Shown here: piece by piece, positions 1 to 64,000 of the stretch
How positions within the stretch are numbered: the first letter of the stretch is position 1
Layout of the letters: every line of letters begins with the position of its first letter
Origin: Methanohalophilus levihalophilus
GTDB taxonomy: Archaea; Halobacteriota; Methanosarcinia; Methanosarcinales; Methanosarcinaceae
Direction: 5' to 3'
Assembly (NCBI RefSeq): GCF_017874375.1
Contig: NZ_JAGGLK010000004.1
Coordinates: forward strand, 1-64,000
Length of the DNA: 64,000 nt
Translations under genes and position numbers: made by a program
Notes under the pieces: model-generated
Databases searched by the model: none
Seen by the model: only the letters and a program-made list of their open reading frames with translations
Told to the model about the DNA's origin: nothing

Positions 1-284
1 CGTAAATCAAAGTCTGATAAAGGCTCACCGTTCTCAATCACAATTTCAGTTGTGTTGGTATACCATTTCCAGGTAGATGAACTGGAAGAGTACACGTGCT
101 GAAGTGCAACAATCGCATAATTGCCATTGGGAACGTCATTGAAACTGTAATCACCATATTCACTACTCGTTGTATTGGCAACGAGCTCCATGTTATCATA
201 TTCTTCAGCCGATACCGCTGACACCGAAAGCGCCAGCAACAACATTATACTTATAGCTAATAAGCCACCTTTCTTCGTACGCAT
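1..284 (-). CDS. secreted protein, N-terminal part (runs off window)
   Basis: Reverse-strand frame beginning ATG at 284, preceded by a GGTGAT ribosome site. It starts MRTKKGGLLAIS, followed by a hydrophobic stretch ending in a signal-peptidase-like SVSAVSA-EE site. The mature part has a short beta-rich stretch (GDYSFNDVPNGNYAIVA) like the carboxypeptidase-regulatory fold found in archaeal surface proteins. It is cut by the window edge after 94 codons, so the full function cannot be seen. It lies about 130 bp downstream of the DUF2149 gene on the same strand and may be the extracytoplasmic part of the same energised membrane system. Confidence 0.7.
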   Translation of the reverse strand, partial: MRTKKGGLLAISIMLLLALSVSAVSAEEYDNMELVANTTSSEYGDYSFNDVPNGNYAIVALQHVYSSSSSTWKWYTNTTEIVIENGEPLSDFDL

Positions 285-416
285 ATTATCACCCGATGAT
301 ATGCAGTGCATCCCGGCAAGGTTACCAGCCATTCCCCGGGATGTACCATCAATTTAATTAACACAATTTTAATTTCTCACATAACAAACATACTTGTTTT
401 CATATGGAAAAAATAA

Positions 417-794
417 TTAGCCTCCTGTTTCATTGCCCGACTCGGGAACATAAATCACACGACCATCCGCCAGTTGGTAAGCCGTACCAAGAGCTTCCCC
501 TGTTCCACCGCCTATTTGCTGAGTCATATTGAGAACCTCAATCTCTGCACCTTCTTTAACAATAATTTTCATATTTTCCTGACCGGGATTCTTAACGATT
601 GTAATGTCCTCGGTAGGCGAAAGGAGTTCAGGAAGCTGGAAAGACATGACAAGTGCCACCAGAAGTGCTACTGAAAAAACCATTGCGATGTCGAAAAGAT
701 TTGCAACGCCGGTAAGCGGGTTCTGCTCATCTCCCTCGTACAGCAAGCCTTTTCGTCTGTTGTTGCCCCGACTCACTTTTTTACCTCCATGCAA
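417..794 (-). CDS. DUF2149 family protein, ExbD-like single-span membrane protein
   Basis: A 125-residue protein with a basic N-terminus, one membrane span at about residues 33-53, and an extracytoplasmic tail ending in a short beta-rich domain. The span begins LFDIAMVFSVALLVALV, with an aspartate at its cytoplasmic end. ExbD, TolR and MotB have their proton-carrying aspartate in this position. The start overlaps the end of the ExbB-like gene by 22 nt, so translation is probably coupled. DUF2149 proteins are known in methanogens beside MotA/TolQ/ExbB proteins. Reading this one as the stator partner is my inference from topology, the Asp and context. Assignment to the DUF2149 family is by recognition, not search. 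Confidence 0.75.
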   Translation of the reverse strand: MHGGKKVSRGNNRRKGLLYEGDEQNPLTGVANLFDIAMVFSVALLVALVMSFQLPELLSPTEDITIVKNPGQENMKIIVKEGAEIEVLNMTQQIGGGTGEALGTAYQLADGRVIYVPESGNETGG

Positions 795-1396
795 TCAAGG
801 AGATAGTTGATGTCAGCCATGTCCTGCCAGTACCACCTTTTGCGCACCAGTGTCAGGACGTAACCCACAACACCCGCAAAAAGGCCGAGAACCGTTGTTG
901 CAAAAGCAACCATTAAATTGTTGGCAAGCTGCAGGATGTTCCCTTCAGCCAGTCCAATAAGAGCAGGACCCAGAGGGATCAATGTTCCCATCAGGCCAAT
1001 CATCGGGGCCACCGTAGAGAGAATCTTAGTATACTCAAGATTCTTCGTCATGCGGACTTCATATTCCTCGGAAAGCCAGTCAATTGAAGTTGAAACGTTT
1101 TCCCCCAGATGCCTTGCAGCATCCTTTGCGAAAGAAGTTACAAGATGATTCTGATTGATTTTATCAAGAGCAGATGATGCCGACCCATAATCAGAGTCGA
1201 AGATACTCTTCTCGACTTGTTTTCCAACCTGTTCAAGCTGTGCAACATTACGATGTCTTCTGGCATATTCGGAAATGAATTCCCCTATAAGTCCTAAAGA
1301 GAAAACAACTGCAAGTAAAAGGAGGATAACTACAGGATACAGTAAGGACGAAGATACTGTATACATTATCTGGAAAAGCGATGATTCAATTGCCAT
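773..1396 (-). CDS. MotA/TolQ/ExbB-type proton channel protein
   Basis: A 207-residue protein with three predicted spans: residues about 18-40, 125-147 and 160-183. A long cytoplasmic helix lies between spans 1 and 2. Spans 2 and 3 carry the family signature APMIGLMGTLIPLGPAL followed by LMVAFATTVLGLFAG, matching the core of TolQ/ExbB. These proteins form proton channels that pull on a partner across the envelope. The gene sits between the DUF2162 transporter (20 nt upstream) and the DUF2149 gene (overlapping), all on the minus strand, so one transcript is likely. No TonB or outer-membrane receptor is present, as expected for an archaeon, so the target of the energy is unknown. Confidence 0.85.
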   Translation of the reverse strand: MAIESSLFQIMYTVSSSLLYPVVILLLLAVVFSLGLIGEFISEYARRHRNVAQLEQVGKQVEKSIFDSDYGSASSALDKINQNHLVTSFAKDAARHLGENVSTSIDWLSEEYEVRMTKNLEYTKILSTVAPMIGLMGTLIPLGPALIGLAEGNILQLANNLMVAFATTVLGLFAGVVGYVLTLVRKRWYWQDMADINYLLDCMEVKK

Positions 1397-1415
1397 TTTT
1401 TAATTACTCCTAAAA

Positions 1416-2093
1416 TCAAGATTGTGTTTTTAGCCTGTTTAAGCCAAATCCGATTGTAATTAGTAAAGCAAATCCCACAAAGGGAAACAGCTCAACTTCC
1501 GGCCCAACAAATTCCGGTAAACCCATCTGTTTTGTCTTCATGTACGCAGGAGCTATGATTGCACCAAGCATGTAGAAAATACCCAGGAAAGTCATGATAT
1601 TGCCAAGGGTATCCGGGCCCTTTTCCAGCTTTCGAAGGGTTAGTGAGGAAACAATTACCGCTGCAAAAAAGACGATGCCTACAGCAAAGCCCAGAATTGC
1701 AGTACTTGTTTCAAGAGATGAACCCAGAAGCATAATAGATATGAAAAGAGCCGCAAGACAAACCGGACAGGGAATAGAAAGAAGTGCAAAAGTGCGATGG
1801 GAAACATCTTTTCCACTGTGCCAATTCTTGGAAGTATAAACACCTACACCTATGAGCAGCAGTGCCATTAAGGCATGAATTGCAATTCCCGCACTTGAGA
1901 TTTCCATTAGGTAGGATATATCCACACGTGTCAGTATTATTCCTATTATAGTAGCCATTACCAGATAGCTGGATGCTATTAGCAGAATGTCCCTTTTATG
2001 AATCGTAGAACATCCACACCCTATACCCGCTTTAACTGCGAATACAAGAATGGAAATAAGGACCCCGATAACTTTGAGGGCAAGAATATCCAT
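1416..2093 (-). CDS. DUF2162 family predicted transporter
   Basis: A 225-residue, mostly hydrophobic protein with about six spans. Its N-terminal part has a small cysteine motif, GIGCGCST, near residues 24-31, and a second cysteine pair, PCPVC, near 109. It resembles the DUF2162 predicted transporters that accompany MotA/TolQ/ExbB and DUF2149 genes in methanogens. The substrate is not known; conserved cysteines suggest a metal or thiol chemistry, but that is inference. It is the first gene of the minus-strand operon. A GAGGT site 5 nt upstream of the ATG fixes the start, and a TATA-like TTTTTAAAT lies near 2124-2132 on the minus strand. Confidence 0.7.
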   Translation of the reverse strand: MDILALKVIGVLISILVFAVKAGIGCGCSTIHKRDILLIASSYLVMATIIGIILTRVDISYLMEISSAGIAIHALMALLLIGVGVYTSKNWHSGKDVSHRTFALLSIPCPVCLAALFISIMLLGSSLETSTAILGFAVGIVFFAAVIVSSLTLRKLEKGPDTLGNIMTFLGIFYMLGAIIAPAYMKTKQMGLPEFVGPEVELFPFVGFALLITIGFGLNRLKTQS

Positions 2094-2403
2094 CGTTATA
2101 CCTCATAAGACTGAAGTAGCAGATTTAAAAAGAAACAATCGTTCTTCGATGCTGGCTTATGCAAATTAAATTGAATATCTAAACGTTTTAGTTGTCCCAT
2201 GATAACCACCTCATGCCACAATGTGGATCAAATAAGCAATTTAACTTGATCCATCCTAAAAAAAAGGTATATGGTACTTAAGAATTGGCAAATGGATTAT
2301 ACATGTAATCCGTCCGGATAACAAAATCCATCGAATGAAATAGCTCATTGAAATTGTAATCCACACAAAAGACTAATATCCAACCACATACTTTTTTGCA
2401 ACA
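2094..2403. promoter_or_regulatory. divergent intergenic region with inverted repeat
   Basis: 310 bases between the divergent DUF2162 operon and nmd3. It contains an 8-bp perfect inverted repeat TGGATCAA (2224-2231) / TTGATCCA (2246-2253) with a 14-nt spacer, which may be an operator. A minus-strand TATA-like element lies near 2124-2132. No convincing reading frame was seen. Confidence 0.4.
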
Positions 2404-3444
2404 ATGCACGAAGTAATTTGCCCGAAGTGCGGGAAAAACGCTGATAAATTATACAATAATGTATGTGATGAATGTTTCTTCAAGACATTCACACTTGCAC
2501 AAATTGCTCCAGTGATGCATATCACTGTTTGCCCGAAATGCGACGCAATCCTTGAGCGTGGGCGATGGATTGATGGAAAGCAGATAGAAGATACTGCAAT
2601 TGAGACTGCTGAAAAGGAACTTTTTATCCATGAACTGGCTGAAAATATTGAACTGAATGTTGAGCCGGTGAAAGTCAGCCCTTATATTTATCGTATCAAA
2701 TTTTACATTAGTGCAGATATCAATGGAATGCCTGTCGAAGACGAGGTTGAAACGGAAATTCGCATTGAGCGTAACGCATGTGATACCTGTAGCCGTATTT
2801 CCGCAGGATATTTTGAAGGAATCCTTCAGCTAAGAGCTGCTGGCAGAAAAATTTCTGAGGAAGAAAAGAAGAAAGCAGGTTCTGTTATATACTCAAATCT
2901 TGATCGCCTTCAAAAGAAAGGAGACAAACTCGCTTTCCTCTCCAACTCACTTGACCTTAAAGAAGGCAGCGATTTCTATATCGGTTCAACTCACGCCACC
3001 CGGAATGTCTGCAAAGCCATCGTTTCGGAAATGGGAGGAAGCTTCACCGAGTCCCCCACTCTTTTCGGGATGAAAGACGGGAAAAATATCTACAGGGTCA
3101 CCTTTTCGATGCGTCTGCCCCAGTACAGGAAAGGCGATGTGGTAAATCTTAATGGGAAAAATATCCAGATTAAAATCTCCGAAAAAGTTGTCAAAGGAAT
3201 TGATCTGGTGACGGGTGACAGGGAGCTCATGACCCATGACGAGATTAGCGAAGCAAAATTCCTCGGCAACGAAAGGGATTCTGTCAAAGCAGTTCTCGTT
3301 GCTATCGAAGATGACACTGCCATGATCCTTGACCCGGAAACTTACCAGACCATCACAATCAAGAAACCCTATTTCCTTTCCGGTCAGGGAGGAAGTGAGA
3401 TCCCCGTACTCAAAACTGAAGTCGGCATTATTCCCCTGCCATAA
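2404..3444 (+). CDS. nmd3: archaeal NMD3 homologue (60S export protein family)
   Basis: A 346-residue protein that opens with a zinc-ribbon pair, CPKCGKNADKLYNNVCDEC, and has further Cys-x2-Cys pairs CPKC (about residue 43) and CDTC (about 126). These are the treble zinc sites of NMD3. The rest alternates beta strands in the OB/SH3-like pattern of the archaeal form, which lacks the eukaryotic export signals. In eukaryotes NMD3 binds the large ribosomal subunit and adapts it for nuclear export. The archaeal protein presumably works in late large-subunit maturation. It is followed after 15 nt by an ATP-grasp gene and then tfe. Confidence 0.85.
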   Translation: MHEVICPKCGKNADKLYNNVCDECFFKTFTLAQIAPVMHITVCPKCDAILERGRWIDGKQIEDTAIETAEKELFIHELAENIELNVEPVKVSPYIYRIKFYISADINGMPVEDEVETEIRIERNACDTCSRISAGYFEGILQLRAAGRKISEEEKKKAGSVIYSNLDRLQKKGDKLAFLSNSLDLKEGSDFYIGSTHATRNVCKAIVSEMGGSFTESPTLFGMKDGKNIYRVTFSMRLPQYRKGDVVNLNGKNIQIKISEKVVKGIDLVTGDRELMTHDEISEAKFLGNERDSVKAVLVAIEDDTAMILDPETYQTITIKKPYFLSGQGGSEIPVLKTEVGIIPLP

Positions 3445-3459
3445 ACGGAAAAGTTGCTT

Positions 3460-4614
3460 ATGAAAAAGATTCTTGTTATTGGGTTTAGCAGTCGTAACAT
3501 TGCAAGTTCAGCCCATCGGGCAGGCTACGAAGTCTACGCAATTGACGCTTTTTGTGATCAGGATCTGCAGGAACTTGCACAGGAATGCTACGAGCTCAGC
3601 GAAGAAGACGTGCGTGACATTGAGCCTGATAGAATATCAAAGGTTATCAGGAATTTCAATGTTGACTTTGATGCTGTAGTACTGGGATCCGGTTTTGAAA
3701 CACTCGACAGGACTATTTTTGATTGCCCTGTCAGGAATAACGGCCTTGACTCGATAATGAGAGTATCCAATAAGAAGCAATTTGCTGATGAATTGAATGA
3801 AATCGGAATCCCACATCCCGAAACCTGGAACATAGGATCTCATCCTGAAATTAAAAAACCTATGATTCTGAAGCCAAAGACAGGGGGCGGAGGAGTTTTC
3901 AATCGTGTTGTAAACTCTGAAAATGAACTCGAAAATGCAATTGAAGAGCTTGGAAGCATCAACCCTAACCTGTCAAAAGAAAACTTGCTTCTTCAGCAAT
4001 TCGTAACAGGAATTCCGGCAAGTGTCTCAGTCATCTCCACTGGTACAGAAGCCAGGGCAATAGCTGTAAACGAACAGCTTATCGGCATCCCATGGCTTAC
4101 ACGAATGCCTTTTGCATACTGTGGCAATATTACTCCTTTTGATACCCCATACAAGAATGAAATGATGGGAATATCCGAAAAACTCTGCACACACTTTGAA
4201 CTGGTAGGCTCAAACGGAGTAGATTTCCTGATCACGGAAAAGGGTCCTATTGTCCTGGAAATAAACGCCCGTTTCCAGGGAAGTCTGGACAGCATTGAAA
4301 TGGCAACCGGATTGAATCTATTTGAAACTCATATAAGATCCTTTGAAGGGATTCTTCCGGCGGAAATTACAGAAAATCGATTTGCTGCAAGAGCCATTAT
4401 TTATGTTGACGGCCAGCCTTTGCAAGTTGGAGAAAGACCTGGAAAATGGGAAATTGTTACAAAGCTTGCCGACATCCCAAAAAGCAATCATATTGCAGAG
4501 CAGGATGAACCATTCTTGTCAATATTGGAAACGGGACAAAACAGGCAGGAACTTATGGAAAATCTACAGTCAGCCTGCCAAACTGTCCGAAACGATTCAA
4601 AGTTGAATAATTGA
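3460..4614 (+). CDS. ATP-grasp domain carboligase-like protein
   Basis: About 384 residues. The N-terminus MKKILVIGFSSRNIASSAHRAG is a pre-ATP-grasp Rossmann-like fold. The middle has the ATP-grasp nucleotide loop (KPKTGGGGVFNRV) and the metal-binding end FLITEKGPIVLEINARFQGS, where E and N are the usual Mg ligands. Enzymes of this fold join a carboxylate to an amine or thiol through an acyl phosphate. The substrate cannot be told from sequence; it resembles the predicted archaeal carboligases grouped as COG2232. I chose ATG 3460 over the in-frame TTG at 3454 because the latter sits against the ribosome site. Neighbours are nmd3 and tfe. Confidence 0.75.
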   Translation: MKKILVIGFSSRNIASSAHRAGYEVYAIDAFCDQDLQELAQECYELSEEDVRDIEPDRISKVIRNFNVDFDAVVLGSGFETLDRTIFDCPVRNNGLDSIMRVSNKKQFADELNEIGIPHPETWNIGSHPEIKKPMILKPKTGGGGVFNRVVNSENELENAIEELGSINPNLSKENLLLQQFVTGIPASVSVISTGTEARAIAVNEQLIGIPWLTRMPFAYCGNITPFDTPYKNEMMGISEKLCTHFELVGSNGVDFLITEKGPIVLEINARFQGSLDSIEMATGLNLFETHIRSFEGILPAEITENRFAARAIIYVDGQPLQVGERPGKWEIVTKLADIPKSNHIAEQDEPFLSILETGQNRQELMENLQSACQTVRNDSKLNN

Positions 4615-4665
4615 TATTGGGACATCGATTTTATGCAATCGCAAATACGCTCTGCAAAACCATAA

Positions 4666-4674
4666 CTATAAATA
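4666..4674 (+). promoter_or_regulatory. TATA box for tfe
   Basis: CTATAAATA lies 66 nt before the chosen tfe start, in the 119-nt gap after the ATP-grasp gene. A transcription start near 4698 is expected from the usual archaeal spacing of about 25 nt. Confidence 0.6.
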
Positions 4675-4739
4675 CTAATCATAGCAAAAAGACAGAACTC
4701 GGTATTACTGATTGTTCTTTACTTATGAGGTGAGTGACT

Positions 4740-5234
4740 GTGATCGATTTAAATGACCCTGTTGTGCGCGGCTATTTACTCCAGCTTCTTGGAGAAGAAG
4801 GTATCAAGATAATAGAAAACATGCCTGAAGGTGAGGTCACTGATGAAGCGATCGCCGAAGCTACCGAGGTGCTTCTGAACATTGTGAGAAGAAACCTTTT
4901 CATTATGAATGAGAACAAACTTGCCGTCTGTCGTCGCGAAAGGGATTCAAGCAGCGGATGGCTTACGTACCTCTGGAAACTCGATCTTGATGATATCAAC
5001 AACCAGCTTTCAAAAGAGCAGCGTAAGCTGATTAAGAACCTGCAGACCCGCCTTGATTTTGAAGAAGGAAATGTTTTTTACGTGTGTCCTGAAGGTCATA
5101 TAAGGGTTCTTTTTAACGATGCAGCAGATCTGGAATTCCTCTGCCCCATGTGTGGGGAAGACCTTGAATTCAAGGATAACCAGATAATTGTTGATGCTCT
5201 CAAAAAACGATTGGAAGCGTTGGCCGAAAGCTAA
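4740..5234 (+). CDS. tfe: transcription factor E (TFIIE-alpha homologue)
   Basis: A 164-residue protein. Residues 1-90 form the winged helix that helps RNA polymerase melt promoter DNA (DLNDPVVRGYLLQLLGEEG). A linker is followed by a C-terminal zinc ribbon with CPEGH and CPMCGEDL cysteines. This is the full length for archaeal TFE. Two GTG codons are possible: 4734 is only 2 nt from the GAGGTGA ribosome site, whereas 4740 has normal spacing, so 4740 is preferred. The HD-domain gene begins 2 nt after its stop. Confidence 0.92.
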   Translation: MIDLNDPVVRGYLLQLLGEEGIKIIENMPEGEVTDEAIAEATEVLLNIVRRNLFIMNENKLAVCRRERDSSSGWLTYLWKLDLDDINNQLSKEQRKLIKNLQTRLDFEEGNVFYVCPEGHIRVLFNDAADLEFLCPMCGEDLEFKDNQIIVDALKKRLEALAES

Positions 5235-5236
5235 TC

Positions 5237-5749
5237 ATGATCTCTTTTGATGATGCTCTGGAAATCCTTCGAAAAGAAGGAGCTGCCCAAAACGTAATAG
5301 AGCATTGCATCGAAGTCTCAAAAGTGTCAGTAGAGATTGCGGAGATATTACAATCCCGTGGAGACAAGGTTGATATTGAGCTTGTACGAGTCGGGGGGCT
5401 GCTGCATGATCTGGGACGCGCACGGATTCACGATATAAGTCATGCCCATGAAGGCACCCTTATGGCTAAAGAATTAGGACTTGATGAGCGGCTTGTAAAA
5501 ATCATCAGAAACCATATCGGAGCCGGCCTTACAAAAGAAGATGCTAAGGAGCTGGGATTACCTGAAGAGGATTTTATCCCACGTTCCATTGAGGAAAAAA
5601 TCGTAGCCCATGCAGATAATCTTGTGAAAGGTACAAGAAAGATAGGCATCGACAAAAGAGCCAGTATAATGAAGAAAAAGGGTGCAAGCCCTGAATCCAT
5701 AAAACGTGTGCTTTCACTTGCCGATGAACTCGGTATTGCTAAACTCTGA
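5237..5749 (+). CDS. HD-domain phosphohydrolase family protein (TIGR00295-like)
   Basis: A 170-residue single HD domain. Metal ligands are visible as His at residue 23 (EHCIEVS), the HD doublet in GGLLHDLGRARIHD (about residues 56-57), a further His in RNHIGAG, and a late Asp in AHADNLVKG. Such proteins hydrolyse phosphoesters; methanogens carry this small form next to tfe and tRNA-processing genes, but the substrate is not established. It starts 2 nt after tfe and is very probably co-transcribed with it. Confidence 0.8.
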   Translation: MISFDDALEILRKEGAAQNVIEHCIEVSKVSVEIAEILQSRGDKVDIELVRVGGLLHDLGRARIHDISHAHEGTLMAKELGLDERLVKIIRNHIGAGLTKEDAKELGLPEEDFIPRSIEEKIVAHADNLVKGTRKIGIDKRASIMKKKGASPESIKRVLSLADELGIAKL

Positions 5750-5793
5750 TAATTTGGAAATTTTTTCTTTCAACTGGCTTTTTAATTAAAAGG

Positions 5794-6594
5794 TCAGGAT
5801 TTATTTTTGGTCTTACTGAGATCAGGTTTTAAGATGTGATAATCATCAAACCCAAGTCTCACAAAAACCATCAGACAGATCAAGACACCAAGAATAGTTG
5901 TTACAAAAATGGCAATCATTATTGTGATCTGGTATTTTATAGCAAGAATAGGGCTTGCACCAGCCAGAATTTGACCGGTCATCATCCCCGGAAGAAAAAC
6001 AATCCCCATGGTAGCCATGTTTGCAAATGTGGGACGAAGCGCGGAATTCATGCTCTCACGGACATATGGCAACAGTGCCTCCTGTCGGGTTGCTCCAAGA
6101 CCAAGGCGGTAAAGATAGCGATGCTCATTCGTACTGACCGACTTATAGAGATCATTTAATCCAACTATGTTTGCCCTCAGTGAATTTCCTGCAAGCATTC
6201 CGGCTATCGGAATCAAATAACGGGCCTCAAACAGGTTTTCAAGTTCAATTACAAATGCGTCGAAATAAAGAAGAACCAGAATATTGGACACTGAAAAAAG
6301 AATGAAAAGGGGACCAATAAAGGTCTTCACACGCAGATCCGCCGAATCAAGAATCGTATAGGACGCAAAGCAGAGCATTACAAAAACCCATATCAGATTG
6401 ACAGCGGAGTTGTTGATGTCAAAAACAACTGTCAAAAGCATGCCAATCAGGAAAAGCTGAAAAGCCATTCTCGACATTGTTACGGTAATATACCTGATGA
6501 CACCAAGCTTGAGATAATAGCTTACTGCAAATGAAATCAAAAGTAAGAGGCTGCAAAATACAAATCCCGTAACACCAATATTCTGGATTTCCAT
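5794..6594 (-). CDS. ABC transporter permease, FetB/UPF0014 family
   Basis: A 266-residue membrane protein with about seven spans. The signature stretch IAGMLAGNSLRANIVGLNDLY and the later GIVFLPGMMTGQILAGASP are typical of UPF0014. FetB of Escherichia coli belongs to this family and, with FetA, exports iron or improves iron homeostasis. The gene follows its ATPase by 21 nt on the minus strand and forms a two-gene exporter operon. The transported ion or lipid is not proven for archaeal members. Confidence 0.88.
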   Translation of the reverse strand: MEIQNIGVTGFVFCSLLLLISFAVSYYLKLGVIRYITVTMSRMAFQLFLIGMLLTVVFDINNSAVNLIWVFVMLCFASYTILDSADLRVKTFIGPLFILFSVSNILVLLYFDAFVIELENLFEARYLIPIAGMLAGNSLRANIVGLNDLYKSVSTNEHRYLYRLGLGATRQEALLPYVRESMNSALRPTFANMATMGIVFLPGMMTGQILAGASPILAIKYQITIMIAIFVTTILGVLICLMVFVRLGFDDYHILKPDLSKTKNKS

Positions 6595-6615
6595 CTGTTA
6601 ATATCTCCTGAACCC

Positions 6616-7251
6616 TTAAACTTTGTTTCCAACTTCCACAACCCTATCCACAATTTTTTCCCACTGGGGATCATGTGATACAATAAGAAGAGTTGAAGAG
6701 GGGTTTTTTGTGAAATACTCTGCCACTTTCTCTTTCATGTCAGAATCAAGCGAGGATGTCGGTTCATCCAGTAAGAAAACATTCCTGTCCAGAAGGATAG
6801 AAACTGCAAGAAGAAGACGTTGTTTTTCACCACCGGAAAGATCAGAAAAATCCTTATCTAAAACAGAATTATCAAGGCTGAACTCTGAAAGAATATCCGA
6901 GACAGATTGCTCATCCGCAGAAACAGATACGGATGAAAAAGAAAAAATGTTGTTGATGAAATCCCTGATATTCCCTTCTGCAACATCAGCATTTTGAGGA
7001 ACATAGGAAATATTCGTCCTGACATTTCCAACAATCAAAGGACTCAGGGGTTTTCCGTTGAAAAACACATTTCCTGAATCGGGTTTTGAATACCCCATCA
7101 AATAGCTGAAAAGAGTGGATTTGCCACACCCGGATTTCCCTTTGAGAAGAATTTTTTCTCCTTCAAAAACCGAGAGATTAAAATCCTCAAGCACTTTTTT
7201 TCCAGAATAAGAAACTGAAATTGATTCAAACTGGATTAATTCCTGACCCAT
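6616..7251 (-). CDS. ABC transporter ATP-binding protein, FetA-like
   Basis: A 211-residue ATPase with Walker A GKSGCGKST, ABC signature LSGGEKQRL, Walker B VFLLDEPTS and the switch histidine in VSHDP. The family partner FetB follows directly, so this pair is assigned as one exporter. The open frame extends 20 codons further upstream, but a GGTGG ribosome site just before ATG 7251 marks the likelier start (MGQELIQFESIS). No fused permease domain is present. Confidence 0.85.
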   Translation of the reverse strand: MGQELIQFESISVSYSGKKVLEDFNLSVFEGEKILLKGKSGCGKSTLFSYLMGYSKPDSGNVFFNGKPLSPLIVGNVRTNISYVPQNADVAEGNIRDFINNIFSFSSVSVSADEQSVSDILSEFSLDNSVLDKDFSDLSGGEKQRLLLAVSILLDRNVFLLDEPTSSLDSDMKEKVAEYFTKNPSSTLLIVSHDPQWEKIVDRVVEVGNKV

Positions 7252-7282
7252 GTATCCACCATTCAAACTACCATCAAATTGG

Positions 7283-7326
7283 AATATAGCTATATTAAAG
7301 CTATTACCCAATAGAATATATAGAAA
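7283..7326 (-). promoter_or_regulatory. promoter and palindrome of the FetAB-like operon
   Basis: Minus-strand TATA box TTTCTATATA at 7317-7326. The 14-bp perfect palindrome AATATAGCTATATT at 7283-7296 lies about 25 nt downstream, where transcription should begin. A regulator bound there would block initiation. The metal or signal it reads is unknown. Confidence 0.5.
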
Positions 7327-7405
7327 AACACAATCTATTGGGCTCTTTGTGACTCGATAAGAAGGATAATCAAACTCTTACCTGAAGCAACCAAAAAAAG
7401 ATTTC

Positions 7406-8134
7406 TTAGCGTTTGCAGGTTTTTATTGTCATTTTGTACCTGATAGTTCCTTTTTCAAAACCGAATACAAAGGGATATACTTCAACGCCCTTGTCCAGTA
7501 CGTCATAGAAGGTGTTGTAAAAAGCAGGATCTATTTTTTCATTCGGAGAAAAACATTTGGCTTCCTCGCGGAAAATCAGTATGAAAATCGCTGCCCTGTC
7601 ACCGTTATTAACTGCTTCACCCAACTCCTCAAGATGCCTCTTTCCGCGAAGGGTGGGAGCATCCGGGAAAAGTGCGTTTTCATTTTCTGCCAATGTGCAG
7701 CCCTTGACTTCAATCCACCATTTTTCCCCGTTTTTTTCTGCCAGAAAATCAATCCGGCTTTTCCCGAGGTTTTGTTCAGCAGCAAGAGAATCTATTTCTC
7801 CAAGCGGGGATATATTTGGTTTGGAAAAAATCCATTCTGCAATTTTCCTGTGATAAGCGGAATTTATCAGAACCCAGTTTTCACCGATGCGACCCGCAAT
7901 GACATCCCAACCGGTCTTACGATTTGGATTGCTGGCTTTTTTCAACAAAAGATGGTTTCCGGGATAGAGAATATCTTCAAGTCTCCCCGGATCATGAACA
8001 TGGACGGGAACTTCTTCGAGACCTGCGACCGGGATGTCTACTATTGCAAGAAAACGATTCGGACGTTCCAGAAGAACAGCTTCGACGTCCCATCCAATTT
8101 CAAGAACATCCATCGATCTCAGTGATTTGGCCAT
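7406..8134 (-). CDS. sfsA: SfsA family nuclease-like protein
   Basis: A 242-residue protein of normal SfsA length. Family motifs are visible: an N-terminal OB-like part (RFLAIVDI.. VHVHDPGRLEDIL) and a C-terminal restriction-endonuclease-like core with SRIDFLAEKNGEKWWIEVKGCTL, where D, E and K match the PD-(D/E)xK pattern, then ALFPDAPTLRGKRHLEEL. In Escherichia coli SfsA was named for maltose-gene stimulation and DNA binding; its real enzymatic role is not settled. It stands alone on the minus strand between the exporter and a small membrane protein. Confidence 0.9.
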   Translation of the reverse strand: MAKSLRSMDVLEIGWDVEAVLLERPNRFLAIVDIPVAGLEEVPVHVHDPGRLEDILYPGNHLLLKKASNPNRKTGWDVIAGRIGENWVLINSAYHRKIAEWIFSKPNISPLGEIDSLAAEQNLGKSRIDFLAEKNGEKWWIEVKGCTLAENENALFPDAPTLRGKRHLEELGEAVNNGDRAAIFILIFREEAKCFSPNEKIDPAFYNTFYDVLDKGVEVYPFVFGFEKGTIRYKMTIKTCKR

Positions 8135-8179
8135 TAACGAAAGACCGGGGCAATGTGACTTATAATTAACTTCGAAACA

Positions 8180-8521
8180 TCATTCCTTTGAAACATAGCC
8201 ACCAAGCATTGCTCCAAGGGTTCCGAGAATGCCGGTAAAAACCACCCCAAGAAGAACGAAGGTTACTCCCACAAAGGCGATGATTCCGGGCAACCATTCG
8301 CTGGCGAAACTTGGACCAAGCAGCGCGAGAAGAGCTACAAACGGTATTGCAAACAGCACTGTCATTAAGAGACCGACTTTCAATCCTTCACCCGCTGTTT
8401 TTGTTTCCAGGTAAGCACCTGCGAATCCCCCGATAAAAGCCGCAATTACGTTCACATACGGAACAAGATAAAGAACAATAGTAATCAACATTGAGATTAC
8501 TGCACCTTTTACAATACCCAT
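8180..8521 (-). CDS. small membrane protein, DUF5518-like
   Basis: A 113-residue protein made of three or four hydrophobic helices rich in glycine and alanine (AAFIGGFAGAYLE and GTLGAMLGGYVSKE). It resembles the DUF5518 group of archaeal membrane proteins. No catalytic residues are apparent. Start ATG 8521 has a purine-rich leader. It lies 45 nt upstream of sfsA on the same strand, but a shared function is not evident. Confidence 0.6.
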   Translation of the reverse strand: MGIVKGAVISMLITIVLYLVPYVNVIAAFIGGFAGAYLETKTAGEGLKVGLLMTVLFAIPFVALLALLGPSFASEWLPGIIAFVGVTFVLLGVVFTGILGTLGAMLGGYVSKE

Positions 8522-8844
8522 TTTAACCTGCCTCTTTACAAGGATTACTCATATCAAATAATAAACTTTTCCGGAAATAAAGAAACCCGGATATCTGAAA
8601 GTGAAAATCATATTTCCCGAGCAGCTGATGATTTTGACTGCTACTGCTTTAATTCAAAAACAACATCACGTTTACACCGTTAACACTTAAATAGAAAGAG
8701 GAACGAGTTATCTAAAGGCAGATAACATTCTGCTCTTCCCAAAGCATATTTGGGCAATATATCATACAACCACCTCTTGTGGATCCCGGATTTTCCGGGG
8801 TTCACAAAACCTCAAATACTCTTCTTTTAATATAGCAGCTTGAG
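8522..8844. other. intergenic region with a strong hairpin (8777-8807)
   Basis: 323 bases between divergent genes without a convincing frame. Positions 8777-8807 form a 14-bp stem (arms TTGTGGATCCCGGA / TCCGGGGTTCACAA, two wobble pairs) with a TTT loop, ending 37 nt before the tsr3 start. A TATA-like TTTAATATA at 8827-8835 is close to that start, so the hairpin is probably DNA upstream of transcription rather than an RNA leader of tsr3. Its role is unknown. Confidence 0.4.
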
Positions 8845-9357
8845 ATGCAGCGTAGTAACTACAGGCTTCACGTTTATCATGCAAACCAGTGCAATCCGAA
8901 AAAGTGCACCGGAAAACGTCTGAAAAAGTTTGAACTGGCACGTATTCATGAGAAAGTGAATTCCATTCCAAAATATTCCATATTACTGGATCCTTTTGCC
9001 GAGAAAGCCATCTCAAAGGAAGATATGGATACCAGGGACATTGTAGTGCTGGATTGCTCGTGGGAAACAGTCGAAGAAGTCTTCCCGATGTTGCTTAAAA
9101 GAAACTTTAAGCATCGTGCACTTCCCTATCTTGTTGCTGCAAATCCCGTAAATTTTGGAAGACCGTTCAAGCTGAATTCAGCGGAAGCTTTTGCCGCTGC
9201 CCTCTACATCATGGATGCCCGGGAGCAGGCAGAAGAAATTCTTTCCAAATTCAAATGGGGACCTACTTTCCTGGAACTAAACCACGAACCCCTTGAGGAT
9301 TATGCTTCTGCAAAAAACAGCCATGAGGTTGTAGAAATGCAGAAGAGCTATATGTAA
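8845..9357 (+). CDS. tsr3: rRNA aminocarboxypropyltransferase Tsr3 (DUF367)
   Basis: A 170-residue protein of the DUF367/Tsr3 family, recognised from [18 protein letters not shown] near the start, [11 protein letters not shown] in the middle, and [17 protein letters not shown] with [13 protein letters not shown] after it. Tsr3 transfers the aminocarboxypropyl group of SAM to a modified uridine in small-subunit rRNA; the archaeal homologues share the SAM pocket with SPOUT enzymes. Length is normal. It is followed after 20 nt by a LOG-like protein. Confidence 0.88.
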
Positions 9358-9377
9358 TCAAATCTGATTTTTTTCGC

Positions 9378-9827
9378 ATGAAACCTCATATAGGAGTTAT
9401 CGGAGCGGGAAAATGCAGTGAGGAGATCTCAATTCTTGCAGAGGAAGTCGGCAGGGAAATTGCAAGAAGTGGAGGAATCTTGCTTTGTGGTGGCCTCGGA
9501 GGAGTTATGGAAGCTGCATCAAGGGGATGCAATAAAGAAGGTGGGACTGTAGTCGGAATACTTCCGACGGACAAACCAACGGACGCAAACGATTACGTTG
9601 AGGTTGTAATAACCACTTCAATGGGACACGGAAGAAATGCAATAATTGCGCAGTCTGCTGATGTGCTTATTGCAGTTGCAGGGGAATATGGTACATTGTC
9701 GGAAATTGCACTTTCACTTGCAATGGGAAAGAAAGTTGTCTGCCTGAAATCACAATGGAATATTGAGGGAACTTATCCAGTGGACACTCCTGAAAAGGCT
9801 GTTGAAAAAGCTTTTTCATTCATATGA
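9378..9827 (+). CDS. TIGR00725 family Rossmann-fold protein (LOG/MoCo-carrier-like)
   Basis: A 149-residue single-domain protein. GVIGAGKCSEE begins a Rossmann fold, LLCGGLGGVMEAASRG is the nucleotide-binding PGGxGT-like loop of this superfamily, and SMGHGRNAIIAQSADVLIAVAGEYGTLSEIAL follows the lysine decarboxylase-like pattern. Relatives include cytokinin-activating LOG enzymes and the molybdenum cofactor carrier protein. The archaeal role is unknown. It shares the strand with tsr3 and topA. Confidence 0.75.
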   Translation: MKPHIGVIGAGKCSEEISILAEEVGREIARSGGILLCGGLGGVMEAASRGCNKEGGTVVGILPTDKPTDANDYVEVVITTSMGHGRNAIIAQSADVLIAVAGEYGTLSEIALSLAMGKKVVCLKSQWNIEGTYPVDTPEKAVEKAFSFI

Positions 9828-9905
9828 TAATAATTGGCACAATAAGTTTATATGAAATGATATTTGTCACTCAAGTGCTTTTAAAACAAAAATTACGGGT
9901 TTTCA

Positions 9906-12116
9906 ATGCATTTAATAATTGCCGAGAAGCACATTGCTGCAAAAAGAATAGCGTCTATCCTATGTCCCGGGAAGCCGGACAACAAGCGTGTTAACGGTAT
10001 TGATACATATCAGTTTGATGATGGTGACGAAAAAGTCATCATGGGATTAAGCGGACATATAGTCCAGGTTGATTTTCCCCGTGCGTACAATAACTGGCAG
10101 GAAGTGGATGCCGGAGAACTTGTCGATGCTGATATTATTACCACGCCAACTCACACAAGAATAGTCGGTGCCTTGAAAAAGCTGGGAAGGGAAGCTTCTA
10201 AAGTTACCATCGCTACTGACTACGATCGTGAAGGGGAGCTTATCGGTGTGGAAGCTCTTGATATCGTCAAGGAAGTTAATCCTGACATTGAATTTGACAG
10301 GGTTGTTTACAGTGCAATTACAAAATCCTCAATTGAAGAAGCGTTTGCAAACCCTTTAAAAATTGATTTTAATCTCGCAGACGCAGGCCACTCAAGGCAG
10401 GTAATCGATCTTGTGTGGGGTGCAGCCCTCACACGCTACATTTCCCTTGCAGCTATGCGCCTTGGGAAATCATTCCTTTCAGTGGGAAGAGTACAATCCC
10501 CAACCCTTGCGCTTATTGTGGACAGGGAAAAAGAGCGTGATGTGTTCGTTCCACAACCCTACTGGGAAATCTATGCAACCCTCAAAAAAGACGGGGAACT
10601 TTTCACCACAAAACATTCCACTGCACGATTCTGGGACAAGGATGAAGCTGAAGCGGCCTTTGGAAAAATCGGGAAGGAAGCTGTTGTTTCACTGGTTGAA
10701 ACCGGGTCAAAGAAGGACCAGCCTCCAACTCCATTTAATACAACTGAATTTATCAGGGCAGCGAACTCCATAGGCTTTTCACCTGCAAATGCCATGAGAG
10801 TCGCTGAATCACTCTACACTAACGGTTTTATTTCATACCCTAGGACTGACAATACCGTATACCCGAAATCAATTGATCTCAGGGCACAAATCGAGATGTT
10901 CAGCAAAGGGGCTTTCAGTAGATATGCTACGAAGTTACTTGCTAAAAAGGAGCTCACACCCACAAGGGGCAAAAAAGAGACCACTGACCACCCTCCAATC
11001 TTCCCGGCCTCTGTTGCCAGCAAATCCAAGCTCAAAGAAGATGAATGGAAGGTTTACGAGCTGGTTGTAAGAAGGTTCTTTGCTACTTTTGCCGAACCTG
11101 CCGTCTGGGAAACAATCAAAGCTCGCTTTGATGTCAACGGCGAGGAATTCAGGGCAAACGGCGCACGTCTTATCGAAGAAGGATGGCGCTGGTACTACCA
11201 TTACAATGCACCTGAAGACAGGTTGCTTCCAAAACTTGCCGAGGGTGAAACACTTCCGATTTCAGGAAAGGAAATGCTGGACAAGGAAACAATGCCCCCG
11301 GGAAGATACGGACAGGGTCGTCTCATTAAGATAATGGAAGATCTCGGACTCGGAACAAAGGCAACACGCCACGAAATCATCAGCAAGTTGTATTCACGTT
11401 CCTACGTGCATGGAAATCCGCTTCAGCCAACACAAACCGCTTATGCTGTCGTTGAAGCCCTTGAAAAATATGCTCCAACAATCACTAAGCATGACATGAC
11501 GAGCAAACTTGAAGAAGACATGGATCGCATTGCGGAAGGCAATGTCAGTGAAGACGAAGTCCTTCTGGAATCAAGAACCATGCTTAATTCTGTTTTTGAT
11601 GAGCTGAAAGAAAATCAGGAAAACATCTCCGAAGCATTAAGGGAGGGACTGCGCAAAGATAAGATCATAGGCGAATGTCCTGAATGCGGTTCTGAATTAA
11701 TGGTGAGGAGATCTAAGAGAGGTTCAAGGTTTATCGGCTGCAACGGGTATCCTGATTGCACATTCTCGCTGCCTCTCCCTAAGAGCGGCAATATTCTCGT
11801 AACTGACAAGCAGTGCGAAGAACATGGCCTGTACCACATTAAAATTAATACCGGGAAGCGCAGGGCCTGGGATCTGGGATGCGTTTATTGCAATTATATT
11901 GAATGGAAAGCTTCCTCTAAAGAAGAGAAAAAGGCAGAAGATAAACCTAAAACTATCAATGATATCCCCGGAGTCGGGAAGGTTACTGCTGAAAAATTAA
12001 ACTCTGCCGGAATCAACACCGTTGAAGAACTTATCAAAGAGGATCCAAGGGAACTTGCAAAAAATACCAACTTACCTATTGGCAAAATTATAAAATGGCA
12101 AGAGATCATAACTTAA
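9906..12116 (+). CDS. topA: DNA topoisomerase I (type IA), with C-terminal HhH domain
   Basis: 736 residues. The toprim domain starts MHLIIAEKH, with acidic metal ligands in TDYDREGELIG (about residues 104-114). The catalytic tyrosine is Tyr311 in GFISYPRTDN. A zinc ribbon (CPECGSEL..CNGYPDC) and a second Cys/His site precede a C-terminal helix-hairpin-helix (NDIPGVGKVTAEKL). It relaxes negative supercoils by passing a single strand. A TTTATATG element about 57 nt upstream could be its TATA box. The window holds a second, divergent type IA enzyme at 49511-51841, which has no HhH. Confidence 0.93.
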   Translation: MHLIIAEKHIAAKRIASILCPGKPDNKRVNGIDTYQFDDGDEKVIMGLSGHIVQVDFPRAYNNWQEVDAGELVDADIITTPTHTRIVGALKKLGREASKVTIATDYDREGELIGVEALDIVKEVNPDIEFDRVVYSAITKSSIEEAFANPLKIDFNLADAGHSRQVIDLVWGAALTRYISLAAMRLGKSFLSVGRVQSPTLALIVDREKERDVFVPQPYWEIYATLKKDGELFTTKHSTARFWDKDEAEAAFGKIGKEAVVSLVETGSKKDQPPTPFNTTEFIRAANSIGFSPANAMRVAESLYTNGFISYPRTDNTVYPKSIDLRAQIEMFSKGAFSRYATKLLAKKELTPTRGKKETTDHPPIFPASVASKSKLKEDEWKVYELVVRRFFATFAEPAVWETIKARFDVNGEEFRANGARLIEEGWRWYYHYNAPEDRLLPKLAEGETLPISGKEMLDKETMPPGRYGQGRLIKIMEDLGLGTKATRHEIISKLYSRSYVHGNPLQPTQTAYAVVEALEKYAPTITKHDMTSKLEEDMDRIAEGNVSEDEVLLESRTMLNSVFDELKENQENISEALREGLRKDKIIGECPECGSELMVRRSKRGSRFIGCNGYPDCTFSLPLPKSGNILVTDKQCEEHGLYHIKINTGKRRAWDLGCVYCNYIEWKASSKEEKKAEDKPKTINDIPGVGKVTAEKLNSAGINTVEELIKEDPRELAKNTNLPIGKIIKWQEIIT

Positions 12117-12132
12117 TGGGGAGGTTACTCAA

Positions 12133-13380
12133 ATGCAACTTGATTTTAAAGGGGGAAGCGGAGAGGTAGGAAGATCCGCAGTCCTGGTAAATGAAGAGAT
12201 TTTGCTTGACTACGGAATCAAACCCGGAGATTATCCGGAATATCCTTTAAATGGCATTTTCCCGAAGACAGTAATGGTTTCACATGGTCACCTTGATCAC
12301 TGTGGAGCAGTTGCGAACCTGATGGATCTGCATCCAGAAGTATTCATGTCGCCCATGACTTCCAGATTTGCACAGATTCTGGGAAAGGATACTCTGAAGA
12401 TTTCAGAAGATCGTGGCATTCCCACTCCTTATGATGAGCGGGATTTGCAGGTTATGGCCCAGAGAACGAGGCTCATAGACGCAGGAGAGAGCTTCAGAAC
12501 CCACGGGTATGATGCACAGTTCTATGATGCGGGTCATATACCCGGTGCCTGTGGTATTTATCTTGAGGAACCTGATGGCAAGAGTCTTTTCTACACAGGA
12601 GATATCAGCACCACAGACACAAGGCTTGTGGGTGGAGCTAAAGAATTTCCTGAAGCTGATACACTGATTATTGAAAGTACCTATTATTCAGTTGATCACC
12701 CTCCAAGAAGAGAAACTGAAGAAAGATTCATAGATTCCCTTTATGACACCCTTGATATTGGCGGAACTGTCCTGATTCCTGCTTTTGCAATCGGCAGGAC
12801 GCAGGAAATTATGTTGTTGCTCCAGTCCGAAGGCATTCCTGCCTATGTTGACGGAATGGGTGTCAGGATGTTTAAAGAAATGATGGAACACCCTGATTCG
12901 ATACGGAACCCAAAGGAGCTGGGCCGGGCTTTTGAAAACGCCACAATGGTTACCGGAGCAAAAAGAAAGCAGGTAGAACTTGAGAATTCTGTAATTGTTA
13001 CCACAGCAGGAATGTTGAACGGCGGACCTATTCTCTACTATCTGGAAAAACTCTACGACAACCCGAAAACCAAAATAATGCTTACAGGGTATCAGGTTGA
13101 AGGCACAAACGGCAGGCTCGCCATTGAGAAGGGAATGATTGAAAATAACGACCGTGTTATGCACCTGAAGCCAAAGATTGAGCAGTATGACTTTTCAGCA
13201 CACTGCGGAGAGAAGGAACTGAAAGGAATTGTAAATCATTTCTGCCGCAATGGAACTGAAACCGTGATTGCCATGCATGGAGACGGGCAGAGTACAAAGG
13301 ATTTCGCAGAATGGGCTGCTGAGACTCACGGAGTTGAAGCATACGCACCCGAAAACAGTGAAACTTACATCGTGGATTAA
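12133..13380 (+). CDS. beta-CASP metallo-hydrolase, archaeal CPSF2-like nuclease
   Basis: 415 residues. Motif 2 HGHLDHCG at residues 51-58, DAGHIPGA, FYTGDIST and a beta-CASP region with GTVLIPAFAIGRTQEI, then SAHCGEKELKG and MHGDG near the end. These are the zinc ligands of RNA-processing metallo-beta-lactamase nucleases. It lacks the N-terminal KH domains of the termination factor aCPSF1/FttA, so it fits the shorter archaeal aCPSF2 group, which cuts RNA or degrades it exonucleolytically. It is 16 nt downstream of topA. Its last codons share a 22-bp palindrome with mobA. Confidence 0.85.
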   Translation: MQLDFKGGSGEVGRSAVLVNEEILLDYGIKPGDYPEYPLNGIFPKTVMVSHGHLDHCGAVANLMDLHPEVFMSPMTSRFAQILGKDTLKISEDRGIPTPYDERDLQVMAQRTRLIDAGESFRTHGYDAQFYDAGHIPGACGIYLEEPDGKSLFYTGDISTTDTRLVGGAKEFPEADTLIIESTYYSVDHPPRRETEERFIDSLYDTLDIGGTVLIPAFAIGRTQEIMLLLQSEGIPAYVDGMGVRMFKEMMEHPDSIRNPKELGRAFENATMVTGAKRKQVELENSVIVTTAGMLNGGPILYYLEKLYDNPKTKIMLTGYQVEGTNGRLAIEKGMIENNDRVMHLKPKIEQYDFSAHCGEKELKGIVNHFCRNGTETVIAMHGDGQSTKDFAEWAAETHGVEAYAPENSETYIVD

Positions 13381-13389
13381 TCCACGATG
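13368..13389. repeat. perfect 22-bp palindrome spanning two convergent gene ends
   Basis: Positions 13368-13389 read identically on both strands, centred on the TTAA that supplies the TAA stop of both convergent genes. Both proteins therefore end in Ile-Val-Asp. The hairpin could stop transcription from both sides. Confidence 0.85.
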
Positions 13390-13991
13390 CTTATTCCCTC
13401 TTTTTTAAGATCCTGACTTGTATTGATGTTTACAAGGAATCTGAGATCCGGATCTATTTTACTGATTTCAGATATGTCCACGGCAACAACGTCATCAAGC
13501 TTGAAAACCGGCGCAAGGATGAAGTTTTTTCCTTCAGCAAGACATTTTTCAATTTCCGGGATCATGGATCTTGCACGATAAACAGCATAGATTGACTGGA
13601 AGCGTCCGTCGGATTTGCGAATAAGGGCAGCGTCATGTCCCTGTGCAGCCTTGAAAAGATGTTCAACTACGTCCAGATTGACAAAGGGCATGTCGCAGGC
13701 TGTGACAAAAACATAGTCATTGCTGCTTGCCTTAAAACCTTCAAGAATTCCGGCGAGTGGCCCCTTGCCCTTGAAACTGTCAAATACAACCTTCGAGTCC
13801 TGAAGCAATGGAGAGAGCAAAGCCCTCTGATCCTCATCCCGCAGTGAAAATATTATCTCGGAACTGACCGCTTTCAGGGAATCCGTGATGACTGTCAACA
13901 GCGGAGTTTCATCCAGAAGCAGGAGAGCCTTCTCCCGATTCTCCAGCCTCTCCGCTTTTCCACCTGCAAGGATGAGGGATGTTAATTGCAT
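13377..13991 (-). CDS. mobA: molybdenum cofactor guanylyltransferase MobA-like
   Basis: 204 residues from the ATG at 13991, which has an AAAGGAG site 9 nt upstream; the open frame extends upstream but without support. The N-terminus SLILAGGKAERLENREKALL is the GTP-binding loop of nucleotidyltransferases, and FVTACDMPFVNLDVVE holds the metal-binding aspartate. MobA attaches GMP to molybdopterin or tungstopterin, which formylmethanofuran dehydrogenase needs. The 4-nt overlap with the convergent nuclease gene is discussed under the palindrome. Confidence 0.82.
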   Translation of the reverse strand: MQLTSLILAGGKAERLENREKALLLLDETPLLTVITDSLKAVSSEIIFSLRDEDQRALLSPLLQDSKVVFDSFKGKGPLAGILEGFKASSNDYVFVTACDMPFVNLDVVEHLFKAAQGHDAALIRKSDGRFQSIYAVYRARSMIPEIEKCLAEGKNFILAPVFKLDDVVAVDISEISKIDPDLRFLVNINTSQDLKKEGISIVD

Positions 13992-14087
13992 GTGCTTGCT
14001 CCTTTGTACTTCCGGGTTTAAATATTTCTGCCAGCTGAAAAAGAGCACAAAGAAAAAATTAAACGTAGAGACAACTTATCTGAAACC

Positions 14088-14633
14088 ATGATACTGAACC
14101 ACGAGAAAAACGAAATGGAAACAGTGGCAGCACTTATCCTCGCAGCCGCCCGCACCGCACCCAAAGCAAAAGGTATCGATGACATCGTTACGGCTTTTGC
14201 AGAAGCCGAAGATCGGGAGAAATTAGCAGCCAAAATGGAAGAGCTTGCAGACCTGAAGGGAGAGAAGTTTGCTTTCCTCAAAAGGGATGCAGGAAATGTC
14301 AGGCAGGCAGATGCCCTGCTTGTAATCGGTGTCAAGAGCTCGGGCATCGAAGGCTTAAACTGCGGAGCCTGTGGATATGCCGAGTGCAGCGAGCTGGCAG
14401 CACAGGATAAACTCACCTACGATTACAACGGACCCATCTGTGCATTCAAGCATATCGATCTCGGAATTGCCCTGGGAGCTGCCGCAGCAAAAGCCAAGGA
14501 TCTCTGCATCGATAACCGCCTGATGTACACGGTCGGGATAGCTGCAAAACAGGCAGGTCTGATTGATGCTGATGTTGCAATAGGAATGCCGTTGAGTATC
14601 AGCGGGAAGAATCCGTTTTTTGATCGGAAGTAA
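14088..14633 (+). CDS. DUF2148 ferredoxin-like domain protein
   Basis: A 181-residue protein. The central stretch GLNCGACGYAECSEL is a cysteine-rich Fe-S-like motif, followed by GPICAFKHIDLGIALGAAAAKA. This pattern belongs to DUF2148, small proteins common in methanogens and other anaerobes. The fold suggests a redox or cluster-binding role; no partner is evident. ATG 14115 (METVAALI) is an alternative start with equally weak ribosome-site support. Confidence 0.72.
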   Translation: MILNHEKNEMETVAALILAAARTAPKAKGIDDIVTAFAEAEDREKLAAKMEELADLKGEKFAFLKRDAGNVRQADALLVIGVKSSGIEGLNCGACGYAECSELAAQDKLTYDYNGPICAFKHIDLGIALGAAAAKAKDLCIDNRLMYTVGIAAKQAGLIDADVAIGMPLSISGKNPFFDRK

Positions 14634-14674
14634 GGTTTAGTTTTTTATAAGGATATACTTAGGGGAGTGATTAG

Positions 14675-14989
14675 ATGACAGATGTAACAGTTAATTCAAC
14701 AATATGCGATTTTGTGCATGAAATCCACGGAGAACTCAAAGACGGAAAAATAATAGTTGATATCGAATCCCCCTGTGAAAAGATCCAACAAATGTCACAT
14801 ATGGAGATTCCAATGATGGAAATTCTTGATATCAAAGAGAATTATGTCATGGAAAAGGCAAAGGAAGCTAAATGTTCTTCTAACTGTCTGGTACCTTGTG
14901 GTATTCTCAATCTATGCAGAGTAGAAGCTGGATTTTTGGCAAAATCCCTGGCTGAAAAGGCAGGAAGTATGAGCATTGAGTTCAAGTAA
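14675..14989 (+). CDS. conserved small cysteine-containing protein, function unknown
   Basis: A 104-residue soluble protein. The N-terminal half is beta-like (VNSTICDFVHEIHGEL). The C-terminal half contains CSSNCLVPCGILNLCRVEAG, four cysteines spaced as if to bind a metal or cluster. An AGGGGAG ribosome site precedes the ATG. It lies 41 nt after the DUF2148 gene, so the two may form a small redox operon. It looks like the methanogen family now called DUF6951, but I cannot confirm that. Confidence 0.6.
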   Translation: MTDVTVNSTICDFVHEIHGELKDGKIIVDIESPCEKIQQMSHMEIPMMEILDIKENYVMEKAKEAKCSSNCLVPCGILNLCRVEAGFLAKSLAEKAGSMSIEFK

Positions 14990-15050
14990 GCTTTGAAAAG
15001 AATACCACTTTACTGAAAAAAAGGAAGGGGAGCATAAGGGTGACAGCAAT

Positions 15051-15455
15051 ATGATTGAAATAAAAGAAACGTTTGAAATGTCGAAAGAAAGCATTATTTC
15101 ACTTTATCAAGCCAACCAGTGGTCTTCCGCCCAAAAACCCGAGCAACTCTACAGAGCATTAATGAATTCACACTCCCTGGTATCTGCATGGGATGGAGAG
15201 AAATTAGTAGGATTGGCCAACGCGATTTCAGATGGCCATTTAGTGGTATACTATCCACATCTTTTGGTTTTACCTGAATATCAAAGAAGTGGGATTGGAA
15301 AACAATTGATGGATGTAATGTCGAAAAAGTACAGTGGTTTCCATCAACAAATGCTAACATCCGATGTTAATTCTGTGGATTTTTATAAGGCCTGTGGTTT
15401 TGAGAGAGCCGGAAAAACCGTCCCCATGTGGATTTACGACGGTGATGAACACTAA
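15051..15455 (+). CDS. GNAT family N-acetyltransferase
   Basis: A 134-residue single GNAT domain. The acetyl-CoA loop appears as LPEYQRSGIGKQLMDVM (residues about 78-94), preceded by the beta-strand HLVVYYPHLLVL. The later DVNSVDFYKACGFERAGKTVPMW is the usual C-terminal end. The acceptor substrate cannot be inferred. It is a monocistronic gene between the cysteine-rich protein and the NYN island. Confidence 0.82.
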   Translation: MIEIKETFEMSKESIISLYQANQWSSAQKPEQLYRALMNSHSLVSAWDGEKLVGLANAISDGHLVVYYPHLLVLPEYQRSGIGKQLMDVMSKKYSGFHQQMLTSDVNSVDFYKACGFERAGKTVPMWIYDGDEH

Positions 15456-15531
15456 TTTCTGATGATTTTTCAGAGATTGTGACGTCAACACTCTGGATGA
15501 CTCACAAAACACAAAATTGAAACATAATGAT

Positions 15532-15578
15532 AAAATATATACCAGTGTTTCACCATACTATTTTCTAAGTATGGTGAA
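15532..15578 (+). promoter_or_regulatory. promoter and 11-bp inverted-repeat operator of the NYN island
   Basis: TATA box AAAATATATA at 15532-15541. An 11-bp perfect inverted repeat TTCACCATACT (15549-15559) / AGTATGGTGAA (15568-15578) with an 8-nt spacer covers the expected transcription start near 15566 and ends 6 nt before the first gene. Its position fits a repressor operator. Confidence 0.65.
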
Positions 15579-15584
15579 TTTACA

Positions 15585-16190
15585 ATGCTAACTACGTCAA
15601 GAGGATCACAGCCAACTCCTTCTTACAGAAGAATGATGGTATTTGTCGATGGAGAAAATCTTGTCTTTAATTACCAGAGTTCACTAAAAAATGGAAGGAG
15701 ACCTACTCCATCTGTTCAACATGAACAAGACGTCTTTGTTTGGAATATTAATTCAGTGATCAATCCACAGCTCCATGAAATTATCAGAGCGAACTATTAT
15801 ACTTATTTTACAGGGTCTGATGAGACCTACGAAGTGATAGTAGACAAAATCAAGAATTTGGCATATATGAAACCCGATAAGTCTCGCCTCCCAAACAACC
15901 TTTACCCAGTGGTTTTTAAAAAGCCAAAGAAATCAGCGCAAAGTAAAGGCGTAGACATCCAAATGACTGTAGATATCTTGTCTCAAGTATACAATAACAA
16001 CATTGATACTGTTTATTTATTTGCAGGTGATGGAGATTATTTACCAATAATCAAAGAAGCAATTCGGATGGGAAAACAAGTATATCTGGCAGCTTTTTCA
16101 CATGGGTTGAACAAAAAGTTGGTCAACAAAGTAGATCAATTCCATTTACTAGATAACATATACTTTGAACCGATTCCCCAAGATGAGTGA
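15585..16190 (+). CDS. NYN (PIN-like) domain ribonuclease-like protein
   Basis: 201 residues. The NYN/LabA fold is visible: RMMVFVDGENLVFNY supplies the first Asp, KGVDIQMTVDIL the second, and YLFAGDGDYLPII the third and fourth acidic residues. The later GKQVYLAAF closes the Rossmann-like sheet. NYN domains are metal-dependent ribonucleases. It begins a three-gene unit with a five-span membrane protein and a soluble protein of unknown type. An inverted repeat overlaps its promoter. Base composition becomes AT-rich from here to 17361, suggesting acquisition. Its role, perhaps defence or RNA decay, is inference. Confidence 0.8.
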   Translation: MLTTSRGSQPTPSYRRMMVFVDGENLVFNYQSSLKNGRRPTPSVQHEQDVFVWNINSVINPQLHEIIRANYYTYFTGSDETYEVIVDKIKNLAYMKPDKSRLPNNLYPVVFKKPKKSAQSKGVDIQMTVDILSQVYNNNIDTVYLFAGDGDYLPIIKEAIRMGKQVYLAAFSHGLNKKLVNKVDQFHLLDNIYFEPIPQDE

Positions 16191-16208
16191 AAGGAATGGA
16201 TGATTTAG

Positions 16209-16808
16209 ATGGTTGATCCAAACTGGCTACCTTCTGCTATAATGCAAACTGTAGGTGCATTATATGGCATATTTATTGCTTTTTTTGTCTTGGTTCTTCA
16301 AAGTATTAACAAATACGAGATTTCTGGATCTTACAAAATATCTGTGAAAGCATTTGATGAAAAAATTGACTCTTTTAAAGGCCTTTTCTTAATACTCACT
16401 CTTATTGTTTTCATTACTGAGATCTATAATGCGTCACTAGTTTACTTTGTGTCAGATGGGATATATGCTAGCTTTGATTATCTTTTGTTATATTCTGTTT
16501 TTAGTTTCACAGTTTCTTTGTTATATATTTTGGGTTTTTCCTACTACTTAACTTCATTCTTAATTTCGCTTGTCAAAAAAACACCGGATATCCACGTCGA
16601 GAATGTTTCATTTTTTGAGAAAGTCAACCGCTATGATTTCATTGCAATTCTTATTTGGATGACCATATTTGTTGCAATAGCCATTCTTCTTGTCTTTCTA
16701 CATGAAAAGCAAGGATTCTCATATGTCCAAACTCTTCTAGTAGGCATCTTGTTGCTAGTCGTCTCCTATACAATAATTAAATTGATGGGGAAAAAGAAAG
16801 ATGAATGA
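16209..16808 (+). CDS. five-span membrane protein of the NYN island
   Basis: 199 residues with hydrophobic segments near 14-33, 55-80, 90-120, 142-163 and 170-190, short loops and a lysine-rich C-terminus (LMGKKKDE). I recognise no family. An AAAGGAATGG leader precedes ATG 16209, 18 nt after the NYN gene. Its last 8 nt overlap the next gene. The coding sequence is clearly richer in A+T than its neighbours. A membrane partner for a nuclease is a layout seen in several defence systems, but nothing here proves that. Confidence 0.65.
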   Translation: MVDPNWLPSAIMQTVGALYGIFIAFFVLVLQSINKYEISGSYKISVKAFDEKIDSFKGLFLILTLIVFITEIYNASLVYFVSDGIYASFDYLLLYSVFSFTVSLLYILGFSYYLTSFLISLVKKTPDIHVENVSFFEKVNRYDFIAILIWMTIFVAIAILLVFLHEKQGFSYVQTLLVGILLLVVSYTIIKLMGKKKDE

Positions 16809-17361
16809 TTTATTTGAGCGATATAAAAAATGGGTTGATGGTGGGCATGCACTTTCTGAAATTGAACCATTTATGGTTCCTGTTGTCCACGGAATTGGCC
16901 AAATAGATCGCAAACTGATTTTTAATGATACAATGTATTGTGAATTGATAGCAAAAACAGGTTCAACGGGTTCTACAGATGAAGAAAATATGGAGTACAA
17001 TGAACATATCATGATTTCATATTTATGGGTACTTGGGGCCTACGAAATAGTACGTTCAATAGATCAACGCGTGGATAAAAATCGTGGTGGAGATCCAGAG
17101 TTGCTGGATGAAGATTTGAATGCAAGGGTAAAAAAAGTAAAAAAGAATTTTGAACGAATCAGAATCCCTCTTGCAAAATTCGAACCAGCAAGATCACACG
17201 AAGATACTGATGCACCGATTGCATATCCCTATACTCATATGGATTTAGGATTTGCGTGGAGAGTTTCACAGGACACTTTTATCTCCAGAAGGGAACTTTC
17301 AAATGATCTATTGGAGTTATTGGTTGCAATTCGCGACCGCAATGTAATAGATACAAAATAA
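16801..17361 (+). CDS. soluble protein of unknown function, NYN island
   Basis: 186 residues, mainly helical, with no membrane segments. Charged stretches include SIDQRVDKNRGGDPELLDED and LNARVKKVKKNFERIRIPLA. The middle LWVLGAYEIVRSIDQRV suggests a helical bundle. I do not recognise a family. It starts inside the end of the membrane-protein gene (8-nt overlap), so the three genes are translated together. It is the last gene of the AT-rich unit; a convergent DUF1801 gene follows 20 nt later. Confidence 0.6.
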   Translation: MNDLFERYKKWVDGGHALSEIEPFMVPVVHGIGQIDRKLIFNDTMYCELIAKTGSTGSTDEENMEYNEHIMISYLWVLGAYEIVRSIDQRVDKNRGGDPELLDEDLNARVKKVKKNFERIRIPLAKFEPARSHEDTDAPIAYPYTHMDLGFAWRVSQDTFISRRELSNDLLELLVAIRDRNVIDTK

Positions 17362-17381
17362 TTCCGACTGGTTTTTTGTTC

Positions 17382-17804
17382 TCACAAACTCGTCTCTCGC
17401 ATATACTCCACAGACTGCTTCACAAGCTCCCGTAGCACATCCTGATCCACATCTTCCAGCTTTTTGATATACAGACAGGACTTGCCGGTAGTATATTTGC
17501 CGAGCTTGCCCAGAAGCTCATCATACTGGTCGAAACCGGGCATGATGTAGAGCGTCAGGTTTTGCTTGCGCGGGGAGAAGCCGACCATCATCCAGTCTCC
17601 CGTGCGTCCGCTGGCGTACTTGTACGTATAACTGCCAAAACCAACGATGCTGTCTCCCCACATGACAGGTTCCTCACCTGTCACTTCCTGCATCATTTTC
17701 ACGATTTCAAGGGAATCATTGCGCTTCTTCTCATTCTCCACGCCGTTGAGAAAATCCTCGACACTCGCATCATTCTTTCTGGTTTTCAGTTCTGCCATTT
17801 CCAA
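17382..17804 (-). CDS. DUF1801 domain protein
   Basis: A 140-residue protein of the DUF1801/YdhG-like fold: SVEDFLNGVENEKKRNDSLE at the N-terminus, EPVMWGDSIVGFGSYTYKY in the middle, then WMMVGFSPRKQNLTLYIMPGF and KSCLYIKKLEDVDQDVLREL. The family is widespread and possibly binds small ligands such as iron or phosphate groups; the function is not known. It is encoded alone. Base composition is higher in G+C than the NYN island it faces. Confidence 0.82.
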   Translation of the reverse strand: MEMAELKTRKNDASVEDFLNGVENEKKRNDSLEIVKMMQEVTGEEPVMWGDSIVGFGSYTYKYASGRTGDWMMVGFSPRKQNLTLYIMPGFDQYDELLGKLGKYTTGKSCLYIKKLEDVDQDVLRELVKQSVEYMRETSL

Positions 17805-18044
17805 ACCCCGCCTATTTTTTGAACTACTTATTATTTCATATGAGGGGAAAAGTATATAGGGATTCGGCCAATTTTATAAAAACACTACAAGCTACCTGGG
17901 GTATTTTATTTTATAGGCTACCGTCAACGAAAAATTGACAAAAAAATCTATCAGACCCGGAATTCAGTTCCCTATTTTATTCCAGAATTTGGATTTAAAA
18001 GATAGATACAATCTTCAAGCCGAAACTTGGCCAGTGGTATTTTA

Positions 18045-19352
18045 ATGGAAAAAAACAGCAAAAAGCAGAAAGAAATAGCATCGAAAATTGATCCTGAAGA
18101 AGTTTTAACTAAATGGAAAGACTGGAATTGGCAGCTTAAACATTCAATTCAGGATATTGAAACCTTCGAAAAACTGCTTGGAATCAAATTTGAGCCTGCA
18201 GAAAAAAAGAAGGTCGAAAAAACATTGGAATTATTCCCATTATCTATTACACCGTATTATCTCTCCCTCATCGAGGCCGATGATTTCAGAAATGATCCGA
18301 TTTATCTGCAATCATTCCCCTCACCTGACGAACTTATTGTATTATCGGATGAACTTGAAGATCCGCTTTCTGAAGACAAGGATAGTCCTGTTGAAGGGAT
18401 TACCCACAGGTATCCTGACAGGGTACTATTCCATATCAGCAATGTATGCTCCATGTATTGCCGCCACTGCACCCGCAAAAGAAAAGTTGGAGACATCGAC
18501 TACATACCCGGAAAAGAGAAAATAATCAAGGGCATCGAGTATATCAGGAATACCCCGCAGGTCAGGGATGTTTTGCTATCCGGCGGTGACCCTTTGATGC
18601 TACCGAACGAATACCTTGATTGGATACTCTCAGAGATAAGCCAGATTCCACATGTTGAAGTTATACGTATAGGCAGCAGGATGCCTGTAGTACTCCCATA
18701 CAGGATTACGGATGAACTGGTGGGAATTCTGAAAAAATACCATCCTATCTGGCTAAATACCCATTTCAATCATCCCCGGGAAGTCACTGCCTCTTCAAGA
18801 GAAGCTCTCAGGAAACTCGCAGATGCCGGAATACCCTTAGGAAATCAAACGGTACTGCTCGCAGGAGTAAACGATTGTCCGAGAATTATAAAAAAGCTGC
18901 TTCATAAATTGGTTCAAAATCGGGTGCGACCTTACTATTTGTATCAATGTGATCTTTCAGAAGGCCTGTCACATTTCAGGACACCGGTGGGAAAAGGCAT
19001 AGAAATAATGGAAAACCTGATAGGCCATACAAGCGGGTTTGCGGTTCCTACCTATGTCATCGATGCTCCCCATGGAGGAGGAAAAATACCGGTAATGCCA
19101 AATTATATTGTATCATGGTCCACAAATCGTGTGATTCTGCGTAACTATGAAGGCATCATTACCAGTTACAAAGAACCGGATTCATACACACAGACATATT
19201 GTGACCGGAAATGCAATGATTGTCACCTGCAGCTTAAACTGGATGATGCAACCGAGTATAAAGGAACCGGAATTGCAAAACTGCTTGCAGACTACGACGA
19301 TACTACAAGCCTTGTCCCAAAAAACACTGAAAGAATGGAGAGAAGGACTTGA
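18045..19352 (+). CDS. ablA: lysine 2,3-aminomutase
   Basis: About 435 residues. The radical-SAM cluster motif is [11 protein letters not shown], with SGGDPLMLP as the SAM-binding loop, [14 protein letters not shown] carrying the PLP lysine, and a C-terminal zinc-type CDRKCNDC. The enzyme moves the alpha-amino group of lysine to the beta carbon. The product is acetylated by AblB, the next gene, to N-epsilon-acetyl-beta-lysine, an osmolyte of salt-stressed methanogens. ATG 18045 is preferred to the upstream TTG at 18027. The stop overlaps the ablB start. Confidence 0.95.
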
Positions 19353-20179
19353 TGGATACTATTGAAAAAATAGGCAATTCTGTTATCCAGCACGGCAAGT
19401 ATAACGATCGGGTCTATCTTATGAAATTAGATCCTTCAGATATACCTTCAATCATGGATAAAATGGACTTCCTTGCCGAGCAAAAGCACTATTCTAAGAT
19501 ATTCACAAAAGTACCGGAATCATTCAAAAAACTGTTTTGCAAACGAGGATATATTTGTGAAGCGTCAATACCGAAATACTATGACGGAATAAAAGATGCA
19601 GTTGTTATGAGCAAGTTTCTTGATCCTGAAAGAAGCATTAACAGACTGAATGAAATGCATAAAAACGTTATAGAGACGGCTCTGTCAAAAGAAGAGATTT
19701 CACATTCCAGTCTTCCATCCGGATATTCTATAAAGAAATGTACGCAAGAGGATATTGAGAATATGGCGGATGTCTATCAGGAAACGTTTGAAACATATCC
19801 GTTTCCCATACATGATCAGGATTATCTGCGAAAAACAATGGAAGAGAATATAATTTATTTCGGTGTTTTCAAAGATGGGAAAATCGTTGCACTCTCATCG
19901 GCTGAAATAGATTATGAACACTCAAATGTGGAAATGACAGATTTTGCTACTTTGTCCGATTTTCGTGGAAAGGGGCTGTCTTCACAATTGCTCATAAGCA
20001 TGGATAAAGAGATGAAAATATTAGGCATCAAGACTGCGTATACCATTGCAAGAGCGAGTTCCGACGGAATGAATATCGTTTTTGCAAAATGTGGATATGA
20101 TTATTGTGGCAGACTGATTAATAATACCAATATATCAGGCGATATTGAAAGTATGAATATCTGGTATCGCTGCCTTTAA
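19352..20179 (+). CDS. ablB: beta-lysine N-acetyltransferase
   Basis: 275 residues from ATG 19352, which overlaps the ablA stop by one base; an AGAAGGA site precedes it. The C-terminal half is a GNAT domain with DFRGKGLSSQLLISMDKEM as the acetyl-CoA loop. The N-terminal half (KYNDRVYLMKLDPSDIPSIM) is the AblB-specific part. It acetylates the epsilon amino group of beta-lysine. With ablA it forms the two-gene osmolyte operon and supports a halotolerant lifestyle. Salt regulation is known for the operon in other methanogens; no element was identified here. Confidence 0.93.
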   Translation: MDTIEKIGNSVIQHGKYNDRVYLMKLDPSDIPSIMDKMDFLAEQKHYSKIFTKVPESFKKLFCKRGYICEASIPKYYDGIKDAVVMSKFLDPERSINRLNEMHKNVIETALSKEEISHSSLPSGYSIKKCTQEDIENMADVYQETFETYPFPIHDQDYLRKTMEENIIYFGVFKDGKIVALSSAEIDYEHSNVEMTDFATLSDFRGKGLSSQLLISMDKEMKILGIKTAYTIARASSDGMNIVFAKCGYDYCGRLINNTNISGDIESMNIWYRCL

Positions 20180-20195
20180 CCTTTTTGGAGGTTTT

Positions 20196-22169
20196 TCAAA
20201 CGATCCCACGCCGCCTCTCACTACGGTATTCATCCACAAGATGGTGAAGTTCCTCTTCCTCCTTTTTGTGCCTACGCTCTGCTGCAGACTCTTCCCACTT
20301 TGCTATTGCTGCGTCTAAATCGTCTGGGGCCACAACAGCAAAATCACCTACAACCTTGACTTCCAGCTTATGCAACAGAGGCACATTCCTCTCAAAAAAC
20401 ACTTTTTCCGCAGCATGTGCCACACTGTCTGGAACAAGAACTGCCCGAACCTCAAAATCCGCAAGAGTAGTAGCTGTGACAGCACTTCCCCCACTTGGGT
20501 CTCTCAGGAAAACAACATCCCCTTTCTTAAGGCCGTAAAGACTTGAAATGTGCTTTATGGCTTCAGCGGTAAATGAAGAAATAACCTTTATCGGGATACC
20601 TTCTCCGGTGCTCTCCAGCTTTTTTATCTGCTTGAGCTTTTTGGTAAGCTGCCTGGATTTAAGGAGATTCTTCTTTGACCTCTTAAGATCCTTTTTCAGC
20701 CGGGCAATATGCTCATTTCTGATACGGATTTCCTTGTCCCGCTGGATGGTTTCATAACTTGCTTCACGCATCTTCTTTATCTTCTTCTCAAGATTGCGGA
20801 TTTTTTCATCCTTTGACTCAATGTCAGCCTTGAGTTCACCAATATATTCCTGCAATTCCTCCAGTTCCTCAATTTTCTTCTTCAGGTTTTCAGCAAGATT
20901 ACGGATTTCCCCTTCATCCCTGCGTGATTCAACAGACTCCGAAACCGGGGTGTGCCGAACAACATCCTCATTTCTGACCTGTTCTATAGCGTCACCTATC
21001 GACAAACCCTGAATTACTTTTAGCTTGACTTTGATCTTGTCAACATCTGTAGGAGTTTTTCGGTCAACTTTCAAAAGCAGAGTCTTGTACTTCTTATATG
21101 CAGAAACGGCTGCTGTCAGGGAATCCCGCTCATGATCATTGGAATAATCATATGGACGTCCCATTGCGATTTTCTCTTCCGCCGGAATTTCGGCACCCGG
21201 GGAATATGCAATCGCGTTAAAACTTCTCCTGACACGCTCAACCGCATCAGGCATCGGATAAACGTCAGTGGCCACAACCGCAGGCTTCCCGTAATCTGCA
21301 ATAAGTTTCACAACTTCATCAAACGATATTCCGCGAGAGCTGCCTGAATACAGGAGTTCCCCTTCAAGGGAGAGAATGGCAATTCCAACCGTAGTCCCTG
21401 GATCAATGCCGACAATCGTAGGCATCCTGCCGGAACTTTTAAGCTTTCTGTAACGGATCTTATCCCCTACAACACTGGTCACTTTTACCTGCACATCAGA
21501 ACCCGAATAAGAGGACACAGGTACAGAAGATCTTCTGGCATAAACAATAAACTCGCAGCGGACATACCCCCCAAAACCTTCCACTGCCTTAGTAGTAAAT
21601 GTGAAATTTCGCTCCTTAGAAGCCCGTTTCAGGGTGGCTTCGATTTCCCGGCTCTTCACCTTAACAGCACCATGGACTTTCCGACGATACCTGTTCTGGC
21701 TCCACCCACCGCGACCAAGGGAACGGGAACGACTCACTTTTATCCGGGTAACATCCTCGAAAAGCAAGACTTCACATCCCACACCCATATCAGCGAGCCG
21801 GGCGCAGGCTTCAGCCTCCTCAATCGGGTCTTTGGGATCAAAATTCAATCCATTCTTATGGGCAAGATGCAAAAGTCCTTCCTGCTTTATTCCACCGGTT
21901 ACCTGCACAAGCTTGACGTCCGAAGGAAGCCCGTCAAGAATGTGAACAAGAGTTTTCTTGTCAGGAGCCAGCTCAAAAATATTATCAACGGCTATTATAG
22001 AAGGAACATCTTGTCTTACCATCCGCAGTATCCTGTGCAGGCTGATCATAGTGTGATATGTAACAGAATCATTGTCAAGTATCACTAAAGCGTAACGTGC
22101 AGCCTGCTTGGAGCGTGATGAGCCCCGCGCAATATCAATCCCATAAATGACACGACTTTTCATGCTCAT
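20196..22169 (-). CDS. DUF460 protein: RNase H-like fold with coiled coil
   Basis: 657 residues. The N-terminal VIYGIDIARGS and, near residue 250, TIVGIDPGTTVGIAILSLEG resemble RNase H-fold strands with acidic residues. Residues about 420-520 form a long charged coiled coil (KKKIEELEELQEYIGELKAD). A basic stretch, RSLGRGGWSQNRYRRK, may bind nucleic acid. The C-terminal part (DVVFLRDPSGGSAVTATTLAD) is a separate domain. This is the archaeal DUF460 architecture; a resolvase-like or RNA role has been suggested but is unproven. It follows rio2 by 3 nt. Confidence 0.8.
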   Translation of the reverse strand: MSMKSRVIYGIDIARGSSRSKQAARYALVILDNDSVTYHTMISLHRILRMVRQDVPSIIAVDNIFELAPDKKTLVHILDGLPSDVKLVQVTGGIKQEGLLHLAHKNGLNFDPKDPIEEAEACARLADMGVGCEVLLFEDVTRIKVSRSRSLGRGGWSQNRYRRKVHGAVKVKSREIEATLKRASKERNFTFTTKAVEGFGGYVRCEFIVYARRSSVPVSSYSGSDVQVKVTSVVGDKIRYRKLKSSGRMPTIVGIDPGTTVGIAILSLEGELLYSGSSRGISFDEVVKLIADYGKPAVVATDVYPMPDAVERVRRSFNAIAYSPGAEIPAEEKIAMGRPYDYSNDHERDSLTAAVSAYKKYKTLLLKVDRKTPTDVDKIKVKLKVIQGLSIGDAIEQVRNEDVVRHTPVSESVESRRDEGEIRNLAENLKKKIEELEELQEYIGELKADIESKDEKIRNLEKKIKKMREASYETIQRDKEIRIRNEHIARLKKDLKRSKKNLLKSRQLTKKLKQIKKLESTGEGIPIKVISSFTAEAIKHISSLYGLKKGDVVFLRDPSGGSAVTATTLADFEVRAVLVPDSVAHAAEKVFFERNVPLLHKLEVKVVGDFAVVAPDDLDAAIAKWEESAAERRHKKEEEELHHLVDEYRSERRRGIV

Positions 22170-22172
22170 CTA

Positions 22173-23075
22173 TTATATCCGGACTTCATTCCCGGAGGTT
22201 AAATCATCATATATCGCATTGGCATCTGTCTGAATGCCGTACTTCTTTTCAAAATGTGTAAGAATGTTGGAAATATCCCTGAGGAGCAGATCCTTTGCAT
22301 GAGGATGAGCAGGTGTTACATACTGTGGCCAGTCAATAAGCTGAACTCCCTCTGTGCTCACAAATATGTTATATTCACTCAAATCCGAATGTATAATGCC
22401 TTCTCCATAAGCATTCGCTACCTGCTGGAGAATTTCATTCAGGTAATGTAGAGGATCGCCCAGGCGGGTTTTAGCGAGGATAGAACCGCTGGCAACTTCC
22501 ATAACAATAGCATGGCGGTTGCAATCAATAGGCTTTGGAATAGAAACCTTCGGAGACAATTTTTTCATAATTTCATATTCCCTCTGGGCGGCAAGCCTTG
22601 CAGCATAAATCCAGGAGAAATGTTCCTTCCCCTCCAGATGACTTCGGGCTCGTTTTACCGACTTGAAGCTGGTCTGCCCTTCCCTGTGAAACTTAACAAT
22701 CGCAGGCTCATAATCACCTATGGCAAGCTCTGGCTCACGAATAGCCTCGTGTACAACAGATTCCTTACCTACTCCGATTTCATCCCCAATAGCACATATG
22801 ACGTTGCGTTTTACAAACGCATTCAGAGCTAAAGCATCATAACCTTCAAAATAAATCCGGTACCCGTCATAAGGAGTATGAGTAGCTATCACAAAGTTAT
22901 AGTGCCGGAGTTTCCTGAGTTTATATTCAAGGTCTCCGTAGCTAAAACCTGTAAAAGAAAGAAGATCTTCTACAGGAACCCATTCATGGGTTCGCATACC
23001 AAGCTCAATACCATTGAGTATTCTAAAATCTTTTTTGTCAAGCTCCTTAAAGACCTTGACCACATCACTGATCAT
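22173..23075 (-). CDS. rio2: RIO-type serine/threonine kinase Rio2
   Basis: 300 residues. The N-terminal winged helix (residues about 5-85) is specific to Rio2. The kinase part has IGDEIGVGKESVVHEA as the ATP loop, catalytic IIHSDLSEYNIFVS and metal-binding VQLIDWPQYV. Rio2 works in maturation of the small ribosomal subunit. I prefer ATG 23075 to an upstream TTG at 23087. The stop lies 3 nt before the DUF460 gene, so the pair is co-transcribed. Confidence 0.93.
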   Translation of the reverse strand: MISDVVKVFKELDKKDFRILNGIELGMRTHEWVPVEDLLSFTGFSYGDLEYKLRKLRHYNFVIATHTPYDGYRIYFEGYDALALNAFVKRNVICAIGDEIGVGKESVVHEAIREPELAIGDYEPAIVKFHREGQTSFKSVKRARSHLEGKEHFSWIYAARLAAQREYEIMKKLSPKVSIPKPIDCNRHAIVMEVASGSILAKTRLGDPLHYLNEILQQVANAYGEGIIHSDLSEYNIFVSTEGVQLIDWPQYVTPAHPHAKDLLLRDISNILTHFEKKYGIQTDANAIYDDLTSGNEVRI

Positions 23076-23137
23076 AGTAATCTGCAATTACAGCTTCTGT
23101 TTAGAAATGTTTTTTGGAAAAAGCAAGAACATCTGAA

Positions 23138-23530
23138 TTAACATTGCTGCTTCCGTGCTTCTTCAACTTCATCTATTATATCAGGATATTCGCGGAATAC
23201 TGACAATATATCCAGGGCTGCAACAAGATCCACAACGCCGATTGCACCTACTACATCCCCGTTAAGTGTCTTTATTGGAGAAACAACAACTGCCTTACCT
23301 CTGTATACACCTTCAGTTGGAACCTTTCGAATTGTCTCATGAGTCTTCAGGACTTCTTCCAGAACCGGACCAGAATACTCCCAATCCACTACCTCACCGC
23401 GTTCCATCCTTATTCCGACATTATTCAGACTTCGAATTGTAACAGGTAAACCCAATAAAGAGTGAACTGCTTCTGCTATCGGCTCCAGTTCCTGTGCCCT
23501 TGAGTCTTCACATATCTTAAAGCATATCAT
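23138..23530 (-). CDS. DUF2111 protein
   Basis: A 130-residue protein from ATG 23530, supported by a GAGGTGG site 6 nt upstream; the longer frame that runs into trxB is not a real start. It begins MICFKICEDSRAQELEPIAEA, and VVVSPIKTLNGDVVGAIGVVDLV follows in the second half, giving a PAS/GAF-like or ligand-binding feel. DUF2111 is found almost only in methanogens and its function is not known. It lies 62 nt downstream of thioredoxin reductase on the same strand. Confidence 0.75.
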   Translation of the reverse strand: MICFKICEDSRAQELEPIAEAVHSLLGLPVTIRSLNNVGIRMERGEVVDWEYSGPVLEEVLKTHETIRKVPTEGVYRGKAVVVSPIKTLNGDVVGAIGVVDLVAALDILSVFREYPDIIDEVEEARKQQC

Positions 23531-23592
23531 AAATTCCACCTCTTGAGTATTATTGGACTCAAGAAAATATAGTCCTTGCCCATAATGAGATA

Positions 23593-24495
23593 TTATTGCC
23601 CTCGCACATATTTTCGTGTGGAATATGCAGCAACTGCACCATCGGCGGCAGCAGTTATTACCTGGTAAAGAGGCGCTTTCCGGCAATCACCGGCAGCAAA
23701 CAGGCCTGGCACGGAAGTTTCCATTGCCTCATTAGCCATAATAAAGCCCTGATCGTTCTTCTTCACATCCACAAAATCCGTGTTCGGCACTACGCCAACA
23801 TAAATAAAAACGCCATCAATAGGAATCCTGGAATTTTCCCCTGTTACAACATTCTTTAAATTCACACCATCAACAAGTTGTTCTCCGGAGATTTCTTCAA
23901 CAACAGTATTCCAGATGAAATCAATATTTTCCCTCGAAAAAGCACGCTCCTGAAGAATTTGTGACGCACGAAGCGTATCCCTTCGATGAATAACAGTAAC
24001 CTGTTTTGCAATATCAGACAATACAAGTGCATCCGTGATTGCAGATTCTCCTCCTCCGATAACAGCAATTTCCTTACCAGAGAAAAAAGGACCGTCACAG
24101 GTTGCACAGTAAGAAACACCCCTTCCGGTGAATTCCGATTCACCTGGGACACCTAGCAATTTCGGAGCAGCTCCAGTAGCAATTATTACTGCTTTAGAGG
24201 TGATGCGGTCTGAATCCGTAACTGTTTCAAAACCGTCATCTGTAACAACAACTTCAGAAACAGAGGCTGCTTCCATAGAAACACCCATATCTTTGGCATG
24301 GTCAACGAATCTCTCCATCAGTTCAATTCCGGAAATATCCTGAAACCCCGGATAGTTTTCCACAAGCTTGGCCGAAGAGATCTGTCCGCCTACAGGAAGT
24401 GTATCAATAAGCAAAACATCAAGACCATATCGTACAGCATAAATGGCTGCAGTTAATCCAGCAGGCCCTGCACCCACAATAACAAGATCATGCAA
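23593..24495 (-). CDS. trxB: thioredoxin reductase
   Basis: 300 residues. FAD loop VGAGPAGLTAAIYAVRYGL at the start, redox pair SYCATCDGPFF near residue 134, second nucleotide loop IGGGESAITDAL, and C-terminal PGLFAAGDCRKAPLYQ. This is full length for the low-molecular-weight class. In methanogens some members of this class use F420H2 or ferredoxin-linked donors instead of NADPH; the preference cannot be read here. A thioredoxin-like protein lies 20 nt upstream on the same strand, so they probably form a redox pair. Confidence 0.92.
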   Translation of the reverse strand: MHDLVIVGAGPAGLTAAIYAVRYGLDVLLIDTLPVGGQISSAKLVENYPGFQDISGIELMERFVDHAKDMGVSMEAASVSEVVVTDDGFETVTDSDRITSKAVIIATGAAPKLLGVPGESEFTGRGVSYCATCDGPFFSGKEIAVIGGGESAITDALVLSDIAKQVTVIHRRDTLRASQILQERAFSRENIDFIWNTVVEEISGEQLVDGVNLKNVVTGENSRIPIDGVFIYVGVVPNTDFVDVKKNDQGFIMANEAMETSVPGLFAAGDCRKAPLYQVITAAADGAVAAYSTRKYVRGQ

Positions 24496-24515
24496 CTTGA
24501 ATTACCCCATTAAAA

Positions 24516-24758
24516 TTATGTAATTTTAGAAATTGCTTCATTCTTATCCGGAATGCCAACAAAAACCACATCATTATCGATTATTGTAGTTGGAACCCCC
24601 ATTACACCAAGTTCCTCAACAAATTGTTGCCCTTCATCCGATTCAACGTCCACTTCCCGATAATCAAATTCATATTCTCCCTTCAAATCCTGCCAGAGTT
24701 TCTTGGCCTTCGGACAATTATGGCACCAGCCAGCGTATAAAAGAACAACAGACGTCAT
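24516..24758 (-). CDS. thioredoxin/glutaredoxin-like protein (CHNC)
   Basis: 80 residues from ATG 24758, which a GGGAGG site 7 nt upstream selects over a longer frame. The active site is YAGWCHNCPKAKKL, and a cis-proline loop GVPTTIID follows. The active site CHNC is unlike the CGPC of thioredoxin, which suggests a different redox potential or partner. It is just upstream of trxB and is the natural electron acceptor of that enzyme. Confidence 0.85.
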   Translation of the reverse strand: MTSVVLLYAGWCHNCPKAKKLWQDLKGEYEFDYREVDVESDEGQQFVEELGVMGVPTTIIDNDVVFVGIPDKNEAISKIT

Positions 24759-24824
24759 AGCATTCCTCCCAATTAAGAATACACTATAACAGTATTTCAA
24801 ATTAATCATGAAGAAGAAAAGTGA

Positions 24825-24864
24825 AAACAAAAAAGGAAAAGAGAAGGATAGGGGAATCCTATCC
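24825..24864 (-). terminator. terminator after archaellin gene
   Basis: On the minus strand the stem GGATAGG / CCTATCC (24846-24852 and 24858-24864) has a 5-nt loop and is followed by a T-rich run. It lies 16 nt after the archaellin stop. Confidence 0.65.
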
Positions 24865-24879
24865 AAATTTTAAACATCA

Positions 24880-25569
24880 TTAGTTGAGGGAAATCCTCTT
24901 GTCAACACCGTATGATGTTGGAGTAATGAAACCAACGGTAAGTGGGCTTCCTACTTCTGGATTAAACGAAAGTTGCACATTTGTCCTTGGATCGAGTGAA
25001 AGACCTGAAACTTCTGCAGATGTGGCAGCTGTTCCATCAACATCGGTCATCTGGGCACTCAGTGAAGAAACTCTAATGAGAATCAAATCTCCCTGATTCA
25101 TAACAGGGCTGGTTGCTGTGAAAGAAGAGTCTGCATCACGAATTGCAGTTGCTGTGAAAGAACTATCAGAATCACCGAGCAGTGCAGCAACAGTACCAGT
25201 CTGGTTATAGGTCAGTGTGTTACTGGTGGTACCATCACCTATGGTGACTACAAGCTGGCTAAGATCCATTGGTTCACCGCCAGCACTTACAGCAAGCTGA
25301 ATTTCAATCATATCAACGTAGCTAGAGAGGCTTCCTGAAGAGTTACCACGGATACCTACTACACCCTCCAGACCAAAGTTTGAAGAGACTTCTGCTGTTG
25401 CTTGTTCACCTGTAGACTGTGCTTTCTCCTGGAGTACACCAGAAGTCTGGATAAGGACTGCTGCAGCAACAGCTGCTACCAATACCATAGCAATGAATAT
25501 AATAAGGGTACCGATACCAACTTGACCGCTGGTGTCCTTTTTTAGCATAAATTTTGTGTTTGCTTTCAT
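24880..25569 (-). CDS. flaB: archaellin (flagellin), FlaB type
   Basis: 229 residues. The class III signal peptide ends in KKDTSGQVGIGT, with cleavage by the preflagellin peptidase expected after SG. The hydrophobic helix GIGTLIIFIAMVLVAAVAAAVL follows and packs in the filament core. The outer domain is Thr/Ser-rich and ends SYGVDKRISLN. It contains a small repeat: DSDSSFTATAIRDADSSFTA repeats SSFTAT after 13 residues. No other archaellum gene is in the window, so this is a solitary filament gene or the last part of a split locus. A GGAGG-type site precedes ATG. Confidence 0.92.
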   Translation of the reverse strand: MKANTKFMLKKDTSGQVGIGTLIIFIAMVLVAAVAAAVLIQTSGVLQEKAQSTGEQATAEVSSNFGLEGVVGIRGNSSGSLSSYVDMIEIQLAVSAGGEPMDLSQLVVTIGDGTTSNTLTYNQTGTVAALLGDSDSSFTATAIRDADSSFTATSPVMNQGDLILIRVSSLSAQMTDVDGTAATSAEVSGLSLDPRTNVQLSFNPEVGSPLTVGFITPTSYGVDKRISLN

Positions 25570-25653
25570 CCTTTTTTATCCTCCTGCTTGTCAGAGTCCT
25601 CATAGACCCTGTCTGAAGAGTCATGAGACTTATAATGATGATAATGAGGTGCT

Positions 25654-25666
25654 AGTATATATACTT
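25654..25666. promoter_or_regulatory. palindromic TATA element between archaellin and membrane-protein gene
   Basis: AGTATATATACT is a palindrome and could serve as TATA box on both strands. On the minus strand it sits about 90 nt before the archaellin ATG, giving a start near 25630. Confidence 0.5.
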
Positions 25667-25747
25667 ATTGTTGGAAAATTCAAACAACAAACAAACCAAT
25701 ATTAACTATTAAAGTAAAGTTAGAAAAATCGCTTATATGGAGGAATC

Positions 25748-26554
25748 ATAATCAGTCTCGAACTTGGACTCAATCTGATAATCTGCATCTCAATTAGTAT
25801 TGCAGCACTTGCATTCGCAATTGAACTATATATCAAGCGTGAAAAAGGTCAACCAAAAAGCCTGCCGTCCCTCTATGCGCTTGTGTTTTTCTGGGCAGTG
25901 GTATCTATAATATACATTTTAACCAGTTTGAGAGTACTAAGTTCATGGAATGGATATTATGCAATTGATCTACAGTTGTTTAAAGGAACCGTCTTCGCAT
26001 TCACCATACTTTCAGTACCGATAGCGTTCCTGATAACCTATGTATTAACCGGGAAAAGCAGGTATAGTAGTTTGATAGCTTCATTTTTCTTCATATTTGG
26101 AAGCCTTTACGCAAATGATATCTTCAAAAAAGGATTTGCAAATCCTGAAATTTCAGAATGGGGAACAATCTATGCATTTGGAAGCGAATTGTCAACATAC
26201 ATCTATATTTTCGGACTTTTCGTCATCCCAACGGCAATGATCCTCGGAATACTGGCAGTGACAATTCTCAGGAAAATGCCAAAGAGGAAGCGTTACCACA
26301 TCACTTTTAGCCTACTTGCAATTTCATTTGTTCTGGATTTTGTACTTGTAGATCTTATTTCTACAAACCCTGGAGTACAGATAGGAGCACGGATTTTCAT
26401 ACTTATTGGAACAACACTTGGATATCTGGCCCATTTTACACCAATGAAAATTGAGCGAACTCTTGGGATTCAGGATTCTATTGACATAGATGACTATGAT
26501 GAAGAGTATGACACGGAATTCTTGATCGAAGACGAGGTCCCAAAAAATGATTGA
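25748..26554 (+). CDS. multi-span membrane protein (start codon non-canonical)
   Basis: The frame is open from 25748 to 26554 and would give about 268 residues. The only canonical start is GTG 25883, which would cut the first membrane span. In-frame upstream codons encode ISLELGLNLIICISISIAAL, a clear span, and a GGAGGA site at 25739-25744 points to initiation at the in-frame ATA 25748 or ATC 25751. About seven spans follow, then an acidic tail (DSIDIDDYDEEYDTEF). The next gene, a winged-helix protein, overlaps by 8 nt. The family is not recognised. Being divergent from archaellin, it may be part of its regulation, but that is inference. Confidence 0.65.
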   Translation: MISLELGLNLIICISISIAALAFAIELYIKREKGQPKSLPSLYALVFFWAVVSIIYILTSLRVLSSWNGYYAIDLQLFKGTVFAFTILSVPIAFLITYVLTGKSRYSSLIASFFFIFGSLYANDIFKKGFANPEISEWGTIYAFGSELSTYIYIFGLFVIPTAMILGILAVTILRKMPKRKRYHITFSLLAISFVLDFVLVDLISTNPGVQIGARIFILIGTTLGYLAHFTPMKIERTLGIQDSIDIDDYDEEYDTEFLIEDEVPKND

Positions 26555-26906
26555 TATAGATGTCGACTTCGAATCCAGAGTTGCAGAGTTCTACCAATCA
26601 CTGGGAGTTAATCAGGGACCCGGAGATGTCCAATACAGGATAATACTTCGCGTAATGGAACAAAACGAAGGAAGAATAGTTGAATTCTCAGAAATCAGGA
26701 GATATACTGACAAATTTGCAGATAAGGGAAGCATCGGAAGCAAAATGAAAAATGTATTCCAGTTTGCAGGCCTTGTTAAGAAAGTGAAAAGAGGCGGCTA
26801 CATAATCACAGACAAAGGAATGATAGCAGCCGATTTCCTAGAAAGCAGCACTAGCTATTACAACAAGTCCAGAAAGCTTGTTGAAATGATGGAAAGGTTG
26901 CCTTAA
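26547..26906 (+). CDS. winged-helix DNA-binding protein
   Basis: 119 residues. GPGDVQYRIILRVMEQNEG begins a helical wing, and VFQFAGLVKKVKRGGYIITD is the typical recognition-helix and wing pattern of a small winged-helix regulator. It overlaps the membrane-protein gene by 8 nt, so the two probably act together: a membrane sensor and a soluble regulator. Its nearness to archaellin invites comparison with EarA, the euryarchaeal archaellum activator, but I cannot show homology. The trp operon begins 57 nt later with its own TRP boxes. Confidence 0.7.
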   Translation: MIDIDVDFESRVAEFYQSLGVNQGPGDVQYRIILRVMEQNEGRIVEFSEIRRYTDKFADKGSIGSKMKNVFQFAGLVKKVKRGGYIITDKGMIAADFLESSTSYYNKSRKLVEMMERLP

Positions 26907-26912
26907 CGTAAC

Positions 26913-26959
26913 CTATAAATAGACAAATGTCTATGTACAAATTAATACATTAATGTACA
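26913..26959 (+). promoter_or_regulatory. trp promoter with two TRP boxes
   Basis: TATA box CTATAAATA at 26913-26921. Two copies of TGTACA, at 26934-26939 and 26954-26959, are 20 bp apart and form an inverted repeat CTATGTACA / TGTACATAG. The consensus bound by the tryptophan repressor TrpY of Methanothermobacter is TGTACA. The boxes cover the expected start of transcription. Confidence 0.8.
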
Positions 26960-26971
26960 TAGGTGTTCCAT

Positions 26972-27775
26972 TTGCATCAACTAATCAATGATATAATCGA
27001 GAAAACAACTGCCCGCATTTCTGACTCCGAAACACGGGAAAAAAACGTATCAGAAAGCATAGCACCAAAAAGATCAATACTTGATGCCATTGCTACAGCT
27101 AGGAAGAAACAAAAGGTTGCCGTCATTTCCGAAGTAAAACCGTCATCTCCAAGAGAAAAGATAAAAGATGTTACCCCTTCTGACGCAGCAGCCATTGCAA
27201 AGACAATGGAAGAAGCGGGTGCAACTGCCATTTCAGTCCTTACGGAACCTCATTATTTTAATGGCTCAAAAGAAAACCTGAAAAAAGTCAGGAAAGAAGT
27301 TACTATTCCAGTTTTAAGGAAGGACTTCATCATCGATGAAAGACAAATTGAGGAGTGTGAAAATGATATCATCCTCCTGATAGCTGCTATCCTGAGGGAG
27401 AAACTGCCTTCCTTTGTAGAAACTGCTCTTTCAAAAGGAATTGAACCACTTGTTGAAATCCATAATCTTGAGGATCTGGAGTTTGCATTTCAATCGCAGG
27501 CGAGACTACTGGGAATAAACAATCGCGATCTGAATACACTTGAAGTAGATATTGGAACTACAGAAAAACTTCTTCCTTACATCAAAACACATGAAAAAGA
27601 GAATAATCGCACTTATTTTGTGGTAAGTGAAAGCGGGATCGGAAATCCCGAAGATGCCCGAAGAATGATAAATGCGGGAGCTGATGCACTTCTTGTAGGA
27701 ACTTCAATCATGAAAGGTGACATATACGATAACACAAAAGCAATTGTAACAAGTCTTGAAGGTGGAATAAAATGA
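26972..27775 (+). CDS. trpC: indole-3-glycerol-phosphate synthase
   Basis: About 267 residues. The TIM barrel is clear: [13 protein letters not shown] (substrate loop), [54 protein letters not shown] and [12 protein letters not shown]. It closes the indole ring in tryptophan synthesis. GTG 26963 lies within the ribosome site, so TTG 26972 with spacing to AGGTG is a better start. The stop overlaps the trpB ATG (ATGA). TrpY-type regulation is inferred from the boxes upstream. Confidence 0.92.
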
Positions 27776-28959
27776 AGGGATACTATGGAAAATATGGGGG
27801 TCAATTTGTTCCTGAACTCCTTATGCCTGCTCTTGAAGAGCTGGATCGGGAATACGAAAAAATGCGTTCTGATAAAAAATTCCAGGATGAACTTGACTAT
27901 CTGCTCAAGGATTTTGGGGGAAGACCAACTCCCCTTTACCACGCACCAAACCTCAGCCAGAAATATGGAATTAAGATCTACCTGAAAAGAGAAGACCTTG
28001 TCCATGGTGGTGCTCATAAACTGAACAATGCGCTTGGTCAGGCCTTGCTTGCAAAACATATGGGTAAAAAGCGCATTGTCGCTGAAACCGGAGCTGGCCA
28101 GCATGGAACAGCTACTGCAATGGCCGCAGCAAGACTGGGAATGGAAGCTACCGTCTACATGGGTGCCAAAGACGTCGAAAGGCAGAAAATGAATGTTTAT
28201 CGCATGGAATTGATGGGTACCGAAGTTATCCCTGTGGAAACCGGATCCAAAACCCTCAAGGATGCCATTAATGAAGCAATGAGGGATTGGGTAACTAATG
28301 TAAAAGACACTCACTACCTGATAGGTTCAGTAGTTGGACCACATCCATACCCCATGATAGTAAGAGATTTTCAGAGTGTTATCGGAAAGGAAGCCCGAAA
28401 ACAAATCCTTGAAAAGGAAGGGAAACTTCCCGATTCTATCGTAGCATGTACAGGAGGAGGAAGCAACGCCATGGGAATCTTCCACCCCTTTATCAAAGAC
28501 GATGTGGACCTTTTCGCTGTTGAAGCCGGAGGCAAGGAACTAAAAGAAGGAGCCACAGTAGCATATCACTCTGCCTCGCTCTGTGAAGGTAAAGAAGGAA
28601 TTTTGCATGGAGCACATACAAAAGTCCTGCAGAACAAAGATGGCCAGATCCTCGAATCGACCTCTATTTCAGCCGGCCTTGACTATGCTGGTGTCGGACC
28701 CGAACTTGCTTATCTTGTAAATATCGGTCGCCTTAAACCAAGATATATTACTGACGATATGGCCGTTAATGCTTTTAATGAATTAAGCCGGAAAGAAGGT
28801 ATCATTCCTGCTCTTGAATCATCACATGCTGTGGGATATGTTCTGGAGAATGCAAAGAGCGGAGAACTTGGTGAAACAGTAATCATTAACCTATCAGGAA
28901 GGGGAGATAAGGATCTTGAGAGCCTCATTAAAAGGAGAGATGGAAATGAAAATAGCTGA
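27772..28959 (+). CDS. trpB: tryptophan synthase beta chain
   Basis: 395 residues. The PLP lysine is in [19 protein letters not shown], and the glycine-rich phosphate loop is [13 protein letters not shown]. It condenses indole with serine. The sequence is the ordinary TrpB1 type, with HGGAHKxN and a trpA partner in the next position, not the long TrpB2 form. Overlaps trpC by 4 nt and trpA by 14 nt. Confidence 0.96.
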
Positions 28960-29725
28960 TAAATTTGAAGAACTTAAAGAGAAAAAAGAGGCGGCTCTTA
29001 TAACATATATCTGTGCAGGAGATCCTGACATTGAATCCACAAAAGATATTGTTTATGCACTGGAAAAGGGCGGTGCAGATATTATCGAGCTGGGATTGCC
29101 TTTCTCAGATCCGGTTGCTGACGGACCGGTTATACAGGCAGCATCAGTGCGTGCAATACAAAACGGCATGGATACAGATAGTTATTTCAAACTCATAAGT
29201 GACCTTGAAACAGACATCCCACTTGTCTGTATGACATATTACAATTTGGTTTATGCACACGGAATAAAAGAATTTGTCTCAGATTGTGCAAAAAGCGGAA
29301 TTTGTGGGTTAATAATCCCGGACTTACCTGTTGAAGAAGCAGGTGAGCTCATCGCAGAGTCCCGGGAAAAAGGAGTTGCAAACATTTTCATGGTGACCCC
29401 AAATACACCGGCAGACAGAATTGAAAAAGTCTCACAAAACACATCCGGCTTTATTTACGTGGTTCCAAGAATGGGAGTTACGGGAGGCAAAACCGAACTT
29501 GGAGAATCCCTTAAAGTGCAGCTTGATGGCATTAAAAGTAATAAACCAAAAGCAGTAGGTTTTGGAATTTCAACAAAAGAGCAAGCTGAAGAGGCCGTCA
29601 AAGATGGAGCCGATGGTGTAATTGTAGGTTCAGCATTAGTCAACATAGTTGCTTCTGGAGACAACGTATTGGAAAGAATAGAATCCCTCACAAGGGATAT
29701 CAAAAGTGGTTGTAAAAAAGCTTGA
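28946..29725 (+). CDS. trpA: tryptophan synthase alpha chain
   Basis: 259 residues from ATG 28946; the open frame extends to 28916 but the GGAGAG site at 28931-28936 supports 28946 (28940 is possible). [19 protein letters not shown] holds the first catalytic acid region, and the second comes in [15 protein letters not shown]. The enzyme releases indole from indole-glycerol phosphate. It closes the trpCBA unit; trpE, G, D and F are not in the window and must be elsewhere. Confidence 0.95.
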
Positions 29726-29731
29726 AATGGA

Positions 29732-30787
29732 TCAATTAAACAATTGATCCACAAACCATTTTGGATCGAATTTCTGCAGGTCATCATAGCCCTGACCCAT
29801 ACCGAGGAAGAGAATAGGTTTCCCGGTGATGTAGGCTATTGATATTGCAGCACCACCTTTTGAATCTGCATCTGTTTTGGTAAGAATCGAACCGTCGATG
29901 GGAACGGCTTCATTAAACTGCTTTGCCCGCTCAACCGCATCGTTACCTGCAACTGCCTCATCCACAAATACGATGAGATCAGGAGCGCTTACGCGACAGA
30001 TTTTCTCCAATTGTGACATAAGATTGACGTTTGTGTGCATACGGCCTGCAGTATCTGAAAGGATAACATCGGTGTGATGTGCTTTGGCATATTGCACAGC
30101 ATCATAAACAACAGCAGCCGGATCTCCGCCAGGCTGGTGTTTGATAAGTTTCACACCGAGATTGTCTGCATGAATGGCAATCTGATCAATTGCTCCTGCA
30201 CGGAAAGTATCGCCTGCTGCGATTACTACTGACCTGCCATTGTCTGTCAGGTGTTTTGTAAGTTTGGAAATTGTTGTTGTTTTCCCGGTTCCGTTGATTC
30301 CGATAAAAACAACATGCACCGGTTTATCATGAGAATCGACAAAATCATCGAAGTCAAAAACGTTAGCGGACATTACATCATAGATAGACTTCTTCAACGC
30401 ATCTTCAACAATGGTGCCTGTATTGGAACCAATTTTCCGACGACTGCCCACAAGCTCATTTTTGACATCAGAAACGATTTTTTCAGAAACTGATAGTGCA
30501 ATATCACTTTCAATCAAAGCCATTTCAAGTTCCCAGAGGGAATCTTCAATATCACTTTCAGTAAGGATAAATTCCCTTTCAAAAACAAGAGCTTTTGCTT
30601 TTTGGGCAAAGCCCAGATTCTTCTTGTTTTCCTGAACAGGTTCTTCCTGAGAAACTACTGCCTCTTCGACAATTTCCCCTTCAGGTTCAACCGGATTCTC
30701 CAAAGGAGTAGCTTTTTCATCTATCTGAGTCTCTACAGATTTCGTGAAACCCGATAGCTTTTCTTTGAGTTTCCCAAACAAACCCAA
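29732..30787 (-). CDS. ftsY: signal recognition particle receptor FtsY
   Basis: 351 residues. An acidic N-terminal A domain (residues about 1-60) is followed by the helical N domain and the GTPase G domain: GINGTGKTTTISKLTKHL, SDTAGRMHTNVNLM, LTKTDADSKGGAAISIAY. It docks SRP-ribosome complexes at the membrane. It ends a long minus-strand run of ribosome-associated genes, in the order known in many archaea (rpl20a, pfdA, ftsY). Confidence 0.95.
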   Translation of the reverse strand: MGLFGKLKEKLSGFTKSVETQIDEKATPLENPVEPEGEIVEEAVVSQEEPVQENKKNLGFAQKAKALVFEREFILTESDIEDSLWELEMALIESDIALSVSEKIVSDVKNELVGSRRKIGSNTGTIVEDALKKSIYDVMSANVFDFDDFVDSHDKPVHVVFIGINGTGKTTTISKLTKHLTDNGRSVVIAAGDTFRAGAIDQIAIHADNLGVKLIKHQPGGDPAAVVYDAVQYAKAHHTDVILSDTAGRMHTNVNLMSQLEKICRVSAPDLIVFVDEAVAGNDAVERAKQFNEAVPIDGSILTKTDADSKGGAAISIAYITGKPILFLGMGQGYDDLQKFDPKWFVDQLFN

Positions 30788-30802
30788 AACCTCTGAAAAA
30801 CC

Positions 30803-31228
30803 TTACTGTGGAGGAACTCCACCCTGCTGCTGTGCTACCAAAGATTCAATTGACTGCATTTTCTCAGCAATCCTGGAAAGAGATTGAGTCATGTTATCCA
30901 GAATCTTTTGGAAATTATCACAGCGTTTGTTAAGGATTTCCTTTGCCCCCTCTGCAGACTTCTCGACACGGAATCCCGCTCCGACATCTACGACAACTTT
31001 ATCGTTATTCAGGACACGGGCATTAAGGAAAGAACCGGAACCTATGGGAATTAAAGATTCCAATTCGGGCTCATCGGGCAACTCATCAAGAGTATTAATA
31101 GCCATTTTGCATTCGTCAATCGAAACTTGAACCATGCTTATCTGTTGCTGGATAGTCTGAGCCTGCTGCTGGTATTCCCTGTGCTGCATTGCAAGGTTCT
31201 GAATATCCTGCTGCCCGATTTCTGCCAT
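30803..31228 (-). CDS. pfdA: prefoldin subunit alpha
   Basis: 141 residues from ATG 31228. Two coiled-coil helices flank a beta hairpin (ESLIPIGSGSFLNARVLNND), which is the prefoldin alpha fold. Residues about 1-45 and 95-135 are helical. It delivers unfolded proteins to the thermosome. The ATG at 31243 overlaps the end of rpl20a; 31228 has the better-spaced GAGG site. It belongs to the ftsY cluster. Confidence 0.88.
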   Translation of the reverse strand: MAEIGQQDIQNLAMQHREYQQQAQTIQQQISMVQVSIDECKMAINTLDELPDEPELESLIPIGSGSFLNARVLNNDKVVVDVGAGFRVEKSAEGAKEILNKRCDNFQKILDNMTQSLSRIAEKMQSIESLVAQQQGGVPPQ

Positions 31229-31232
31229 AGAA

Positions 31233-31409
31233 TCATGCCTCATTAACTACATCAATGTTAATCAAGGAGCGCTTGATTCCGTGTTTACTTCCAAAAATGG
31301 AATAAACCTTTTCACGTGCGTTCTTTTCATTCTGGCTTTCTACATTCTTAGTGAACTTTTCCCAGTCATGGCCAGCTTTGAATGTACCTTTTACCACGAA
31401 ATTTTTCAT
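31233..31409 (-). CDS. rpl20a: 50S ribosomal protein L20e/L18Ae (LX)
   Basis: A 58-residue protein read directly from the sequence. It starts [20 protein letters not shown] and ends [11 protein letters not shown], the usual size and pattern of archaeal LX: a beta-strand core with a conserved [15 protein letters not shown] stretch. The stop overlaps the alternative prefoldin start. Gene order aIF6 - rpl20a - pfdA - ftsY is the classical archaeal arrangement and supports the call. Confidence 0.9.
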
Positions 31410-31434
31410 ATAAAATCACCAGTTTCTTTAATAA

Positions 31435-32085
31435 TTAATTCATAAGGGCATCTTCAATTCGCCCCAGTTCATGACCTGTTGTTTCAGATCCTGCAACATA
31501 TCCTTTGGAATTAGCAAGAACACCTGATCCTACTACCTGTGAGCCGTAGTTTACTGTACCCACTTCAATGGGAAGATTGAAAACATCTTCCAGTCGTGCT
31601 AATTCATGCTGGTTAATGCGAGGATGTACTAACAAGCCTCTGTTGGTGGCCACTGCTGCCATTCCCACGGTTTTGACCCCTGCAATTGTTCCCCTGTGGA
31701 CATCTACATTAAGAGCCCTGGAAATAACTTCAATTGCTCCATCTGTAAGTTCGGGGTTCACCAATGCTGCTGAATCATTTACAAGGATATTGTTACCCAT
31801 GGCAGTAAGATTTCCCGGGACTTCTACAATGGGTATATCACTACCAATTAATCCTGGCAGGGAACTCTGTCGGGGCACAAGCAATCCGGAAGAATTGCCA
31901 CATGACAAAGAACCTACAACTACACTTCCACTTATAAGAGTGGAAAAGACATCCACGTCAAGATATTCATTAAGTGATTTGACAATGTTTTCACCAGTAC
32001 CATAAGGCACAATTGCAGCATTTTCAGTGCAAGTGGCAAAAACCCCAATCACAGGATTATCATAGATGTTCAAAGTTCTAATCAT
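31435..32085 (-). CDS. eif6: translation initiation factor aIF6
   Basis: 216 residues with five-fold pseudo-symmetry: repeated units such as GVFATCTENAAIVPYG, PGNLTAMGNNILVNDSAALV and VGTVNYGSQVVGSGVLANS. Each unit forms one blade of the pentein ring. It binds the large ribosomal subunit and prevents early joining with the small one. It lies between rpl31e (40 nt upstream) and rpl20a (25 nt downstream). Confidence 0.95.
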   Translation of the reverse strand: MIRTLNIYDNPVIGVFATCTENAAIVPYGTGENIVKSLNEYLDVDVFSTLISGSVVVGSLSCGNSSGLLVPRQSSLPGLIGSDIPIVEVPGNLTAMGNNILVNDSAALVNPELTDGAIEVISRALNVDVHRGTIAGVKTVGMAAVATNRGLLVHPRINQHELARLEDVFNLPIEVGTVNYGSQVVGSGVLANSKGYVAGSETTGHELGRIEDALMN

Positions 32086-32125
32086 GATGTAACCGATTAA
32101 ATGTCAGTGCTGTCACCAAAAAGCA

Positions 32126-32392
32126 TCAGGCAAGTTCTGCCTGTACTTCGCCATCATCGAATTTTGCCGCCCTTACACGTATGGAGGAAGGTGGCTTTTC
32201 TGAACCCCTGTTCCAGATCAGTTCATTGATTGTGCTATCAATTTTGATCTGTTTAGGATCAGCTTTCATGTGGCGTATCAAATACTTTCTTATAAGTGTA
32301 ATTGCACGGTTTGCACGCCTCCATTTTGGAGCCAGTTTGGCTGCACGAAGAGGAATTGTATAAACCTGCTCTTTTACTATATCGCCTTCCAT
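32126..32392 (-). CDS. rpl31e: 50S ribosomal protein L31e
   Basis: 88 residues from ATG 32392; an upstream in-frame GTG lies inside the GAGGTG site and is less likely. The pattern [21 protein letters not shown] followed by [20 protein letters not shown] is L31e. It starts 10 nt after the rpl39e stop, with tight spacing, so the two are co-translated. Confidence 0.94.
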
Positions 32393-32402
32393 GGTCTTCA
32401 CC

Positions 32403-32558
32403 TCACTTTACCTTAAGACTGCCCCTTCTCCAATGCCTTCTCTTTGGATGGGTGACAACCTTTCTGTTAGTCTTTATAATTGCCCAAGTAGGAACCCTCT
32501 GGTTCTGAACATGGGCTTTTGCCAACCTTTTCTTCTGTCCTTTTGTATTATGGCTCAC
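32403..32558 (-). CDS. rpl39e: 50S ribosomal protein L39e (GTG start)
   Basis: A 51-residue basic protein read by eye on the minus strand. It starts with GTG, encoding [20 protein letters not shown], and ends [12 protein letters not shown]. It carries the invariant [13 protein letters not shown] of L39e. A GGTGAG site lies 4 nt before the GTG. Position just before rpl31e matches the archaeal order. Confidence 0.95.
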
Positions 32559-32653
32559 GTATCTCACCTGAATCGACGTTGCTCTCTAGATTTAAGTGCA
32601 TAAACCAGCTAATCATATAAATCTTTAATCTGCCTGATAAACCAATGACACCA

Positions 32654-33247
32654 TTACTTGCGGGAAATTACTCTTGATTGTATGTGCTCCGGGAAAATTT
32701 CCCCGATTTTTTCATCACCGCATCGATCCTTGATCAGCTGTCTGAGTTCAGTTTCATAATCTGCCTTGTCCAACCTGTCGCTTAAATCTTCCTTAATAAC
32801 CAGATGCTGGTTCACAAGATCATTGACCGCAGCCCTTCCGTACCCAACAAGAGGAGATACGCAGGAAACTCCAAAACGATCTTCTATACTTCGGAGATTT
32901 GATTGATCAAGCCGTGGTGCTATGTCATCCCTCCGGATACCATCTGCGATTACGTATCCCGGAGAAAGAGAAGCAACCTTTTCAAGGGCTTTCAAATGAA
33001 CGTGGTTAATGGCATTCCTTGGATATCCGTCCCCCAGAATCATCTGAAGAGCTTCGTCCAGAACAGCCATATCCATTTCAATAGCTGTATGTTTTAATCC
33101 CAGCTTAGCAGCAACTTCTGCAGCAATTTCGGCAACTGGTGCCAATGAAAACGTACAGGTTACCAATTCCACATCAAAGAATGGCTCCAGAAAGAGCGCG
33201 GAAAGGGAACTATCCTTCCCTCCACTAAACAGTACTCGCGCCTTCAT
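32654..33247 (-). CDS. PP-loop ATPase (COG1365-like), possible tRNA thiolation-like enzyme
   Basis: 197 residues. The PP-loop is VLFSGGKDSSLSAL at residues 5-18, as in adenylating ATPases. GYVIADGIRRDDIAPRL is a conserved second half. It lacks the C-terminal zinc or thiolase domain of the larger tRNA-thiolation enzymes. The archaeal group is predicted only. Its place between rpl39e and PDCD5 in the ribosomal run fits an RNA-modification role. Confidence 0.75.
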   Translation of the reverse strand: MKARVLFSGGKDSSLSALFLEPFFDVELVTCTFSLAPVAEIAAEVAAKLGLKHTAIEMDMAVLDEALQMILGDGYPRNAINHVHLKALEKVASLSPGYVIADGIRRDDIAPRLDQSNLRSIEDRFGVSCVSPLVGYGRAAVNDLVNQHLVIKEDLSDRLDKADYETELRQLIKDRCGDEKIGEIFPEHIQSRVISRK

Positions 33248-33258
33248 GGATTAACTTC

Positions 33259-33609
33259 TCACATCCTTGTGATCTTGGTTTCACGCTTTTTTGGCTGCAT
33301 CTGCATAAGCAGGGCTTTCAATTTTTCATCATCAATTTTGCTTTGTAAACGACCGCTCTGAGCAAGTGAAACAAGCTGTGCTTCGATCTGGTCAGCCATT
33401 TCTTTGCGTGACATTTTTAAGCGTGTCAGCCTTTCCCGGGCTTCAGGAGTCATGATCTGCCTGAGGACAGATTGAATCATGGCTTCCCTTTCAGCCATCT
33501 CTTGCTCTTTTTGGTATGCAGCCTGGACATCACTCTCACCCATTGCCGCCTGTTGGCGCTGGAGATCTTCCATCCGTTTCCTGCGTATTGCTTCGAGATC
33601 GTCTTCCAT
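33259..33609 (-). CDS. PDCD5-family DNA-binding protein
   Basis: 116 residues, all helical: a charged N-terminal helix (EAIRRKRMEDLQRQQAAMG), then a three-helix core REAMIQSVLRQIMTPEARER and LKMSRKEMADQIEAQLVSLA. This is the PDCD5 fold, found in archaea next to rps19e. It may interact with the chaperonin or with DNA; the archaeal function is not settled. Gap to rps19e is 50 nt. Confidence 0.9.
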   Translation of the reverse strand: MEDDLEAIRRKRMEDLQRQQAAMGESDVQAAYQKEQEMAEREAMIQSVLRQIMTPEARERLTRLKMSRKEMADQIEAQLVSLAQSGRLQSKIDDEKLKALLMQMQPKKRETKITRM

Positions 33610-33659
33610 AGCATCACTTCCATCTGGATACTGCCCATCAGGGCAGAATGCAGAACATA

Positions 33660-34109
33660 TCAGTATTTTTCAAGACCTGGAACAGCAGAAACCAATTCAG
33701 CTTTGACTTCAGTTGCTGTATTATCGAGTAAAGACTGACCTGCAGGTGTTACAATCCTACCGCCTTTAAGCTGGGATACAAAACCTGCTGATTCCAACTG
33801 CTGGGAAACCACACGTGCAACAGAACCGCTGCCTTTGGCCTTCTTTGAAGGATTTGCGCCCCTGTTCTTCTTTCCACCATAAACGGATCTGAGCCTCTGG
33901 ATTCCGATAGGACCATCTATATAGATCCTTCTGAGAACTGCGGCACATCTGGTGTACCACCAGTCACTGTCCATTGGAGGCAGTTCCTTGTGTACTCCGG
34001 TCTTTGCAAATGCAGCCCATTCAGGGGGCTGAATGTTATCATTTTCTTTTAGCTTCTCTGCCAGCTTGGAAATAATATCAGTAGCAGGCACATCATACGC
34101 TGTAGTCAT
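33660..34109 (-). CDS. rps19e: 30S ribosomal protein S19e
   Basis: 149 residues. [16 protein letters not shown] and [21 protein letters not shown] with [20 protein letters not shown] are the helical signature of eS19, and [20 protein letters not shown] is its basic loop. It starts the minus-strand ribosomal run. An AAGGAGGAT site precedes ATG. Confidence 0.96.
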
Positions 34110-34250
34110 TATATCCTCCTTGAAACTTGAAATATTTGATGAATCTTCTCAGATTATCATGAGTTTTATTTTGCTATATGCAGTGAGATAAGGTTCTTAA
34201 AGCTATCGTTTCATATATATGGTTTTTGGCCGATTAATGGAATCAGGCAC

Positions 34251-35522
34251 TTACTTTTCAAATGTCTGTTCCCTTGCCGGACCAACCGAGACATATTTTA
34301 TAGGAACTCCGATGAGTTCTTCCATTTTTTCAACATACAAACGGGCATTCTCAGGGAGCTTCTCATAAGAATCCACATCTGTAAGATCCTCTTCCCACCC
34401 CGGGAAATCCTCATAGACAGGAACGCATTCAGAAAGAACTGTTGTACTCTCCGGCGGATAGTCAAGTTTCTGTCCTTCAGACATGTATCCCACACAAATC
34501 TTAATTGGGTTCAGTCCTGTCAGAACATCCAGTTTTGTAAGGGCAAGTGAAGTGTATCCATTGAGATAAGCGGCTTTTTTAACGAGGGGAAGATCAAACC
34601 AACCACAGCGTCTGGATCTTCCTGTAGTTGTACCGAATTCATGACCTACATCATGCAAATGCTTACCTGCTTCATCTTCAAGCTCAGTTGGTAGCGGGCC
34701 GGCACCCACACGAGTAATATATGCTTTGACAATGCCGAGTACTTCATCCACCCTTGTAGGACCCACACCAAGACCTGCACATGCTGAACCGGCAATGGTG
34801 GAAGATGATGTCACGTATTTTTGCGTTCCGTGAATTACATCAAGATGACTGCCCTGAGCACCTTCTGCAAGGACATTCTTTCCCTCATCAAGAGCACGGT
34901 TAATTTCAAGTGACACGTCTGTTACATAAGGAGCAAGCATTTGACCGAGTGCGGCATAACGGGATATTTTTTCATCATCGAGAACGATAGATGCATCCCC
35001 ACCCATTTGGACAATCGTAGCTTCTTTTTGAGCTGAGATTTCAGCAAGGCGACTGCGCAGGCGCTCTTCATCCACAAGATCCGCCATTCGAATTTCATCC
35101 CGGGCAACCTTGTCGATATAGGCATATCCAATGCCCCTTTTGGTAGTTCCTATTTTTTCAGAGCGTGCAGCCTCTCTCAGACCATCCATCTCAATGTGAT
35201 AAGGCATAATAACACTGGTTTTTGCATCCACACCCAGTTTTTCGGATGTCACCGGAACACCAGCTTCCTCAAGCATCTCCATTTCTTCCGCCAGAACAGC
35301 CGGGTTTAAGACTGTCCCGGGCCCAATAAGAACACGGGAATCTAAAAGGAAGCCTGAAGGAATTAGATGGAGTTTGTAAACTTTTCCACCTGCTTTCACT
35401 GTATGGCCGGCATTGTCACCGCCCTGAAAACGGGCGACAATGTCGTAGTCTTTTGCCAGCAGGTCGACAATCTTCCCTTTTCCTTCATCTCCGAACTGAG
35501 AACCAGTGATGATAGTGAACAT
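34251..35522 (-). CDS. purA: adenylosuccinate synthetase
   Basis: 423 residues from ATG 35522. GSQFGDEGKGKIVDLLAK is the P-loop and catalytic Asp, DNAGHTVKAGGKVYKLHLIP follows, and GTTTGRSRRCGWFDLPLVK is the IMP-binding region. It makes adenylosuccinate from IMP, GTP and aspartate. The reading frame allows ATG 35531 too; neither has a strong ribosome site, so a leaderless transcript is possible. Confidence 0.95.
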   Translation of the reverse strand: MFTIITGSQFGDEGKGKIVDLLAKDYDIVARFQGGDNAGHTVKAGGKVYKLHLIPSGFLLDSRVLIGPGTVLNPAVLAEEMEMLEEAGVPVTSEKLGVDAKTSVIMPYHIEMDGLREAARSEKIGTTKRGIGYAYIDKVARDEIRMADLVDEERLRSRLAEISAQKEATIVQMGGDASIVLDDEKISRYAALGQMLAPYVTDVSLEINRALDEGKNVLAEGAQGSHLDVIHGTQKYVTSSSTIAGSACAGLGVGPTRVDEVLGIVKAYITRVGAGPLPTELEDEAGKHLHDVGHEFGTTTGRSRRCGWFDLPLVKKAAYLNGYTSLALTKLDVLTGLNPIKICVGYMSEGQKLDYPPESTTVLSECVPVYEDFPGWEEDLTDVDSYEKLPENARLYVEKMEELIGVPIKYVSVGPAREQTFEK

Positions 35523-35650
35523 AGGGTGCACATAGGAATGGAAGCATAATAATGTTTTGATTATCTCTTACAGATTAATTCAGAAATAGCTATTTAAACT
35601 ACAAACGCTCCTTTCTTAACAGAATTAAAAATATTAAGAGCCTGATACAT

Positions 35651-36313
35651 ATGGACAAGGAATACATCCATCCTTCCGCAAAAATATACGGGAATTCTAC
35701 CATCGGAAAGGAATCTGTAATAATGGAGAATTGTATTATCGGATATCCTGAACATAATATACTCAAGGAAATAATTGCAAAAGGTATCATTGCGGAAGAA
35801 TATGATTTTGCAGGCTCAAACATAGGAAACAATGCTATGATAAGAGCCGGTACAACTATCTTTAGCAATGTAGTTACCGGGAACCGTTTCATGACAGGTC
35901 ATAATGCCATGATAAGGGAGAATACAGAATTCGGCGAACATGTGTTGGTGGGAACAAATACAATCATTGACGGCAATTGTAAAATCGGAAGCAATGTGAG
36001 CATTCAGGGAAATGTGTACATTCCCACCCATGTTACGATTGAAAACAATGTTTTCATTGGACCTTGCTCCTGCCTCACAAATGATAGGTATCCGGTGCGT
36101 GGAGAATATGTTCCAATGGGCCCAACCATTCGAGAAGGAGCAAGTATAGGAGGAAACGCAACTATTGTGCCAGGGGTTGAAATCGGTGAAGGTGCAATGG
36201 TAGCCGCCGGAGCTCTCGTAACAAAAGATGTACCCGACTGGAAAATGGCCATTGGGTGCCCTGCAAAAACAAAGGATCTTCCTGAGAAGATGAAAATTGC
36301 AAACCAGATCTAA
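35651..36313 (+). CDS. left-handed beta-helix sugar N-acyltransferase
   Basis: 220 residues composed of hexapeptide repeats, beginning YIHPSAKIYGNSTIGKES and ending IGEGAMVAAGALVTKDVPDW. The late loop GPCSCLTNDRYPVRGEYVP is typical of acyltransferases acting on UDP-3-amino sugars, and AIGCPAKTKDLP is its end. The next gene is a PLP aminotransferase of the matching pathway, so an amino sugar is formed and then acylated, probably for the S-layer glycan. The product is not determined. Confidence 0.85.
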   Translation: MDKEYIHPSAKIYGNSTIGKESVIMENCIIGYPEHNILKEIIAKGIIAEEYDFAGSNIGNNAMIRAGTTIFSNVVTGNRFMTGHNAMIRENTEFGEHVLVGTNTIIDGNCKIGSNVSIQGNVYIPTHVTIENNVFIGPCSCLTNDRYPVRGEYVPMGPTIREGASIGGNATIVPGVEIGEGAMVAAGALVTKDVPDWKMAIGCPAKTKDLPEKMKIANQI

Positions 36314-36326
36314 AAGGAGAATTGTC

Positions 36327-37409
36327 ATGATAAACATTGCAAAACCGGACATCGGGCAAGATGAAATTGAAGCAGTCACAGAAGTAATGAAAAGCGGAAT
36401 GATCGCATCCGGCCCACAGGTAACAGAATTCGAAAAAGAATTCGCAAGTTATATCGGGACAAAACACGCAGTCGCAGTAAATTCCGGAACTGCTGCCCTT
36501 CATGCTGCATTACTTGCAAACGATATTGGCAAAGGTGATGAGGTAATCACTACACCTTTTACTTTCATAGCTACAGGAAATTCCATCCTGTTTACCGGTG
36601 CGAAACCTGTTTTTGCAGATATTGATCCCATTTCATTCAATATTGATCCAGACCTAATTGAAGACAAGATAACAGACAAAACAAAAGCAATAATGCCTGT
36701 ACACCTTTACGGGAATCCTGCCGAAATGAAAATTATCATGGAAATTGCCGATGAATATGACCTTGCCATAATCGAGGATGCATGTCAGGCACATGGAGCA
36801 GAATACAATAAAAAGAAAGTCGGATCTTTCGGATGTGGTGCATTTAGCTTCTACCCCACCAAAAACATGACGACAGGCGAGGGCGGAATAATTACTACAA
36901 ACGATGACGAAGTTGCAGAAAAGGCTCGTATGATACGTGCACATGGATCGCGTGAGAGATACATGCATGAAATGCTGGGATATAATTTACGCATGACCGA
37001 CATATCTGCCGCAATTGGAAGAGTGCAGTTGAAGAAACTGGACACATATATTCAGAAACGCCGGGACAATGCCAGATTGCTTAATGAAGAGTTCGGAGAT
37101 CTGGAAGGTATTACTGCACCTGTAGAGGACACAAATGCCAGGCATGTTTACCATCAATATACCGTACGTGTAAAGAACCGTACAAAAGTTATTGAATCGT
37201 TAAAAGACTCTGATATTGGTTATGGAATACACTATCCACTCCCACTTCACAAACAGCCTTACTATTTAAGCCTTGGATACAAAGATAACCTGCCACTATC
37301 AGAAAAAACTGCTGAAGAAGTTATTTCTCTACCAGTTCACCCAGCGCTTGGTGAAAGCGAGTTATTGCAAGTTATTAAGGCCATGAAAAGAGGGCTTTCA
37401 AATAGCTAA
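36327..37409 (+). CDS. DegT/DnrJ/EryC1 family sugar aminotransferase
   Basis: 360 residues from ATG 36327; an AAAGGAG site lies upstream, and the frame into the previous gene is not a real start. Motifs are GPQVTEFEKEFASYIGTKHAVAV, IIEDACQAHGAEYNKKKVGS, FSFYPTKNMTTGEGG (the PLP lysine is in PTKN) and SVHY-like IGYGIHYPLPLHKQPYY. It aminates a keto-sugar nucleotide. Its end overlaps a convergent VanZ-like gene by 35 nt. Confidence 0.9.
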   Translation: MINIAKPDIGQDEIEAVTEVMKSGMIASGPQVTEFEKEFASYIGTKHAVAVNSGTAALHAALLANDIGKGDEVITTPFTFIATGNSILFTGAKPVFADIDPISFNIDPDLIEDKITDKTKAIMPVHLYGNPAEMKIIMEIADEYDLAIIEDACQAHGAEYNKKKVGSFGCGAFSFYPTKNMTTGEGGIITTNDDEVAEKARMIRAHGSRERYMHEMLGYNLRMTDISAAIGRVQLKKLDTYIQKRRDNARLLNEEFGDLEGITAPVEDTNARHVYHQYTVRVKNRTKVIESLKDSDIGYGIHYPLPLHKQPYYLSLGYKDNLPLSEKTAEEVISLPVHPALGESELLQVIKAMKRGLSNS

Positions 37410-37920
37410 AAGCTTTGCGAAAAATACCTGTACGCTTTTTTTCTTTTTTCCAAAAGAGGGCTTTGATTATTGCAAGCCAGAAAATTATCTGGGCTATTGC
37501 AAGCCCAATACTATTTGCAAGAAGATCATCGGTTGTGGCAGATCTACCCGGTACAAATGACTGGTGAATTTCATCTGTAATTCCATACAGGACACCTATC
37601 AAAATAGCAAAAATCGGAGCATAATGTTTCAAAGTCCGATTGTTAGAATTTCTGAACGTAAGATGTAAAAGAATTCCGAAACCAAAATAAAGAAACATGT
37701 GCACAATTTTATCAAAATTGTCATACGAATAATTGACGATATCGACTGCAAATTGCATATTATGTTGTTTGAAAAAATCTCCCAGATCATGAATAAACTG
37801 TAATTGTGCAAAATCTGACGCAAGTTGTGTGGGATCACTGAGGGAAGATAAGTAAAAAATGAAAATGGCATATACTATTGATAGAAAAGCAAAAATCCGG
37901 AATTTGGATATTTTTAGCAT
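37375..37920 (-). CDS. VanZ-like membrane protein
   Basis: 181 residues with four to five spans. The VanZ pattern is visible: FYLSSLSDP, DNFDKIVHMFLYFGFGILL, LYGITDEIHQSFVPGRSATTDDLLANSIG. The acidic and His residues in those loops are conserved in the family. Archaeal members may take part in polysaccharide or lipid-linked sugar biology; the activity is not established. It converges on and overlaps the aminotransferase. Confidence 0.82.
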   Translation of the reverse strand: MLKISKFRIFAFLSIVYAIFIFYLSSLSDPTQLASDFAQLQFIHDLGDFFKQHNMQFAVDIVNYSYDNFDKIVHMFLYFGFGILLHLTFRNSNNRTLKHYAPIFAILIGVLYGITDEIHQSFVPGRSATTDDLLANSIGLAIAQIIFWLAIIKALFWKKEKKRTGIFRKAFSYLKALFSWP

Positions 37921-38060
37921 GTGCATTTTAAATCACAGTTTGCAACAATACAAAATAAAATTACTTCGGCACTTTAGACCTTAATATGCATAGGTAATAG
38001 ATATATTCTATTGGTGTCTATAATGACCAAATACTAAAGAAATAGCATATGAATTAAAAA

Positions 38061-39056
38061 ATGGGACTGTTTATGCTGGAAAATCTTTCATACTATGAAC
38101 TTGAAGCACTAATTGTTGCAAGCAATTTCCTGATACCCTTTGCTGCGACTGCAATTTCAATGCCTTACTTCATTCGCAAGTTAAAGGAGAGAGGAATTAC
38201 TGCAAAGGACTATTACAAGAAAGGAGAAGTAATGGTTGCTGACAGGGGAGGAGTTGCAATACTCCTCATAGCCATGCTTTCAATTTCACTGAATTCACTT
38301 TTTTTCCAGTTTCCTTCAACTAATTATGTTGCTCTGATAGTTGTTGCAATGTTTGGGATATTCGGCATTCTTGATGATATGATTGACATAGGCAGAGTTT
38401 CAAAATTACTGCTTATGTACTATTGCTCGTATCCCCTCATCCAGTATGCAACCCACACGGCAATTACCTTACCATCCTTAGGTCAATTTGAAATGGGCAT
38501 ACTATACCTGCAATTTATAGTTCCGACTTACGTGCTTGTAGCGTCCAATCTCGTAAATATGCATTCGGGGTACAACGGTCTTGCTTCCGGACTTTCTCTA
38601 ATAGTATTATTATCCCTTATAATCAAATCAATAATCATTGGAGATGTTGGAAACATAATTGCAATTATTGGAATTGCAGGTGCTCTTTTTGGATACTGGC
38701 TTTATGACAAATACCCATCACAAATATTTTGGGGAAATATCGGATCTCTGACCATTGGTGCAGCCATAGGGACAATAATAGTCATACAAGGCTTCATTAT
38801 CAGCGGTTTTGTCATGTTAATCCCGCATACCATCAATTTCCTTATGTATTTTTACTGGAGAGTTACTAAGAAGTACCCTGTTGCTAAATTTGGGCGTGAC
38901 AGGGGAGATGGAATCCTTGAGGTTCCAAATCCATTAACTCTGAAGTGGGTACTTCCATACTACTACAATGTCACCGAAAAACAGGCAACTTATGCCATGT
39001 ATGCATTTACAGCTATTTTCTGCATAATAGGCATCTTCCTACCAGGAAGGATTTAA
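38061..39056 (+). CDS. GlcNAc-1-phosphate transferase family (dolichyl-phosphate, AglH/DPAGT1-like)
   Basis: 331 residues, about ten spans. Motifs of the MraY/WecA/DPAGT1 superfamily are visible: KGEVMVADRGGVAILL, GIFGILDDMIDIG (Asp-Asp Mg ligands), LVNMHSGYNGLASGLS (substrate loop), IFWGNIGSLTIGAAIG and WRVTKKYPVAKFGRDRGDG. It loads a sugar phosphate on a polyprenyl phosphate and starts N-glycan assembly. Together with the preceding sugar genes it forms a glycosylation mini-cluster. Confidence 0.85.
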   Translation: MGLFMLENLSYYELEALIVASNFLIPFAATAISMPYFIRKLKERGITAKDYYKKGEVMVADRGGVAILLIAMLSISLNSLFFQFPSTNYVALIVVAMFGIFGILDDMIDIGRVSKLLLMYYCSYPLIQYATHTAITLPSLGQFEMGILYLQFIVPTYVLVASNLVNMHSGYNGLASGLSLIVLLSLIIKSIIIGDVGNIIAIIGIAGALFGYWLYDKYPSQIFWGNIGSLTIGAAIGTIIVIQGFIISGFVMLIPHTINFLMYFYWRVTKKYPVAKFGRDRGDGILEVPNPLTLKWVLPYYYNVTEKQATYAMYAFTAIFCIIGIFLPGRI

Positions 39057-40250
39057 TCATCGCCTGTAAAACATCAGCATTATAAAAGCAATTAGCAGAA
39101 GAAATAAACCGTTCTGAGAAACTTCAGGGAAGATCGTTTCATCCCTATTATTTTCGGAGATGCTAGCACCATCTGTATCATCTTCCAGAATTTCATCGCT
39201 TGAAGAATCGGAGTTATGTTTAGACTCTTTTTCAGCATATACTATTGCAAACGGCGAAAACCCCGGCGTCTGCGCTCTGAAATACGAATTTCCTTCATTT
39301 TCAAATAAAAAGTAAGTGGGCAAAGAAGACCACGAACCTTCATCATAACGCCTCAGTTCAATTTCTGAAAAAGAAATATCATTCCCTTCAAACCACCCCA
39401 TTGGTACCTTAAATACAATCTCTGCATCTTCTATGTTTGAAGGAGTAGCATAACCTGCAAGACCAATCCACAAATTAAAATTGGCATACACGTTTTCCCC
39501 GGCAGGAGAATCCACGAAAACAGAAGTGTCGTTAAGTAACTCAACTGTAGCTTTCGTTTGTCCCGCATTGGTTAATGGTGTAAAATTTATGTAAGCAATC
39601 GGGTTTAAAGGATCATCAAATGCGTATGATGCCGGATTTCGTGCAACGAGAATGTTGCTTGAAATTTGCTTGAGAGCCACGTTTGAGGGAGGTTCGCCAT
39701 CAGACCCACTGCCACCTCCCCCGCCACCAGTGCCCCCCGAAGAAGATGACGAAGTTCCGGAAGAAGATAAACTTACATAAACAGATTGTGATACAAAAGG
39801 AAGCGAGTCCCCATCTTCATTACTTACAACAATATTCTGGGCTTCGAATTCATAGGTTCCACTGGAATTGCCAGCGGCGAACTCAATGTGGGCAAAGTGT
39901 CCATCGGAAGAAGTGTTACTTTTTCCCAAGATTACACCAAAAACATTTGATATCGTCCCTAACTCCGCATCAATATCACCGGAATTGAATATTGTTGGTG
40001 ACCCTGAAGTCTGAAGAAAGCTGCCTTCATCGACCAATGTAGCTTCTGCAAAAGTTGGTTCAAAATTTATGTCCATTTCTATGCCTGTAACTGGAACATC
40101 GGGGTTGACATAAACACTAATTGTAAAGTTATCCCCTGAAGAAACTGATGTGGAAGATGATTCCAAGAATATCTCAACTTGTCCAAGGGCAGGTATAGAA
40201 GCAAATAGAATCAAAAGCACTATAGAAAAAATAAATGGAGTTTTTTGCAT
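39057..40250 (-). CDS. secreted cohesin/PGF-pre-PGF domain surface protein
   Basis: 397 residues from ATG 40250, which has a GGAGAG site. Signal peptide FSIVLLILFASIPALGQ, then a cohesin-like beta domain (FLESSSTSVSSGDNFTIS... VYVNPDVPVTGIEMDINF), a Gly/Ser-rich linker (residues about 180-200), and a PGF-pre-PGF-like domain ending AQTPGFSPFAIVYAEK. The C-terminus PEVSQNGLFLLLIAFIMLM then YRR is a membrane anchor with Arg, resembling a sorting signal but lacking PGF or PEF. The archaeosortase gene lies 63 nt upstream on the same strand. Confidence 0.8.
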   Translation of the reverse strand: MQKTPFIFSIVLLILFASIPALGQVEIFLESSSTSVSSGDNFTISVYVNPDVPVTGIEMDINFEPTFAEATLVDEGSFLQTSGSPTIFNSGDIDAELGTISNVFGVILGKSNTSSDGHFAHIEFAAGNSSGTYEFEAQNIVVSNEDGDSLPFVSQSVYVSLSSSGTSSSSSGGTGGGGGGSGSDGEPPSNVALKQISSNILVARNPASYAFDDPLNPIAYINFTPLTNAGQTKATVELLNDTSVFVDSPAGENVYANFNLWIGLAGYATPSNIEDAEIVFKVPMGWFEGNDISFSEIELRRYDEGSWSSLPTYFLFENEGNSYFRAQTPGFSPFAIVYAEKESKHNSDSSSDEILEDDTDGASISENNRDETIFPEVSQNGLFLLLIAFIMLMFYRR

Positions 40251-40313
40251 CAACTCTCCTTTTCTAACAGAAACTAAAAAAGTATTTCGTAAATTCAATG
40301 CTTATAATTCAAA

Positions 40314-41141
40314 TTATCGGTACTTTTCAAGTAAGAACATAATCGAACCTGCAACTGCCGCAAATATGATCCACCCAAGATGGGTATGTACTACCATCAT
40401 GGTATCAAGACCGTAATAAAATGCAGTAATATAAAGAATAATGACACGAACCAGATTTGAAATATATGCTACAACAACAGCAACTCCCAATAGCGCAAGG
40501 GTTTTGTTGAGTTCCATTTTTTCAATTCGGCTATATCCAAAAACGATTCCAATCAAAAGGAACATGGAATAAAGACCGGAACATGGCCCACCGATAACAA
40601 TTGTCATTGGCACTACCCCCCCAAGTTGGACAGTTTCAGTAGCCACAACCTCAACAGGAATTCCAAACAATTTAATTACTGAAACTGTAGGCAATAATAC
40701 AAAGTAATGATCAAAAAGGTGAAGAAAATCAATGTTTAAAGCACCAAATGTACTATAGAAAATTATGAAAAGAAAGAGAAATGATGCCGAAATGTAAATG
40801 CCAAATTCACCTAGTTTCGCAAATTGCTGGATGTTTAGACCATAAACAACAAGTGATGCTCCCAAGAAAAAAACCATCGTATCAAGGGTTCCAAGCTGAT
40901 TCAAGGCTTGGAGATTATAGGCAACATCCGCAATGATCATTACCACTCCAATTAGAGCATAAATATAGGAATTCTTTGCCGAAGCGGACGAAGTAATCTG
41001 AAGACGTGTGAATACCAAAACCGCAAGAAGAATCAAGACTATACCCGCAAGTGCAGAACCTTCACTCATTTCTATTGTTGCGCCAGTGAATAAGGCGAGT
41101 ATCAACAGAATGTACAAAATGTTTTTGTTTTCTTCAGGCAT
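40314..41141 (-). CDS. artC: archaeosortase C (PEF-CTERM processing transpeptidase)
   Basis: 275 residues, about eight spans. The exosortase/archaeosortase active site is visible: Cys187 in GGPCSGLYSMF, Arg232 in SNLVRVIIL and His254 (or 252) in VHTHLGW. These enzymes recognise C-terminal sorting tails and probably transfer the cleaved protein to a lipid. A PEF-CTERM protein is encoded 330 bp away, on the other strand, so the two are likely a dedicated pair. This is inference from motif and neighbourhood. The ArtC subtype is assigned because of that neighbour. Confidence 0.85.
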   Translation of the reverse strand: MPEENKNILYILLILALFTGATIEMSEGSALAGIVLILLAVLVFTRLQITSSASAKNSYIYALIGVVMIIADVAYNLQALNQLGTLDTMVFFLGASLVVYGLNIQQFAKLGEFGIYISASFLFLFIIFYSTFGALNIDFLHLFDHYFVLLPTVSVIKLFGIPVEVVATETVQLGGVVPMTIVIGGPCSGLYSMFLLIGIVFGYSRIEKMELNKTLALLGVAVVVAYISNLVRVIILYITAFYYGLDTMMVVHTHLGWIIFAAVAGSIMFLLEKYR

Positions 41142-41470
41142 TTATTCCTATGTCTCCGAAATACAAAAAGCCTTTTTTATATAATATTCTTTCTACTAAT
41201 ATAGATACACAAATATCTTAATTAATCAAAGGAGCGAGAGTGTCCTGTTTTTTGAAAAATTCATGTCAATAAAAGTATAATATATTAAACTCCACACGGT
41301 TTAATCCAATACTGCTCAAAAGCAGCATTTTTAGAGATGAAATAATATAGAGTTGAAAATACCACTCATCATTATCATAATAATAACATTTTACTTTTTT
41401 TCACAATGTTTAAATAGAAGAGAGATATATAATATTCATTAACTAAGGATTACCAGAAGGTGGTACAATT
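41142..41470. promoter_or_regulatory. AT-rich divergent region between artC and the PEF-CTERM gene
   Basis: 329 bases of AT-rich sequence. TATA-like TTTAAATA at 41409-41416 sits 55-62 nt before the PEF-CTERM gene. A small hairpin CTGCT-CAAA-AGCAG (near 41320) with T-run downstream could stop a transcript, but no gene precedes it on the plus strand. No frame with codon-like character was seen. Confidence 0.45.
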
Positions 41471-41974
41471 ATGAAAGCAAAAGTATTAGTGGCCATACTG
41501 GCAGTATTCCTGCTTAGTGCAGGAACAGCTGCGGCATATGATGCAAACTTGTGGAACGCAGATGGAAGTGCAGCACTTCCAAATCCAATTATCATCCAAC
41601 CAGGAGAAAACATTACGGCAAGTTTTTTGATGGAAAATTTGTTGGCGAATGACCTGAATGAAACGTTCTACTACGACTATACAGTAGTTGTAGTATCTGG
41701 TAGCGGAGTTCCAAGTGACATTACAGTCACAACCCCGGTTAGCGTGGTGCCAACAACATCACCATACATGGATGTTGGAGTTATCAAGATTGAGAAAGAT
41801 GCAAACGCACCAATGGATACCGTTTACAGAGTACAGGTAGAAGCTGGTGGAGAAGGAACTGAAATTGATACTGCTTCAAGGACAATTAACGTTCCAGAAT
41901 TCCCAACCGTAGCACTCCCTATCGCTGCAATCCTCGGACTTGCATTCTTCATACAGCGCCGCAGGGATGAATAA
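41471..41974 (+). CDS. secreted PEF-CTERM protein, archaeosortase C substrate
   Basis: 167 residues. Signal peptide VAILAVFLLSAGTAAAYD, a beta-sandwich-like mature part of about 110 residues, and a C-terminal sorting tail VPEFPTVALPIAAILGLAFF followed by IQRRRDE. PEF, a hydrophobic span and a basic cluster define PEF-CTERM. The mature region repeats TVTTPVSVVPTTSP-type Thr/Pro segments and has no known domain. It is a single gene with its own promoter and terminator. Since ArtC lies next to it, it should be anchored at the cell surface. Confidence 0.85.
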   Translation: MKAKVLVAILAVFLLSAGTAAAYDANLWNADGSAALPNPIIIQPGENITASFLMENLLANDLNETFYYDYTVVVVSGSGVPSDITVTTPVSVVPTTSPYMDVGVIKIEKDANAPMDTVYRVQVEAGGEGTEIDTASRTINVPEFPTVALPIAAILGLAFFIQRRRDE

Positions 41975-41998
41975 TCCCTTCATCCCCTCTTTTTTTCT
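41964..41998 (+). terminator. terminator overlapping the PEF-CTERM stop
   Basis: GGGATGAA (41964-41971) / TTCATCCC (41979-41986), 7-nt loop, followed by a long T-rich run. The stem includes the stop codon. Confidence 0.65.
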
Positions 41999-42087
41999 TT
42001 TTTATTTTTCCTTGAGCTAAAAGCTCGGTTAAAACTATTTATTCCTTAAACACCAACTACCCTACTATTCTTTTGAGGTAGATCAAG

Positions 42088-43140
42088 ATGGATGTTAAAG
42101 AAATCCTTCAGGAATTAGCAAATGCCCACGGCATATCCGGCCATGAACAGAATATTCGGCAGATAATGGAAAGAGAAATCAAGCCTTATGTAGACAAAAT
42201 CAGAACTGACAAAATGGGAAACCTGATTGCTACCAAGAAGGGAACCGGGCCATCCATAATGCTTGCAGCTCACATGGATGAAATTGGCCTCATGGTGAAA
42301 TACATTGACGATAACGGATATCTCAGGTTTGTGAAAATTGGAGGATGGTTTGACCAGACACTACACAGCCAGAGAGTCATTGTACATGCGGAAAACGGCC
42401 CTCTTCACGGAGTAATTGGTTCAAAACCTCCACACGTCATGAAAGAGGAAGATAAAAAGAACCCGGTTAAAGCAGATGACATGTTCATTGATATCGGAGC
42501 AAAGAACAAAGAGGAAGCAGAAAAACTGGGCGTTAAAGTCGGAACCTCCATATCCCCGGACAGAGATTTTGTGCCACTTCTCAATGGACTTTACACATGT
42601 AAAGCATTTGATAACCGTGCCGGTGTAGCGATGTTAATCGAAGCGATGAGGCAAATTTCCGAAATGGATATTGATGCGACTATCTATGCAGTTGGTACCG
42701 TACAGGAAGAAGTCGGATTGAAAGGAGCGCGAACCTCTGCGTTTGGGCTCGATCCTGATGTTGCAATTGCCACAGACGTAACAATACCAGGAGATCATCC
42801 CGGAATTGAAAAGAAAGACTCTGCGCTCGAAATTGGAAAAGGTCCTGTTATCACAGTAGTAGATGCAGGCGGGAGAGGCCTCATGGCTGACCAGAATGTT
42901 GTTCGTTGGTTGAGTGAAACTGCAGAAGAGAATGAAATCCCATACCAGCTTGACGTAGGAGATGGCGGAACAACCGATGCAACGGCTATTCACCTGACAA
43001 AGGAAGGAATACCATCAAGCACAATCAGCGTCCCTGCACGTTATATTCACTCCCCGGTAGAGGTAATTTCTATTGAGGATTTGAAGGCGTGTGCAACTCT
43101 TATCGCAAAAGCTGCAGCAAACGTGAGCAAATATTTTTAA
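42088..43140 (+). CDS. M42 family metallo-aminopeptidase
   Basis: 350 residues. MLAAHMDEIGLMVKYID and KAFDNRAGVAMLIEAM hold zinc ligands, TVQEEVGLKGARTSAFG carries the catalytic Glu, ATDVTIPGD the third metal site, and PARYIHSPVEVIS the last His. These form the TET-type dodecameric aminopeptidase/cellulase family. It removes N-terminal residues of peptides after proteasome action. Length is normal. A stem-loop terminator follows 10 nt after the stop. Confidence 0.92.
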   Translation: MDVKEILQELANAHGISGHEQNIRQIMEREIKPYVDKIRTDKMGNLIATKKGTGPSIMLAAHMDEIGLMVKYIDDNGYLRFVKIGGWFDQTLHSQRVIVHAENGPLHGVIGSKPPHVMKEEDKKNPVKADDMFIDIGAKNKEEAEKLGVKVGTSISPDRDFVPLLNGLYTCKAFDNRAGVAMLIEAMRQISEMDIDATIYAVGTVQEEVGLKGARTSAFGLDPDVAIATDVTIPGDHPGIEKKDSALEIGKGPVITVVDAGGRGLMADQNVVRWLSETAEENEIPYQLDVGDGGTTDATAIHLTKEGIPSSTISVPARYIHSPVEVISIEDLKACATLIAKAAANVSKYF

Positions 43141-43149
43141 AACAGTATT

Positions 43150-43172
43150 GGGGCTTCGCCCCTTTCTTTTTT
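43150..43172 (+). terminator. stem-loop terminator
   Basis: GGGGC-TTC-GCCCC (43150-43162) followed by TTTCTTTTTT. It is placed just after the M42 peptidase gene. Confidence 0.8.
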
Positions 43173-43343
43173 GAACACTAGTGAGATCAGCCATCCCAGG
43201 AAACCGAACAACATAATGAAAATTCTGTTTCCCCACAGAAAGGATGTTGAACCCTTGGACAAAACCCGAGTATAGATCTCTATGATGCATGTATCTGATG
43301 CATCTACTTATGCATGATTTTAACTAATGAGTACCAGAATATT

Positions 43344-43690
43344 TCAGATAAAGACCTCACCGCATAGAAAACTTTTTACCAAAAGTTCACCGCTACCAGT
43401 ATCAAACACAATAGTACGCCCATGATTCTTTCCTATGTCTTCAGCAATTATAGGAATGTCCAATCTGGACAGTGTTAATTTCGTTTCCTTAATATTTCGT
43501 TCTCCGATAGTCATCTATGCTGCCTTGCCAAAAGAAAACATATGTGCACCCCCAGCGAGTTTTGCCCAGAGACGGTTCTTTACAGCACCTTCATTTGCCA
43601 TATCACCTATCAGAGAAACAATCCCAGCATCTCCAAATTTTGAATGCCATGGGTTATAAATAAGATAACTCAATATTCCATATCGTGAGT
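43344..43690 (-). pseudogene. cheD: CheD relic (chemoreceptor glutamine deamidase), 5'-truncated, one in-frame TAG
   Basis: The minus-strand frame reads SKFGDAGIVSLIGDMANEGA, then LWAKLAGGAHMFSFGKAA, a TAG (43515-43517), MTIGERNIKETKLTLSRLDI, and PIIAEDIGKNHGRTIVFDTG before a TGA stop. This is unmistakably CheD: AKxxGGAxMF, IGERN, and EDxGxxxGRT are the family signatures. The N-terminal part with the catalytic GSC loop is missing and no start codon exists in frame. TAG sits at a variable position and could be pyrrolysine, but loss of the active-site Cys makes it a relic. Chemotaxis genes are otherwise absent here. Confidence 0.8.
43654..43662 (+). promoter_or_regulatory. TATA box for the leuA-ilvBNC operon
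   Basis: TTATAAATA; a transcription start near 43687 would give a leader of about 90 nt before the first conserved codons. It lies inside the upstream end of the CheD relic. Confidence 0.5.
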
Positions 43691-43773
43691 AAGGTATGGA
43701 TAAATTAAGGCAGTAAAACCCAGCTTTTATTCTGGTTTGTCACATTTGTACAGCGCTTACAAAAATACCGTGA

Positions 43774-45270
43774 GGGATTGTATTATTCGAAAATGTACGC
43801 TTTTTAGACACTACACTCCGAGATGGTGAACAAACACCTGGAGTCGCACTGAATACCGAAGGTAAACTTGCAATAGCCCGCAAGCTTGATGAGCTGGGCA
43901 TATCTATAATAGAAGCCGGCTCTGCAATTACTTCCGAAGGCGAACGCAATGCCATGAAAGCTGTAGCCGCCGAAGGACTTGATGCAGAAATCTGCAGCTA
44001 TTGTCGTATAATGCAGCAAGATGTTGATTATGCACTTGAATGTGATGTTGATTCCATTCACTTGGTAGCTCCGGTTTCGGATCTTCACATCAATGTGAAA
44101 TTGAAGAAAAGCCGTGAAGATGTTATTGATATGGCAGTCAATACAACCGAATACGCCAAGGAACACGGCCTTATCGTCGAGATTAGCGGAGAAGATGCCT
44201 CAAGGGCAGATTTCGAGTTCCTGAAAAAGTTCTATCAAAAAGGAATTGAAGCTGGTGCGGACAGGGCCTGCTATTGCGATACTGTCGGATTATTAGTGCC
44301 TGAAAAAACAACCGAGATCTTTGGTGAACTTGCAGATTTCTGCGAGGTGCCCGTAAGTATACATTGCCACGATGATTTTGGTATGTCAGTGGCAAATACA
44401 GTGGCTGCCCTAAATGCAGGAGCAAAAGAAGCCCACTGTACAATAAACGGCATTGGCGAAAGAGCCGGAAATACTGCTCTTGAAGAAGTAGTGATGATTC
44501 TGGAATGGTTATATAAATATGACACCGGAATCAAAAAAGAGGAATTATACCGCACATCCCGCCTTGTGAGCAGGCTCACCGGAATACCGGTGGCAATCAA
44601 CAAATCACTTGTGGGAGGCAATGCGTTTACCCATGAAGCAGGAATCCATGTACACGGCCTGCTGGCAGACACCTCCACTTATGAACCCCTGAAACCAGAA
44701 ATTGTGGGAAGGGAGCGCAAGATTGTTCTTGGAAAACACGCAGGAAAGAGCTCAGTCACCCTTGCCCTGAAGGAACTGGGGCTTGACGTCGATAAACCAC
44801 AACTTGATGAAATCCTGCTCCGCGTAAAAGAACTCGGTGATCACGGTAAAAGAGTTACAGACTCTGATCTGCAAACAATCGCAGAAACAGTTCTTGATAC
44901 TTACACTGAAGCCCGCGTCAATCTTGAAGAATACAACATTGTATCCGGAAGCAGAGTGATGCCAACCGCATCCGTCAGGCTTACCGTTGACGGCAAAGAA
45001 GTCATCGAAGCAGATGTTGGAGATGGCCCCGTTGATGCAGTAGTGAAAGGCATCAGCAAAGCTGTTGCAGGAATTGCCGACATCCAGCTAGAGGAATATC
45101 ATGTTGATTCCATCACTGGCGGCACAGATGCACTCGTAGAAGTACGTGTAAAATTGTCCAGAGATGGAAAGATGGCAACTTCAAGAGGGGCTCGTACAGA
45201 TATTATTATGGCATCCGTTGAAGCCGTAATTAACGGAATTAATCAACTTATAAAAGAAAACAAGGGATAA
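43774..45270 (+). CDS. leuA: 2-isopropylmalate/citramalate synthase, LeuA/CimA family (start unresolved)
   Basis: The frame is open from 43774 (498 codons). The conserved start [19 protein letters not shown] lies at 43795-43851, but no in-frame ATG, GTG or TTG exists before ATG 43954, which would delete the active-site [10 protein letters not shown] good ATG at 43793 is out of frame by one base in a run of five T; adding one T would join it as [27 protein letters not shown] holds metal-ligand His residues; the C-terminal regulatory domain (about 115 residues) is present. It condenses acetyl-CoA with a 2-oxo acid. LeuA and CimA cannot be told apart; ilvBNC follow. Confidence 0.85.
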
Positions 45271-45271
45271 G

Positions 45272-46966
45272 ATGAGCGAAAAGAAACAGAGGATGACAGG
45301 CGCAAGAGCCCTCATCGAATCGCTCCATAGAGAGAATGTCGAGGTGATCTTTGGGTACCCCGGAGGTGTCCTGTTACCCCTTTATGATGAATTGTATGAT
45401 GCTGACATCAGGCACATACTTGTGAGACATGAACAGGCAGCAGCCCATGCTGCGGAAGGATATGCAAGAGCAACAGGAAAGGTAGGCGTATGTCTTGCAA
45501 CATCCGGCCCCGGTGCCACAAATCTTGTAACAGGTATTGCAAATGCCTACATGGATTCCATACCAATGGTAGCGCTAACCGGACAGGTGCCAACATCTCT
45601 GCTTGGAAATGATGCATTCCAGGAAGCTGACATCACCGGAATTACAATGCCAATTACCAAGCACAATTACCTTGTACAGGATGCAAACGATATCCCCCGG
45701 GTTATCAAAGAGGCATTCCATATTGCATCTACCGGCCGCCCTGGTCCCGTATTAATTGATATTCCAAAAGATGTCACAACAGATGAAATTGACTTTTACT
45801 ACCCTGAAAAGATTGATTTGAGAGGCTACAAGCCGACATTCAAAGGAAACCTCCAGCAGGTAAAGAGAGCGGCATCCGCAATTGCAAAATCATCCAGGCC
45901 ACTGATTTATGCCGGTGGAGGAATAATCAGTTCAGGAGCTCATGATGAGCTCATAGAATTCGCAGAAACAATTCAGGCACCTGTAACAACAACCCTGACA
46001 GGAATCAGCAGTTTCCCTACCGGACACCCACTTTATCTGGGAATGCCTGGTATGCATGGAACAAAATATGCGAATTATGCAATTCAGGAATCTGATCTGC
46101 TAATTGCAGTGGGTGCAAGATTTGATGACAGGGTTACAGGAAAACTCCAGTCATTTGCACCAAATGCAAAAGTCATTCATATCGATATCGACCCTGCAGA
46201 AATCTCAAAGAATGTTAAAGTTGATGTTCCGATTGTTGGAGACGCTAAGAATATTCTGGCTTCTCTCAACAAGCATGTCAAAAAGGCCGAAAGGAAGGAC
46301 TGGATTGAAAAGATTAAGAACTGGATAGACAGCTATCCACTCCACTACATTAAGGAGAAAAATTTCAATCTTAAACCACAGTTCATACTTGAGCAGTTGC
46401 ACGAAGTCTGCGATGATGCAATCGTTGTAACCGAAGTCGGTCAACACCAGATGTGGACAGCCCAGTATTACAAGTTCAAAGAACCAAGAACTTTCATCAG
46501 TTCAGGTGGTCTCGGAACAATGGGATACGGTTTCCCTGCTGCAATGGGTGCCAAGGTAGGCAAGCCTGACAAAGTTGTCTTCTGTATAGCAGGTGATGGC
46601 TCATTCCAGATGAACATGCAGGAACTCGCCACAGTTATGCAAAATGACATTCCGGTTATTGTTGTTATCATGAACAACGGTTGGCTCGGGATGGTTAGGC
46701 AGTGGCAGGAATTGTTCTTTGACAAAAGGTATTCATTTACCTGTATTCAGGATAGTGTTGATTTTGTCAAACTGGCTGAAGCCTTTGGAGCTCTTGGAAT
46801 TCGAGTTACCAAAGAGGAAGAAGTCAAACCGGCTATTGAGAAAGCAATCGAAGCTAACAAGCCAACTGTTATTGACTTCATTGTTGAATGTGAAGAGAAC
46901 GTTTCACCAATGGTACCAGCAGGTGCTGCAATTAATGAAATACTTGATCTGGAGAGGAAAGAATGA
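45272..46966 (+). CDS. ilvB: acetolactate synthase large subunit
   Basis: 564 residues. N-terminal [17 protein letters not shown] and [19 protein letters not shown] (catalytic Glu of ThDP activation), central FAD region with [16 protein letters not shown], and ThDP/Mg motif [20 protein letters not shown]. It couples two pyruvates, or pyruvate and 2-oxobutyrate. It starts 1 nt after the preceding stop and overlaps ilvN by 4 nt, so the operon is tight. Confidence 0.96.
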
Positions 46967-47448
46967 GACACACACTTGCAGTTCTGGTAGAAAACAAGTT
47001 CGGTGTTCTGTCAAGGGTTTCCGGACTTTTCTCAAGACGCGGATACAATATTGACAGCCTTGCAGTGGGCATTACTGAGGATCCCAATATTTCAAGGATG
47101 ACAATTGTAGTTCGTGGTGATGATCATGTCCTCGAACAGGTAATCAAGCAGCTCAACAAACTCATTGATGTGATAAGGGTCATGGATCTCGGCGCGGAGG
47201 AATCCGTGGAAAGGGAACTTGCACTTATCAAGGTCAATGCAGACAAGGATAACCGCGCTGAGATTATCCAGATAGTGGATATTTTCAGGGCAAGAATCGT
47301 TGACGTTGCAGCCCGTACCCTTACAATTGAAGTAACAGGTACAGAAGGCAAAATTGAAGCAATTGAAAACCTGTTGAAACCTTTCGGAATCAAGGAAATG
47401 GCACGTACAGGTAAAATAGCGCTTAACAGGGGAACTAAGAGTCCCTGA
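46963..47448 (+). CDS. ilvN: acetolactate synthase small (regulatory) subunit
   Basis: 161 residues. An N-terminal ACT domain, [20 protein letters not shown] with [14 protein letters not shown], followed by a second regulatory half ending [14 protein letters not shown]. It binds valine and tunes the large subunit. It overlaps ilvB by ATGA and precedes ilvC by 26 nt. Confidence 0.95.
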
Positions 47449-47474
47449 TTACATTGATATTAGGAGATTGAATT

Positions 47475-48482
47475 ATGGTAGAACTATTCTATGACAAAGA
47501 TGCGGATTTCGCCGCAATGGATGGAAGGAAAATTGCAGTTATCGGCTACGGAAGTCAGGGTCACGCACAGGCACAGAACCTGCATGACTCCGGTCTTGAC
47601 GTAGTAGTTGGTCTTCGCGAAGGAAGCCGCCGGTGGAAACAGGCTGAAGGCGATGGCCTTAAGGTCATGACAGTGGAAGATGCAGCCCGAGAAGCAGACA
47701 TCATCCAGATTCTCATGCCCGATGAGATCCAGGCTGATGTTTACAATGAAAAGATTGCACCTGGACTTGAATCCGGAAACGCACTTGTCTTCTCCCACGG
47801 ATTTAACATTCACTACAACCAGATTGTCCCACCAAAAGATGTAGACGTTTACATGGTTGCACCAAAAAGTCCGGGACATCTTGTCAGAAGGACTTACAAA
47901 GAAGGCGCTGGCGTACCTGGTCTTATCGCTGTTTACCAGGATGCAACAGGCAACGCAAAAGCACTTGCACTTGCCCATGCACGTGGTGTCGGATGTACCC
48001 GTGCCGGTGTAATTGAAACCACATTCCGCGAGGAAACCGAGACTGACCTCTTTGGTGAGCAGGTTGACCTCTGTGGTGGTGTTGCATCCCTTATCAAGAC
48101 TTCATTCGAAGTACTTGTTGAAGCAGGATACAAACCAGAGATGGCATACTTCGAGACACTCCACGAACTCAAGCTCATTGTCGACCTCATCCATGAGGGC
48201 GGTCTTGAGAAGATGTGGTACTCCGTATCCAACACCGCAGAATACGGTGGTTTGACTGTTGGTCCACAGGTTATCAACGAAGAATCACGCGAAGCAATGT
48301 ACATTGCTCTTGAGCGTATCCAGAACGGTGAATTCGCTCGTGAATTCGTGCTTGAAGGCAAGACAAACCACGCTGTGCTTACATCCATGGAACGCCTCGA
48401 GAACGAACACCCTGTAGAGGTTGTTGGTAAGAAGCTCAGGGCAATGATGCCATGGCTCAACAGTGAACTTAACGAAGAGTAA
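47475..48482 (+). CDS. ilvC: ketol-acid reductoisomerase
   Basis: 335 residues, class I. The NAD(P)H loop is [20 protein letters not shown], and the specificity loop has GLREGSRRW, with Ser and Arg that fit NADPH. The C-terminal helices hold acid ligands ([15 protein letters not shown] and [13 protein letters not shown]). It isomerises and reduces acetolactate. Terminator follows. Confidence 0.96.
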
Positions 48483-48502
48483 CTTTTTACTCTTCCTTTT
48501 TT
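48474..48502 (+). terminator. terminator at ilvC end
   Basis: Stem GAAGAGTAA (48474-48482) / TTACTCTTC (48487-48495), loop CTTT, then CTTTTTT. The stop codon lies in the stem and the T-run reaches the ribosome site of the next gene. Confidence 0.8.
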
Positions 48503-48514
48503 GGAGGAATGATT

Positions 48515-49036
48515 GTGGGAAACACAATCGATACTATTTTTTCCCGGCGTAGTGTCCGGGAATTTACTAAAGAAGATGTGAGTGATGATGCTATCACCAC
48601 CATCCTTGAATGCGGACGCTGGGCACCTTCGGGACTCAACAACCAGCCCTGGAAATTTGTGGTAATTCGAGAGCAAGATGGAATTCATAAACTTGCAGAT
48701 TGCACAAGATACACAAAAACCGTTCTCAGTGCAAATGTCCTGATTGCAGTTTATTTTGATAATGAAACTTCCTACAACAAGACAAAGGATATTCAGGCAA
48801 TAGGAGCGGCTGTACAAAACATGCTGCTTGCCTGCGAAGAACTTGGTCTTGGTGCAGTCTGGCTTGGGGAAATTCTCAACCAGCAGGAAGATGTTGATTT
48901 CATCCTGAAAGCTCCTGAAAATGCAGAGCTTATGGCTGTAATTGCCATAGGGCACCCTGTTGAGAAAGCGAGATCGTCTTCAAGAAAAGACCTTGAAGAT
49001 ATTGTTTTCAGGGAAAAATTCGGCACTAAATGGTGA
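48515..49036 (+). CDS. nitroreductase family protein
   Basis: 173 residues from GTG 48515, spaced 7 nt from GGAGGA; ATG 48509 is too close. FSRRSVREFTKEDV and ECGRWAPSGLNNQPWKFVV are the FMN-binding start of the family, and AIGAAVQNMLLACEELGLGAVWLG follows. It reduces nitro or flavin-type substrates; the natural substrate in methanogens is unknown. It is separated from ilvC by a terminator and so probably has its own transcription or is read through. Confidence 0.88.
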   Translation: MGNTIDTIFSRRSVREFTKEDVSDDAITTILECGRWAPSGLNNQPWKFVVIREQDGIHKLADCTRYTKTVLSANVLIAVYFDNETSYNKTKDIQAIGAAVQNMLLACEELGLGAVWLGEILNQQEDVDFILKAPENAELMAVIAIGHPVEKARSSSRKDLEDIVFREKFGTKW

Positions 49037-49051
49037 TAGAACTTCACCAAT

Positions 49052-49501
49052 TCATTTTTTTGCTGTTTGTGGAATCAAAGACATTTCTATAATCGATTTT
49101 TTAATCTCTTCTATCGGACACTTCTCCCTATAAAAAAGATGAGAATCGCAGGAACAATCCGAGCATCCAAACCTGCTTATTCCGGAATCAAACTTCCCTG
49201 CTAGAAGACATTCGATTCTCTTTTCGGATTCCACATAAACAGCCTCTTCAAGAGCAAAAAGTGGACTCAAAAGCAAATAATCAATATGCCAACGCGGTTT
49301 TTTGGCAGAATCATTCCTCCGCCTTTCAGATAAAGAAATATGTCGATGCATTCGCTTTAGTCCACCAGAACCGAGTGCAGAACCAACATAAAAGTAGTAG
49401 CCGGATTCAAAATCGATTTCCCCAAGACTTCCGACAACTTCTGTACCACCGTCGCATTTCAGGATGAGACAGTACGTTCCTTTGGGAAAACCTTCAGCCA
49501 A
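49052..49501 (-). CDS. DUF123 (GIY-YIG-like) protein
   Basis: 149 residues. GTYCLILKCDGGTEVVGSLG and GYYFYVGSALGSGGLKRMHRH carry the GIY-YIG-like YV-G and R-H residues. KPRWHIDYLL and a Cys-rich part (FGCSDCSCDSHLFY) follow. DUF123 is an archaeal stand-alone nuclease-like fold; function is unproven. It lies 9 nt downstream of the second topoisomerase gene on the minus strand, so it may be linked to DNA topology or repair. Confidence 0.85.
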   Translation of the reverse strand: MAEGFPKGTYCLILKCDGGTEVVGSLGEIDFESGYYFYVGSALGSGGLKRMHRHISLSERRRNDSAKKPRWHIDYLLLSPLFALEEAVYVESEKRIECLLAGKFDSGISRFGCSDCSCDSHLFYREKCPIEEIKKSIIEMSLIPQTAKK

Positions 49502-49510
49502 ATAAATTCC

Positions 49511-51841
49511 TCATAAAAGGTTCCTGAATTTCTTGGAACAACGCTTGTTAATACAGAAATGGCGCGCATCACTTCCAGTCTCCTTAACCCTCACAATGCG
49601 CCATCCACAATCTTCACAAACTTCGTCACGTAGTGTGACCCTTCCCTTTGTAGGATATGAGCATGTAAATCCACATTTCTCAAGGCAGCCCACAAACTTG
49701 GACTTTGCAGTTTCAATCAAAATCATGTCCTTTCCGCATTGAGGACATTTCCCGATTACAGTAGGTGGGTAACATTCCTTTTGCTTTTCACAGGTAAAGC
49801 ACGGACCAACCCCTACTGCCCAGAAATATTTGCCTCCACCAACCTTTAGAACTGAAGGACTGCCCATTTTACATTCACGGGATCGCATCACGTCAAGTGT
49901 ACCCTGTCTGGGAAGTGGATGCGTATTCCTGCAATCAGGATAGCCACTGCAACCCACAAACCTTCCTTTATCAGTACTTATGATTTTAAGAGCCCTTCCA
50001 CATTGATCACAGGTTCCAATGTAATTTTTCTTATCTTCAGCAATCTTTTCATCCTGAATTGTACCGGCAATCCTTGAAACCATTTCTTGCTTTCCGGCAG
50101 TAAGCTGCCCATACATCCGTTTAATTAGAACTACACCTTCATCCAGTGCCTCATCCAAGGATTTCTTGCCATCTTCAACTTCCTGAATCAAAGCTTCAAT
50201 TCTTGCCCTGATCTCAGGTTGTATGAGAATAGGAACACTTGAACCCAAAGCATCCATTAAAGTGTAGCCGGTATCCAGCATATTAATCGTCTTGCCCTTT
50301 GTCTCAAAATAGCCACGTTTCTTATTGGTCTCGATGTGAGATGGAGCAGTTGCTTTAGTCCCGATTCCATGTTTATCCATGAGAGTCAAGAGTTCAGCTT
50401 CAGTCAGCCTTTTTGGAGGAGAAGTTGCTGATTTAGTGTTCTTTAATTCATTTACGCCAACCGTATCTCCCTCTTTGACAGACGGTAGAAGTTTTTCCAT
50501 GGAAGTCTCATAAGGATAAACTTCCATCCACCCTTTTTCCCTGAGAACGGACCCCTTTGAATCAAAAGGCTCATCCTTGACGTGAATTTCAAGCCGGGTT
50601 TTCTCAAACATCGCCTGTTGCATTAGATTTGCAAGGTAGTGCCTGACAACCATATCATAGACATCCCAAGCGTTCGGAAGCCGGACAGATTTTTCAATCT
50701 CAGCTTTTGAAGCTGCCTTTATTGGATGAATTGGAGGGTGATCATGCCCGTCTTTTTTTCCATTGCGTGGAATAATCTCCCTTTCAAGTAACCTGCTTAC
50801 AAAATCGCGGTAATCATCCAGTTTATGGAGGGAAACAAGCATTGACTTGAAATCATGCCCATCCTCGTAGCGGTTAGTCTCAGTCCTCGGATAACTGATA
50901 AACCCTGAAAGATACAGTTGTTCTGCAATTTCAAGGGCTTTATCCGGACTGACACTGAAATACTTGGATGCACGCTTGAGAAACTCATTGGTATTTAGCG
51001 GATATGGGGGATTTGTAGGCTGCTCACGAACTTTTCTTACAACAACCTTTGCGGAATTGCAACCTTCAAGTTTTTTGGAAATTGCAGCTGCTTCTTCGGG
51101 GTTTCGCATATTCCCTTTGCGGTGCTGCCCTTCAAATTGAATTCCATTGAAATCAAAGAGTGCTTCTATCTTCCAGAAATCCTCAGGTTTGAAATTCCGA
51201 ATAGCTTTCTCCCGCTCATACACAAAACCACAAGTTGGGGTCTGGCAGGGACCAATCGAAAGGATATCCTTTGTCCGGGCTTTTTCCCTAACTGAAAGAG
51301 TCACAAAACGCGTAAAGGCCGCACCCATCTTAAGATCAAGAATCTGGCGAGCCTCTGCCGACATGGCTAGGTTTGTGTCCGGTTCCACTAAATTATCAAA
51401 AGCACTGTTGACTTCTTTTGCAGAAAGAGACGAGAAGCGTGCACGTTTTACCGGGAACTTGCCCATCTTTCCGGCAATGTCCCGTGCCTCAAATCCAATA
51501 TTTTCCCCTTCGCGATCATAATCGCAGGCAAGGACTAAATTATCAGCTTCCTTTGCAAGACTCATTACTGCATTTGCATAATTTACCTTTGTAATCCGTT
51601 TTTGCGGTTCTGCCACCAGCAACGAACCCGGATCAACGCCTCGCCAATCCTTGTAAGAAGGATCAAAATCATATGAGGTTATATGACCTGCAAGACCCAT
51701 GATTTTCCAATCTGACCCATCCCTTGTAAATGCGTAAACCGGCAGGTCGTTGACATAGATTCTTTTGCTGTCTCCCCTGCTTAAAATTGCCGCAATCTTA
51801 GCTGCAGCTTTGTTTTTCTCCGCAAATACAACAGTAGTCAT
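49511..51841 (-). CDS. topA: second type IA DNA topoisomerase (archaeal topoisomerase I, zinc-rich)
   Basis: 776 residues. Toprim start VVFAEKNKAAAKIAAILSRG and DYDREGENIGFEARDI, catalytic Tyr317 in GFISYPRTETNRY. The C-terminal 200 residues have several zinc ribbons: CDQCGRALK..CSGYPDC, CFTCEKQKEC, CPQCGKDM..CLEKCGFTC and CEDCGWRI. The first enzyme in the window (9906-12116) has PRTDN and an HhH; this one has PRTETN and no HhH. Two different type IA enzymes of the TopA group in one archaeon is common in Methanosarcinales but their division of work is unclear. Confidence 0.9.
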   Translation of the reverse strand: MTTVVFAEKNKAAAKIAAILSRGDSKRIYVNDLPVYAFTRDGSDWKIMGLAGHITSYDFDPSYKDWRGVDPGSLLVAEPQKRITKVNYANAVMSLAKEADNLVLACDYDREGENIGFEARDIAGKMGKFPVKRARFSSLSAKEVNSAFDNLVEPDTNLAMSAEARQILDLKMGAAFTRFVTLSVREKARTKDILSIGPCQTPTCGFVYEREKAIRNFKPEDFWKIEALFDFNGIQFEGQHRKGNMRNPEEAAAISKKLEGCNSAKVVVRKVREQPTNPPYPLNTNEFLKRASKYFSVSPDKALEIAEQLYLSGFISYPRTETNRYEDGHDFKSMLVSLHKLDDYRDFVSRLLEREIIPRNGKKDGHDHPPIHPIKAASKAEIEKSVRLPNAWDVYDMVVRHYLANLMQQAMFEKTRLEIHVKDEPFDSKGSVLREKGWMEVYPYETSMEKLLPSVKEGDTVGVNELKNTKSATSPPKRLTEAELLTLMDKHGIGTKATAPSHIETNKKRGYFETKGKTINMLDTGYTLMDALGSSVPILIQPEIRARIEALIQEVEDGKKSLDEALDEGVVLIKRMYGQLTAGKQEMVSRIAGTIQDEKIAEDKKNYIGTCDQCGRALKIISTDKGRFVGCSGYPDCRNTHPLPRQGTLDVMRSRECKMGSPSVLKVGGGKYFWAVGVGPCFTCEKQKECYPPTVIGKCPQCGKDMILIETAKSKFVGCLEKCGFTCSYPTKGRVTLRDEVCEDCGWRIVRVKETGSDARHFCINKRCSKKFRNLL

Positions 51842-51895
51842 GATAATTGCATTTAGAAGGAGGTGAAATTACATAAAGATAGCTGGAAAAGCAGT

Positions 51896-52333
51896 TCAGC
51901 GCACCATCAAAACCGGACGTTTGGAGTGACGGAGCACATTTTCGGCAACACTTCCCAAAAGAAAACGATCCATGCCTGAACGACCAAGACATCCCATTAT
52001 AATTAAGTCAATATCAAGCTCATCGGCAACCCTGATAATTTCGTTCACCGGGTGACCTTCTACAATCAAACCTCCAAAATCCACCTTCTCCCTGTCACAG
52101 AGTTTCTCTATTTTAGCAAGTGCTATTTCACCTTCTTTTTGAATGGCAGCATGAGGAACCCGATTTTCTAGCATGAGTTCCCTGCCAGGCATTAGTTGCG
52201 GAAACACTTGTGGAATCACAAAAACAGCGGTTACAGCAGCATCTGTAGAAGAAGCAAGTCTGACAGCTGCATCACCTGCATTACATGCGGGTCTTGAATT
52301 ATCAGTCGCAACAAGTATTCTACTAATCCTCAC
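51896..52333 (-). CDS. universal stress protein
   Basis: 145 residues. ISRILVATDNSRPACNAGDAAV at the start and LIIMGCLGRSGMDRFLLGSVA with ENVLRHSKRPVLMV at the end, where GxxGxxxxLLGS is the ATP-binding loop. The ATP-binding type of universal stress protein. It lies 55 nt upstream of the topoisomerase gene on the same strand. Confidence 0.9.
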   Translation of the reverse strand: MRISRILVATDNSRPACNAGDAAVRLASSTDAAVTAVFVIPQVFPQLMPGRELMLENRVPHAAIQKEGEIALAKIEKLCDREKVDFGGLIVEGHPVNEIIRVADELDIDLIIMGCLGRSGMDRFLLGSVAENVLRHSKRPVLMVR

Positions 52334-52555
52334 ATCTATTCCCCATAATAATATTTCCTGTATAATATTTCAATTTTATTCGATGAAATAGAAGCAGGTA
52401 AAAGAGAAAAAGGTAAATTTACAGAAAAGTTAGAAGTAAGCTGCCATCAGGTAAAACAGGTTGTTTGCTTTGGATGTGAGGAGGTTGTTCCACCCATAGG
52501 CAGCATATTGGTTGAGATTTTACTTTTAGCTATCAATTAGCAATTGTTCGTGTTT

Positions 52556-52858
52556 TTAGAGAGATGTTCCGACAGCAGTAGCAGTCATGCCTTCCTGCAC
52601 AGGGATAGAAGTAGCCATTGGTTTCGCCAGTGTAGGTATCAACCCATACAGGCTTTGCCGTGCATCCTTAAAGTAAAATTTCTCCTGCAGGAAGTCTTCA
52701 ACCTTCAGGCGGTTTAATGCATACCTCACAGTCCTTGGTGGAAGGAATGTCTCCTCTGCAATTTCTTTCTGCGTCAGGAAACCGCGATATTCCAGTACTT
52801 TGAATACCAGTTTCGCAGACGGGGGTAATTCTTCCAGGGTCTTTTTGATTTCTTGCAT
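52556..52858 (-). CDS. winged-helix transcriptional regulator (MarR/TrmB-like)
   Basis: 100 residues. LVFKVLEYRGFLTQKEIAEE and TFLPPRTVRYALNRLKVEDF form a clear winged helix with its recognition helix. The C-terminal YGLIPTLAKPMATSIPVQEG is hydrophobic and may bind a ligand or dimerise. Two overlapping TTCAC/GTGAA palindromes cover its own promoter, so self-repression is likely, and a third lies 2.1 kb away. I expect it to be the binding protein of these sites. Confidence 0.8.
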   Translation of the reverse strand: MQEIKKTLEELPPSAKLVFKVLEYRGFLTQKEIAEETFLPPRTVRYALNRLKVEDFLQEKFYFKDARQSLYGLIPTLAKPMATSIPVQEGMTATAVGTSL

Positions 52859-52957
52859 ATTTTCACCGCTTGTTTCTTTTTTTATCTGTACTTTTATTTC
52901 GTCGCTATCAACAAAAACGATCCCTCATTTCATTTTCACCTTTTTTTGTGTTATGTG

Positions 52958-53008
52958 ATTCACATATGTGAATTCACAACGTGAATATTGTCTATATTGT
53001 ATATATAG
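52958..53008 (-). promoter_or_regulatory. promoter with two tandem palindromic operators
   Basis: Minus-strand TATA box CTATATATA at 53000-53008. Palindrome ATTCACATATGTGAAT at 52958-52973 and near-palindrome ATTCACAACGTGAAT at 52972-52986 cover the expected start near 52975. Nothing else is seen in the 234-nt gap between the regulator and the JAMM gene. Confidence 0.75.
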
Positions 53009-53092
53009 TTAATGGCAATATGAGTCATACTAATAAAATGTGTAGGGATTATGATTTTGAGAAATTAAGAAAGAAGAAACACTCAAACAAAA

Positions 53093-53497
53093 TCATCGAA
53101 GGATAGCGATTTCCCTTATCCCCATGTCAAATAGTTCATATGCAAAAATTCCGTCAATCCCCGCAATCAACCATATTGGAGGAGAATTTTCCATGGATTT
53201 CTGATCCCAGTCTGAGGGGCGGGCATTGCTCTCAGGGTGGGTATGGTACACACCAATTAAATCCATGTTTTCTTTTTCAGCAGTGTCCCAGGCATTGTAA
53301 AACTCCACAGGATCCAGTTCAAAACTTCGCTCCGTCCGCCGGGAATTCTTAATCGGAACGGTTCGCTTCACATACGCAATATCTCCCTCGTAAACACCTA
53401 CAAGAACTCCACATGCCTCAAAAGGGCGATTCAACTCAAGTTCATCAAGTATTAGTTTCACATCTTCTGGAGAAATACTCACTTTGCTGGTACGCAT
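53093..53497 (-). CDS. JAMM/MPN+ (JAB) metalloprotease
   Basis: 134 residues from ATG 53497. Zinc-protease motif: Glu27 in FEACGVLVG, then YHTHPESNARPSDWD with His85, His87, Ser95 and Asp98, the complete JAMM set. In archaea such enzymes (HvJAMM1) remove ubiquitin-like SAMP proteins from targets, or process sulfur carriers. It begins 8 nt after the true end of the frameshifted radical-SAM gene upstream, so they form an operon. A MoaD/SAMP protein and an E1-like enzyme lie 10 kb away in the same region. Confidence 0.9.
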   Translation of the reverse strand: MRTSKVSISPEDVKLILDELELNRPFEACGVLVGVYEGDIAYVKRTVPIKNSRRTERSFELDPVEFYNAWDTAEKENMDLIGVYHTHPESNARPSDWDQKSMENSPPIWLIAGIDGIFAYELFDMGIREIAILR

Positions 53498-53505
53498 ATA
53501 ATCGC

Positions 53506-54482
53506 TCAATCAAGATCTATGTGCGGATTCAGATCACAACCTGTACACGGCAAGCACATTGTTTTTGAAATATCAGCCCTCAACTCATTTTCGTCTAAAA
53601 TCCTCCGAAGAAGGGTGTAAGCCTGAGCAACCGGTCCCTGGTTGGCCTTTCAACATCGATTTCGCCCATGCGCAGAGGATGCATACCGCCTGCACGAAGA
53701 ATGGGAACAACACCCATGGAAACGAGTTCTTCAAGCCCTTTTTCCACAGTTTCATCCGATTCACCCAAACCAATAATAAAATTCGAGAAAACCCTGTTTC
53801 TCCCAAATATGCTTACAGCTTCTTTCAGGTAGTTGAGAATTTCGTCCAGATCCTGATCTGGACACACCTTCGGATACAAGTGCCGATCCATGGTTTCAAC
53901 GTTGTACTTGATTTCATCTGCACCTGCATTTTTCAGGACAACAGAAGAATCCGGTGTCGGGTATACTGACACACCAATAGGAACATCGTGTTTTTTTACT
54001 GCCCTGACAACTTCAAGGGCACGTTTAACTTCATTTTCAGGAGTGCTTTCCACGCCCGAGGTTATAGAAATGGCTTCCAGTTTGCCTGTGGAATGAGCTT
54101 GTTCCACAAGTTCCAAAACCTCGTCGAGGGATTTCACCTTCCCATCAAGTTTTGGAACCGGACAAAATTTGCAATCAAATACGCATTTTTCGCTCATAGT
54201 GATAAATGCCTGACCGGGACAATGAAGCAGTTCCTCCTCAAGCTCACCTCTCACAAATTCCTTGCCACCCTTCATGATTACAATATCATTTCCATCCAAA
54301 ACAGCGCTTAGTGGCGACCCTTCATTCACAGCAAGGCGAACCCGATGACCATCGGATTTGAAAAAGAACGCAGTGCTACCTGCACCCGGTCCTGCAGTCG
54401 GAATGGTTATTTTCCCGATAAGGGATTCATCCATATCCACAGCACCGATTGCGATTAGCTCTGCTTTAACTTCCGGTTTCAT
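53506..54482 (-). pseudogene. radical SAM protein with a 1-nt frameshift near its C-terminus
   Basis: The main frame is 54482-53595 (295 residues) with radical-SAM motif CVFDCKFCPVPK. It ends ...RPTRDRLLRLTPFFGGF at a TAG, the only gene here that would use TAG. In the next frame the sequence continues AYTLLRRILDENELRADISK then TMCLPCTGCDLNPHIDLD and TGA at 53506. A lost G at a GGG near 53617 would join the parts into about 324 residues with a Cys-rich tail (MCLPCTGC) suited to an auxiliary Fe-S cluster. The stop lies 8 nt before the JAMM start. A real mutation, a programmed shift or a sequence error are all possible. Confidence 0.8.
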
Positions 54483-54531
54483 GTATCCAACTCAATAGTA
54501 CCATAATCTGGAAAGACACGTTTTACTGATT

Positions 54532-54942
54532 TCAAATTTCCTTGAAAACCTTCGCAAGGGATTCTCCTTTGACATGGATTGAAAATTCTGAAAAGTATCC
54601 AAATGGAGTTGTGTACACCTCGAAATTTCTGCTTTCAAGTTTTTCTTTGATTATTGAGATGATTTCTGTCGCGAATTCCGGCGATGAATTGCTGTTTGAC
54701 AGATGTGCAAATGAATGCAAGACTATCTTGTCTTTGTTCACTTTATTGAGATACCATTTGAGATTCCTTACTGCAGTTTTTATTACCTTGTTTTCCCTTT
54801 CTTCATCCTATGCTTCAACATGGATAAAAATAACAGCAGCGTCTTCTATCTTCTCCTCTTTCTCCATATCTTCTGCTGTTTCGAGGTTTTTTTCAAAGGT
54901 CTCAAACCAGAAGTCTTCGGTATCAAACATTAGTAATTTCAT
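54532..54942 (-). CDS. ThrRS editing-domain-like protein (tRNA-Thr_ED) with in-frame UAG
   Basis: The frame 54942-54532 gives 136 codons, the usual length of an archaeal stand-alone ThrRS editing-domain protein. A single TAG lies at 54808-54810 (codon 45), between VIFIHVEA and DEERENKVIKTAV. The rest reads ALNKVNKDK-type helix, then LHSFAHLSNSNSSPE and TTPFGYFSEFSIHVKGESLA, the signature of the D-aminoacyl-tRNA deacylase-like fold. It clears Ser from tRNA-Thr or D-amino acids. A GGTGA site precedes ATG. UAG is probably pyrrolysine or a suppressible stop; a dead gene is the alternative. Confidence 0.75.
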
Positions 54943-55071
54943 AATTCACCTTTCTGTTTCCATAGCTAAATGGAAGTGTATTTCCGGTAAATATAAGCAA
55001 TTCAACTGACAAAAATTGCCAGAATCAACAAAACATGCAGTCATTGCTTCCCAGAAACATATCACCACATG

Positions 55072-55089
55072 AATTCACAATTGTGAATT
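55072..55089. promoter_or_regulatory. third TTCAC-N4-GTGAA palindrome
   Basis: AATTCACAATTGTGAATT, an 18-bp perfect palindrome with the same arms and 4-nt spacer as the site at 52958. It lies 130 nt before the ThrRS-editing gene (minus) and 190 nt before tusA (plus). Confidence 0.65.
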
Positions 55090-55279
55090 TACTCTTATGA
55101 GATATAAACCTGAGGGATAAACAAAAGTCACAACCCACCAGTGTGAAATGCCTACATGTCCCGAAGCCGTAAATAGAATTCCCACTCATGCGCCTGTCTC
55201 CTATTTGCCGAGACCTCAAGCTATTTATCTTTAGAGGTAAAGGTTTTCTCAGTCGTATAATTGGGAATCAGGAAAAAAT

Positions 55280-55516
55280 ATGGAAAAAAAAGAATTTGAA
55301 TTGGATCTGAGAGGAGAAGTTTGCCCGTTTACCTTTGTAAAAACAAAACTCCAGCTTGAAAAAATGGAAAGCGGTGACAAACTAGCTGTTATTTTTGATC
55401 ACGCTCCAGCAATCGACAATGTTCCGCGAAGTGTAAGAAATGAAGGACACAAGATTCTCGGAATCGATAGGATAGAGGGCAAACTCTGGAAGATCCATAT
55501 TGAAAAAGTAGACTAA
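55280..55516 (+). CDS. tusA: TusA/SirA-family sulfurtransferase
   Basis: 78 residues. FELDLRGEVCPFTFVKTKLQ carries the conserved CPxP-like loop with active Cys15; the usual second proline is replaced by phenylalanine-threonine, which also occurs in archaeal members. TusA proteins carry a persulfide from a desulfurase to tRNA thiolation or cofactor enzymes. It stands at the start of a sulfur-rich region. Confidence 0.88.
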   Translation: MEKKEFELDLRGEVCPFTFVKTKLQLEKMESGDKLAVIFDHAPAIDNVPRSVRNEGHKILGIDRIEGKLWKIHIEKVD

Positions 55517-55794
55517 GTCGCTACTATCTTTTTTATTTTAACTATTCTGTTGGTCATGCCATATTTTTTCCGCTCTATGAACCCTGATTTTCAAAAAGAT
55601 CCAGAATTCTGGCGAGTTTAGATCTTGGACTATTTGGAATAGTAATGTCTTTCGGCAGATCACCTATCGTATCGAGAGTCAGATCAGGGGCACTCGTTTT
55701 GAGAAAAGAGATCGTTAAAGTTATAAAAATATAAAAAGTATTAATAGAACGCTAGGTTCTACTTTCTGATTTATTTTCAGTATCAAGGATACCC
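55517..55794. other. intergenic region with possible gene remnant and promoter
   Basis: A minus-strand frame, open from 55751 to TAG 55575, reads SAPDLTLDTIGDLPKDITIP and SPRSKLARILDLFENQGS. It looks like a protein C-terminus but has no start and no known match, so it may be a remnant. A plus-strand TATA run (TTATAAAAATATAAAAA near 55720-55736) probably drives the membrane Fe-S gene at 55795. Confidence 0.35.
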
Positions 55795-56553
55795 ATGCAA
55801 CAAAATGAGGGAGAAAGCTTGAAAAGACAAGAATTCAGAAAACTTATACTTATCGTATCATTCTTTTTGTTTCCGGTCACAATAAACTACCTATCGCCTT
55901 ATCTCATAATTAAAGGAGCTTCAAATGGAATTGCTTCGGGAAGTCTAATTGTATTTAGTTTCCTTTTTCTATCTTCACTTCTTGTTGGGAGATTGTGGTG
56001 TGGTTGGTTATGCCCTGGTGGTGGCTGTCAGTTGTTGCTAATGCCTGTTAATAAACAGAATGCCAAAGGTGGAAGATACAATCTAACAAAGTATGTCATC
56101 TGGACCATCTGGATATCTGCTATCGCCATTCTTGCTGTGATGGCAGGCGGATTTAAAGTAGTTGATTTCTTCTACATGTCCGAAAGCGTCGTCTCGGTTG
56201 ACAGCCTGTATAAATACTTCATCTATTACACAGTATTAGCTGTTTTTGCACTCCTTGCAATCACATTGGGAAAAAGAGCAGCATGCCATTATATTTGCTG
56301 GATGGCGCCTTTTATGATTATTGGAAGAAAAATCAGAAATCTATTGAAATATCCTTCACTGCGCTTGAGAAAAGATGAAAATAAGTGCATTGATTGTAAA
56401 AAATGCAATAAAATATGCCCAATGAGCATTGATGTAAACACAATGATACATAGCCAAACAATGGAGAATACCGAATGCATCCTTTGTGGAGAATGTGTTG
56501 ATGTCTGCCCCAAAGGTGTTATCGGATATTCTTTTAGCTCTGGCAACGAATGA
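55795..56553 (+). CDS. membrane 4Fe-4S protein, NapH/NosR-like
   Basis: 252 residues. Five spans; between the first ones is LWCGWLCPGGGCQLLL, and a later loop has GKRAACHYICWMAPFMI, the Cys pairs of polyferredoxin-like membrane proteins. The C-terminal half contains two clusters, CIDCKKCNKICPMSI and CILCGECVDVCP. NapH/NosR/RdxH proteins pass electrons across or along the membrane. It lacks a signal of the quinone-linked class. Adjacent to TusA and a sulfite-reductase-like gene 4 kb away, it may feed electrons to sulfur reduction; this is inference. Confidence 0.85.
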   Translation: MQQNEGESLKRQEFRKLILIVSFFLFPVTINYLSPYLIIKGASNGIASGSLIVFSFLFLSSLLVGRLWCGWLCPGGGCQLLLMPVNKQNAKGGRYNLTKYVIWTIWISAIAILAVMAGGFKVVDFFYMSESVVSVDSLYKYFIYYTVLAVFALLAITLGKRAACHYICWMAPFMIIGRKIRNLLKYPSLRLRKDENKCIDCKKCNKICPMSIDVNTMIHSQTMENTECILCGECVDVCPKGVIGYSFSSGNE

Positions 56554-56605
56554 AGTATTTCTGATTCGAATTAACAATAAGTGATGTGGATATCTCAATA
56601 TCCCA

Positions 56606-57613
56606 TCATTTGATTGCTTTTCTCTTGAATTTTGAGATTTTCTCAAGCATCACTTCTATCCCGTCATTTACAAATGCAGTAAATTTTTCAGGTTTTGCAG
56701 CTGCACGATTGATAGATTCATAAAGTTCTACCAGAAGCACAACGTCAATCCAGTTTTCACGCCTGCGGTACATCATCAAGTCTTCAAACAAGGTTGATGC
56801 CACTTCTTCTGCAGCTTCTGCCGCATCATTATCCTTGAACTTGACAGGTACATGAAGCGTAACCGTCGAACTTTTTCCGCGTTCGTCCTTCGGAATATAG
56901 AGTCTGATGATTTCATCGCCGAAGCGTCCAATGAAGTGATCAGTTCCCTTTGTGAACCCGAGGGAAAGAATTGAATCCACAACCCTTGCAGGCAAATCAT
57001 CCATGAGACAGCCACAAAGCGCCTTGGTGATACTATCCTCTTTTAGGGATTCGACAAGGTGCACAAAGGAGTCCAACGGGAAACCAAAAGCAAGCTCGTC
57101 ACTTCTGTAATCACTAAACATGCGTGCGCCACTGCACAGCATGGAGAGATTTGTCTTATTTTCCATTACTGGAATAGCGGTACATTCTCCACAAACTGCA
57201 AACTCACCTTTGAATTTTGAAGCTATCATACCTCCCTCAACTTTTGCAAGGGTTGCAGCTATTCGCATGAGTTTAGCAGAACTGCCTACAACAACAACTG
57301 CGTCAGGTTCAAACTCTGTTTTATCTAACGGAGAGACGGTTATTTGCTTAGTATCTGCAGGTTTTACCCGTGGATAAACTTCCCCGTAACTGGGTTCTGT
57401 AAATCCAAGGGATACTTCTGCACTTGCACAGGACATTTCATCAACCGTTGCGGTAAAAGTGGTTCCGAGTGCCGCACTTTTTCGAACCATTTCACAGTAT
57501 CTCATAGGTGAAGAAATGTTAGGAGTCTCGTCGCTGTTGAATTTCACTGCAACCGGAGTAAGAGGAAGTTCGAAGAATTGCCTGAAACTTTTCGTCATTT
57601 CTGCATATTTCAT
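56606..57613 (-). CDS. DUF169 protein
   Basis: 335 residues. PLTPVAVKFNSDETPNI near the start, RYCEMVRKSAALGTTFTAT, GEFAVCGECTAIPVMENK, and SMLCSGARMFSDYRSDELAF are DUF169 motifs with repeated Cys. The family is common in methanogens and other anaerobes and often sits near sulfur or metal-handling genes; the function is unknown. It begins directly at the stop of SepCysS, so the two are co-translated. Confidence 0.82.
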   Translation of the reverse strand: MKYAEMTKSFRQFFELPLTPVAVKFNSDETPNISSPMRYCEMVRKSAALGTTFTATVDEMSCASAEVSLGFTEPSYGEVYPRVKPADTKQITVSPLDKTEFEPDAVVVVGSSAKLMRIAATLAKVEGGMIASKFKGEFAVCGECTAIPVMENKTNLSMLCSGARMFSDYRSDELAFGFPLDSFVHLVESLKEDSITKALCGCLMDDLPARVVDSILSLGFTKGTDHFIGRFGDEIIRLYIPKDERGKSSTVTLHVPVKFKDNDAAEAAEEVASTLFEDLMMYRRRENWIDVVLLVELYESINRAAAKPEKFTAFVNDGIEVMLEKISKFKRKAIK

Positions 57614-58804
57614 TCAAATATCCTCCACTGGAATTTCGTATTGCCTGGCAATATCCAGGAACGCGTCAGCCACATATTCAACCTGCTCCCTGCTAAGCCC
57701 GTATGTATTTAGTTTGAAATTTTTACTCATTCCCGGATGTACTCCGATTATTTTTCGTTTCTTAAGTTCATGATAAAGGAAATAGCCGCGTTTCTTGGTA
57801 GTTCCCGCAACTTCGAAAAACGGCAAAGTCTCAAATGCAACCATTGTGTGTTCTGTGGGTTTTACACCCATCTGGTAGAAGCCTTCTATCCTCTCAAGCT
57901 GAGTTGCGAGGTACCGGGCATTTTCGACTTCTTCATCCCAGTGTTTGACACGTTCAACCACAGCCGGGAAGGAGGCCATAAGAGACATCACAGGTGCCCC
58001 GAAAACAGGGGAGCATCCAAACAATGCAACTTCCTTCTTTGTGAAACCTCGTCCACTCCAGTCTCCACGGATCGTTGATTTTTCAAATACCTGCTGGTTC
58101 CACTCGAATGTAGTTGCAAGAATACCCATGGGAGCCGATGCAGCCCAGCTTTTGTGTCCGGAGCAGCAAAGGAAATCCACACCGAGTTTCTTGCCGTCAA
58201 TAGGCATAATACCGGATGAATATGCTGTGTTCAGCAGGAATGGGACGCCATATTCCTTACAGATTTTACCTACCCCGGCAGCATCCGCCACATTACCGTA
58301 GCGATAGTCTACATGCGTGAGCAAAGCCAATGCAGGAAGAGAACCTGTTTTCCGTTCAACTTCCTCAAACTTTTCAGCATAGTTCTCCGGATCAATGGTA
58401 AATTCAGGATATCCGCTATGAGGCACTTCCACAACACGCAACTGGTTTGCTTCGGCTGCAAGATATGAAGTGTAATGGGCAAGGGAATCCAGAACCAGAG
58501 TATCCCCAGGTTCGGTGACCATGTGCATGGCAGCCCATTTTGCATGGCGGCATCCGGCAGTATAGCGAACATCATCCATATTCAGGAATTCAGCTATATC
58601 CGAAGACAGGTTCCTTACCGGAGGATTCTGAACCAGATCTACCCTGGACTCAAAACAATAATCACATACAGAGTAACCGTCTGCAAATTCAAGAACAGCT
58701 TTCCTGGCTTCGGGTGTAAGTACACCTCCACGCTGGATGGGGTTTAAGTTTATGTATGAACTTTCAACACCCCGTTTCAGATCATTGTAAATATCCAGAT
58801 TCAA
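57614..58804 (-). CDS. pscS: O-phospho-L-seryl-tRNA:Cys-tRNA synthase
   Basis: 396 residues. NLNPIQRGGVLTPEARKAVLE at the N-terminus, DYCFESRVDLVQNPP with cysteines used in sulfur transfer, DVRYTAGCRHAKWAAMHM, and CSGHKSWAASAPMG with the PLP lysine. It changes phosphoserine on tRNA-Cys into cysteine and is found in methanogens that lack or supplement CysRS. The sulfur source needs sulfide or a persulfide; neighbouring TusA and sulfite-reduction genes may supply it. Confidence 0.93.
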   Translation of the reverse strand: MNLDIYNDLKRGVESSYINLNPIQRGGVLTPEARKAVLEFADGYSVCDYCFESRVDLVQNPPVRNLSSDIAEFLNMDDVRYTAGCRHAKWAAMHMVTEPGDTLVLDSLAHYTSYLAAEANQLRVVEVPHSGYPEFTIDPENYAEKFEEVERKTGSLPALALLTHVDYRYGNVADAAGVGKICKEYGVPFLLNTAYSSGIMPIDGKKLGVDFLCCSGHKSWAASAPMGILATTFEWNQQVFEKSTIRGDWSGRGFTKKEVALFGCSPVFGAPVMSLMASFPAVVERVKHWDEEVENARYLATQLERIEGFYQMGVKPTEHTMVAFETLPFFEVAGTTKKRGYFLYHELKKRKIIGVHPGMSKNFKLNTYGLSREQVEYVADAFLDIARQYEIPVEDI

Positions 58805-58846
58805 AAGGACTACCTCAGTTTCAATTTATAACAGTACTCAATTCAA

Positions 58847-59092
58847 TTACAGGAAACTGTTAATTTCCTGCTCTATATCGTCTTTGTCCACCCGCCCGAT
58901 GAGAACAACTTCCCCGTCAATGGCAATTGTAGGAACTTCTTCAATGCCCAACTGCCTTGCACGCTCTGCGCCTTCGGAACCGGAAATATTGATTTCCTTA
59001 AACATAATCCCCCCCGGGAGAATGTCTACTATCTGTTTCCTGACATAATGGCAATTTGGACATGTATCAGAATAATATAGCTCTAACAACAT
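58847..59092 (-). CDS. small thioredoxin/glutaredoxin-like protein (CPNC)
   Basis: 81 residues from ATG 59092; the longer frame has no ribosome site. LLELYYSDTCPNCHYVRKQI holds the CPNC active site, and EEVPTIAIDGE the cis-proline loop. It is a short thioredoxin of the MTH895 kind found in methanogens. It lies 42 nt upstream of SepCysS on the same strand and may keep its thiols or persulfide reduced. Confidence 0.85.
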   Translation of the reverse strand: MLLELYYSDTCPNCHYVRKQIVDILPGGIMFKEINISGSEGAERARQLGIEEVPTIAIDGEVVLIGRVDKDDIEQEINSFL

Positions 59093-59195
59093 TATATCAC
59101 AATTGGTAGGGGTATAAATAACAAGTCGTATCCTGACAAATCTTGCCACACCCCGGTATGTTATACATTAATAGAAGTCATACATATTTGATAAT

Positions 59196-59423
59196 ATGGA
59201 TGAAACTACCCTTAACCGTACAAAATCTGCAATTGATGCATTGATAGATGTCCAGCAGCTATGGATTGAAAATGTTCCGGAATACAATTTGTCAGATCAG
59301 GATCTTATCAAATTGAAAAAGCGCCTGAAACGTGCAATGGACAATGTACAGAAGATCTACAATGAAAATGAAGATAAGTTTGCGGCAGCGGAAGAAAATC
59401 TCAAAAAGAAGAGACGACCCTAA
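59196..59423 (+). CDS. small helical protein, unknown function
   Basis: 75 residues, two long helices (NRTKSAIDALIDVQQLWIEN and DQDLIKLKKRLKRAMDNVQK), strongly charged, no cysteine. No known domain. It is a single gene with divergent orientation to the thioredoxin-like gene. Codon use is normal, so it is probably real. Confidence 0.6.
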   Translation: MDETTLNRTKSAIDALIDVQQLWIENVPEYNLSDQDLIKLKKRLKRAMDNVQKIYNENEDKFAAAEENLKKKRRP

Positions 59424-59433
59424 CAAGCTTTTT

Positions 59434-60411
59434 TCAGGAAACAAGGCGGAGTCCTGCATAAGCCAGAGAACCCGCTATCAGTGGTGAAACCAGCCACATT
59501 GTCAGGATTCGTTTGACTGTTTTACTTCTTACAGTGTCCATTCCTTTGCTTGCGCAGCCTATTCCGATTACCGCAGCCGGTACTACCTGTCCCAATGCCA
59601 CGGGAATACCTGCAATTGAAGCGGTATGAACTATTACAGCCGCAATAAATTCGACAAAAACAGCACGTATTGCACAAATTTCGGCAATGTCATTGCCGAC
59701 GGTTTCAAGGATGCGACCCCCGATCAATATTGCACCGACACCAAGTGTTAGCCCACCGAGTATTGCCCCATTGAGTGGAGAAAGGAAACCGGCTCCAACA
59801 AGCGGACCTACAGCATTTGCAACATTATTGGCTCCTGCGGAATAAGCTACATAACAACCGGAAACCGTGAGAAGCATGCCTATTATTTTCCTGATCTGGG
59901 CTTCGGATTCATGATCAACCAGCCATACCAGAACCTGTGGATGAAGATATTTACCGGCTATGTACGCAAGTACAAACGCAAGGACCGGGGTTGCTACCCA
60001 CCACACCACAATGTAGGATAAAAGCTGGGTATTCAGAACACCGAGAAACACACCTATACCTACAACAGCCCCTACAGCAGCCTGACTTGCGGATATGGGA
60101 ACTTTTAGCCAGTTGCCGACAAATAAACTGATGGAAGCAGCCGCTATTGCAACAATAGCAGCAATAAGTGTCATCGAACTGCCGGGTATAATGCCTTCGC
60201 CAAGTGTTTTGATGACTTCACCGCCGCTAAAAACAGCACCCAGCAGAGAGAAAACAGCAATTAATAGCACAGCCTGGTTTTTTGTTCGTGCTTTTGCACC
60301 GTATGCAGCACCCATGGAAGCGGAGGCATTGTTACCACCAATATTGAGTCCCATAAAAATTGCTGCTGCAAAAGCTGCCAGTACTATTAACATATCCATA
60401 CCCTCCATCAC
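59434..60411 (-). CDS. Pit/CysP-type inorganic anion transporter
   Basis: 325 residues, about ten spans, with the duplicated signature of the Pit family: FMGLNIGGNNASASMGAAYG and YSAGANNVANAVGPLVGAG. Pit proteins move phosphate; the CysP branch moves sulfate. Divergent orientation to a sulfite-reductase-like gene and the nearby APS reductase suggest sulfate, but the sequence alone does not decide. A TTCAACAA / TTGTTGAA palindrome overlaps its promoter. Confidence 0.88.
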   Translation of the reverse strand: MMEGMDMLIVLAAFAAAIFMGLNIGGNNASASMGAAYGAKARTKNQAVLLIAVFSLLGAVFSGGEVIKTLGEGIIPGSSMTLIAAIVAIAAASISLFVGNWLKVPISASQAAVGAVVGIGVFLGVLNTQLLSYIVVWWVATPVLAFVLAYIAGKYLHPQVLVWLVDHESEAQIRKIIGMLLTVSGCYVAYSAGANNVANAVGPLVGAGFLSPLNGAILGGLTLGVGAILIGGRILETVGNDIAEICAIRAVFVEFIAAVIVHTASIAGIPVALGQVVPAAVIGIGCASKGMDTVRSKTVKRILTMWLVSPLIAGSLAYAGLRLVS

Positions 60412-60456
60412 AGCCTATAAGAATTTTCCCATAAGCTAGACTCATCCAGAGAACAT

Positions 60457-60482
60457 TTCAACAACGTTTGTTGAATATATAG
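60457..60482 (-). promoter_or_regulatory. operator and TATA box between Pit/CysP and sulfite-reductase genes
   Basis: Inverted repeat TTCAACAA (60457-60464) / TTGTTGAA (60468-60475) with a 3-nt spacer, next to the minus-strand TATA CTATATATTC. On the plus strand CTATATATAAG near 60543-60555 is the TATA box of the sulfite-reductase-like gene. Confidence 0.6.
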
Positions 60483-60587
60483 CACTGGAGAAACAGGCCA
60501 AATTTACCACATATTCTAACGCAATATTTGCCTTTTAATGCAGCTATATATAAGAAATGTATGTTATACCTAGGGTAGTGAACTTCC

Positions 60588-61448
60588 ATGGAAGAGAAAG
60601 AAATTAACTATGACAGGCTTAAACAGGGTGGTTTTCTTCGTCAGCGCCAAAAGGAAGATTTCTTTTCCATACGCCTTCGTATGGTAGGGGGACAGTTAAC
60701 ATCCAAGCAACTTCGGGCATTAGCAGATGCAGCGGAGAAATATGGGAAAGGGGAAATCCATATCACATCCAGACAGGGAGCTGAAATTTCATTTGTGGAA
60801 CTCGAAGAAGCAGACGATATGCTAAACGAACTTGAAGCCGCAGGAGTGCATCAGGGTACCTGTGGACCAAGAGTAAGGGGAGTTATTGCATGTCAGGGAA
60901 ATAGGGTTTGTACTCACGGTTTAGTAGATGCACTCGGCATTGCGGAAAAAATCGATGAGAAATATTTTGCAAAAGAACTCCCAAGCAAGTTCAAGTTTGC
61001 TGTCACTGGTTGTCCATCTTCCTGTATGAAACCACAGGAAAACGATTTTGGCATCATGGGTGCTCTTGAGCCGGAGTGGATAGACGAGAAATGTACTCGT
61101 TGCGGACTCTGTGAAACAATTTGCTCGATGGATGCTATTAAGATTGAAGATAATACGTTCCATTTCTACGAAGACAAGTGTAATCTTTGTGGAGATTGTG
61201 TTGCAGTCTGCCCGACTTCTGCATGGATAGAATCCAAATCCGGTTTCACCTTATGGGTGGGCGGCAAAGTCGGAAGGCGACCTGAACTCGCTATTAAATT
61301 AGTAAATATTGTAGATGAGAAAGAACTCTTTGAAATCATAGAGAAAACTATCGAGTTCTACAAAGAGAATGCACCTGCAGGCGAGAGATTCAGGGACACC
61401 ATCGATAGGGTAGGCCTTGATAAGTACAAAGAAGCCGTGCTTGGGTAA
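60588..61448 (+). CDS. siroheme sulfite-reductase-like protein with ferredoxin domain
   Basis: 286 residues. GQLTSKQLRALADAAEKYGK opens the ferredoxin-like nitrite/sulfite reductase fold. Cluster ligands are Cys102 and Cys108 (CQGNRVC) and Cys142 and Cys146 (CPSSC), the CX5C-CX3C pair that binds siroheme and 4Fe-4S. Two ferredoxin clusters follow: Cys169/172/175/179 and Cys198/201/204/208. It is a short, single-subunit member of the Dsr-like proteins known from methanogens, and it may reduce sulfite. Upstream TATA and divergent permease suit sulfur use. Confidence 0.88.
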   Translation: MEEKEINYDRLKQGGFLRQRQKEDFFSIRLRMVGGQLTSKQLRALADAAEKYGKGEIHITSRQGAEISFVELEEADDMLNELEAAGVHQGTCGPRVRGVIACQGNRVCTHGLVDALGIAEKIDEKYFAKELPSKFKFAVTGCPSSCMKPQENDFGIMGALEPEWIDEKCTRCGLCETICSMDAIKIEDNTFHFYEDKCNLCGDCVAVCPTSAWIESKSGFTLWVGGKVGRRPELAIKLVNIVDEKELFEIIEKTIEFYKENAPAGERFRDTIDRVGLDKYKEAVLG

Positions 61449-61470
61449 ATTTATTCTAATTAACGATTTG

Positions 61471-61492
61471 CAGGACAACAGCTGTTGTTCTG
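61471..61492. repeat. 22-bp near-perfect palindrome between sulfite reductase and APS reductase genes
   Basis: Arms CAGGACAACAG / CTGTTGTTCTG, one G-T pair, no loop. It could be a terminator stem without a T-run or an operator. Confidence 0.4.
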
Positions 61493-61591
61493 CAGACATA
61501 TTCAGAATTTGTCCTGAACTCGGGGTAAATTAGAAAAGGATATCCTGAGTACTACATATGCTATTATCAATTATATTACGGGGATCACCAA

Positions 61592-62335
61592 TTGCCTGAT
61601 ACTGATATATACTTTAAAGGAAAAGCAGAGCAGCTAGCCAAAGACCTTGAGAATAGTTCCCCACAGGAAATACTTGAATATGCCCTGGAAAACTATTCCC
61701 CGGATATAGCTATCGCATTCAGTGGTGCCGAAGACGTAGTGCTCATCGATATGGCAAAGAAGATCCGCAAAGATGTGAGAATGTTCTCACTTGATACCGG
61801 AAGACTGCATCCTGAAACATATCGTTTCCTGGAAAAAGTCAGGGAACATTATGGAATTGATATCGAGATATATGCCGCAAACCGGGATAAAACCGAAGAG
61901 CTTGTTCGCGAAAAAGGCTTATTTTCATTTTACAAAGACGGACACAAGGAATGCTGCTCCGTAAGGAAAGTGGACCCTCTCAGGAGAGCTCTTTCCAGTC
62001 TTGGTTCATGGGTAACAGGTCAGAGAAAAGACCAGAGCCCTAATACGCGTCAGTCTGTTCCTGTAGTGGAACTCGACCCCGTATTTGGCAACGGGAATCT
62101 GCTCAAATTCAATCCCCTGGCAAACTGGACATCAGAGCAGGTCTGGCAGTATATCAGGGAAAACAATGTTCCATATAATGAACTCCATGAGAAGGGATTT
62201 GTCAGCATTGGATGTGAACCATGCACAAGGCCAGTTCTGCCGGGACAACATGAGCGTGAAGGGCGCTGGTGGTGGGAAGAAGCAACAAAGAAAGAATGTG
62301 GCCTTCATTCAGGGAACATTAACAGGAAGACATGA
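61592..62335 (+). CDS. cysH: APS/PAPS reductase (thioredoxin-dependent)
   Basis: 247 residues from TTG 61592, with an upstream GGGGATCA site. PP-loop-like [16 protein letters not shown], then Cys121-Cys122 in KECCSVRKV and Cys208/Cys211 in GCEPCTRPV, the four cysteines that bind a 4Fe-4S in the APS-type enzyme, and C-terminal catalytic KKECGLH (Cys236). It reduces adenylyl sulfate to sulfite, using thioredoxin. ATP sulfurylase is not in the window, so the pathway is only partly visible. Confidence 0.9.
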
Positions 62336-62385
62336 TTCACTTAAGCCATTGCAAACAAAAACATTCGATATGTGGAATGGAAGAT

Positions 62386-63297
62386 TTAGAGTTTCAATTC
62401 ATTCACAAACCGCATATCAAAAATTTCTTTTTCTTCCAATGGACGTGAAATAAAATCAAGTTCATGCAAAACAGGGCTGAACTTCATAGTGGATTCAATG
62501 TATTCCCTTGTAAGCGAAGCTGAATATTTTGGAGATATGGCGAACAATTCCTGTACGAAATCAGCATCCACAATACCAACCTTTTCCGCAACAATTCGGG
62601 AAGCTTCAAGGGGATTTTCAATAATGAATTTGCATGCCCTTTCATGTTCTTCAATGAAGCTCAAAACCAGCTCAGGTGATTGCTCGATCAGCTTTTCGCT
62701 TGCAATAATGCCGTAACTGGGATTGTTAGGCCACAGCCTGTAAGGCTCAATAACTGTCTTTGTATCACAAAATCGTCGTGCTACAACCGCCAGTGAAGGA
62801 GTGCCAACTGCAACCTGGATTTCCCCGTCTGCCATTGCATCGGGAATCATGTCAGCCCATTCAAAATTCTTAACTAAAATTTCCTTTTCAAATCCGGCTT
62901 TTTTGATACAATTTCGGATTATCACATCATGAATAGAACCGCCGGGAGGGCAGGCAATTGTTAAGCCTTTAAACTGCCCGAAAAATAAGTGTGCATCATT
63001 GTTTAGCTCATCCAGTGACTTAAATTGTGGATTTGCAATCATCACAGTTCCTTCAACGTGACCCCCTGCAACACATTTCATAGGAACTCCCCTGTCTATA
63101 CCGATCATCACCGGAGGCAAACCAATGTACCCCAGATCAACTTCCCTATTTTCAAATGCCCTGACAATTGCAGGACCTCCACCAAAAAGCTTCCAGTTTG
63201 CCTTTATGCCGGATTCTTCAAGCCAGTCTGTACCCATCAGGATAAATGATGTATGGTACATTGTCGAAAGATGACCGATATTCAAGGATTCACCCAT
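62386..63297 (-). CDS. leaderless ABC-type solute-binding-like protein
   Basis: 303 residues. NIGHLSTMYHTSFILMGTDW, AFENREVDLGYIGLPPVMIG, VAGGHVEGTVMIAN and IACPPGGSIHDVIIRNC follow the NMT1/TauA/SsuA periplasmic binding protein fold. The N-terminus begins MGESLNIGHLSTMYHT without a signal peptide or lipobox, so it should stay in the cytoplasm. No permease or ATPase gene is near. It could bind a sulfonate-like ligand inside the cell or act as an enzyme; function unknown. Confidence 0.75.
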   Translation of the reverse strand: MGESLNIGHLSTMYHTSFILMGTDWLEESGIKANWKLFGGGPAIVRAFENREVDLGYIGLPPVMIGIDRGVPMKCVAGGHVEGTVMIANPQFKSLDELNNDAHLFFGQFKGLTIACPPGGSIHDVIIRNCIKKAGFEKEILVKNFEWADMIPDAMADGEIQVAVGTPSLAVVARRFCDTKTVIEPYRLWPNNPSYGIIASEKLIEQSPELVLSFIEEHERACKFIIENPLEASRIVAEKVGIVDADFVQELFAISPKYSASLTREYIESTMKFSPVLHELDFISRPLEEKEIFDMRFVNELKL

Positions 63298-63388
63298 AAA
63301 ATAACCTCAACAATTCTTAAAATAAAAACAGCCCTGCAATCAGGAAACCAAAAAAGGATTTCATTACAGGTACTGCACTTTTAGGAAT

Positions 63389-63664
63389 TTAACCGCCGCT
63401 TACCGCAGGGAGAATGGAAATCTCATCGGATGCTTTGATTTCAGTCTCAAGTCCTGAAAGGTGCCTGATGTCCTCACCATTCACATAGACATTAACAAAC
63501 CTGCGAATTTCCCCGTTCTCAAAGAGACGATGTTCAAATTCATCACCAAACTCCTTTATTAGTTCATCAAATAAAGCGCTGATAGTAGTATCACCTAGAT
63601 CAAGATCAATAGACCTTGTTTTTGTGATATTATTCAGCGCTGATGAAAATCTTACTGATACCAT
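63389..63664 (-). CDS. MoaD/ThiS/SAMP-family ubiquitin-like carrier
   Basis: 91 residues from ATG 63664. [20 protein letters not shown] and the C-terminal [10 protein letters not shown] give the beta-grasp fold with a terminal Gly-Gly, essential for activation by an E1. [14 protein letters not shown] and EIKASDEIS are MoaD-like. It may carry a thiocarboxylate for molybdopterin or act as a SAMP modifier. The next gene on the other strand, 293 nt away, begins as an E1-like ThiF/MoeB, so this pair is likely functional together. Confidence 0.88.
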
Positions 63665-63704
63665 TGTTTTCACTTCCTTTTTTATGCACAGGTAGCTTCA
63701 TTGA

Positions 63705-63720
63705 TATAACCATGGTTATA
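63705..63720. promoter_or_regulatory. 16-bp palindrome upstream of the MoaD-like gene
   Basis: TATAACCATGGTTATA, perfect, 41 nt before the MoaD-like start. It may be an operator. The rest of the 292-nt gap up to the E1-like gene holds no convincing frame. Confidence 0.5.
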
Positions 63721-63956
63721 AGGCAATGTTTGCCGCCACATAAAAGAATGAATTGTCATACTCTGTTTCTATTATTCTCAGCAAAATTTCCATAATAATC
63801 GTTTAAGGATACGTATATTTCAGAAGAAAGAAAAGCACAATTGTTGCCCAGAACAAAATACTTTTATTGCGCTGATACTTTCTGAAATTAAATAGTACCC
63901 GCAGTAATAATCGCTTTTATGGGGTTTCAGAATTAGATCAAACAATAACGGGGCTT

Positions 63957-64000
63957 ATGATGATTGATGATTTCACGGATGAACAAATAAGACGATATTC
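63957..64000 (+). CDS. ThiF/MoeB/HesA-family E1-like enzyme, N-terminal fragment (runs off window)
   Basis: The first 14 codons read MMIDDFTDEQIRRY, which is the start seen in MoeB, ThiF and HesA proteins (TDEQxxRYSRxI). Only the start is visible, so function is inferred from those residues and from the MoaD-like gene next to it. ATG 63957 or 63960 can be the start; a CGGGG run precedes them. Confidence 0.65.
   Translation, partial: MMIDDFTDEQIRRY

Follow-up and report, generated by a model that had tools for sequence, protein, structure and literature searches.

In-frame TAG in a standalone ThrRS-type editing-domain gene of Methanohalophilus levihalophilus: a probable pyrrolysine codon outside methylamine metabolism

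Does the single in-frame TAG of a small editing-domain gene of Methanohalophilus levihalophilus end its translation, or is the codon read as pyrrolysine (Pyl)? The gene lies in a stretch of 64,000 nucleotides of contig 4, analysed as a whole and hereafter called the window; the genome comprises 2.12 Mb at a completeness of 98.8%. Its frame starts with ATG and comprises 44 codons, the TAG, and 91 further open codons before TGA (Table 1). The readthrough product matched the Pfam family PF08915 (tRNA-Thr_ED) over profile positions 1–137 of 137 with an E value of 1e-47, and it could be aligned with its relatives (identity up to 77%) end to end and gap-free on both sides of the TAG. The frame was thus as the initial annotation had described it: 136 codons, interrupted once at codon 45 and conserved on both flanks.

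Table 1 Features of the editing-domain locus and of two damaged genes in the window.
Feature	Position	Strand	Remarks
Standalone ThrRS-type editing-domain gene (PF08915)	54532..54942	-	136 codons including TAG; ends in TGA
In-frame TAG, codon 45	54808..54810	-	Opposite Glu (GAG/GAA) in 20 of the 21 standalone relatives; the remaining one has Val (GTG)
Shine-Dalgarno-like AGGTGA directly 5' of ATG	54946..54951	-	Consensus match only
Archaeal TATA-box-like TTATATTTA, about 46–54 nt 5' of ATG	54988..54996	-	Consensus match only
Radical-SAM gene, downstream neighbour	53595..54482	-	3'-end frameshift; out-of-frame TAG stop
CheD remnant, N-terminus lost	43344..43673	-	One in-frame TAG (43515–43517); probable decayed gene

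The best relatives of the gene were standalone genes of Methanosarcinaceae (63–77% identity), followed by editing domains fused to threonyl-tRNA synthetase (ThrRS; about 30–36%). In its own genome, the sole other match was a full-length ThrRS with an intact editing domain; an intact second standalone copy, which the initial annotation had named as a finding that would speak against Pyl, was therefore absent. A comparison of synteny around the locus in relatives revealed no conserved neighbours. Two other copies were recorded in passing. In another Pyl-decoding genus (G026), a second standalone copy (L041:2060–2416) had a truncated start and one TAG, which was located elsewhere in the frame. 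A standalone relative with 51% identity (L039:6001–6405) was encoded on a contig assigned to the Nitrospirae by binning, which reflects either transfer or misbinning.

We then asked whether the organism can use Pyl at all. The pylT (CUA), pylS, pylB, pylC, and pylD genes were found as one cluster on contig 2, that is, the whole set whose presence had been proposed as a check. An exact pattern derived from Methanosarcina pylT gave no match in the genome; the tRNA-Pyl was detected by ARAGORN. All five methylamine methyltransferase genes (two mtmB, one mttB, and two mtbB) contained one in-frame TAG apiece, and pylS was present in all eight genomes of the genus.

The pylB gene itself ends in TAG (L047:4244–4246; also loci L156–L159 and L162–L166), overlapping the start of pylC. 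The same ending was shared by all eight Methanohalophilus genomes and by two further genera, and readthrough would append about 40 residues in Methanohalophilus. The pylB was 88% identical to that of one congener (G002) and only about 72% identical to those of the others. It is striking that this TAG has been kept in a genus from which TAG stops have otherwise almost vanished. We considered an autoregulatory role for it and set this idea aside, given that the open extension corresponds to the out-of-frame start of pylC and that the terminal TAG had already been noted for pylB of three other species (PMC2933860).

To examine the use of TAG as a stop, we called genes by means of a codon-usage model across 937 kb of sequence, a sample that covered 44% of the genome. 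The 845 gene calls comprised 436 TAA, 395 TGA, and 14 TAG ends. The last group consisted of five methylamine methyltransferases, five internal TAGs in otherwise intact genes (the editing-domain gene, CutA1, a SAM methyltransferase, a PAS histidine kinase, and a PEF-CTERM protein), two frameshift artefacts (radical SAM and Rieske genes), pylB, and one ambiguous call of 48 amino acids. Hence, no more than 2 of about 840 genes have a true TAG end, although TAG makes up 17% of stop trinucleotides. In the window, the 69 calls ended in TAA (37), TGA (30), or TAG (2), and the two TAG calls were the editing-domain gene and the frameshifted radical-SAM gene, in agreement with the earlier remark that no intact gene of the window has a TAG stop. 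The complete genome of a sister Methanohalophilus (G003) gave a similar picture: 2 of 183 calls ended in TAG, both of them mtbB, leaving no true TAG end among 181 genes. In a relative without a pylS above the cut-off (G063), TAG ended 32 of 163 calls (19.6%), as expected from base composition.

If UAG is a dedicated sense codon, intact genes should be interrupted by TAG and not by TAA or TGA. A scan of the same 44% sample for stops flanked by coding signal yielded 15 TAGs, including those in a FemAB/GNAT protein and a second PAS kinase. At least six further genes were otherwise intact with a single TAG (CutA1, the SAM methyltransferase, the FemAB/GNAT protein, two PAS kinases, and the PEF-CTERM protein), and the TAG-containing genes appear functionally unrelated to one another. 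Pfam domains extended across the TAG in the CutA1, Methyltransf_25, Acetyltransf_6, PAS_3, and dCache_3 proteins. TAA or TGA breaks in intact genes were sought in this sample and none was found: the 20 candidates that were read fully proved to be two-gene junctions, and the other junctions were judged by eye only. Ten of these 20 candidates were put to Pfam, and only one weak match below the cut-off (Prominin, protein 1) spanned the joint. Of one-step nonsense mutations, 36% should yield TAG; the chance that seven otherwise intact non-methyltransferase genes would all be broken by TAG is thus about 0.0008 (0.359 to the 7th power). Taken together, the near absence of terminal TAG and the interruption of intact genes by TAG, and not by TAA or TGA, indicate that UAG is effectively a sense codon in this genome, and UAG as Pyl is the best reading of the genome-wide data.

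Several of these genes deserve a brief description. CutA1 (L076:14596–14922) had one in-frame TAG at codon 91, where the residues of its relatives varied. The SAM methyltransferase (L068:18903–19565) and the FemAB/GNAT protein (L068:16632–17768) are separated by about 1.1 kb, and in each the TAG lay inside a Pfam domain. The two PAS histidine kinases (L087:6666–8276 and L088:1–1497) contained one in-frame TAG apiece. In the PEF-CTERM gene, the TAG (L063:12229–12231) was located directly 5' of the PEF-CTERM-like sorting signal, so that only a readthrough product would carry the anchor. A dCache histidine kinase (L048:5209–6975) combined an in-frame TAG with a single-base frameshift ahead of the HATPase domain, near the C-terminus; together with those of the radical-SAM and Rieske genes, this frameshift may represent an indel error in the assembly.

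These frameshifts raise the question of whether the TAG of the editing-domain gene is itself an error of sequencing or assembly, the true codon 45 being GAG or GAA. Single-base frameshifts in three genes could mean that the draft also contains base errors, and one base separates GAG from TAG. However, the suspected errors are indels, not substitutions, and random substitutions should have produced TAA and TGA as well, whereas the otherwise intact genes showed TAG only. We therefore regard a sequence error as very unlikely.

Considering the genome-wide data, the locus is probably a standalone editing-domain gene of the DTD fold that is live, or was so until recently, in a genome that uses UAG for Pyl throughout, with codon 45 most likely read as Pyl and the residue probably tolerated. 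We infer the insertion of Pyl, the function of the protein, and the neutrality of the change from sequence. In the proposed course of events, a GAG or GAA codon for Glu45 would have mutated to TAG. PylS would charge tRNA-Pyl (CUA) with the Pyl made by PylBCD, the charged tRNA would read the UAG, and the ribosome would place Pyl there and finish the 136-residue protein; Pyl is expected at codon 45 since tRNA-Pyl reads UAG and almost no gene relies on UAG as a stop. Some truncated product of 44 residues might also be made. When an amber codon was introduced into M. acetivorans, decoding as Pyl reached only about 20–30% (PMC2933860), which counts against the proposed reading. A PYLIS-type stem-loop was sought 3' of the UAG, and none stood out (z of -0.9; 35 of 200 shuffled sequences folded equally well); such an element is not essential (PMC2933860).

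The conservation of codon 45 was different from what had been supposed. The TAG had been said to occupy a variable position of the family; this applied to the more distant ThrRS-fused domains, whereas the standalone relatives had Glu, encoded mostly by GAG, in all but one case, and TAG in none. The TAG is thus a private one-step change of a near-invariant Glu and is not conserved among orthologues. By analogy with neutral cases such as the tRNA-His guanylyltransferase (Thg1) of M. acetivorans, such conservation would not be needed. Accordingly, the Pyl reading put forward initially is strengthened by the pyl genes and the genome-wide distribution of TAG, and weakened by the near-invariance of the position and the restriction of its TAG to one lineage. 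Because the TAG is unique to this species and nearly all relatives have Glu, a neutral replacement derived from GAG or GAA, as in Thg1, is more plausible than a Pyl with a function.

The predicted structure points in the same direction. AlphaFold, in a model of moderate confidence (pLDDT 73), placed residue 45 in a loop ahead of the first helix, and this residue does not belong to the seven that PMC4491819 names within 6 Å of the scissile bond of the ThrRS domain. From this location in a predicted loop, outside the set of residues that line the ThrRS editing site, Pyl at position 45 would probably be tolerated and non-catalytic. The opposite idea, that Pyl45 is functional, for example by changing tRNA binding or by tying synthesis of the protein to the Pyl supply, draws on the position of codon 45 directly after the conserved HVE motif and ahead of helix 1, where RNA contacts could be affected. 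The Glu of the relatives and their lack of TAG, the absence of residue 45 from those named around the scissile bond, and the apparent lack of a functional relation among the other TAG genes all argue against it, and it seems very improbable. A broader version, in which UAG is a dedicated Pyl codon in Methanohalophilus and a working Pyl lies beside the RNA-binding face of a standalone protein of the aminoacyl-tRNA deacylase type, is also improbable, little better than a long shot. If it were true, the supply of the 22nd amino acid would feed directly into a protein of translation fidelity.

What the protein does can be approached through the editing domain of Pyrococcus abyssi ThrRS. The equivalent of His83 was retained, and Tyr120, Lys121, and Glu134 corresponded to Phe117, Ser118, and Lys131. 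In the other standalone copies, the position of Lys121 was occupied by Ser or Tyr, so that the lysine of an actively editing domain was lacking there as well. Lys121 positions the catalytic water in the ThrRS domain, and its mutants lose most of the editing of Ser-tRNA(Thr) (PMC4491819). The replacement of this lysine by Ser118 makes it doubtful that the standalone protein edits Ser-tRNA(Thr); the standalone proteins probably either act on a different substrate as DTD-fold deacylases or lack catalytic activity.

We also examined whether the gene is dying. Its terminal branch in a 20-gene codon tree had an omega of 0.047 (background, 0.070), or 0.038 for codons 46–136, and omega fixed at 1 was worse by 17.6 lnL units for the whole gene and by 15.2 for codons 46–136. 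A neutral phase at the end of this branch, with about 17 changes expected, lowers the fit by just 2 lnL units. Since omega is averaged over a long branch and a late neutral phase is this cheap, the test is also compatible with a young nonsense mutation that killed a dispensable gene, with Pyl readthrough being incidental and the locus on its way to loss. Standalone copies were frameshifted or truncated in G012, G025, G026 (contig C13), and G057, and missing from G002–G005, and the intact full-length ThrRS could make the gene dispensable. The window also holds the CheD remnant and the radical-SAM gene. In the latter, the conserved C-terminus (...TMCLPCTGCDLNPHIDLD) runs on in another frame past the TAG; the frameshift rules out this TAG as a true terminator, and the good conservation of the C-terminus makes a sequencing indel possible. 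The broken copies of the relatives and the damage to these two genes lead us to keep gene death as an unlikely but real alternative. Against it stand the clean remaining frame across 136 codons with intact Shine-Dalgarno- and TATA-like sites, the bias of breaks in otherwise intact genes of the 44% sample to TAG with no TAA or TGA, and the presence of the pyl genes, by which UAG is not a null allele. Pyl insertion into a live or recently live gene hence remains the preferred reading.

Few Pyl proteins outside methylamine metabolism are proven or well supported. The editing-domain protein is small, easy to express, and found in a cultivable genus in whose genomes terminal TAG is almost absent; with its predicted lineage-specific Pyl, it would allow a direct test of UAG as an ordinary sense codon of archaea, and the gene also bears on how proteins drift toward use of the 22nd amino acid. 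Furthermore, Methanohalophilus genes such as CutA1 come out split or truncated when the standard code is used for annotation.

The closest known case is Thg1 of M. acetivorans, whose Pyl is confined to its lineage and not essential (Heinemann 2009; reviewed in PMC2933860). Both are non-methyltransferase genes of Pyl-decoding methanogens with one lineage-specific in-frame UAG, a sense codon in the relatives, and neutral evolution as the likely explanation. In Thg1, Pyl was physically observed and the activity was tested, whereas Pyl in the editing-domain protein, which belongs to a different family and a different genus, is a prediction. In Ca. Methanomethylophilus alvus, TAG accounts for 1.6% of stops, and 16 Pyl proteins other than the methyltransferases have been predicted (Borrel 2014, PMC4153887). 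The Methanohalophilus genome resembles it in the great rarity of terminal TAG and in the in-frame TAGs of many unrelated genes; it differs in belonging to another order of methanogens and in having still fewer TAG ends, and the editing-domain and CutA1 proteins are absent from the list for Ca. M. alvus. The earlier claim of a new type of pyrrolysine protein accordingly holds for the protein family and not for the phenomenon, because non-methyltransferase Pyl proteins were already known or predicted. A 2025 study in Science by Kivenson and colleagues is said to have shown by proteomics that some archaea read every TAG as Pyl, and the Methanohalophilus genome bears the same signature of UAG as Pyl. 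The protein itself shares one fold family over its full length with the N-terminal editing domain of archaeal ThrRS (PF08915; P. abyssi domain, PDB 1Y2Q and related structures), from which it differs in being encoded by a standalone gene and in the replacement of Tyr120, Lys121, and Glu134.
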